From positions 1 through 34,659 of the forward strand of contig JAOULO010000038.1 of the NCBI GenBank assembly GCA_029881995.1: a stretch of 34,659 nt of DNA, in the 5' to 3' direction. Origin of the DNA: Gammaproteobacteria bacterium. GTDB taxonomy: Bacteria > Pseudomonadota > Gammaproteobacteria > UBA6429 > Thiohalophilaceae. The notes beneath the pieces are model-generated. The model did no database searches. It saw only the letters and a list, made by a program, of their open reading frames with translations, and was not told the origin of the DNA. Every line of letters begins with the position of its first letter. Within the stretch, counting starts at the first letter, position 1. This document shows positions 1 through 34,659 of the stretch, one piece after another. The position numbers and the translations under genes are program-made.

Positions 1-30
1 TGGATAAAATACTATCTCCAAGTTAATAAT

Positions 31-876
31 GTGACTGACGAAATCCTTTCAACAGAGCAGTATGACAAGTTTCGCCACTTTCTGGAGGAAGCCTGTGGTA
101 TTGTTTTGGGGGAAAACAAGCACTATCTGGTGACCAGTCGGTTAAACCGTTTAATTAAGGAATTCTCATTTCCAAGCATTAGTGCAATGCTGGATACCCT
201 GTCCCTGGGGACGAATGCGCAATTAAAAGAACGAATTATTGATGCCATGACAACCAATGAGACCAGTTGGTTTCGAGATGGTTATCCTTATGAAATTCTG
301 CGCCATGAAATTCTGCCTGAAGTAGCAAAGAAAAAACCAGGGGCATTTCGAATCTGGTCTGCAGCCTGTTCGACTGGGCAGGAGGCTTACTCTATCAGTA
401 TGACCATTGCCGAGTACCAGATGGCCAACCCTGGGGCATTATCTACCTTCGTTGAAATTGTGGGTACAGATATATCGCCAACGGTATTAAAGATGGCTCG
501 AGATGGTATTTATGATGAAATCAGTGTGATACGAGGTTTATCAGAAGAACGCCGTAATAAATATATGGAACAAAAGGAAGATAAATGGCAGGTGCGGGAG
601 GCCATTCGAGCTCCGGCACGGTTTGCCGATTTGAATCTGTTGGGCAGTTATTCACTATTAGGTAAATTTGACATTATTTTTTGTCGAAATGTCCTTATCT
701 ATTTTTCATCAGAAAGTAAGACCGATATCCTGACAAGAATGGCTGAAATTCTGAATCCAGGTGGTTACATTATTCTGGGTGGATCTGAATCGCCTACAGG
801 CTATACCCCGGCTTTTGAAATGGTACGTTATGATGCTGGGGTAATATACCGGTTGAAGGATGGCTGGAAGCCCTGA
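31..876 (+). CDS. cheR: CheR, chemoreceptor glutamate methyltransferase
   Basis: SAM-dependent methyltransferase that methylates glutamates on chemoreceptors for adaptation. The 281-residue length is normal. The N-terminal helical domain (residues about 1-75) carries a CGIVLGENKHYLV stretch typical of polar-flagellate CheR. The SAM-binding fold follows, with WSAACSTGQEAYS, then GTDISPTVLKMAR and FCRNVLIYF, which match the family motifs. The start chosen is GTG at 31. The frame is open to the left window edge and the ribosome site is weak, so a start further upstream is possible. It lies before flgB, as in Pseudomonas and Vibrio, where cheV usually precedes it; that gene would be outside the window. 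It is separated from flgB by 153 bases containing a sigma54 promoter. The receptors served cannot be told from sequence. Confidence 0.95.
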   Translation: MTDEILSTEQYDKFRHFLEEACGIVLGENKHYLVTSRLNRLIKEFSFPSISAMLDTLSLGTNAQLKERIIDAMTTNETSWFRDGYPYEILRHEILPEVAKKKPGAFRIWSAACSTGQEAYSISMTIAEYQMANPGALSTFVEIVGTDISPTVLKMARDGIYDEISVIRGLSEERRNKYMEQKEDKWQVREAIRAPARFADLNLLGSYSLLGKFDIIFCRNVLIYFSSESKTDILTRMAEILNPGGYIILGGSESPTGYTPAFEMVRYDAGVIYRLKDGWKP

Positions 877-978
877 CTTAGAGGTAAAGGGGCAATACAG
901 GCCTGAAATTGCCGCTACATAAGCCTTATTGCCGCCTGTAATTAAATCAAAATACTAATAAATCAATAACTTGCCTAC

Positions 979-994
979 TGGCATGGCTGTTGCA
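979..994 (+). promoter_or_regulatory. Predicted sigma54 promoter for flgB operon
   Basis: TGGCATGGCTGTTGCA matches the -24/-12 consensus (TGGCAC-N5-TTGCA). GG at 980-981 and GC at 992-993 are separated by exactly 10 bases. It lies 35 bases upstream of the flgB start. FleQ/sigma54 control of flgB is known in polar flagellates; here it is inferred from the motif alone. Confidence 0.75.
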
Positions 995-1029
995 ATATCA
1001 CTGGTCAGATACTGACACAGGATGGCGAC

Positions 1030-1431
1030 ATGCAATTTAACTTTGAAAAATATCTCGGTCTTCACGAACCCGCTCTGCATTTACAAAGTCGTCGTGCCCA
1101 GTTGCTGGCGGCCAATGTTGCTAATGCGGATACCCCTAAGTTTAAAGCCAGGGATATCAATTTCAGGGAAGTGATGAAACAGGCTGAAGAAAATCCAAAG
1201 GGCCAGGGTCCATTGCGGATCACTTCTACTCAGCATTTTCAACCACCGGGATTTACTGATGGTTATGAAATGCTGTATCGCCATCCTCGTCAGGCCTCAA
1301 TTGATGGTAATACCGTTGAGCCCGAAGCGGAACATTCTGCATTCATGGAAAATACCATGCGTTATATGTCCAGCCTTCGTTTTTTAAGCGGTAAATTCAA
1401 CACACTTACAACGGCGATTAAGGGGCAATAA
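1030..1431 (+). CDS. flgB: FlgB, proximal rod protein
   Basis: Proximal rod subunit of the flagellar axial structure, exported by the flagellar type III apparatus and assembled on the MS ring in the periplasm. The protein has 133 residues, normal for FlgB. The N-terminal rod motif LLAANVANADTPKFKARDINF is present in the form shared by axial proteins, and the C-terminus (MENTMRYMSSLRFLSGKFN) has the helical pattern of the family. It is the first gene of the rod/hook operon, behind a sigma54 promoter. Its stop codon overlaps the flgC start by one base (TAATG), so translation is probably coupled. Confidence 0.95.
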   Translation: MQFNFEKYLGLHEPALHLQSRRAQLLAANVANADTPKFKARDINFREVMKQAEENPKGQGPLRITSTQHFQPPGFTDGYEMLYRHPRQASIDGNTVEPEAEHSAFMENTMRYMSSLRFLSGKFNTLTTAIKGQ

Positions 1432-1844
1432 TGTCTTTATTTAATGTATTTGATGTTTCCGGGTCTGCCTTACACGCACAGAGCCTTCGTCTGAACACCA
1501 CGGCGAGTAATATGGCCAATGCCAATACGGTTAGCAGCAGCATAGAAAAAACCTATCGGGCAAGACATCCTGTATTTGCCCCCATGCTTGGTGATTTGTT
1601 TGAAAAGACAAAGGGAGTTGGAGTACAGGTGTTGGGCATTGTAGAAAGTAATGCACCACTTAAACAGGAGTATAGCCCGGGTCACCCTCTGGCAAATGAA
1701 AATGGTTTTATTTCATTACCCAATGTCAATGTCGCAGAGGAAATGGCCAACATGATTTCGGCTTCACGATCTTATCAATCGAATATTGAATTAATGAACA
1801 GTGCTAAGCAAATGATGCTTCGCACCATATCCCTTGGGCAATAG
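1431..1844 (+). CDS. flgC: FlgC, proximal rod protein
   Basis: Second proximal rod subunit, 137 residues. The N-terminal motif TTASNMANANTVSSS is the flagellar rod signature, and the C-terminal region NVAEEMANMISASRSYQSNIE is the conserved axial-protein coiled-coil segment. The start overlaps the flgB stop by one base. flgD follows after 17 bases. Nothing is unusual in length or composition. Confidence 0.95.
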   Translation: MSLFNVFDVSGSALHAQSLRLNTTASNMANANTVSSSIEKTYRARHPVFAPMLGDLFEKTKGVGVQVLGIVESNAPLKQEYSPGHPLANENGFISLPNVNVAEEMANMISASRSYQSNIELMNSAKQMMLRTISLGQ

Positions 1845-1861
1845 CTGAGGAGTAAATATAA

Positions 1862-2575
1862 ATGAATGGGATAGATAAAAACATTGACCCAACATCGGGC
1901 CCTCCAAGTTTCGATGAATTGGGATTAACAAGAAAGGAGGAGAAGAAAGATAAGAATCTTGGTCAGGATGAGTTTCTTTCTTTAATGATTGCTCAAATGG
2001 GTAATCAGGATCCGATGAAACCTATGGAAAATGGTGAGTTCATCAGCCAGATGGCGCAGTTCAGTGCCGCCAAAGGGATGAAGGAGATCAAGGATTCATT
2101 TACCAGTCTGGCAGAAGCACTCCAGTCCAGTCAGGCACTGCAAGCTTCGAGTATGGTCGGCAGAACAGTCACGGTACCGGGTGATACAGCTGTGCTTCCA
2201 GAAGATGGTCAACTAGAAGGCACAGTGGATTTGAAAAGTACAGCTCAAGAACTGGTTGTCAGCATTACTGATGAGGCAGGGCAACTGCTGAAGAAAATTC
2301 ATCTGGGTAGACAACCGGCAGGACAAATTGATTTTAGCTGGGATGGAACAATCGATCGAGGAGTAAATAATCCGGATGCCTCAACAGAACAGGCAGATCC
2401 CGGTAAATATAAAATACGTGCAGAAGTATTTTTTGAAGGTAAACCAGAGGCTGTAGATACTCTGGTTAAAGATAAGGTGGAAAGTGTATCAATTGGCAAA
2501 GGTGTTAAATCAATAATGCTGAATTTATCAAACTCAGGCTCATCCACACTTTCCAATGTCAAAGAAGTAATGTGA
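1862..2575 (+). CDS. flgD: FlgD, hook cap / hook assembly scaffold
   Basis: Hook-capping protein needed to polymerise FlgE; it is removed when the hook is finished. The protein has 237 residues. The conserved N-terminal half includes LGQDEFLSLMIAQMGNQDP and FISQMAQFSA (about residues 33-77), followed by a beta-rich C-terminal domain with SWDGTIDRG and PGKYKIRAEV, which match the FlgD Ig-like/tudor region. It lies between flgC and the hook gene flgE, 26 bases upstream of the latter. Confidence 0.95.
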   Translation: MNGIDKNIDPTSGPPSFDELGLTRKEEKKDKNLGQDEFLSLMIAQMGNQDPMKPMENGEFISQMAQFSAAKGMKEIKDSFTSLAEALQSSQALQASSMVGRTVTVPGDTAVLPEDGQLEGTVDLKSTAQELVVSITDEAGQLLKKIHLGRQPAGQIDFSWDGTIDRGVNNPDASTEQADPGKYKIRAEVFFEGKPEAVDTLVKDKVESVSIGKGVKSIMLNLSNSGSSTLSNVKEVM

Positions 2576-2601
2576 ATAATATAATATAAGGAGTAACTAT
2601 C

Positions 2602-3861
2602 ATGCCTTTTCGTTCAGCTCTAAGTGGTATTAATGTCGCAGGTAATGACCTCAAGGTCATTGGTCATAACGTAGCTAACGCCAGCACCACCGGATTTAAA
2701 GGTTCTCGTGCTGAGTTCGTGGATGTGTATGCGAATGCAGCAGAGGGTGCCTCAGCCAATTCGATCGGTTCTGGTGTTCGTCTGGCAGCTGTGAGCCAGC
2801 AGTTTGGCCAGGGTAATATCGGGTTTACAGATAATAAACTCGATCTTGCAATTAATGGCCGTGGATTTTTTATTCTTGATGATAATGGTGGTCGCGCATA
2901 TAGTCGTAATGGTATTTTTTCTGTAGACCGTGAAGGCTGGGTTGTAAATTCCAGCGATCAGAAATTGGTCATTAGTGAAACCGATGAAAAAGGAAACCTG
3001 ACCGGTGGTGTAGGTCCTCTACGTATTGATAAATCAAATATCAGTCCACGTCCGACAAGTGTAATTGAAGTAGGAGTCAATGTAGACAGTGGCCAGGACC
3101 GACCTTTGTCAGTTCCATTTGATCCAGACACTCCATCATCATTTAACCACTCTACATCATTAACACTTTATGATTCATTAGGTGTTGAGCATTTATCGAC
3201 AATTTACTTTGTAAAAGGTGAGGCACCAAACTCATGGGAAGTATACACAACGGTAGATGGTAAGGATGTAAAAGGTGGCCTTCAACCACCATATGTACCC
3301 GATATGATCCAGTTTGATGGGGCAGGACGCCTGGAGGCCATTAATGGTCTTCCTATACCTCCAGGTAAAATCAATTACCCCGATTACATAACCGACACAG
3401 GTGCTGCACCCATGAAGATGGCGCTGGACTTGATAGGGGCAACACCAACAACTCAATATGGTGGTAAGTTTGATGTTAACGCCTTAACTCAGGATGGCTA
3501 TACCACAGGTCGTGTTATTAGCGTGGATGTGGATGAAACCGGATATATCACCACCCGATACAGTAATGGACAGTCTAGACAGCTTGGTATGGTTAGCCTG
3601 GCAGATTTTGCTAACCCGCAGGGCTTACGGCAGCTAGGTGATACAGCATGGTCTGAGAGTTTTGCCTCAGGCGTACCTCTGGTAGGTAATCCTGGCTCAG
3701 GTACTGTTGGACTCATTCAACCTGGCTCTCTGGAAGATTCAAATGTCGACCTCACTGGAGAACTGGTAAAAATGATCATTGCACAGCGAAATTTCCAGGC
3801 CAGTGCACAGATCGTTCGAACAGCAGATACCGTAACACAGACTGTTATCAATATTCGATAA
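2602..3861 (+). CDS. flgE: FlgE, flagellar hook protein
   Basis: Structural subunit of the hook, the flexible joint between rod and filament. The 419-residue length is typical of gammaproteobacteria. The N-terminus starts MPFRSALSGINVAGNDLKV and continues with the axial signature NVANASTTGFKGSRAEF. The C-terminus carries LTGELVKMIIAQRNFQASAQ, the conserved D0 helix. A good ribosome site (AAGGAGTAAC) precedes the ATG. It is preceded by flgD and followed by flgF after 29 bases. Confidence 0.96.
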   Translation: MPFRSALSGINVAGNDLKVIGHNVANASTTGFKGSRAEFVDVYANAAEGASANSIGSGVRLAAVSQQFGQGNIGFTDNKLDLAINGRGFFILDDNGGRAYSRNGIFSVDREGWVVNSSDQKLVISETDEKGNLTGGVGPLRIDKSNISPRPTSVIEVGVNVDSGQDRPLSVPFDPDTPSSFNHSTSLTLYDSLGVEHLSTIYFVKGEAPNSWEVYTTVDGKDVKGGLQPPYVPDMIQFDGAGRLEAINGLPIPPGKINYPDYITDTGAAPMKMALDLIGATPTTQYGGKFDVNALTQDGYTTGRVISVDVDETGYITTRYSNGQSRQLGMVSLADFANPQGLRQLGDTAWSESFASGVPLVGNPGSGTVGLIQPGSLEDSNVDLTGELVKMIIAQRNFQASAQIVRTADTVTQTVINIR

Positions 3862-3890
3862 CAGCTTGTTTAATAAACTGAGGATATAGT

Positions 3891-4631
3891 ATGGATCGTA
3901 TGTTGTATGTTGCCATGAATGGGGCCAAGCAGAATATGATGGCTCAGGTGGCAAACAGTAATAACCTTGCCAACGTCAGCACGCCGGGTTTCCGGGAAGA
4001 TGTTGTCAGTTTCCGTAGTATGCCAATCTTTGGCTTAGGACATCCTACGCGCGCTTATGGTATGGCAGAGAGACCCGGCGTTAATTTGGAACCGGGTATC
4101 CTAAATACAACAGACAATCCCATGGATATCGCAGTTGATGGAAAAGGTTATATAGCGGTGCAGAGTGCTGATGGCACAGAAGCTTATACTCGGGCCGGTA
4201 ACCTTCGTGTAACTGCAGCAGGTATATTGCTTAGTGGTAAGGGTGATCCTGTTATAGGTAATGCAGGCCCAATTAGCCTACCACCCGCATCACGAGTTGA
4301 AATTGCAACAAATGGAACAATTTCTATCATTCCACTGGGAGCAGAAAATGAAGAGTTCCAGGAAATTAACAGGATAAAACTGGTCAATCCGCCAGAAGAT
4401 AATCTGTATAAATCTAATGATGGATTGATAAGGTTAAAAGAAGGTGATTTCAGTCCGGCCAATGCCAATGTCAGGGTGGTTTCACGTACCGTGGAAAACA
4501 GTAACGTCAATATCACGGATGCATTGGTGAATATGATTCAGTTATCAAGAGAGTTTGAGTTTCATGTCAAGATGATGCGAGAAGCCGATAAACAGGCGGA
4601 AAAAATTTCGCAACTAATGCGTATAAGTTAA
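3891..4631 (+). CDS. flgF: FlgF, proximal rod protein
   Basis: Rod subunit of 246 residues, paralogous to FlgG and FlgE. The N-terminus MDRMLYVAMNGAKQNMMAQ and the motif NNLANVSTPGFREDVVSFR identify FlgF. The middle segment NPMDIAVDGKGYIAVQSADG is the shared rod/hook D1 motif, and the C-terminal NITDALVNMIQLSREFEFH is the axial helix. The ribosome site GAGGA lies upstream of the ATG. It is followed 17 bases later by flgG. Confidence 0.95.
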   Translation: MDRMLYVAMNGAKQNMMAQVANSNNLANVSTPGFREDVVSFRSMPIFGLGHPTRAYGMAERPGVNLEPGILNTTDNPMDIAVDGKGYIAVQSADGTEAYTRAGNLRVTAAGILLSGKGDPVIGNAGPISLPPASRVEIATNGTISIIPLGAENEEFQEINRIKLVNPPEDNLYKSNDGLIRLKEGDFSPANANVRVVSRTVENSNVNITDALVNMIQLSREFEFHVKMMREADKQAEKISQLMRIS

Positions 4632-4648
4632 TACCTGGAGTAAAGTAA

Positions 4649-5434
4649 ATGACACAGTCGTTATGGGTAGGTAAAACCGGTCTGGATGCACAGCAAACCA
4701 GATTGTCGATTATTAGTAATAATCTGGCTAATGCCAGTACCACAGGTTATAAGAGAGACAGAGCTCTGTTTGAAGATCTTTTATACCAAAATGTCCGTCA
4801 GGCAGGTAGCAAGACAAGTGAAGACACTGAATTACCCTCAGGACTTTCACTAGGTACCGGGGTCAAGATGGTGGCAACGAATAAGATTCATACACAGGGT
4901 AATGTGCTGCAAACTCAAAATACCTATGACATGGCAATCCAGGGCTATGGCTATTTTCAGGTATTACATCCAAATGGAAATATGTCATATTCGCGAAATG
5001 GTGAATTTCATATAAACGGGCAAGGTGAAATTGTTAACTCATCCGGTTATCGTTTACAACCCCAGGTTGTGGTTCCACCGGATGCCATGACAGTTTCGAT
5101 TGGTAAAGATGGTACCGTTTCTATTACTCAACCAGGTAATCCAGAACTGGTTGAGATTGGGCAGATTACCCTGACCATGTTTCAGAACCCCGCTGGTTTA
5201 GCTCCTATTGGTGAAAATCTGTTTTTTGAGACTGCTGCCAGTGGAGCGCCTCAGATTGGTGTGCCTGGTGAAAATGGTATGGGAACTATTCATCAGGGAT
5301 CACTGGAAGGATCGAATGTGAATGTTGTGGAAGAACTGGTCAATATGATTGAGACACAACGCGCCTATGAGATGAACTCAAAGGCCATCGCAACTATGGA
5401 TCAGATGCTTCAGTATTTGAATAATAACACCTGA
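4649..5434 (+). CDS. flgG: FlgG, distal rod protein
   Basis: Distal rod subunit; the driveshaft portion passing through the P and L rings. The 261-residue length matches FlgG nearly exactly. The N-terminal signature SNNLANASTTGYKRDRALF is followed by DLLYQNVRQAG, the short FlgG-specific segment that straightens the rod. The C-terminus has NVVEELVNMIETQRAYEMN. It overlaps the flgH start by one base (TGATG), which implies translational coupling with the L-ring gene. Confidence 0.96.
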   Translation: MTQSLWVGKTGLDAQQTRLSIISNNLANASTTGYKRDRALFEDLLYQNVRQAGSKTSEDTELPSGLSLGTGVKMVATNKIHTQGNVLQTQNTYDMAIQGYGYFQVLHPNGNMSYSRNGEFHINGQGEIVNSSGYRLQPQVVVPPDAMTVSIGKDGTVSITQPGNPELVEIGQITLTMFQNPAGLAPIGENLFFETAASGAPQIGVPGENGMGTIHQGSLEGSNVNVVEELVNMIETQRAYEMNSKAIATMDQMLQYLNNNT

Positions 5435-6156
5435 TGGTGATGACTATGATGATGAATAAGGACTTACTCCAGTTTATTGCAATTGCAATGTTACTTGTAT
5501 TTGCCGTGGTTAATACTGCCTGTGTCCGAAGTCCTCTCAGAGTTGCAAAAAAGGAGGACCCATATGCACCTGTGAATCCTGAACCGATTGATGTTAGACC
5601 GAAATATAATGGTGCAATTTATCAGGAAGGTATGACAGTCGGTATGTTTGATAACCGGACTGCAAAACGCATAGGTGACATTTTAACAATCGAACTTGAA
5701 GAGTCGGCAACGACAGGTGCTCAGTCAAGCACATCCGCAAACAAGGAAAATTCTGTTGAAATGCAGTCACCAACAATCGCAGGTGAAACTGTCACTAATA
5801 AAGATGGTAAGGAAGTTTTAAATAACCGAATTGACGGTGGTAGGGATTTTAGTGGTAGCGGAGATACTTCACAGTCACATAATTTAACTGGGAAAATATC
5901 GGTAACAGTTGCACAAGTGTTACCAAATAAATATCTGGTCATTAGGGGGCAGAAAATGCTTAACCTGAACCAGGCCAATGAGTTTATCCGTATTTCAGGT
6001 ATTGTCCGACCAGAAGACATCCGGCCTGATAATACTGTCCTGTCCCACAGAATTGCCAATGCGCATATTATGTATGGTGATAGTGGCACTTTGTCCTCGG
6101 CTAATTCTATGGGGCCATTGGGTAAATTCTTTAATAGCAAAAACTATCCTTACTAA
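5434..6156 (+). CDS. flgH: FlgH, L-ring lipoprotein
   Basis: Outer-membrane L-ring subunit, 240 residues. A short basic start and a hydrophobic segment (about residues 11-26) lead to Cys30, then the family motifs [20 protein letters not shown] and [16 protein letters not shown]. The lipobox reads V-N-T-A-C, with Asn at -3 where Leu, Val or Ile is usual, so lipidation is likely but not textbook. Several in-frame ATGs lie close together (5434, 5440, 5446, 5449, 5452). The first overlaps the flgG stop and is chosen for coupling, but a later one is possible. It is followed 13 bases later by flgI. Confidence 0.94.
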
Positions 6157-6169
6157 TGAGGCATATTCA

Positions 6170-7285
6170 ATGAAGTTATTTCTGATACATATAGTTAAGA
6201 AAGTATGTCTTGTTAGCTTGCTGTTAATGCCCTCAACATATGCCTTTGCCGAACGAATTAAGGATATTTCCACAGTAGCGGGAGTTCGGACTAACCAGTT
6301 GGTCGGCTACGGACTTGTGGTCGGCCTTGATGGCACAGGAGATGGGGGAACGGCCTTTACCTCACAAAGTCTGAAAAGCATGCTTAATCGGCTTGGTGTC
6401 ATAATGCCTACCGATATGAATATATCATCAAAGAACGTCGCAGCAGTTTCCATTCATACAGAACTGCCAGCCTTTTCAAAACCAGGGCAACGACTTGATA
6501 TTACTGTCTCTTCAATTGGTGATGCCAAGAGTCTACGTGGTGGCAGCTTATTGATGACACCTTTAAAAGGGGTGGACGGAAATGTCTATGCAGTTGCCCA
6601 GGGTAATGTGATTGTCAGTGGTTTTGGTGTGGAAGGTGAAGATGGTTCAAGATTGTCAGTTAATGTACCCAGTATTGGTCGTATTCCCAGTGGTGCATCC
6701 ATTGAAAAGGCAGTAGAGACCCCTTTTGGTGATAAGAATGAGTTAACGCTCAATTTAAGGCGACCAGATTTTACGACATCTAATACCGTTGCCAGAACGA
6801 TCAATAAATTACTTGGGCCGGGAACGGCCTATTCATTGGATGCTGGTTCAGTCAATGTGAATGCTCCAATGGATCTCGCTCAGCGAGTGGCATTTATTTC
6901 AATGCTGGAAAACATTGAAATTACACCTGCGGAAGCACCGGCTAGAGTCATTGTGAATTCACGTACTGGGACGGTTGTGATTGGACGGCACGTTAGAGTG
7001 ATGCCGGCGGCTGTTGCCCATGGCAGTTTAACGGTCAGCATTACCAATCGAAAAGATGTCTCTCAGCCTGAAGCGGGAGCACAGGGTGAAACCGTTGTGG
7101 TTCCGGCAACGGATATCAAGGTGGAGGAAAAAAACAGCCGCATGTTCAAGTTTGAACCGGGTATTACCCTTGATGAAATTGTGACTGCTGTTAATCAGGT
7201 TGGTGCGGCACCAGGAGATCTGGTGGCTATTCTAGAGGCTCTTAAGGAGGCAGGCGCGCTAAGGGCAGAATTGATTGTTATGTAA
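6170..7285 (+). CDS. flgI: FlgI, P-ring protein
   Basis: Periplasmic P-ring subunit around the rod. The start is ATG at 6170, with GAGG 8 bases upstream. This gives 371 residues with a clear Sec signal peptide (basic KK, hydrophobic LVSLLLMP, then a probable cut after A-F-A before ERIKDI). An open frame extends upstream to 5978 but lies inside flgH and would hide the signal peptide, so it is rejected. Family motifs include [14 protein letters not shown] and the C-terminal [20 protein letters not shown]. It is the last gene before a possible new sigma54 promoter for flgJ. Confidence 0.95.
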
Positions 7286-7292
7286 AAAAACA

Positions 7293-7308
7293 TGGCCTGT
7301 TTCTTGCT
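7293..7308 (+). promoter_or_regulatory. Possible sigma54 promoter for flgJKL
   Basis: TGGCCTGTTTCTTGCT has GG at 7294-7295 and GC at 7306-7307 with a 10-base spacing, and a TTGCT -12 element. The -24 half keeps TGGC but loses the AC. It sits 39 bases upstream of the flgJ start in the 61-base flgI-flgJ gap. It is supported by spacing and position, not by experiment. Confidence 0.5.
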
Positions 7309-7346
7309 CCTTATAAAATACCTGAGAATGGCAGGAAGACTTCAAT

Positions 7347-8321
7347 ATGCAAATTAATGGCAAACAATATAACTATTCTGATATCTCTGGTCTCAACGAT
7401 CTAAAACGTGAGGCCAGAAGTGATCAGAATGGCGCCCTGAAAGAAGTTGCCAAACAGTTTGAAAGCCTGTTTATGAATATGATGCTTAAGAGTATGCGGG
7501 ATGCCAGCATGGGTGACCCGATATTTGATAGTAATCAGTCAGGTATGTACCGGGATATGTTTGACCGTCAACTCGCCCTGTCCATGAGTCAGGGGCGAGG
7601 TATGGGACTGGCTGAAGTACTTGAAAGACAGTTATCAAAGCAAATTCCAGGAATGTCAGATAAAGATGTAACCTCATCAAGGTCTAGTGCTGGTTATGAG
7701 CACAGTTCTGGGCCAGTCAAATCAGTTCACAGTACTAACACGCCTGTTGGCCTTGTTATTCAATCAAAATCGGAATCACCCAGAATTGTTGAATCAATGA
7801 ACATAACAGACGAGGTCTCATCGAAACAGGAAAAATTCATTCGTGAGTTATGGCCAATGGCAGAAGAAGCGGCTGCAGAACTTGATACCTTACCAGAGGT
7901 TTTAATTGCCCAGGCGGCCCTCGAAACAGGTTGGGGAAAACATATCTCAAAGGATCAATCAGGCAGTAGCCATAATCTGTTTAACATCAAGGCAGGTAGT
8001 GACTGGGATGGTGAAGTCGTCGAGAAAACAACCATTGAGTTTTATCATGGTGCTCCGGTGAAAGAGGTGGCCCGGTTTCGGGCCTATGATTCTTACGAAG
8101 ACAGTTTCAGGGATTATGTTGATTTTCTTAAATCCAGTGAGCGTTACCAGCCAGCTTTAAGACAGGCAGCCGATCCAGAAAAGTATATAAGAGGTCTACA
8201 TCGTGCTGGCTATGCGACTGACCCAGCCTATGCTGACAAGATATTAAATATCATTAACAGGGAGTGGGATGTCATTAATAAGACCATTTCCCTCTATGAG
8301 GGAATGGAGATCAATGCCTAA
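7347..8321 (+). CDS. flgJ: FlgJ, rod cap with peptidoglycan hydrolase domain
   Basis: Bifunctional rod-assembly protein of 324 residues. The N-terminal rod-capping domain (about residues 20-110) contains EVAKQFESLFMNMMLKSMRD. A Ser-rich linker (about 115-155) joins it to a glucosaminidase-type muramidase domain (about 165-310) with PEVLIAQAALETGWGKH, where Glu193 is the expected catalytic acid, and HNLFNIKAGSDW. This two-domain form is typical of gamma- and betaproteobacteria and opens the cell wall for the rod. It is followed 22 bases later by flgK. Confidence 0.95.
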   Translation: MQINGKQYNYSDISGLNDLKREARSDQNGALKEVAKQFESLFMNMMLKSMRDASMGDPIFDSNQSGMYRDMFDRQLALSMSQGRGMGLAEVLERQLSKQIPGMSDKDVTSSRSSAGYEHSSGPVKSVHSTNTPVGLVIQSKSESPRIVESMNITDEVSSKQEKFIRELWPMAEEAAAELDTLPEVLIAQAALETGWGKHISKDQSGSSHNLFNIKAGSDWDGEVVEKTTIEFYHGAPVKEVARFRAYDSYEDSFRDYVDFLKSSERYQPALRQAADPEKYIRGLHRAGYATDPAYADKILNIINREWDVINKTISLYEGMEINA

Positions 8322-8343
8322 CATAATAGTGGAGCAGATTTAA

Positions 8344-10419
8344 ATGGCTGGCGATATGCTCGGTATCAGTGTAACGGGGGTACAGGCGGCACAACGTGCA
8401 CTGAGTACCACAGGGCATAATATTGCCAATGCTAACACACCGGGTTATTCACGCCAAAAAATCACCATGGAGGCCTTACCACCAACCAATCAGGGGCCGA
8501 TGGGTATTGGTAATGGTGTTGTTGTTGGTGATGTATATCGGGTGCATGATGAATTCCTGACAGGTCAGGTCCGGAGTGTCACCTCACTGTCCAAGTCTAT
8601 GAACCTTAACCATGATTACACGGTCCAGGTGGATAATATGCTTGCAGATACAAAGGCAGGTCTGGCACCAACGATGCAGGAGTTTTTTGGAGCTGTAAAC
8701 GGTGTTGCCAATAACCCCTCTTCCACTTCATCTCGTCAGGTAATGTTAGGGGCGGCTCGTTCATTGGCAGATCGCTTTCAATATCTGGATGAACGGTTCG
8801 AGGTAATTAGAACCGCAGCAAACAAAAATATGAAAACCCTGGTGGTTGAAATCAATGAGTTGGCTAAGTCGATTGCAGCAACTAACCACAGAATTATTAC
8901 AGCCAGTGAAATTGGCGGCCAAGCACCGAATGATCTGGAGGATAAGCGAGATAAATTATTACAGGATCTGTCTGAGCGAGTTGGAATTCGAGTGACCTAT
9001 CAAAATGATAGCACTATGAATGTCTATATTGGAAATGGCCAGCTACTGGTTATTGGTTCTCGTGCTGCAGAGTTGAAGGCTGAAGGTACACCGGCAGATC
9101 CCCGCCAGCTGGATGTGATTTTCCAGGGGCCGGACAGCAAAGCGGTTGTGACCCGTTTTATAAATGGGGGAAGTCTGGGGGGGTTACTTAATTTTCAACA
9201 CAGTATTTTAGACCGAGCTCAGAACGAATTAGGTCGAATTGCTATAGGTATCAGTAAGGCATTTAATGATCAACATAAACTGGGTATGGATGTTCATAGT
9301 GAGTTGGGTGGTAATTTTTTTACCGAAACGGAGAAGATAGCCTCACAGGTTTTGCCAAATAGGGATAATGATGGTAATGCAGTTGTGTCGGTAGAGATCA
9401 CTAATATCGATAATCTCACACCCAGTGAATATCTACTGATGTATTATGAAGGTAATTATCGATTAATACGTCGTGATGATGATACTTTAGTTGGTGAATT
9501 TAGTTCTTTGCCTGCCAAGATACCTGAAGAGGGATTTTCCATTCACCTTGATCGTGGGACGCCACAAAATCTGGATACCTTTATCATTCGGCCAACCCGG
9601 CTTGGCGCCAAACGGGTCGATGTTATAGTTGATGATGTAAATAAGATTGCGGCGGCCAACCCAGTTCGTGTTGAAGCATCAATTGACAATCTCGGCACAG
9701 GAAAAATCCATATGGGTGAAGTACTGGATACTAAGACACCTTCATTTTCTGTAGCTAAGGGAAAAATGACACCGCCTTTTGCAGTTCGATTTATCGATGC
9801 AGAACATTTTGAGTTACTTGATAATACGGGTAAACCTGTACAGATAACCCGCATGGCTTTGCCAGAAGAATCAGAATTGTTGGAAAAGAAAGATGGACGA
9901 GAACTCTATGAAAAAGACAATACTAAAGGACGAAGACATGCTGATGCCCCTGCAATAGTAACATCCATAAAATATGATTCTGAAACTGGAGTCAATATAT
10001 TTCCTACGCCAGATGGCGAAGACCCCGGGTTTAGAGTGAGTTTTACAGGTGAACCGGTTAAGGGAGATACTTTTCGAATTGAGTACAATGAGGATGGAAC
10101 CACAGACAACAAGAATGTAATTGAACTATCGAGATTGCAGGATAAGCCGATATTGGCCAATGGAACAGCCAGTTTTACAGATGTTTATGCTGATTTGATT
10201 ACTCGTGTTGGTACAAAAACACATGAACTGGAGATTAATAAGAAGGCCCAAAAATTATTACTTGACCATGTGGTGGGAAAAAAGGAATCAAATTCAGGGG
10301 TAAATATGGATGAGGAGGCCGCAAACCTTGTTCGTTATCAAAAGCTCTTTCAGGCAAATGCACAGATCATTGCTGTTTCGCAAAAAATGCTTGATGTTCT
10401 AATGGCTTCGTTTAGGTAA
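8344..10419 (+). CDS. flgK: FlgK, first hook-filament junction protein (long form)
   Basis: Hook-associated protein 1, placed between hook and filament. The N-terminus GVQAAQRALSTTGHNIANAN and the motif NTPGYSRQKI identify it, and the C-terminus has NMDEEAANLVRYQKLFQAN. It has 691 residues, longer than the 540-650 usual for enterobacterial or pseudomonad versions. The extra sequence lies in the central surface-exposed part (about residues 330-600), as often seen in variable filament-end proteins. flgL follows after 4 bases. Confidence 0.95.
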   Translation: MAGDMLGISVTGVQAAQRALSTTGHNIANANTPGYSRQKITMEALPPTNQGPMGIGNGVVVGDVYRVHDEFLTGQVRSVTSLSKSMNLNHDYTVQVDNMLADTKAGLAPTMQEFFGAVNGVANNPSSTSSRQVMLGAARSLADRFQYLDERFEVIRTAANKNMKTLVVEINELAKSIAATNHRIITASEIGGQAPNDLEDKRDKLLQDLSERVGIRVTYQNDSTMNVYIGNGQLLVIGSRAAELKAEGTPADPRQLDVIFQGPDSKAVVTRFINGGSLGGLLNFQHSILDRAQNELGRIAIGISKAFNDQHKLGMDVHSELGGNFFTETEKIASQVLPNRDNDGNAVVSVEITNIDNLTPSEYLLMYYEGNYRLIRRDDDTLVGEFSSLPAKIPEEGFSIHLDRGTPQNLDTFIIRPTRLGAKRVDVIVDDVNKIAAANPVRVEASIDNLGTGKIHMGEVLDTKTPSFSVAKGKMTPPFAVRFIDAEHFELLDNTGKPVQITRMALPEESELLEKKDGRELYEKDNTKGRRHADAPAIVTSIKYDSETGVNIFPTPDGEDPGFRVSFTGEPVKGDTFRIEYNEDGTTDNKNVIELSRLQDKPILANGTASFTDVYADLITRVGTKTHELEINKKAQKLLLDHVVGKKESNSGVNMDEEAANLVRYQKLFQANAQIIAVSQKMLDVLMASFR

Positions 10420-10423
10420 TAGC

Positions 10424-11644
10424 ATGCGTGTATCAACTAATCAAATTCAACTCGGTGCGATCAATGCAATGATGGATCAGCAGGAGGGGCTGGCCAAAGT
10501 GCAGCAACAAGTTGCATCGGGTAAACGAGTGATTTCACCGGCAGATGACCCGGTTGCTATGGCTCAGGTCATTAGTTTACAGGATTCATTTAAAAAAACA
10601 GAACAATTTCAACGTAATATAGACAATGCTGTGGGTCGTTTAACCCTTGAGGAAGGTGTGTTAGACGGGGTAACAAAAATATTGCAGCGAGTTAGAGAAC
10701 TGGCCGTTTATGGTAATAATGCAACCCAGACCAATGACACTCGGGGTTATATTTCTGAGGAAATTGCACAACTTGGTGAAGAACTATTAGGTCAGGCCAA
10801 TACCATGGACTCTGATGGAGAGTTTTTATTTGCTGGTTCTAAGGGACGATTTAAACCTTTTTCAAAAGATGATAAAGGAAATTTCTTATACTATGGAGAT
10901 GACACGCAGCGTTTTGTGAGGGTTGGACCAAGACGACAAATAGCGATTAATGATACTGGTACAGAAGTATTTCGAAAAGTAAGGGAAGGCAATGGTACTT
11001 TTATTGTTACTGAGAGTTTGAATAACAAAGGGACTGGAGTACTGGATCAGGGTTCTTCAAAAGGTCATTATGATTTTGGAACCTATGTCATGGTCATGGA
11101 TCAAAAACAAAATCTAAATCCCAATGAGCCAATTACATATCAGATTCTTAAGGAAAATGGCGAGGTTATTGTACCACCGACAATCTTTTCTGAAGGTAAC
11201 GCAATCACCTTTGAAGGGGTGCAGATGTTTATACTAGGTGAACCCGAACCGGGTGATTTTTATGTCATACGGCCAAGCCAGCATCAGGATATTTTTACCA
11301 CTTTACAGAAACTGGTTGTTGCTCTGAAAGACTCTCGTAATACTGCTGAGGATCATGCATTTTTACATAATGAGGTAAACCGAGCGCTATCCTCAATTGA
11401 TACAGCATTGGGTAAAATTCTGGATGTCAGAGCGAGTATCGGTACACGTTTAAATGCCCTTGAAAGTCAAAGGGGTATCAACGAGTCATTCAGTATCCAG
11501 CTAAAAGAACTCGTCTCTAATATTGAAGATCTGGATTATGGCGAAGCCATTAGTCGCCTAAACAGTAGTAAGGTGGCTCTTGAGGCCTCCCAGAAGGCCT
11601 TTGTAAAAGTACAGGATGTTAGCCTGTTCAATCATCTCTACTGA
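10424..11644 (+). CDS. flgL: FlgL, second hook-filament junction protein
   Basis: Hook-associated protein 3, adapter between FlgK and flagellin. It has 406 residues. The flagellin-like N-terminus has KVQQQVASGKRVISPADDPV, and the C-terminus has LNSSKVALEASQKAFVKVQD. It starts 4 bases after flgK and closes the flg gene run. The 353 bases downstream separate it from fliC. Confidence 0.95.
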   Translation: MRVSTNQIQLGAINAMMDQQEGLAKVQQQVASGKRVISPADDPVAMAQVISLQDSFKKTEQFQRNIDNAVGRLTLEEGVLDGVTKILQRVRELAVYGNNATQTNDTRGYISEEIAQLGEELLGQANTMDSDGEFLFAGSKGRFKPFSKDDKGNFLYYGDDTQRFVRVGPRRQIAINDTGTEVFRKVREGNGTFIVTESLNNKGTGVLDQGSSKGHYDFGTYVMVMDQKQNLNPNEPITYQILKENGEVIVPPTIFSEGNAITFEGVQMFILGEPEPGDFYVIRPSQHQDIFTTLQKLVVALKDSRNTAEDHAFLHNEVNRALSSIDTALGKILDVRASIGTRLNALESQRGINESFSIQLKELVSNIEDLDYGEAISRLNSSKVALEASQKAFVKVQDVSLFNHLY

Positions 11645-11715
11645 TCCAAGCCGTTCTACTCTCTTAATTCAGTAATTAAATAGAGCACCTATACTTATAT
11701 ATAGCTATAGGCACG

Positions 11716-11739
11716 ACAATATACCTGTTGTTATATTGT
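11716..11739 (+). terminator. Weak hairpin after flgL (possible terminator)
   Basis: ACAATATA (11716-11723) pairs perfectly with TATATTGT (11732-11739) across an 8-base loop. The stem is AT-rich and no run of T follows directly, so a true intrinsic terminator is doubtful. It could instead be an operator or a decay-protecting stem. Confidence 0.3.
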
Positions 11740-11857
11740 GTGAGTTGTTTAATTCCCGGCAAGAAATGACCACATTAAACCATCAATAAACAAAATAATA
11801 ATAAAAAACAAATAGTTACAATTATGCCACAAGGCATATATTTTCCCTCATAGCCTA

Positions 11858-11884
11858 TAAAGTTTCAAAACCCCCGGACGCTAG
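11858..11884 (+). promoter_or_regulatory. Predicted sigma28 (FliA) promoter for fliC
   Basis: The -35 element TAAAGTTT (11858-11865) is followed by exactly 11 bases and the -10 element GACGCTAG (11877-11884). The -35 equals the FliA consensus. The -10 differs from GCCGATAA at three positions. Flagellin genes are usually FliA-controlled, so position and spacing support it. Transcription would start near 11891, leaving about 107 bases of leader. Confidence 0.7.
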
Positions 11885-11997
11885 TGATTTCGGGAGCGGT
11901 GAATATGCCTGATTTCAGGGTGTATATCCGCTTAGGTTTAATCCCTGCCCGCAGTAGAGCGACTGTAATGGGTCAGGAATAGAGAGGAGAGTGCGTC

Positions 11998-13425
11998 ATG
12001 CCTCAAATTATTAACACTAATATCATGTCGCTGAACTCGCAGCGCAACCTGAATACCTCTCAGGAATCCATGCGAGTTTCACTGCAGCGCCTGTCATCAG
12101 GTTTGCGTATTAATAGCGCGAAGGACGATGCTGCGGGTCTGGCGATTTCTGAGCGTTTTACCGCCCAGATTCGTGGTCTTAACCAGGCAGCACGTAACGC
12201 CAATGATGCGATTTCATTATCGCAGACGGCTGAAGGTGCACTGGGTGAGGCTGGTAACAACTTACAGCGTATTCGTGAGCTGGCCATCCAGTCTGCGAAT
12301 GCCACCAACTCGGCCTCTGACCGACTGGCACTGAATGCAGAAGTTGGGCAGTTGGTTTCGGAACTGGATCGTATTGCGACCAGTGCTGAATTCAACGGCC
12401 AGAAACTGCTGGATGGTACTTTTGGTACAGCTGTCTACCAGGTAGGTGCGAACGCTAACCAGACCATTGCAACGACAACGTCTAACTTCCGTACCAACCA
12501 GTATGGTAATAACCGTGTTTATGGTGCTGAAACTTCATCGGCTAACGGTGCTCGAATCGGAGCACAGACTATGCAGTTGAATGGTTACCTGGGTCAGGAA
12601 TTCATCAATATCGCAGAAGGTGACAGTGCCAAGCGTGTAGCCGAACTGGTCAGCGCCAAGAGTGATGACACCGGTATCCGTGCTTTTGCCAATACCGAGA
12701 TTGAGATGAAATTCTCCACCACCGGTGCCTATGTCATGGATGTCATGTCTGACAATGACGACTTCAAGAACATTGCCTTCACAGTGAGTGACATTAGTAC
12801 AACGGATGGTCTGTCTGCGGCTGTTACAGCCTTTAATGACGTGGCCAGCCTGACGGGTGTCACAGCGCGAGTATCTGACGATGCGACAGGTATTGTTCTG
12901 CGTAACGCGACAGGTGGCAACGTAGTCCTGCGTGATGGGCCGAATGCCAACTCTGGCGATGTTATGGTTGGTCAGCAGAAGCTGGGTGCCGATACCTCCA
13001 TTGATGAAATGACGATTACGGGTCAGGTTATCTATGACTCAGTGAAGTCTTTCTCTGTTGTTGGTACTGAAGGACAGGCTCTGACTTCGGGTACAGAGGC
13101 CTCAGCATTGATGTCTGTATCTACTATGGATATCAGCTCAGTGGATGGTGCTAACAAGGCCCTGGCCATTGTGGATGCGGCTCTTTCAACCGTGAGTGGT
13201 CAACGTGCGAAGTTTGGTGCGATTCAGTCTCGATTCGGTTCCACCATCGCCAACCTGACAACCAACTCTGAAAACCTCAGTGCTGCACGGTCTCGTATCC
13301 GTGATGCTGACTTCGCAGTTGAAACGTCAGAACTGACCCGTACCCAGATCCTCCAGCAGGCGGGTACTGCGATGTTGGCCCAGGCCAATACGATTCCTCA
13401 GAACGTATTGTCCCTGCTGCAATAA
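11998..13425 (+). CDS. fliC: FliC, flagellin
   Basis: Filament subunit of 475 residues. The conserved D0/D1 N-terminus begins [18 protein letters not shown], with [19 protein letters not shown] and [20 protein letters not shown], the segment recognised by TLR5 in beta- and gammaproteobacterial flagellins. The variable middle (about residues 180-390) has no recognised motif. The C-terminus ends [11 protein letters not shown]. Its codon use looks more biased than that of its neighbours, as expected of an abundant protein. Only one flagellin gene is present. It has its own FliA-like promoter and a strong terminator hairpin behind it. Confidence 0.97.
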
Positions 13426-13436
13426 CCGTTTGATGG

Positions 13437-13456
13437 ATGGGGTAGAAATACCCCAT
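13437..13456 (+). terminator. Intrinsic terminator-like hairpin after fliC
   Basis: ATGGGGTA (13437-13444) and TACCCCAT (13449-13456) form a perfect 8-base-pair stem with a GAAA tetraloop, followed by TCATTT. It sits 11 bases after the fliC stop, so it would end or attenuate fliC transcription and stabilise its mRNA. The T tract is short, so some read-through into flaG is likely. Confidence 0.65.
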
Positions 13457-13490
13457 TCATTTAAACAAACACCGAAAATGAGGTGGCGTT

Positions 13491-13889
13491 ATGGCTAATG
13501 AGATATCTAGCATAACCTCGAAAATTGCAGTCGGTGGTGTCGCAGATGAGACCAACAAGGGCGAGTCTGTCACGGTAAGGGAAGTCGTTCTGAACCGGCA
13601 AGAAGTTGCCGAGTCCAGGAAGAAAGAATTTGCCGAACAGGCCAAACTTAACAGGGAAAAACTTGACAAGGTTGTCAGCGAACTTAAGGAATATGTACAG
13701 ACCATGCAACGGGATCTGAACTTTCACGTAGATGATGCTACAGGCCGTGTGGTCGTCCGGGTAGTCGAAACATCGACTAACAAGGTCGTCCGCCAGATAC
13801 CTGAAGAGGAAGTCCTGGCATTGGCACGACGTTTGGAAGAACTTCTGGACGATATGCCAAAAGGGATGTTGCTCGAAGGAGAAGCCTAA
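13491..13889 (+). CDS. flaG: FlaG family protein
   Basis: Small FlaG-type protein of 132 residues, found next to flagellin in polar flagellates, where it affects filament length; the mechanism is not firmly established. The C-terminal half carries the family pattern DLNFHVDDATGRVVVRVVE and VVRQIPEEEVLALARRLEE. The N-terminal half is charged and probably helical. A good ribosome site (GAGGTGG) precedes the ATG. It lies between the fliC terminator and the fliD promoter. Confidence 0.88.
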   Translation: MANEISSITSKIAVGGVADETNKGESVTVREVVLNRQEVAESRKKEFAEQAKLNREKLDKVVSELKEYVQTMQRDLNFHVDDATGRVVVRVVETSTNKVVRQIPEEEVLALARRLEELLDDMPKGMLLEGEA

Positions 13890-13895
13890 ACCGTC

Positions 13896-13911
13896 TGGTA
13901 TTGGAATTGCA
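13896..13911 (+). promoter_or_regulatory. Predicted sigma54 promoter for fliDST
   Basis: TGGTATTGGAATTGCA has GG at 13897-13898 and GC at 13909-13910 with the required 10-base spacing. The TTGCA half is perfect; the -24 half has TGGTAT instead of TGGCAC. It lies 71 bases upstream of the fliD ATG. Confidence 0.6.
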
Positions 13912-13981
13912 TAATACCCATGATGGCTGAAAGAAGTAGAGTTGTTTTCGGCAAGATGTATGATAAATCAAGGGGTTTTTG

Positions 13982-16009
13982 ATGGCGTCCATATCGTCTG
14001 CAGGAATCGGGTCCGGGCTGGATGTACCAGCCTTAGTTGAGAAATTGGTAAACGCCGAAGGCGATCCAATACGCTCACGCCTCGACCGCAAGGAGGCCAA
14101 ACTCCAGGCGGGGTTATCGGCCATAGGCACACTAAAAAGTGCCTTGTCCGAGTTCCAGTCTTCACTGGGGGGATTTCAGAAAATGGAATCCCTTCAGTCG
14201 ATGGCTGCTACTTCTGATGATGAAGGTATCCTTACCGTTACAGCCAGTAACAATGCCCAGGAGGGCGAATACGAAATCGATGTAGAAGAACTGGCCAGGT
14301 CGCAGCGCCTGGTGTCTATCGGTTTTGATTCAGATTTTATGCCATTGGGTTCAGGTTCTCTAAGGATCCAGTTTGGCACCTATAACGAAGATAATAATGA
14401 TTTCAAACCTAATCCTAAACAGGAACTAAGGATTATCGAAATTCAAGATGATCGAAGTTCACTGCGTGATATTCAAAAAGCGATTAACGATTCAAAGATA
14501 GGACTCAAAGCATCTGTTATCAAAGATGGTGAAGTCTATAGACTGGTTTTAACATCTGAACATGAAGGTACGGAAAACAGTATTCGTATCAGTGTGCAGG
14601 ATGATGACGGTGAAAACCTGGATATGGTTAGTCTATCCATGCTCTCGTTTGATCCGACTTACAAGGATGGCAAGGGGCGTAATATGGTCGAATCTCAGAC
14701 TGCCAGGGATGCGGAAATTGAGATTGATGGCTTAACCGTGTTTAGCAGCTCCAATGAAGTGGATGATGTGATTGATGGCCTTACTATTTCTTTAAAAGAT
14801 ACGGGTTCTGCTGATATTGAAGTAAAGCTCAACCAGATCCAGGTGGTGGAAAGGATACAGTCTCTGGTTCAAGGCCATAATAATTTGATTGATGCTGTAT
14901 CAGAGTTGTCCGGGTTTGACCCTGAATCTCGAATTGCAGGTCCATTAAATGGTGATTCTACCGTCAGAACTGTCATGAACCAGGTTCGGCGGATAATGAG
15001 TTCTTCTTTTGCCCATGTAAACCATCGTTATCAGTCACTTGCTGATATTGGTATTACTACTCAATCATCAACAGGTAAGTTGACGATAAATCAGTCGAAA
15101 TTACAAAGGTCTATAGAAGAAGACCTTGAGGAAGTGATTAATCTTTTTTCTAAATCAGGCAGGACTGATGATCCGCAGATAAATTACTTAAAAGCAAGTG
15201 ATCGAACTGCTTCAGGTACCTATCCCATTAATATCACCCAAAAGCCAACCAAAGGAGGCTATGCCGGAATTCGGTTAGACAGAAGCAGTTTTCCATTCTA
15301 TGTACAGGAAAGTAACGACGAGTTCATCATTAAAGTAAATGGGGTGAAAAGCGGCCCGATTAAGCTTGATCATGGTGTTTATTATAGTGGTCATGAACTG
15401 GCAGATGAGATTCAAGAAAAGGTAAATCAAGACGCCAATCTAGTACAGAAGGAAGCAAAAATTTGGACCAGTTTCTATGACCGTAGATTGATTATCATTT
15501 CTGAGAAACTTGGCTCAGGCTCATCCATAGAGCTTGTCAGCGGAGATTATGAATTACAGGAAGAGATGGGATTATCACTTGGGCGTGGTCAGGATGGTGA
15601 GGATATCAAAGGTTCAATAGGGACATATCGGACGCTTGGCACTGGAAATGTCCTGACAGGTCAGCAGGATATCGATGGTTTACAAATTGAGTTTTTAGGT
15701 GGTGGCGAAGGCCACCGAGGCAAAATTGTTTACTCAGAAGGAGTAGCGGCCCAGATGGATCAACTGATTAATGGTTTTCTGCAGTCTCAGGGAGTAATAC
15801 AGAGCCGAGTGGATGGATATGGTGAGAGGTTAACAGATATAGAACAGGAACGCCGACAGTTGGCAAGAAAACTGGAGAAATCAGAAGAACGATACTTAAA
15901 ACAGTTTACCAAGCTTGATGCCTTAATCGGGAGCATGAATTCAACCAGTCAATATCTAAATAATCAGTTGAAGGCCTTGCCAGGAGCAAGATCAACTTCC
16001 AGGAATTAA
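13982..16009 (+). CDS. fliD: FliD, filament cap protein (long form)
   Basis: Filament cap that folds and inserts flagellin at the tip. The start is ATG at 13982, with AGGGG 6 bases upstream; a TTG one codon earlier is also open. The N-terminal domain has SAGIGSGLDVPALVEKLVNA, and the C-terminal coiled coil has LTDIEQERRQLARKLEKSEE and SQYLNNQLKALP. At 675 residues it is longer than the 440-480 usual for this protein; the extra length lies in the middle, exposed part. It is followed by its neighbours fliS and a fliT-like gene. Confidence 0.95.
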   Translation: MASISSAGIGSGLDVPALVEKLVNAEGDPIRSRLDRKEAKLQAGLSAIGTLKSALSEFQSSLGGFQKMESLQSMAATSDDEGILTVTASNNAQEGEYEIDVEELARSQRLVSIGFDSDFMPLGSGSLRIQFGTYNEDNNDFKPNPKQELRIIEIQDDRSSLRDIQKAINDSKIGLKASVIKDGEVYRLVLTSEHEGTENSIRISVQDDDGENLDMVSLSMLSFDPTYKDGKGRNMVESQTARDAEIEIDGLTVFSSSNEVDDVIDGLTISLKDTGSADIEVKLNQIQVVERIQSLVQGHNNLIDAVSELSGFDPESRIAGPLNGDSTVRTVMNQVRRIMSSSFAHVNHRYQSLADIGITTQSSTGKLTINQSKLQRSIEEDLEEVINLFSKSGRTDDPQINYLKASDRTASGTYPINITQKPTKGGYAGIRLDRSSFPFYVQESNDEFIIKVNGVKSGPIKLDHGVYYSGHELADEIQEKVNQDANLVQKEAKIWTSFYDRRLIIISEKLGSGSSIELVSGDYELQEEMGLSLGRGQDGEDIKGSIGTYRTLGTGNVLTGQQDIDGLQIEFLGGGEGHRGKIVYSEGVAAQMDQLINGFLQSQGVIQSRVDGYGERLTDIEQERRQLARKLEKSEERYLKQFTKLDALIGSMNSTSQYLNNQLKALPGARSTSRN

Positions 16010-16041
16010 TTTATTTTAAACAGCTAAACTAAGGTGCAGGT

Positions 16042-16488
16042 ATGAATACAGGAAAATTAAATAACGCTGTGAAGGAATACAACCGTATTAATATAACCTC
16101 TGGTGTTGAAGAGGCAGATCCTCATCGGCTAATCCAAATGCTCATGCAGGGTGCACTAGAGAAAATTGCGATAGCCAAGGGATATATTGAACGTAGTGAT
16201 ATTGCAAACAAAGGGGTTCACATAAGCTGGGCAATATCCATAATTGAAGGCCTCCGTAGTAGCCTGAATATGGAACAGGGAGGTGATATGGCACAAAATC
16301 TGGAAGATATGTATGAGTACATGATACGCAAATTGCTACAGGCAAATATTGATAACAATATCAGTACCCTGGATGAGGTCAGTTCATTGCTACAGACTAT
16401 TAAATCAGCCTGGGATGAAATACCCGGCTTACTTGAGCAACAAGGGGCCAGTCAGGAATCGATTCCTGCAACAGGTGATAAGGTATAA
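16042..16488 (+). CDS. fliS: FliS, flagellin export chaperone
   Basis: Cytoplasmic chaperone that binds the flagellin C-terminus and prevents early polymerisation. It has 148 residues. Family features include DPHRLIQMLMQGALEKIAIA and SLNMEQGGDMAQNLEDMYEY, followed by MIRKLLQANIDNNISTLDEV. The ribosome site AAGGTGCAGG lies just before the ATG. It lies 32 bases after fliD and 7 bases before the fliT-like gene. Confidence 0.95.
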   Translation: MNTGKLNNAVKEYNRINITSGVEEADPHRLIQMLMQGALEKIAIAKGYIERSDIANKGVHISWAISIIEGLRSSLNMEQGGDMAQNLEDMYEYMIRKLLQANIDNNISTLDEVSSLLQTIKSAWDEIPGLLEQQGASQESIPATGDKV

Positions 16489-16495
16489 GAATTAA

Positions 16496-16816
16496 ATGAC
16501 TATTCAGACTATAGAAAGTTATGCATCCCAGGCACTAAGCTGTTCTCAACAAATGTTTTTGCTTGCTGAACAGCAGGAATGGGATGCCCTTGGAAAACTG
16601 GAAAGTGAAAGAAATCTGTTATTGCAGTCACTGTTCAGCCACCCCTCGCTACCCATGATGCTGGCAAAAATTGCAGACACTCTACGATATATCATCGAAA
16701 TTGATCAAAAAACAATTTCATTGGGGAAACAGGCAAGAAACATCCTGAAAAATGAAATGGATATGTTAAAACAGGGTAAAAAGGCTGTTGACGCCTACCT
16801 GCAAAATACCGCCTGA
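16496..16816 (+). CDS. fliT: FliT-like flagellar chaperone
   Basis: Small helical protein of 106 residues in the position of FliT, the FliD export chaperone. It is rich in Gln, Leu and Glu and contains a QQMFLLAEQQEWDALGKLE segment like the first helices of FliT-type proteins, and a charged C-terminal helix. Sequence conservation in this family is low, so the call rests on position, size and helical pattern together. It begins 7 bases after fliS. Confidence 0.7.
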   Translation: MTIQTIESYASQALSCSQQMFLLAEQQEWDALGKLESERNLLLQSLFSHPSLPMMLAKIADTLRYIIEIDQKTISLGKQARNILKNEMDMLKQGKKAVDAYLQNTA

Positions 16817-16903
16817 ATTAGCTGTATTCACAATTTGTTCAATTTACAAAAATTGTTACTAATATAAATTATATAGTTGGCGTAATAAAAACCTGCCAAT
16901 ATT

Positions 16904-16932
16904 TTGACTTATCCAAAGTCAGTGTCTAGTAT
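16904..16932 (+). promoter_or_regulatory. Predicted sigma70 promoter for fleQ, with inverted repeat
   Basis: TTGACT (16904-16909) and TAGTAT (16927-16932) are separated by 17 bases, matching the -35 and -10 elements at 5/6 and 4/6 positions. A 6-base inverted repeat, TGACTT/AAGTCA (16905-16921), overlaps the -35 and spacer, so a repressor site is possible. This fits fleQ as a top-tier gene not needing sigma54. Confidence 0.55.
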
Positions 16933-16968
16933 TTTTCTAACATTAATTTTACGTTCATGTTTGACGAT

Positions 16969-16989
16969 GCTCATGGTCTCCCAATGAGC
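16969..16989 (+). promoter_or_regulatory. Hairpin in the fleQ leader
   Basis: GCTCAT (16969-16974) pairs with ATGAGC (16984-16989) across a 9-base loop in which GG and CC could also pair. It ends 32 bases before the fleQ ATG. It may be an mRNA leader structure or a protein-binding palindrome; no partner is known. Confidence 0.35.
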
Positions 16990-17021
16990 CAGAAATAACC
17001 CATTATCAATGAGATACTTAG

Positions 17022-18443
17022 ATGCAAGTATTGGTGATAACGCAGGATAAACAGCAGGGCGATAATTTTAGTCATTTGCTGGATTTTATAGATTATGATG
17101 CTGTCGTAACTGATTTTTCAGCATGGCAAAATATTACAGAGCAACCTCAGGTTATTATATTCGCCAGCAAGGGTGAATATGAAAAAGATTTACCAGTCTT
17201 GAAATCTATCCGAGAAAAACTCGCAGAAAATTTGCCAGTGTTATTGGCTACTCCTGGAACTGATAAAACAGAATTGCCATCAGAACTTACTGCCATGATT
17301 GTCACCTCAATTCAGACTCCGCTGAAACACAGACAGTTAGTACATGCTTTACATTTGGCTGAAGTTTACCGTGAAAGTAAAATTAGTGACGGCAATACTT
17401 CTCCCATGCTTTTCAGAAGTATGGTGGGAAACAGTCGAGCAATTGTGCAGGTTCGCAAACTGATAGAACAGGTTGCAGATACTAGCGCAAATGTGCTGAT
17501 TCTTGGAGAATCTGGGACAGGCAAGGAAGTGGTCGCACGTAATCTCCATTACTATTCATCACGTCGTGACAACCCATTTGTACCGGTCAACTGTGGTGCT
17601 ATACCTCCCGAGTTACTAGAGAGTGAATTGTTTGGACATGAAAAAGGGGCATTTACTGGTGCAATCAGTTCAAGACAGGGGCGCTTTGAGTTAGCGGATG
17701 GTGGGACATTATTTCTCGATGAAATAGGTGATATGCCCCTGGCGATGCAGGTCAAGATACTCAGGGTCATTCAGGAAAGGGTATTTGAAAGAGTAGGAAG
17801 TAATAAAAGCATTAATGCCAATGTGAGGATTGTTGCAGCAACTCACCGTAACCTTGAAGATCAAATTAAGGAAGGTAGTTTTCGTGAGGATCTTTATTAC
17901 CGATTAAATGTCTTTCCTATTGAAATGCCACCATTACAACAGCGTGTGGAAGACATACCTTTATTGATTAACGAACTGATTACCCGTATGGAACATGAGC
18001 AAAGAGGTTCCGTGCGACTTACACCTGCGGCTATCACCGCATTATGTCAGTATTCCTGGCCTGGTAATGTCAGAGAGCTTGCTAATCTGATTGAACGGCT
18101 GGTTATCATGTTTCCTTATGGGGTAGTTGATATTCGCGATCTTCCTGAAAAATTCAGAGGCCATTCTACCGCAGGATTTGATGATAAAATCGTTGATGTC
18201 AATGTTTCTGATGCTACAACAGTTGTTGTTTCTCAAGGTTCGGCAGAACGTTTACCCACAGAAGGTTTAGACCTGAAAGAACATTTAACCAATCTGGAGT
18301 ACTCACTTATCAAGCAGGCCCTTGAAGAGGCCAATGGTATTGTGGCTCACGCAGCGAAACGTCTGCATATGCGAAGAACCACCCTGGTGGAAAAAATGCG
18401 TAAATATGGCCTGCAACGTCAGGAACACGCGACAGGAATTTGA
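17022..18443 (+). CDS. fleQ: FleQ/FlrA, sigma54-dependent flagellar master activator
   Basis: Bacterial enhancer-binding protein at the top of the polar-flagellum hierarchy. It has 473 residues. The N-terminal FleQ domain (about 1-130) is a receiver-like fold without the phospho-Asp set. The AAA+ domain (about 135-370) has Walker A GESGTGKE (162-169), the sigma54-contact loop GAFTGA (209-214) and Walker B LFLDEIGD (Asp233, Glu234). The C-terminal Fis-type helix-turn-helix is [20 protein letters not shown] (444-463). In Pseudomonas, FleQ also binds c-di-GMP; whether this one does is not shown. It precedes fleS with a sigma54 promoter between them, matching known control of fleSR by FleQ. Confidence 0.95.
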
Positions 18444-18494
18444 CTTCCTGCGATCTTCTCAAGCTAACTTATTGATAATCAAAGCCCTTCATCC

Positions 18495-18510
18495 AGGCAC
18501 ACTTCTTGCT
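18495..18510 (+). promoter_or_regulatory. Predicted sigma54 promoter for fleSR
   Basis: AGGCACACTTCTTGCT has GG at 18496-18497 and GC at 18508-18509 spaced by 10 bases, with GGCAC and TTGCT both matching consensus. It lies 51 bases before the fleS ATG. FleQ-dependent sigma54 transcription of fleSR is known in Pseudomonas, so this is a strong positional match. Confidence 0.75.
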
Positions 18511-18561
18511 CAAGATACTGACGAATTTGTTTCGTTTGTATGATGACCAAGAAGAGGTGTT

Positions 18562-19785
18562 ATGAGTCAGCAGTCAGCCAATTACCCCCAGGCATTGGAA
18601 GAAGCCTTTCATACTTTTAATCGCCTGTCAGGACAATTAGCCGATTCCTATCACGCTTTGGAAACGCAAGTTTCGAGCCTGAATGAAGAACTGGCACAGG
18701 CACACGATCAGCGATTTAAGGAATTATCAGAAAAAGAACGGCTGGCTAACCGACTGGGAACATTACTGGATGCCTTGCCTGGCGGAGTCATCGTATTAAA
18801 CAAGGACGGTGAGGTTGCTGAATATAACCCGGCAGCAGCGGATTTGCTGGGTGAGCCATTACATGGTATTGCCTGGCAGTTCATAATTAAGCGATCGTTT
18901 GCTCCCAAAAGTGATGATGGCCACGATATCTCACTCATTGATGGACGCAGGGTTAATATATCAACATGCCCACTTGGAACTGAGCCTGGACAAATATTAC
19001 TGATTACAGATGTAACTGAAGTCAGAAAACTACAGGACAGGTTAAATCAACATCAACATCTGGCTGCGATGGGTGAAATGGCAGCGGCACTGGCTCATCA
19101 GGTAAGAACACCTTTGTCATCAGCAATTTTATATTCGTCGCAGCTTAAGCGTTTGCAATGTAGTGATATGGAACGACAGAGTCGTAGTGAAAAAATTATC
19201 AGCCGCTTACGTCATCTAGAACATATTGTAAACGACATGCTTCTGTATGCGCGTGGCGCGAGAACAGGAACAGATCTTTTTACAATTGAAGAAATGTTTG
19301 CAGATATATTTATGTCTATTGAGGGTCAGATTAATCCTGAAAAGACTCAGCTGGATATGGCTGACAAGACAGGAAATACAGTACTCCGTGGTAACAGGCA
19401 GATGTTAGTTAGTGCCCTGACTAATCTTTTGGTTAACGCCAGTCAGGTTATCGAAGATGAAGGTATGGTGTTTGTCATCGCTACAGTAGTTGACGGGAAC
19501 AACATCAGGTTGATTGTACAGGATAATGGGCCTGGTTTTACACCAGATGCTGAGAAGAATGCCTTTACTCCATTTTACACAACTCGTAGTGATGGGACTG
19601 GCTTAGGGCTTGCCGTCGTGAATGCGATTGTTAATTCCCATGATGGTGAAATCAGTCTGACTTCTCGGCGCGGGCGGGGTAGTACATTTGATATTGTTTT
19701 ACCGATTGTTGAAACAGAAGACATTAATAATGGCATGAATGAGACTGTAACAGATAAAGAAAAGCAATTGTTAAGCATGAGGTGA
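18562..19785 (+). CDS. fleS: FleS/FlrB, sensor histidine kinase
   Basis: Cytoplasmic histidine kinase that phosphorylates FleR/FlrC. It has 407 residues and no membrane segment. An N-terminal coiled coil (about 10-65) leads to a PAS domain (about 66-155, with LLDALPGGVIVLNKDGEVAE). The dimerisation helix carries LAHQVRTPLSSA with the phospho-acceptor His179. The catalytic domain shows the N box at Asn292, G1 DNGPGF from Asp321, and G2 GTGLGLAVV. It is 2 bases upstream of fleR. Confidence 0.94.
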   Translation: MSQQSANYPQALEEAFHTFNRLSGQLADSYHALETQVSSLNEELAQAHDQRFKELSEKERLANRLGTLLDALPGGVIVLNKDGEVAEYNPAAADLLGEPLHGIAWQFIIKRSFAPKSDDGHDISLIDGRRVNISTCPLGTEPGQILLITDVTEVRKLQDRLNQHQHLAAMGEMAAALAHQVRTPLSSAILYSSQLKRLQCSDMERQSRSEKIISRLRHLEHIVNDMLLYARGARTGTDLFTIEEMFADIFMSIEGQINPEKTQLDMADKTGNTVLRGNRQMLVSALTNLLVNASQVIEDEGMVFVIATVVDGNNIRLIVQDNGPGFTPDAEKNAFTPFYTTRSDGTGLGLAVVNAIVNSHDGEISLTSRRGRGSTFDIVLPIVETEDINNGMNETVTDKEKQLLSMR

Positions 19786-19787
19786 GT

Positions 19788-21155
19788 ATGAATAAATTAA
19801 GTGTTCTAATTGTAGAAGACGACCAGGAATTGTTGGAAGCATTATCCGACACCCTTCAATTAGCTGGTTATGAGGTATTGACAGCATCTCATGGTGAACA
19901 GGCTCTGGTATTGCTGGGGCAACATGAAATCAATCTTGTCATCAGTGATATTCAAATGCCTATCATGGATGGTCAGACATTATTGAAAAAAATTAAGCAA
20001 TCAAATCATTCTGTGCCAGTTATGTTGATGACTGCCTACGGGACTATACAGCAGGCAGTAGATGCGATGCGAGATGGAGCTGTTGACTATCTTGTAAAGC
20101 CATTTGAGGCTGAAGTATTGGTAAGTATGGTTAGTAATTATATTGAAGTTTATGAAGAAGTAAGCCATGACCTTGTGGCCGAAGATGAATCGTCGCTTGA
20201 ACTCGTCCACTTAGCAAAAAAAGTGTCAGACAGTAATGCAACTGTGATGATTACTGGTGAAAGTGGGGTGGGTAAGGAAGTTCTGGCAAAATTTATTCAT
20301 CAACATTCTCCGCGAGCAGATAAACCATTTATTGCAATAAATTGCGCAGCAATCCCAGAAAACATGCTTGAAGCGACCTTGTTTGGATATGAGAAAGGTG
20401 CCTATACCGGAGCTTATAAGTCCTCTCCAGGAAAATTTGAACTGGCAAACGGAGGAACTATTCTACTTGATGAAATCTCTGAAATGGAACTGGGCTTACA
20501 AGCAAAGTTGTTACGTGTGCTACAGGAAAAGGAAGTTGAACGTCTTGGTGGAAATAAGGTGATTGAGCTGGATGTTAGGGTTTTGGCTACATCTAACAGG
20601 GATATGTGGGCCTCTGTTAAGAAAAATGAATTCCGGGAAGACCTGTTTTATAGATTGAATGTTTTTCCTCTTCACATTACTCCTTTGAAACAACGTACCA
20701 ATGATATTGTCCCTATCGCTGAACGTCTTCTTGAAAAATATATTGAAAATAACTGCTCAACTAAAGTCTCCTTCTCAAATGCAGCAATGGCAAAACTAAA
20801 GTCCTATGAATGGCCAGGTAACGTCAGGGAACTAGATAACGTCATTCAGCGGTGTATGATTTTACACTCTGGTGATGTGATTGAAGACACAGATATTCAA
20901 TTTGAGTTAACTCCTGTTATGAGCAATTCATCGGTCAAGAAAGATATGATGTCTGACAAAAAAGAGACGCTTAATGGTGATTTGCGACAACGAGAGTGGG
21001 ACATTATCTTGAATACTATTAAAGATGTACGGGGTAGTCGTAAGCTGACTGCAGAAAGACTAGGTATAAGCCAACGTACTCTCAGATACAAACTGGCGAG
21101 AATGCGTGATGAAGGAATTTCTATACCAGGTTCTAACGATATAGAAGTTGCTTGA
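19788..21155 (+). CDS. fleR: FleR/FlrC, sigma54-dependent response regulator
   Basis: NtrC-type activator of mid-stage flagellar genes, partner of FleS. The start chosen is ATG at 19788, with GAGG 5 bases upstream; a GTG two codons earlier is also open. It has 455 residues. The receiver domain has an EDD acidic pocket and phospho-acceptor Asp54 in ISDIQMP. The AAA+ domain has Walker A GESGVGKE (from residue 157). The sigma54 loop reads GAYTGA (204-209), a Phe-to-Tyr change from the usual GAFTGA. The C-terminal Fis-type helix-turn-helix has KLTAERLGISQRTLRYKLAR. It is followed 21 bases later by fliE. Confidence 0.94.
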   Translation: MNKLSVLIVEDDQELLEALSDTLQLAGYEVLTASHGEQALVLLGQHEINLVISDIQMPIMDGQTLLKKIKQSNHSVPVMLMTAYGTIQQAVDAMRDGAVDYLVKPFEAEVLVSMVSNYIEVYEEVSHDLVAEDESSLELVHLAKKVSDSNATVMITGESGVGKEVLAKFIHQHSPRADKPFIAINCAAIPENMLEATLFGYEKGAYTGAYKSSPGKFELANGGTILLDEISEMELGLQAKLLRVLQEKEVERLGGNKVIELDVRVLATSNRDMWASVKKNEFREDLFYRLNVFPLHITPLKQRTNDIVPIAERLLEKYIENNCSTKVSFSNAAMAKLKSYEWPGNVRELDNVIQRCMILHSGDVIEDTDIQFELTPVMSNSSVKKDMMSDKKETLNGDLRQREWDIILNTIKDVRGSRKLTAERLGISQRTLRYKLARMRDEGISIPGSNDIEVA

Positions 21156-21176
21156 TTTTTTATACAGGACTTAATT

Positions 21177-21503
21177 ATGGCAAACAATACAATCAATCCA
21201 GAAGCTCTTTTAGTCCAGATGCGGGCGCTTGCCTCCCAGGCACAAAGTAAGCCTGTTGATGCTTCTGCTGTAGAGAAAGGTGATGATTTTGCGAAATTAT
21301 TACAACAGTCAATAAATAAAGTAAATGAATTGCAACAAACCGGCAGTGCAAAAGCCCAGTCATTTCAGAAAGGTGATCCTAACATGCAACTCTCAGAGGT
21401 GATGGTGTCACTGCAAAAAGCAGATGTTTCCTTCAAGGCTATGGTAGAAGTTAGAAATAAATTGGTTTCAGCTTACCAGGAAATAATGAACATGCAGGTG
21501 TAA
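21177..21503 (+). CDS. fliE: FliE, MS ring-rod junction protein
   Basis: Adapter between the MS ring and the proximal rod, and an early export substrate. It has 108 residues. The C-terminal half carries the family motif NMQLSEVMVSLQKADVSFKA followed by EVRNKLVSAYQEIMNMQV. The N-terminal part is polar and variable, as usual. No clear promoter was found in the 21-base gap after fleR, so it is probably read from upstream. Confidence 0.94.
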   Translation: MANNTINPEALLVQMRALASQAQSKPVDASAVEKGDDFAKLLQQSINKVNELQQTGSAKAQSFQKGDPNMQLSEVMVSLQKADVSFKAMVEVRNKLVSAYQEIMNMQV

Positions 21504-21526
21504 TCCTGAATCGAGAAAAATAATTT

Positions 21527-23122
21527 ATGGATTTGGTAAAAGTAGAAAACCTGGTTGAATCGGCAAAAGGCATGTCTAGCATGCCTTTTATGCGTCAAAT
21601 TGGGGTTATGGTAGGTCTGGCCATGAGTATTGGTATCGCTGTTGCCATTGTACTCTGGTCTCAGGAACCCAATTTCAGTGTTTTGTACAGCAATTTATCT
21701 CCAAAGGACACCAGTGCCATAATTGATGTTTTTGAGGCAGCCGATCTTGATTATAAGGTTGAACATGAATCTGGCATGCTGCTAGTTCCTGCTGAAAGAT
21801 TACATGAAGCCAGAATGATGCTGGCTGAAAGTAATTTGCCTCAGGACACCAGTATAGGTTTTGAGTTGATTGAAAAAGAACAGGGGTTTGGTACAAGTAA
21901 TTTTATTCAAAATGCAAGGTATCAACGTGCAGTCGAAGGAGAGTTATCTAAGACCATAAAATCTATGGGAGCTGTAGAATCAGCCAGAGTACATTTGGCC
22001 TTACCTAAAGAATCGGCATTTATACGTGATCAACGTGAGCCTGGTGCCTCAGTTATGCTTTCTTTGGCACAAGGATGGCGACTTGAAGAGGAACAGATTC
22101 AGGCAATTCGTCATCTGGTTGCCTCCAGTATTCCCAAGATGCAACCCAAAAATGTCACCATTGTTGATGCAAAAGGTCGCTTGTTATCAGACGATCTAAC
22201 ACCAAATGGAATGAAGCTAAGTGCTCAACAGTTTGATTACACCCGTCGCGTGGAATCACTCTATACCAATCGAATTGAACAACTCATGGTACCGTTGGTG
22301 GGTAAAGAAAGGGTACATGCACAGGTTTCTGCAGAAATGGATTTTACCATTACAGAGACTACGCAAGAGAGGTTTAACCCTGATTTACCAGCCGTTCGAA
22401 GTGAACAGAATGTTGAAGAAGAAAGTACTGGTTCAGTTGAAGCGGGGATTCCTGGAGCCTTGACAAATCAACCTCCCGGCGTTGCAGAGGCACCTGAAGA
22501 GGCCACGGAAGAAACCCAGACACAGACAGCCCCAACCAAAACCCGCCGCCAGTCAACAAGAAATTTTGAGTTGGACAAGACTATTAGCCACACCCGGCAA
22601 CAGCCAGGGAAAATTAAGCGTTTATCAATCGCTGTTGTGGTCGATAACCGAGTAGGAAAGAATGAAGAAGGTGAAATTATTAGTATCCCATATACACCAG
22701 AAGAGCTGACCCGATTTACGGCTCTTGTCAAGGAAACAGTAGGGTTTAATGCTTTACGAGGGGATACCGTTAATGTTAGCAATGTGGCCTTTACTCCACC
22801 TATTGTTGTAGAACCACCAGTTATTCCTTTCTGGGAGAAGAACTGGTTCTGGGTTGCTATAAAGCAGATTGGGGTAGTTCTATTGTTACTCTTCCTGTTA
22901 TTTGGTTTCCTTCGCCCAATGATGAAAAATTTAATGGCTAAATCAAAGGCAGAGGATGAGGATGATGAGGATGAAGATGGCCCAATAGAACCGCCCAAAC
23001 TTGAAGCGCCCGTTTATGAATCGAATTTACAACTGGCCAAAGCTGTTGCTGCAGATGATCCCAAGATGGTGGCACAGGTAGTACGAACCTGGATTATGGC
23101 TGATAAGAAACGAGGTTCCTGA
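21527..23122 (+). CDS. fliF: FliF, MS-ring protein
   Basis: Inner-membrane ring that is the base of the motor and houses the export gate. It has 531 residues. Transmembrane segment 1 is at about 24-43 (VMVGLAMSIGIAVAIVLW) and segment 2 at about 442-462 (WVAIKQIGVVLLLLFLLFGF). The periplasmic ring-building motifs include FSVLYSNLSPKDTSAIID and ARVHLALPKESAF. A very acidic stretch (EDEDDEDEDG) follows segment 2. The C-terminal tail LAKAVAADDPKMVAQVVRTW is the FliG-binding segment. It is 2 bases upstream of fliG. Confidence 0.95.
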   Translation: MDLVKVENLVESAKGMSSMPFMRQIGVMVGLAMSIGIAVAIVLWSQEPNFSVLYSNLSPKDTSAIIDVFEAADLDYKVEHESGMLLVPAERLHEARMMLAESNLPQDTSIGFELIEKEQGFGTSNFIQNARYQRAVEGELSKTIKSMGAVESARVHLALPKESAFIRDQREPGASVMLSLAQGWRLEEEQIQAIRHLVASSIPKMQPKNVTIVDAKGRLLSDDLTPNGMKLSAQQFDYTRRVESLYTNRIEQLMVPLVGKERVHAQVSAEMDFTITETTQERFNPDLPAVRSEQNVEEESTGSVEAGIPGALTNQPPGVAEAPEEATEETQTQTAPTKTRRQSTRNFELDKTISHTRQQPGKIKRLSIAVVVDNRVGKNEEGEIISIPYTPEELTRFTALVKETVGFNALRGDTVNVSNVAFTPPIVVEPPVIPFWEKNWFWVAIKQIGVVLLLLFLLFGFLRPMMKNLMAKSKAEDEDDEDEDGPIEPPKLEAPVYESNLQLAKAVAADDPKMVAQVVRTWIMADKKRGS

Positions 23123-23124
23123 TA

Positions 23125-24132
23125 GTGGCTAAGAAAGAAAAAAAGCTCAATGGTATCGAACGCTCTGCGGTACTGTTGCTTTCTATTGGTGAGGATGATG
23201 CTGGAGAAATAATGCGGCATATGTCTCCCAAGGAAGTTCAGGCGGTGGGTGAAGCCATGGCAACCATTGGCGGAGTTAGTAAGGAACAGGTTGCAGAAAT
23301 TCTGGATGATTTTTCAGACTCTATTGGTGAGCATACTTCACTTGGGGTTGGGAGTGAAGACTATTTAAGAACGGTACTTACAAATGCCCTGGGGGGGGAT
23401 AAAGCAGAGGCATTATTAGACCGAATTCTGATGGGACGAAATTCCAAGGGGCTTGATGCCCTGAAGTGGATGGAACCTCGTGCCGTTGCCGATATTATTC
23501 GACTTGAGCATCCTCAGATAATTGCCATAGTACTTTCCTATTTGGAGCCGGATCGTGCTGCAGATGTTTTATCTGCTTTGCCGGAAAATATGCGAGTCGA
23601 TGTCGTAATGCGTATCGCTTCATTAGATGGTATTCAACCCAGTGCCATTAATGAATTGGATGATATGCTGGAACAACAATTTTCAGGTAACTCTGACAAT
23701 ATTAAAACATCTTCTGTTGGCGGGCTTAAGACTGCAGCTAACGTAATGAATTACCTGGAACCTGGTGTTGAAAACGAAATCATGGAAATTGTCAAAGAGG
23801 CTGATATGGAAATGGCCGAGAGCATTCAAGATCTAATGTTTGTATTTGATAACCTGGTAGATATTGATGATCGAGGTATCCAGGTTATGTTGCGAGAAAT
23901 TCAGTCAGATATTCTTATCACAGCACTTAAAGGTGCTGATTCCGGGGTTAAAGACAAAATTCTCAAAAACATGTCAAAACGTGCAGCAGAAATGCTGGAA
24001 GATGATCTTGAGGCGAAAGGGCCAGTTAAACTTAGCGAAGTCGAAAATGCGCAAAAAGAAATTCTTGCTATTGCGCGGCGTATGGCAGATGCGGGTGAAA
24101 TCAATCTTAAGAGCAATGATGAGTACGTATAA
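23125..24132 (+). CDS. fliG: FliG, motor switch protein
   Basis: C-ring protein that interacts with the stator and sets torque direction. It has 335 residues. The start is GTG at 23125, 2 bases after the fliF stop, with GAGG upstream. The N-terminal domain has ERSAVLLLSIGEDDAGEI. The middle domain has the conserved LEHPQIIAIVLSYLEP. The C-terminal torque domain has MFVFDNLVDIDDRGIQVMLR and ISKKA-type charged helices (here KNMSKRAAEML). It is 2 bases before fliH. Confidence 0.95.
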   Translation: MAKKEKKLNGIERSAVLLLSIGEDDAGEIMRHMSPKEVQAVGEAMATIGGVSKEQVAEILDDFSDSIGEHTSLGVGSEDYLRTVLTNALGGDKAEALLDRILMGRNSKGLDALKWMEPRAVADIIRLEHPQIIAIVLSYLEPDRAADVLSALPENMRVDVVMRIASLDGIQPSAINELDDMLEQQFSGNSDNIKTSSVGGLKTAANVMNYLEPGVENEIMEIVKEADMEMAESIQDLMFVFDNLVDIDDRGIQVMLREIQSDILITALKGADSGVKDKILKNMSKRAAEMLEDDLEAKGPVKLSEVENAQKEILAIARRMADAGEINLKSNDEYV

Positions 24133-24134
24133 AT

Positions 24135-24815
24135 ATGCCTCAGCCCAAAGTTATTCCAAATAAAAAAGGTCTTACCGCCTATGAAAAATGGGAGGCCCCT
24201 GTTGTAGAGGAAGAACCTCCTATTCCCGAAGAACTGGTTACGGCCGCCGAAATTGAGGCCATACAACAATTGGCGTATACCGAAGGTTATGCGCAGGGAT
24301 ATGAGATTGGGGTGGATCAGGGCAACAAAGATGGTTTTGCAGCAGGTCATGGAAAACTGGAAAACCTCCTCACTGGACGTTTAAATCGGCTGGATTCTGT
24401 GTTGAAATTTATCTCTCGACCACTTAGTGAACTAGATGAAGAAGTGGTCAGTCAGTTATCTGATATGAGTATTTTAATAGCTAAACAACTTATTCGAAGA
24501 GAACTTCATACTGATCCTGGACAGGTCATTGCTGTAGTAAGGGAAGCGATGTCGGCATTACCAGCAAATACCAGACAGACGCAGATATTTCTTCATCCAG
24601 AAGATGCAGAACTGGTTCGCGAGGTATTTGTGATAAGTGATGAACGAGAACAAAGCTGGAAGCTTACAGAAGACCCCTCATTAACACGAGGCGGTTGTCG
24701 TATTGAGGCAGAACACTCCAGAATCGACGCCAGTGTCGAGCATAGAATGAACCAGATAATTGCCACCATACTCGGTGGTGAGCGTGAGAGGGATCAGGGA
24801 CAAGAGCATGACTGA
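24135..24815 (+). CDS. fliH: FliH, regulator of the export ATPase
   Basis: Negative regulator and tether of FliI in the flagellar type III export apparatus. It has 226 residues. The N-terminal part has conserved Trp and Pro-rich segments, and the middle has the Gly-rich [19 protein letters not shown] repeat (GxxxG-like) typical of FliH. The C-terminal domain resembles ATP synthase delta/b-type folds with [19 protein letters not shown]. Its end overlaps the fliI start by 8 bases. Confidence 0.93.
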
Positions 24816-26214
24816 CCAGGAAGATATCCTGCAACCCTGGCATGTGCATATGCCTGTCTGGCGTCATAAACTGGATAATATCACTCGACGCCTTGATGAT
24901 AGTCCACCCTTGATTGTTGAGGGTCGATTAACACGCATGGTTGGATTGACTCTGGAAGCTGTGGGATGCCAGGCTGCGATTGGTTCCAGGTGCCTGGTCG
25001 AAAGTATTCATAAGGAATTTGTCGAAGCCGAAGTGGTTGGTTTTTCCGGGGAGCATATTTATTTAATGCCCACTGGAGACATGGAAGGTATTCGCCCAAA
25101 TGCAAGGGTAATTCCGACTGGTCGAGTTTATGCGGTAGACGTTGGAGAAGATTTACTTGGTCGGGTTCTGGATGGTTCCGGTAAGCCGCTTGATGGTAAA
25201 GGCCCACTTCGAACCCATGAAAGGGTTCCGCTAAGTGGTCGACGGATAAATCCTTTATCAAAGAAACCAATCCTGGAACCACTTGATGTCGGTGTCAGGG
25301 CCATCAACGCTCTGTTCACCATTGGACGAGGTCAAAGGATGGGGCTGGTCGCTGGAAGTGGTGTGGGTAAGAGTGTCCTGTTAGGGATGATGACCCGATT
25401 TACAACGGCAGATGTGATTGTTGTTGGCCTTATTGGAGAGCGAGGTCGTGAGGTCAAGGAGTTTATTGATAATATCCTGGGTGAGGAAGGTCTGTCCCGA
25501 GCTGTGGTCGTCGCCGTGCCTGCCGATCACGCGCCCGTAATGCGAATGCATGGGGCCTATCTTGCTACCAGCATTGCTGAATATTTTCGAGACCGCGGCC
25601 GCAATGTCCTGTTGCTGATAGATTCTCTGACCCGATTTGCCCAGGCACAACGTGAAATTGCTCTGGCCATCGGAGAGCCACCAGCTACTAAGGGCTATCC
25701 ACCCTCGGTATTTGCACGTATTCCCCAACTGGTTGAACGAGCGGGTAATGGTGATAAGACTTCAGGTTCAATTACAGCCTTTTATACAGTGCTGGTAGAA
25801 GGAGACGAACAACAGGATCCGATTGCAGATTCTGCAAGGGCCATTCTGGATGGTCATATTGTTTTATCCCGCGAAATGGCAGAAGGTGGACTATACCCTG
25901 CAATTAATATCGAAGTTTCCATTAGTCGGTTGATGACGGATATTGCCAGCGTGGAGCATCTCGCCTGGGCAACCCGCTTCAGGCAATTAAATGCTTTATA
26001 TCAGCAGAATCGAGATCTTATCAATGTTGGTGCTTATGCGGCAGGGAGTGATCCACGCATTGATGAGGCGATTGCCATGAATCCACAAATACAGGATTTT
26101 ATTCGGCAGGATATGAAAATGGCAGTGAACTTTGAGAACAGTATCCATGATCTGGAAGCCTTGCTGCAGATAGAACCAAGTGCAAATCCGATGGCAGCAT
26201 TTACGGTGCAATAG
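24808..26214 (+). CDS. fliI: FliI, flagellar export ATPase
   Basis: Hexameric ATPase that energises or aids flagellar protein export, related to the F1 beta subunit. The start is ATG at 24808, with AGGGA 7 bases upstream; this gives 468 residues. The open frame extends to a TTG at 24760, but that lies inside fliH and lacks family similarity. The P-loop is GSGVGKS (183-189). Other family motifs are [33 protein letters not shown] and [20 protein letters not shown]. Overlap with fliH implies coupling. Confidence 0.95.
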
Positions 26215-26288
26215 TGGTGCCAGAAACAGTCACAAAAATTGCATATACTTGTAAGAGTCAGGATTTCCTGGCAAGGCAGGTTTAAACA

Positions 26289-26735
26289 ATGAAAAAGTCT
26301 GATCGAATGATTCCAATCAAGCAGCTTGCTGAAGACCATGAGAAGGAAGCTGTAAAAGACCTGGGTCAGGCTCAGCGTGCATTGACTGAGCATGAGATGA
26401 AGCTTGAGCAATTGGTTAGTTACCGTGCTGAATATTATCGAATGTTTCAGGAACATGGCAGTCGTGGGATGGATGGTTCACAGCTGCAGGCATACCAGAG
26501 TTTTCTTGCCCAACTTGATACCGCCATTGTGTCACAACGCGAAATGATAGAACAGGTTTCCGTTGAGCGAGATAATAGACGTGATGTCTGGCAGCATCGT
26601 CATATTCGTACAGAAGCTCTGGGTAAGACCGTTGAGCGGTATCAGAATACGGAGCAAAGGCAGGAACAAAGCCGGGAGCAACGGGAACAGGATGATCACG
26701 CAAATAATCAGTTCTGGTTGCTTCACCATAAATAA
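26289..26735 (+). CDS. fliJ: FliJ, export chaperone escort
   Basis: Small coiled-coil protein of the export apparatus that fits in the FliI ring like the F1 gamma subunit. It has 148 residues, mostly Glu, Gln and Arg-rich helices. Conserved pattern: LAEDHEKEAVKDLGQAQRAL near the N-terminus and AYQSFLAQLDTAIVSQREMI in the middle. The C-terminus is very charged (QRQEQSREQREQ). It lies 74 bases after fliI. The sequence is weakly conserved in the family, but position and helical pattern agree. Confidence 0.9.
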   Translation: MKKSDRMIPIKQLAEDHEKEAVKDLGQAQRALTEHEMKLEQLVSYRAEYYRMFQEHGSRGMDGSQLQAYQSFLAQLDTAIVSQREMIEQVSVERDNRRDVWQHRHIRTEALGKTVERYQNTEQRQEQSREQREQDDHANNQFWLLHHK

Positions 26736-26785
26736 TAATTATAAATTTTATTAGCTAATACCTGCTTTAATTTTTTTGGCCTTTC

Positions 26786-26801
26786 TGGCACAGGCTTTGC
26801 A
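26786..26801 (+). promoter_or_regulatory. Predicted sigma54 promoter for fliK
   Basis: TGGCACAGGCTTTGCA is a full match to TGGCAC-N5-TTGCA, with GG at 26787-26788 and GC at 26799-26800. It is the best sigma54 site in the window. It lies 52 bases upstream of the fliK ATG. A small hairpin, GTGGA/TCCAC (26827-26841), lies in the leader. Confidence 0.8.
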
Positions 26802-26853
26802 ATTTCAAGAGTTAGATGAATAATGCGTGGATTAAGTCCACTGGAATCTAACT

Positions 26854-28284
26854 ATGTCTGAAGGCTCATCAGTCCTGTTAAATATGGGTGCCGAACTTGC
26901 AACAGTGGGTGGTACTAGTCCTGCTATTGCAGCAAATTCAGTCCCTCAAGGTCAAAATAGTGGTGAGTTTGCTGCTATTTTAAAGTCAACTTTATCTTCA
27001 AATGGCAAAAATGCCATCGAAACTGGATTTTCTGACCCAGCACTGAATATGAATCCCCTGTTATTAACTGAAGCCGCAGTTCAGGGCGAGCAATTGATTT
27101 CACAGGATGAAATGGAATTAATTCTATTGCCGGGCGGCAAGGAATTGCCATCTGATGAGTCAAAGCTTGCCTGGCAAAGTGTCCTGGCTGAATATGATAG
27201 TACTGATCCTGAAACACCACGTTTGATGGTAGCCAGTGGTGATGAAAATACATATCAGCTTGAAGAGATGACTGCTGAAGAACTATTACAGGCTGCAACA
27301 GATCAGGCTGATAGTGAACATTCTGATAATCAGAATAGCCAGAAAAATCCACAGGACACTGAAACAGTCGATCTTTCTGAGTTACAGTTGAAAGAAGAAA
27401 AGCAACAGACCAACACACTCAATCCACAGGCTGTCTCTTATTCGGCTACTCAGGAGAGAACAGCTTCCGCTGTCAATCCGGTATTATCGGATTTAAATGA
27501 TGCCAATTCTAAAATAAGCGGACTTGCTGCTGCTGAATCTGCTCGTGCCGTAAAAGCCAGTCAGATTGCCGAAACTAATGCTCAGACTGTAGAGAATGAA
27601 ATGCGCCATAATTCTGGTGACGAGATGGCACAATTAAAGCAGGATGTTTTAAAAGAAAACCTGCTGAAATCTGAACTGAATACTATTCAGGAAAATGCAA
27701 TTGCAAAGTCGACAACAAATGCACAAAGCAATTCAAGCTCAATCAATAGTAGTCATCTTGGTGCATCTGCGTATGCCACTGTTTCAGGAATAAATGGTCT
27801 AGGACAAAATCAACCACCACAATCATCAATGCCTGTAGTCGCGAATATGACAATCAACCCACAAAATCCTGCATGGGGAGATGTGATTGGAGATCGAGTT
27901 CACTGGATGGTCTCGCAGAATATTAATGAAGCCAAGATTAGGCTTAATCCTCCCGAGCTAGGCATGCTTGAAATCAGGGTTCAGTTTGGCAATGACCAGC
28001 AAACCAGTATCTCTTTTAGTTCTCCTCACTCACAAGTCCGTGATGTTCTGGAAACATCGGTCCCACGGCTACGTGAACTATTTAATGAAAACGGCCTTAA
28101 CCTGGGAAATGTTGATGTGTCCCATCATTCCATGTCGGGTAGGGAACAATCACAGGAAGGTAGGGAACAGTCATCAATGAACACTGGTACTGGAAGTAAA
28201 TCTGGCTTATTAACACAGGAACCAGAAATTGTGACTGCACTCTCAACTTCGACAGGATCAGGAATGCTTGATATCTACGCTTGA
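26854..28284 (+). CDS. fliK: FliK, hook-length control protein
   Basis: Secreted ruler that measures the hook and switches export specificity. It has 476 residues. The long N-terminal part is Ser, Gln and Asn-rich and of low complexity, as usual for the ruler region. The C-terminal switch domain (about residues 345-430) has EAKIRLNPPELGMLEIRVQF and SPHSQVRDVLETSVPRLREL. It has its own sigma54 promoter. In Pseudomonas fliK usually heads fliLMNOPQR, but here the next gene is a chemosensory STAS gene, so the rest of the export gate must lie elsewhere. Confidence 0.92.
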   Translation: MSEGSSVLLNMGAELATVGGTSPAIAANSVPQGQNSGEFAAILKSTLSSNGKNAIETGFSDPALNMNPLLLTEAAVQGEQLISQDEMELILLPGGKELPSDESKLAWQSVLAEYDSTDPETPRLMVASGDENTYQLEEMTAEELLQAATDQADSEHSDNQNSQKNPQDTETVDLSELQLKEEKQQTNTLNPQAVSYSATQERTASAVNPVLSDLNDANSKISGLAAAESARAVKASQIAETNAQTVENEMRHNSGDEMAQLKQDVLKENLLKSELNTIQENAIAKSTTNAQSNSSSINSSHLGASAYATVSGINGLGQNQPPQSSMPVVANMTINPQNPAWGDVIGDRVHWMVSQNINEAKIRLNPPELGMLEIRVQFGNDQQTSISFSSPHSQVRDVLETSVPRLRELFNENGLNLGNVDVSHHSMSGREQSQEGREQSSMNTGTGSKSGLLTQEPEIVTALSTSTGSGMLDIYA

Positions 28285-28420
28285 GCCCAATGTTAAATTT
28301 TATGGAATTGATTTATTAAACTGTTAACTTCCTTTTTTTATTTAAGGCGTCTATCTAAATTCTTAGGTAACTCACATGGTTATAAGAACCTACTCATCTA
28401 AGTCTTATTCCCTAGTCAAT

Positions 28421-28447
28421 TAAAGCTCTTATAAGTGCAGACGATAA
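28421..28447 (+). promoter_or_regulatory. Predicted sigma28 (FliA) promoter for the chemosensory operon
   Basis: The -35 element TAAAGCTC (28421-28428) is followed by exactly 11 bases and the -10 element GACGATAA (28440-28447), which differs from GCCGATAA at a single base. The -35 keeps TAAAG. It lies about 56 bases before the STAS start. Its -10 resembles that of fliC (GACGCTAG). It would place STAS, cheY, cheA, cheW, parA and the multi-globin gene in the late flagellar class. Confidence 0.75.
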
Positions 28448-28503
28448 GACTATTACGTGTAGAGCGACTACACGGTTTTGCATTGGTAATTAAGGAAGTA
28501 CTT

Positions 28504-28821
28504 ATGGGCCTGTTTTCGAAATCAGACAAAGGCAATGGTGGAGTTACTCAGGTGGACTGTGGTGACATTCTGGATATATCCAGAGTGGGTGAATTTCATT
28601 CACAGCTTACAGCAGCCTTGGGTAAAGGTGGTGAAATTGTAATAGATGCAGCCGAACTAGGTCGTATTGATGCTGCTGCTTTACAACTTTTAACGGCCTT
28701 TTTTCAGGATGCCGCTGCGAGAAAAGTTACCGCAAAATGGAATACACCCAGTGATGCACTAATTCGTTCAGCTGGATTACTTGGTTTAAGTACTGAACTG
28801 GGATTACCAGATAGAAATTAA
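28504..28821 (+). CDS. STAS-domain protein of the chemosensory operon
   Basis: Small single-domain STAS protein of 105 residues (anti-sigma-factor-antagonist fold). The start is ATG at 28504, preceded by AAGGA. A longer frame back to 28435 overlaps the sigma28 promoter and is not used. The core reads DAAELGRIDAAALQLLTAFF. In many STAS proteins a Ser or Thr at this turn is phosphorylated; here the residues after the Asp are Ala-Ala-Ala, so regulation by phosphorylation at that site is unlikely. STAS genes are known in some cheY/cheA clusters, where their function is poorly known. It may act as a scaffold or partner of CheA or CheW. Confidence 0.82.
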   Translation: MGLFSKSDKGNGGVTQVDCGDILDISRVGEFHSQLTAALGKGGEIVIDAAELGRIDAAALQLLTAFFQDAAARKVTAKWNTPSDALIRSAGLLGLSTELGLPDRN

Positions 28822-28849
28822 CAATAGTAATTAATATGAGGTGGATAGT

Positions 28850-29209
28850 ATGGCAACAATACTAGCAGTCGATGACTCTGCTTCCATGCGACAGATGGTG
28901 ACCTTTACGCTAAAAGGTGCTGGGCATGATGTCGTTGAAGCCTGTGATGGAAAAGAAGCGCTGGATAAAGCTAAGGGACAACAATTTGATCTGGTGATTT
29001 CTGATGTGAATATGCCAGTTATGGATGGAATAACACTGATTAAAGAACTCAGAGCCTTATCAGAATATAAATTTACACCACTTTTAATGTTAACCACAGA
29101 AAGTGGAGATGATAAAAAAGCACAAGGTAAAACAGCCGGAGCTACTGGTTGGATTGTGAAGCCTTTTAATCCTGATCAGTTGTTAGCCACAATAAAAAAA
29201 GTATTGTAA
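28850..29209 (+). CDS. cheY: CheY-type response regulator
   Basis: Single-domain receiver of 119 residues. The start is ATG at 28850, with AGGTGG 5 bases upstream. The acidic pocket is Asp8/Asp9, the phospho-acceptor Asp52 lies in VISDVNMPVMDG, the switch Thr is at 82-83 (MLTTES) and Lys104 lies in IVKPF. It is the expected phosphate acceptor of the neighbouring CheA. It may be the motor-binding CheY or an operon-specific one; this cannot be decided from sequence. No cheZ phosphatase gene is present in the window. Confidence 0.93.
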   Translation: MATILAVDDSASMRQMVTFTLKGAGHDVVEACDGKEALDKAKGQQFDLVISDVNMPVMDGITLIKELRALSEYKFTPLLMLTTESGDDKKAQGKTAGATGWIVKPFNPDQLLATIKKVL

Positions 29210-29221
29210 TCGAGGAATCCA

Positions 29222-31837
29222 ATGTCTATTGATATGACCCAATTTCTCGTAACTTTCTATGAAGAAAGTTTTGAAGGCCTGGAGATTATGGAATCCGAGC
29301 TTCTGAATCTTGATGTGGGAGCAGCAGATGCGGAAACAATCAATACTATTTTTCGGGCTGCTCATTCAATTAAGGGTGGAAGTGGGACCTTTGGGTTAAA
29401 TGCTGTTGCCTCATTTACCCATGTGATGGAAACCCTGCTGGATGAAATGCGTGATGGTAAGCGTGATGTTACCCAGGAAGGAGTTGAGATATTACTCTCA
29501 TCTGTTGATGTGCTTCGAGAAATGTTGCAATCACTTCGTGATGACTTACCACTAAATCATGATGCTATTTCTGTAGCGCAGGAGCAGCTTGATAATTTAT
29601 TAAATGGTTCCGCAAATAATGAAAGAGAACAGGTAAATACCGTAACTGATTCATATGAACAAGGAACAGGTAGTAATATATCAGAAACCGGTTGCTGGAA
29701 GATTTACTTTAATCCAAACCGCGATATGTATAAGACAGGGAATGATGCAGTCAGGATTATCAGGGAGCTGGAAGAATTGGGTGAAATTGAGGTGCGTGTT
29801 GACACTTCTTCATTGCCAGGCCTTGACGATATAGAGTCGGAAGACAGTTATTTGTCATGGGAAATAATTCTTAAATCAGATACGTCTGAGACAGATATAA
29901 GAGAAGTATTTGCATGGGTAGAAGATGAATGTGATTTAATTATTTCTCCGTACAGTGGGGATGTTGGGGATACTAAAAAATCTTCAGAAAATAAGCCAGA
30001 ATTAAATGTAGCGGTTCTGGAAAAGAGTTTTGATGCACTAGCACCACAGGCTGAAGCATTAGCGGCCCGTTTTTATGAGTCGTTATTTAGTAATCATCCT
30101 GAAGTAAAACCCCTCTTTAAAAATACTACACCAGAGAAACAGCAGGCTAAACTTCTCGCAGCATTAAAACTTGTTGTGGGTAGTTTAAAAAACCCAGAAG
30201 CCCTGGTTAAGTCGTTAACAGAAATGGGAGCCAGGCACCAGGCTTATGGCGCTGTTGCTGAGCACTATGATGTTGTAGCAAGTACATTAATCTCTACTAT
30301 GAAGGAATTGGCAGGTGATTTATGGACATCTGAAGTAAATACAGCATGGCAGGATGCATTAGGTATTATTGCAGGTATTATGCTTGATGCTTACCAACCT
30401 GTAGTGGCATCAGGCCAGCAAAGCCAGTCAACCACACCCAAGGCAAGTACACCGACAAAACAACCGGCAAATACCAATAAGCCAGCTACAGAGTCAAGGA
30501 AAGCATCTGGTTCGGGTGAAACATCGATCAGAGTGTCAATCGATAAAGTGGATGAACTTATTAATACCGTAGGTGAGCTGGTAATCACTCAGGCGATGTT
30601 AGGCCAATTCGGGGAACTCGAAGAGCTGGATAATTCACACCTTGATACATTAAGGGATGGCCTGTCTCAGCTGGAAAGAAATACACGAGAATTACAGGAA
30701 TCGGTCATGCGTATACGCATGTTGCCAATCAGTTTCGCTTTTCAACGTTTCCCTAGATTGGTTCATGATCTTAGTAGTCAACTGGGTAAGAAAGTTGAGC
30801 TGAAAATGTCGGGTGAACAAACTGAACTCGATAAGACAGTGATGGAAAAAATTGGTGACCCACTTGTTCATTTGGTCAGAAACTCTATGGATCATGGTAT
30901 TGAATCACCTGAAAAACGAATTGCAGCGGGTAAATCAGAAATGGGGCTGGTGCATCTTGATGCCTATCATCAGGGTGGGAACATTGTGATAGAAATAACA
31001 GATGATGGCGGTGGTTTAAATACTGAGAAAATACTTGCCAAGGCTAGAAGCAGCGGGCTTGTGTCAGCAGATGATAATCTGACAGAAGATCAAGTCCACG
31101 ATCTTATATTCCAGCCTGGTTTCTCCACGGCAGATCAAGTAAGTGATGTGTCAGGTCGTGGCGTTGGAATGGATGTAGTGCGTCGTAATATTCGATCCCT
31201 AGGTGGTACTGTCGATGTAAAATCAAAAGAAGGTGATGGGTCAACATTCAGGATTCGATTGCCACTAACTCTGGCTATCCTTGATGGTCAGTTAATTCGA
31301 GTTGGTACAGAAATTTACATTATACCTCTGGTATCAATTATTGAGTCCGTCCAGGTTCATAAAGATAAAGTAAATGTAATTAGTGGACGTGGTGAAGTGT
31401 ATAAATTGCGTGATGACTACATACCTATCGTTAGACTGTATCATGCATTTGGCCTCACTGCAGACTCGACTGTGTTAGACAAGGGTTTGCTTGTTGTAGT
31501 TGAGGCGGAAGGTCATAAAGTAGCATTGTTTGTTGATGAGTTGCTTGCTCAGCAGCAGGTGGTAATTAAAAGTCTTGAAACAAATTATAAAAAAGTAGAA
31601 GGTCTGTCGGGCGCAACTATTCTTGGGGATGGAACAGTTGCGCTTATTTTAGATGTTGTAGGGCTGTATGAATTAAGTAAGAAAGTGACAACCCATCCTG
31701 GATTAAATTTGTCTTCTTCAGGAAGTAGTGAAGATGGTGACATTGAAGAGATAGAGGTCGAAGAGGGTAAGTTAGATATTCAGGCCACCAATGAGTCCAG
31801 TTCGAATGAGGATAGTGGTGGTGAGGCAGTGGCCTAA
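29222..31837 (+). CDS. cheA: CheA histidine kinase with an internal globin domain
   Basis: Chemotaxis kinase of 871 residues, longer than the typical 650-750. Domains in order: P1/Hpt (1-105) with phospho-acceptor His48 in AAHSIKGGSGTF; an acidic linker; a P2-like domain (158-242, starting CWKIYFNPNRDMYKTGNDA); a globin domain (about 257-391); a Ser/Thr/Pro/Lys linker (392-433); P3 dimerisation from about 434 (SIRVSIDKVDELINTVGELV); P4 ATPase with N box (Asn554, His558), G1 DDGGG (594-598), F box FQPGF (from 630) and G2 GRGVGMD (645-651); P5 CheW-like domain from about 688; and an acidic tail of about 50 residues. All catalytic motifs are intact, so it should be an active kinase. The globin insertion is the odd feature; it keeps Tyr285, Phe299, Gln307 and His339, the expected haem-pocket residues. 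Confidence 0.95.
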   Translation: MSIDMTQFLVTFYEESFEGLEIMESELLNLDVGAADAETINTIFRAAHSIKGGSGTFGLNAVASFTHVMETLLDEMRDGKRDVTQEGVEILLSSVDVLREMLQSLRDDLPLNHDAISVAQEQLDNLLNGSANNEREQVNTVTDSYEQGTGSNISETGCWKIYFNPNRDMYKTGNDAVRIIRELEELGEIEVRVDTSSLPGLDDIESEDSYLSWEIILKSDTSETDIREVFAWVEDECDLIISPYSGDVGDTKKSSENKPELNVAVLEKSFDALAPQAEALAARFYESLFSNHPEVKPLFKNTTPEKQQAKLLAALKLVVGSLKNPEALVKSLTEMGARHQAYGAVAEHYDVVASTLISTMKELAGDLWTSEVNTAWQDALGIIAGIMLDAYQPVVASGQQSQSTTPKASTPTKQPANTNKPATESRKASGSGETSIRVSIDKVDELINTVGELVITQAMLGQFGELEELDNSHLDTLRDGLSQLERNTRELQESVMRIRMLPISFAFQRFPRLVHDLSSQLGKKVELKMSGEQTELDKTVMEKIGDPLVHLVRNSMDHGIESPEKRIAAGKSEMGLVHLDAYHQGGNIVIEITDDGGGLNTEKILAKARSSGLVSADDNLTEDQVHDLIFQPGFSTADQVSDVSGRGVGMDVVRRNIRSLGGTVDVKSKEGDGSTFRIRLPLTLAILDGQLIRVGTEIYIIPLVSIIESVQVHKDKVNVISGRGEVYKLRDDYIPIVRLYHAFGLTADSTVLDKGLLVVVEAEGHKVALFVDELLAQQQVVIKSLETNYKKVEGLSGATILGDGTVALILDVVGLYELSKKVTTHPGLNLSSSGSSEDGDIEEIEVEEGKLDIQATNESSSNEDSGGEAVA
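29990..30394 (+). other. Globin domain encoded within cheA
   Basis: Residues about 257-391 of CheA form a complete globin. The pattern FYESLF (Tyr B10), PLF (Phe CD1), a Gln at E7 (residue 307) and RHQAYG (proximal His339) parallels Vitreoscilla haemoglobin as I remember it. The spacing from B10 to CD1 is identical (14 residues), and the distance from CD1 to F8 is two residues shorter. The closing AWQDALGIIAGIMLDAY matches the H-helix pattern. It aligns without gaps to the three tandem globins downstream (33227-34558). Haem binding is inferred from the residues. Confidence 0.9.
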
Positions 31838-31849
31838 GGAGCTGTAAAT

Positions 31850-32374
31850 ATGAACGATACTACACAAAATGAACATAGTATTGATTTGATGTCTGTGGGT
31901 AACGATGGAAATCAGTTTTTAACATTTATGTTGGCTGGTGAGGAATACGGAGTTGATATTCTTCGAGTTCAGGAAATTAAAGGTTGGGACACTGTTACGA
32001 AAATACCTAACACACCTGAATATATTCGTGGTGTTATTAATTTGCGTGGCACGATTGTTCCAATTATAGATTTGCGACTTCGTTTTAATCTTGAGCAACT
32101 TGATTATGGTGTTACAACTGTTGTTATTGTCGTGAAAGTAGTTAGTGATGGTGAGAAGGAACGAACTATGGGTATTGTTGTTGATGCGGTATCTGACGTT
32201 TATAACATTTCAAGTGATGACTTTAAAGAAGCGCCTGATTTTGGTACTGCGGTTGATACTGATTATGTAAAAGGGTTGTCTACAGTAAATGAAAAAATGG
32301 TTATTTTGCTGGATATCGATCACATGTGTAATTCTGCCGAATTAAAAGTAATAGATTCTATAGCTGAGTCATAG
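31850..32374 (+). CDS. cheW: CheW, chemosensory coupling protein
   Basis: Adapter linking receptors to CheA P5. It has 174 residues. Typical features: FLTFMLAGEEYGVDILRVQE, PNTPEYIRGVINLRGTIVP, IIDLRLRF, and VVDAVSDVYNI. The N-terminal 20 residues are polar. A good ribosome site (AAGGAG) lies before the ATG. It starts 12 bases after cheA and ends 11 bases before the ParA-like gene. Confidence 0.95.
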   Translation: MNDTTQNEHSIDLMSVGNDGNQFLTFMLAGEEYGVDILRVQEIKGWDTVTKIPNTPEYIRGVINLRGTIVPIIDLRLRFNLEQLDYGVTTVVIVVKVVSDGEKERTMGIVVDAVSDVYNISSDDFKEAPDFGTAVDTDYVKGLSTVNEKMVILLDIDHMCNSAELKVIDSIAES

Positions 32375-32385
32375 AGAATATATTA

Positions 32386-33168
32386 ATGAGAGTCATAGCG
32401 ATAATAAATCAAAAAGGTGGTGTTGGTAAGACTACCACCACAATGAATCTTGCTCATGCACTGGCACGCGATGGATATCGTGTACTTGCTATTGATCTTG
32501 ATCCACAGGCTAATTTGTCAGTCGGACTTGGTGTGACGAAAAAACCACAAATGGGTGTGGCAGATATACTAATAAACGATGCTTCACTATTTGATATGAC
32601 AGAGGAAGTTCGCGATAACCTGGAATTACTACCAGCTGGTGATAAATTAGGTGAGTTTGAGTACATACGTAGCAAAGGTAGTCAAAGAGGTTTTCTTTTA
32701 CAGTATTCGATCAGGGAAAGTAAGGCAGAAAAGGATTTCATATTAATAGACTGCCCACCAACTTCGGGTATATTGGGAATGAATGCTCTATTGGCAGCGA
32801 ATGAAGTGATTATACCTGTTGCCGGTGATTACTATTCGCTACAGGGCTTATCTCGACAAATGCAAATATTTGATTATGTCGAAAATACTCTCAATCGACA
32901 CACAAAGAAATGGCTGGTTCTAACTAGATATAATGATAGACGCAAACTTGCCAGAAAGGTCAGAGATAGTGTTGTTCACTATTTCCCAAACAGAGTATTA
33001 CAAACGCCTATTCGTGAAACTGTTGCTTTGGCTGAGAGTCCATCATATGGGAAAACAATTTTCGATTATCAAGCCAAAAATCGTGGTGCAACGGATTATC
33101 AGCAACTAGCATGGGATGTTGTTGAGGGAAGGGTAGAAACCCAGGGAGAGGAACTTGGCGAATGGTAG
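32386..33168 (+). CDS. ParA/Soj-type ATPase of the chemosensory operon
   Basis: P-loop ATPase of 260 residues. The deviant Walker A is INQKGGVGKTTTT, with the signature Lys, Walker A' is LAIDLDPQANLS, and Walker B is FILIDCPP. This is the ParA/Soj type. In other bacteria, such ATPases in chemotaxis operons (ParC in Vibrio, PpfA in Rhodobacter) place chemosensory arrays in the cell; that role is inferred here from the position after cheW. It is not FleN/FlhG, since it lacks the flhF neighbour and is closer to Soj in the P-loop region. Its last 14 bases overlap the start of the multi-globin gene. Confidence 0.88.
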   Translation: MRVIAIINQKGGVGKTTTTMNLAHALARDGYRVLAIDLDPQANLSVGLGVTKKPQMGVADILINDASLFDMTEEVRDNLELLPAGDKLGEFEYIRSKGSQRGFLLQYSIRESKAEKDFILIDCPPTSGILGMNALLAANEVIIPVAGDYYSLQGLSRQMQIFDYVENTLNRHTKKWLVLTRYNDRRKLARKVRDSVVHYFPNRVLQTPIRETVALAESPSYGKTIFDYQAKNRGATDYQQLAWDVVEGRVETQGEELGEW

Positions 33169-34659
33169 TGATAGCCTGGGTTTTGATCCCCTGGCCTGGA
33201 TGAAGGAAGGCGCCGATCCGGCCACTCACCCGCTAGGACTGGATGTTAATCTATTAACAGCCAGTTTTGAAGCTGTTACGCCAAAGGCGGAGGAACTGGT
33301 TGCAAGGTTCTATGAAGAGCTGTTTAACCGTTATCCTGATGTAGTACCACTATTCTCCAATACCACACCAGAAAAACAACAGCAAAAACTGTTAGCTGCA
33401 CTCAAGCTTGTTATTAATAATCTTAATAATATCGATGTTTTATCGAATACCTTGACTGAATTAGGCGCCAGACACCAGGGATATGGTGCAGAGGCTGGCC
33501 ATTATGGAGCGGTAGCTTCAACCCTGCTTGACGTGATGCAAGAAATAGCTGGTGATGCATGGACTGATGATATTAACAAGGCATGGAGTCACGCGCTTGA
33601 AGTCATTGCGAAAGTGATGCTTGATGCTTATACAGATGCTGGGCCTGATTCAAATGTTTCACTACAAACAGAGTCAGATAGCACCGATCAAGATCATCCT
33701 CTAGGTTTAAATATATCAGCTCTTCGAACTAGCTTTGATTTGCTGGCACCCAATGGTGATGAATTGGTGGCCAGATTTTATAAAACACTGTTTGAACGAT
33801 ATCCAGGGGTCAAACCATTATTTTCTAATACAACACCTACTGAGCAGAAACGTAAACTACTGGCAGCATTAACACTGTTGGTTAGAAATCTGGATAATGT
33901 TGATATGCTGGCCAAAGTTCTAACAGAGTTAGGTGCCAGACATCAACAGTATGGTGCAGAACCCGCACATTATGATGCAGTTGCTTCAGTTTTGATCGAT
34001 GTTATGAAAGATATGGCCGGTGATGCATGGAATAGCGAGATTGAACAAGCCTGGACTCATGCATTATCAGTTATTGCCAAAGTGATGCTTGATGCCTATG
34101 GTGAAGTAAACGAAGAAGTTAAAGCTATAGAAGAAGTTGAAACTATAGAAGAACACCCACTAGGACTTAATGTCAATGCCTTAACAAATAGCTTTAATCT
34201 GCTGGCTCCTCGTGGAGAGGAACTGGTTGCTAAATTCTATCAACAACTCTTTGAAAAATATCCGACTGTTAAACCATTATTTGTAAATACTACACCTAAA
34301 GAACAGAAAAAGAAATTACTGGCCGCGTTACAGCTTGTAATCAATAATCTGAATAATGTTGATGTACTTTCAAAGGCCTTGACTGAACTTGGCCAGCGTC
34401 ATCAGGGTTATGGTGCTGAACCTGCGCACTATGATGCAGTTTCAACCACTTTGATTGGTGTGATGCGTGACATGGCTGAGGAGGCATGGACCATGGAAAT
34501 GCAAAGTGCCTGGCAGCAGGCACTGGAAGTTATTTCTACTGTTATGCTAGATGCTTACAAGGAAGTGGATCCCATTGATACACCTGAAGGTCATCCACTT
34601 GGTCTAAACGTACCAGTACTGGAAAAGAGCTTCAATGCCCTGGCTCCCAGAGCAAATGA
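33155..34659 (+). CDS. Tandem multi-globin protein, partial (runs off right edge)
   Basis: Open frame of 501 codons with no stop before the window end. The preferred start is TTG at 33155, preceded by GGGAGAGG; an in-frame stop at 33134 bounds it upstream, and ATG at 33200 is the alternative but has no ribosome site. The N-terminus (residues 1-24) carries GFDPLAWMKEG, a short segment of unknown use. Three full globins follow at residues 25-159, 181-315 and 334-468, each 135 residues and starting HPLGL, and a fourth starts at residue 480. Each complete copy keeps Tyr B10, Phe CD1, Gln E7 and the proximal His (107, 263, 416). Linkers shrink from 21 to 18 to 11 residues and are acidic or polar. 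No membrane segment or signal peptide is seen, so it should be cytoplasmic. The missing C-terminus could hold more globins, a receptor signalling domain or a CheW-like domain. The function is unknown; oxygen or NO sensing, or ligand buffering, are options. Confidence 0.9.
   Translation, partial: MANGSDSLGFDPLAWMKEGADPATHPLGLDVNLLTASFEAVTPKAEELVARFYEELFNRYPDVVPLFSNTTPEKQQQKLLAALKLVINNLNNIDVLSNTLTELGARHQGYGAEAGHYGAVASTLLDVMQEIAGDAWTDDINKAWSHALEVIAKVMLDAYTDAGPDSNVSLQTESDSTDQDHPLGLNISALRTSFDLLAPNGDELVARFYKTLFERYPGVKPLFSNTTPTEQKRKLLAALTLLVRNLDNVDMLAKVLTELGARHQQYGAEPAHYDAVASVLIDVMKDMAGDAWNSEIEQAWTHALSVIAKVMLDAYGEVNEEVKAIEEVETIEEHPLGLNVNALTNSFNLLAPRGEELVAKFYQQLFEKYPTVKPLFVNTTPKEQKKKLLAALQLVINNLNNVDVLSKALTELGQRHQGYGAEPAHYDAVSTTLIGVMRDMAEEAWTMEMQSAWQQALEVISTVMLDAYKEVDPIDTPEGHPLGLNVPVLEKSFNALAPRAN
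33227..33631 (+). repeat. Globin repeat 1
   Basis: It is 135 codons from HPLGLDV to VMLDAY. It carries RFYEELF (B10 Tyr), PLFSNTTPEK (CD1 Phe), Gln at domain position 51 and ARHQGYG (proximal His). Hand count gives about 88 of 135 residues identical to repeat 3, with no gaps. Confidence 0.9.
33695..34099 (+). repeat. Globin repeat 2
   Basis: It is 135 codons from HPLGLNI to VMLDAY. It keeps the same pocket residues (RFYKTLF, PLFSNTTPTE, Gln51, ARHQQYG). It is separated from repeat 1 by a 63-base polar, Ser/Asp-rich linker. Confidence 0.9.
34154..34558 (+). repeat. Globin repeat 3
   Basis: It is 135 codons from HPLGLNV to VMLDAY. It keeps KFYQQLF, PLFVNTTPKE, Gln51 and QRHQGYG. The preceding 54-base linker encodes an acidic stretch in which the unit EEV-(K/E)-(A/T)-IEE is partly repeated. 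Confidence 0.9.
34592..34659 (+). repeat. Globin repeat 4, cut by window edge
   Basis: Only the first 22 residues are visible: HPLGLNVPVLEKSFNALAPR and two more. The segment VLEKSFNALAP nearly equals the CheA globin start (VLEKSFDALAP) and differs from repeats 1-3 (for example LLTASFEAVTP). Confidence 0.85.

Follow-up and report, generated by a model that had tools for sequence, protein, structure and literature searches.

A polyglobin chemoreceptor gene, predicted to be Aer2-like, and a globin-bearing CheA in a gammaproteobacterial chemosensory locus

We describe a chemoreceptor gene with a tandem array of globin domains, lying in a chemosensory gene cluster whose CheA also carries a globin. 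The window, i.e. the whole stretch of DNA analysed (34,659 nucleotides), is all of contig C84 of one genome of a Gammaproteobacteria bacterium, here called G000. A single kind of sensor domain occurs in multiple copies on the receptor and also appears, more than once, on the kinase, the coupling protein and an accessory protein of the same locus type. Our best reading is that the gene encodes a cytosolic, Aer2-like, multi-haem gas receptor, and that its globin module has repeatedly been copied onto other parts of its own array. Papers are cited by PMC number.

The receptor gene and its locus

The relevant features of the window are as follows; relatives are named by their genome handles, G002 belonging to the same genus as G000.

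28435..28821, plus strand: STAS-domain protein (Pfam); in some relatives the same globin is joined to a STAS protein encoded here
28841..29209, plus strand: cheY (Pfam)
29222..31837, plus strand: cheA with embedded globin; Hpt, P2-like, globin, P3 (H-kinase_dim), P4 (HATPase_c) and P5 (CheW-like)
29243..29542, plus strand: Hpt domain of CheA (Pfam), with His48, which we take to be the expected CheA phospho-acceptor, in an AAHSIKGGS stretch
29999..30394, plus strand: globin within CheA (residues 260-391; Pfam Globin, E 5.3e-14), haem-pocket residues kept
31850..32374, plus strand: cheW (Pfam), here without a globin, globin-inserted or globin-tailed in relatives
32386..33168, plus strand: parA-like ATPase (Pfam)
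33155..34659, plus strand: 5' part of the polyglobin chemoreceptor gene, with a TTG start; the gene continues on contig C74
33227..33631, plus strand: globin domain 1, which groups with G002 domain 1 and the N-terminal globin of G001 (AlphaFold pLDDT 93.7)
33695..34099, plus strand: globin domain 2, orthologue of G002 domain 2
34154..34558, plus strand: globin domain 3, sister to the domain 2 pair, without a partner of its own in G002
34592..34659, plus strand: start only of globin domain 4; the window's final 119 bases have an identical copy at C74:463-581

The receptor frame opens at TTG 33155 and holds three whole globin domains and the first 22 residues of a fourth; Pfam Globin matches it in three stretches (E 1.2e-54). 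Coordinates and domain count agree with the first-pass annotation, which had also pointed out that the frame has no ATG at the expected start and no stop within the window. The codon homologous to the TTG is ATG in G002, G010 and G022, where each protein begins M-x(6)-LGFDPLAWM, and the absent ATG is therefore ruled out as a sign of a pseudogene. The frame remains open because the gene runs into the edge of the contig. Extending it to the right and searching with HMMs, as had been proposed, places the remainder at C74:1-4602, a 1,533-residue open frame that ends in a stop at C74:4602 and in which Pfam recognizes four more complete globins, four PAS domains, a HAMP domain and MCPsignal. The polyglobin gene does lie in a che operon, as first suggested, and its product is a chemoreceptor (MCP). 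Directly downstream on C74 are cheR, cheD and cheB, followed by a frame that was read as fliA, named from its sequence.

The number of globins has to be worked out across two contig ends. The window closes with 119 bases that recur unchanged at C74:463-581, and C74 opens with 127 bases of which an exact second copy lies at C74:877; terminal repeats of this kind typify contigs that were broken at a repeat during assembly. Seven complete receptor globins were sequenced in G000, three on C84 and four on C74. Window domain 3 and the first C74 domain both lead into an identical fourth-domain start, and for one strain to accommodate this its receptor must have eight globins or more; the two contigs then add up, in frame, to 2,134 codons with the stop counted. 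Were the assembly a mixture of strains, the smallest join would have six globins and 1,842 codons. The G000 receptor likely carries eight globins, a count inferred across the assembly repeat, and on that count its length is likely about 2,130 residues. We regard it as scarcely credible that the copy number of this MAG is simply wrong through an assembly artefact or a mixture of strains: the terminal repeats of C74 and C84 and a contamination estimate of 4.16% would fit that explanation, but the seven complete domains are distinct, at 53-76% pairwise identity, and the same-genus genome has six globins on one contig with no exact repeat longer than 17 bases.

That genome, G002, carries the whole locus on a single contig, in the order fliI, fliK, STAS, cheY, cheA with globin, cheW, parA, receptor, cheR, cheD, cheB, fliA. 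Its receptor has 1,839 residues, with six globins and four haem-PAS motifs. Exact internal repeats reach at most 17 bases in the G002 array and 20 bases in the G010 array, which has three globins. It is therefore unlikely that either arose through repeats collapsed or expanded in assembly, and we reject a collapsed-repeat artefact as the source of the array. The tandem globin array is real. The earlier caution that the frame might be such an artefact retains force in one respect, in that the exact copy number in G000 depends on a repeat at which the assembly breaks; for the array itself, which is contiguous in G002 and G010, it does not stand.

Globin family, haem pocket and history of the array

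Each complete unit runs from HPLGL to DAY over 135 codons, just as the first-pass annotation had described. Successive units are spaced by 156, 153 and 146 codons, so that the domain length is constant and the repeat period is not. The three window copies are 64-68% identical to one another, and the linkers behind globins 1-3 (21, 18 and 11 residues) are acidic and probably flexible.

With helix positions assigned by alignment with the globin HGbRL, Tyr29 (B10), Phe43 (CD1), Gln51 (E7) and His83 (F8) do not vary among the eight complete globins of G000, seven in the receptor and one in CheA, in keeping with the earlier statement that all complete copies retain the haem-pocket residues. We extended the comparison to 90 domains, leaving out fragments shorter than about 110 residues and the G158 globin, which contains stops. 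All four residues are present in 60 of 61 receptor domains and in every globin on CheA (7/7), on CheW-linked proteins (5/5) and on STAS-type globin proteins (5/5); the sole loss among the 90 is in the G242 receptor, which lacks CD1 Phe and F8 His. From these residues, the receptor globins appear able to bind haem.

The globins had been called flavohaemoglobin- or Vitreoscilla-type, not sensor-type, and the family assignment is supported. The window frame scores 184 bits against PF00042 (Globin) and 45 bits against PF11563 (Protoglobin), and the nearest solved chains by sequence are 3wfw (HGbRL), 3s1i (Hell's Gate globin I), 3ubc and then 1vhb, which we take to be the Vitreoscilla globin. The domains are nearer to the F than to the S family and have the B10 Tyr, E7 Gln and F8 His looked for in the former. 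PF11563 is not the best match, as it would be for a HemAT-type globin, and with PF00042 far ahead a Protoglobin/HemAT identity was rejected. They are not flavohaemoglobins, since a Pfam scan of both gene parts found no FAD/NAD reductase domain. A model of globin 1 built from 20 rows (pLDDT 93.7) has its best PDB match in 3s1i, with Z 21.3 and an rmsd of 1.7 across 131 residues; the next match scores almost two Z units lower.

Two globins of Methylacidiphilum infernorum are thus closest to ours, HGbRL by sequence and Hell's Gate globin I by fold, although HGbRL is a single globin fused to Roadblock/LC7. In HGbRL, Lys52 at E10 is a haem ligand (PMC4476040), and 59 of the 61 receptor domains have a Lys at the aligned position. 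That Lys and His might hold the haem in a closed state, to be opened when a ligand binds, is a testable idea. HemAT and other globin-coupled sensors resemble the present receptor in having an N-terminal globin on an MCP and a proposed role in O2 sensing. Their globins come from the sensor (S, protoglobin) lineage (PMC1457004, PMC3287990), whereas here the globins are F-type, in tandem, and accompanied by PAS domains. According to PMC3287990, a bacterial F globin is either a flavohaemoglobin or a single-domain globin, and fusion partners such as MCP, kinase and STAS appear there in connection with the S family. The present case suggests that F-family globins can serve in signalling, a function that is usually assigned to sensor globins.

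A tree of the 90 domains (support given as aLRT/bootstrap) pairs copies across the two same-genus genomes. Window domain 2 pairs with G002 M2 (94.5/100), and C74 copies 1, 2 and 4 pair with M3 (90.5/100), M4 (85.7/99) and M6 (98/100), respectively. Window domain 1, G002 M1 and the G001 N-terminal globin form one group (87.4/98), C74 copy 3 falls near G002 M5 with weak support, and window domain 3 is an extra copy (94.8/100). Because the copies pair off in this way, most of the six-globin array predates the split between G000 and G002. For the seven G000-G002 array pairs, pN/pS is 0.14-0.26, compared with 0.37 for the CheA globin, 0.05 for cheY and 0.14 for cheW, all with synonymous sites near saturation. 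These values are a sign of purifying selection on the array copies, apparently weaker than on their neighbours; the globins evolve faster than cheY, and most array copies also faster than cheW.

These data bear on the view that the array arose by neutral tandem duplication and adds no function beyond that of one globin. Most relatives do have a single copy, array size varies among close relatives, and the array evolves faster than cheY and, mostly, than cheW. We nevertheless judge it very improbable, given that four copies pair one-to-one across two species (bootstrap 99-100) and a fifth groups at 98, and that each copy keeps a low pN/pS at near-saturated synonymous sites, where decay would be expected.

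Globins on CheA, CheW and STAS proteins

The CheA globin at 29999-30394 was absent from the first-pass annotation. Alignment with a globin-free CheA places it between the P2-like domain and P3, with Hpt, P3, P4 and P5 all present. Modelling the complete CheA on an alignment of three rows gave a poor structure (pLDDT 48.7), on which nothing here rests. Among the 11 CheAs of the window's family that could be judged at the insertion place, six have the globin (G000, G001, G002, G004, G010 and G022, with the G001 and G004 copies cut by the edge of a contig) and five lack it (G007, G009, G016, G018 and G021). Outside the family it is present in one of 18, a count that left out three truncated CheAs and the distant CheA of G026; the one is G072, the lone member of its order in the sample. 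Further loci beyond these 18 yielded no CheA globin.

The module appears to have been copied onto CheA more than once. In G022, the CheA insert is a 417-base module with 81% DNA identity to the module of the same genome's receptor, and the two globins are sisters in the tree (99.1/100); gene conversion may have acted in place of a fresh insertion. A single clade of CheA globins, and with it a single origin, was rejected by the AU test for all seven rows (p-AU 0.0002) and for the six of the family (p-AU 0.003), in a test on 44 rows chosen from the 90 with groups named after the first tree had been viewed. The CheA backbone tree needs three changes, two of which are forced by well-supported branches; these can be read either as three gains or as a single gain with two losses.

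Other array proteins carry the globin as well. CheW is interrupted by a globin in G140 and G355, with a CheW match on either side, and in G010 CheW is followed by three globins. In four genomes a globin-STAS protein is encoded next to parA or the receptor; its STAS domain was recognized by Pfam in G021 and G175, and by a BLAST match to the STAS protein of the window in G051 and G382. A comparable globin protein of 305 residues in G050 had no STAS match called. The globin-STAS fusion has a parallel in RsbR and related proteins, from which the relatives' proteins differ in lying in a che locus and keeping the haem His that Bacillus subtilis RsbR has lost (PMC4476040). For a sensor domain on CheW in place of the receptor, the available text of PMC10653840 offers CheWS of Treponema denticola, whose sensor is CheR-like and uses SAM, whereas the relatives' CheW add-on is a globin placed inside or behind CheW. 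In a literature search that covered main texts, for the most part outside subscription journals, we found no published account of a chemoreceptor with tandem globins, nor of a CheA or CheW that carries a globin, which leaves room for a globin-CheW entry in the supplementary CheW architecture list of PMC10653840.

Across a wider sample, 20 of 40 genomes of the order (one family) have such a globin and 20 have none at E <= 1e-25. A match at E <= 1e-26 is present in 50 of 369 genomes sampled across the class, with G000 and some free-standing globins counted in, and each of the 29 receptor frames classified from that search has one globin in its available part. One-globin versions of this receptor are common in Gammaproteobacteria. 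In a draw of 398 genomes from the phylum, three have a match at E <= 1e-28, namely G000 and two genomes with free-standing globins, but this draw mixes class members with others and so does not show confinement to Gammaproteobacteria. Tandem bacterial globins had been described as rare, and among the genomes examined receptors with at least two are indeed found only in the window's family: G000, G002, G010 and G005, the last with two distinct globins at two contig ends. The G001 receptor is broken between contigs and is therefore not listed. Receptor globins within the family number 1, 3, 6 or about 8. The G021 receptor has no globin match, and the globin stretch of G158 contains one TGA and one TAG, its receptor frame as read beginning without most of that stretch.

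Likeness to Aer2 and possible functions

One receptor PAS domain, searched with phmmer, matches the PAS structures 6ceq (1.3e-25), 3vol (1.3e-22) and 4hi4 (3.6e-21), of which 3vol and 4hi4 carry the Aer2 label and 6ceq is presumably a Vibrio Aer2 PAS. There are four FHxNPxH motifs in G000 and four in G002; those of G000 read FHSNPQH in the first PAS and FHKNPAH in the other three. Counting along the PAS alignment from the limits of the crystallized constructs, we take the motif His to be the probable counterpart of the Aer2 haem ligand H234. The Pseudomonas aeruginosa Aer2 PAS binds haem b via H234 and mediates O2 responses in Escherichia coli (PMC13401364). A simple hydropathy scan found no membrane span in the G000 receptor, the top 19-residue value being 1.43, which agrees with the P. 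aeruginosa and S. oneidensis type of Aer2-like receptor. The protein ends in EWSEF, and [ED]W[SAED]EF closes 18 of 18 receptors selected from those retrieved; this pentapeptide fits the Aer2 tether motif x-[HFYW]-x2-[HFYW] (PMC7184735). On the PAS, the pentapeptide and the hydropathy, the receptor is best read as soluble, cytosolic and Aer2-like; for a possible F7-class CheA and 36H heptad class signalling domain, the features observed are the gene order and CheD.

The Aer2-like receptors of F7 systems (Pseudomonas aeruginosa, Vibrio, Shewanella) likewise are cytosolic, combine haem-PAS, HAMP, MCP hairpin and pentapeptide, and are encoded among other che genes. The receptors described here differ in having one to about eight N-terminal globins and four PAS motifs, and a parA-like gene and flagellar genes surround them. 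No word starting with 'globin' occurs in the main text of the F7 paper (PMC7184735). An MCP of Corallococcus coralloides, also in a che cluster, has a predicted PAS and globin, the latter from the Bac_globin family and of a different lineage (PMC6194562); in the available text of a 2026 aerotaxis review, the validated globin receptors are HemAT proteins, GCSBh and Atu1027, with the Corallococcus MCP cited (PMC13401364).

We consider it fairly probable that the protein is a multi-haem receptor for O2 or another diatomic gas, built of eight globins, four haem-PAS domains, HAMP, an MCP hairpin and a CheR/CheB pentapeptide, with a PAS-HAMP relay and a CheA globin that senses too. It would act as an intracellular sensor in which, as in Aer2, gas bound at the PAS haems signals by way of HAMP to the baseplate of CheA and CheW. 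The globins, if loaded with haem, would be extra haem sites giving a wider range, a sharper response or a buffered signal, their copy number setting range or avidity, and the CheA globin would give the kinase its own reading of the same ligand. This explanation draws on what was observed directly: the domain anatomy, the conserved pocket residues, the synteny, the sign of purifying selection and the presence of the module on other array proteins. Several observations count against it. The outer globins sit on linkers that are probably flexible, and it is hard to see how they would exert a mechanical push on HAMP; the globins evolve faster than their neighbours; most relatives have one globin and half of the 40 family genomes none. 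The G021 receptor, the stops in G158 and a separate CheZ/CheA system in G000 were also counted against it.

A distinctly unlikely alternative is that the PAS haems alone sense and the globins form a tethered O2 or NO chemistry module, serving as an O2 buffer, an NO dioxygenase or a haem store. The flavohaemoglobin/Vitreoscilla-type family would suit such a role, as would the many serial copies, which fit storage better than switching, and the array would be the genome's sole source of such chemistry, there being no other PF00042 globin in G000. Yet no reductase domain is attached, and in several lineages the globin sits on CheA and CheW, the signalling core, a placement that an enzyme does not need. 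We find it improbable that the array is mainly a spacer, its repeated globins setting the height or packing of a tall cytoplasmic array as the domain layers of Aer2-type arrays do. Tall Aer2-like arrays have density layers matching PAS and HAMP domains (PMC7184735), and copy number does vary within the family, but a spacer has no need of the four haem-pocket residues kept in every complete array copy, and a role in height leaves the globins in CheA, CheW and STAS proteins unexplained.

The multi-haem receptor remains our preferred reading, and the spread of the module invites a further idea, which we rate as unlikely though not negligible. The globin could be an exchangeable, haem-gated contact module, by which the receptor, CheA, CheW and STAS globins recognize each other or the same gas, the receptor array serving as a multivalent docking strip. 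In chemosensory arrays it is as a rule the receptor alone that senses. If the idea were true, O2 would control how the array assembles, or how active it is, in each of its layers, and chemotaxis would include distributed, kinase-level gas sensing. The relatives offer a natural series (1, 3, 6 and about 8 globins; CheA with and without globin) in which the number and position of sensors can be set against dynamic range, and which lets one ask whether the array core senses directly.

Multiplied in this way, the module suggests a cell unusually committed to the sensing of oxygen or a similar gas. The whole G000 genome has eight PF00042 matches, seven in the receptor and one in this CheA, and two ccoN (cbb3 oxidase) genes, which suggest life at low O2; together these fit a microaerobic cell for which position relative to O2 matters. 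G000 also has, elsewhere, a separate CheA with CheZ and two further CheA-type frames, and for this reason the array may not drive the motor. Its output may instead be a stress response, though the cluster sits among flagellar genes; a stress response has been proposed as the output of ancestral F7 systems (PMC7184735).

Altered and interrupted receptor globins

L123 6817-9834 (genome G242): receptor with altered globin
L108 8563-8952 (G158:C6:448562-448951): receptor globin stretch with internal stops

In the G242 receptor globin, the proximal His is replaced by Tyr and the CD1 Phe by Leu, the sole such loss among 61 receptor globins. Judging by these substitutions, we consider this domain a probable haem-less descendant. 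The receptor globin stretch of G158 contains one TGA and one TAG, reflecting either decay or sequence error, and the start of the receptor frame as read lies 3' of most of the stretch.

Globins on CheW and on separate proteins

L091 8979-9923 (G140) and
L121 3035-3979 (G355): CheW with a globin inserted in its fold, CheW matches flanking the globin on both sides
L022 5717-7543 (G010): CheW followed by three globins, 608 residues
L032 6883-7782 (G021): globin protein of ~300 residues with STAS, between parA and cheR

In both G140 and G355, the globin-interrupted CheW adjoins a one-globin receptor. The G010 gene lies on a contig other than that of the main che locus. Globin proteins of ~300 residues also occur between parA and cheR in G051 (L047) and G050 (L049); among these three genomes, STAS is present in the proteins of G021 and G051. 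No globin match was found in the G021 receptor, as if the globin had been relocated to the separate protein.

Further chemosensory genes in the source genome

C111: CheA-type frame, 842 residues, adjoining CheZ
C15: CheA-type frame, 753 residues
C122: CheA-type frame, 2,098 residues
Window 1-876: putative second cheR, read from the sequence

Because these three CheA-type frames are additional to the window CheA, up to four chemosensory systems may exist side by side. The putative second cheR lies upstream of the flagellar genes, at a distance from the receptor cluster's own cheR, which is on contig C74.
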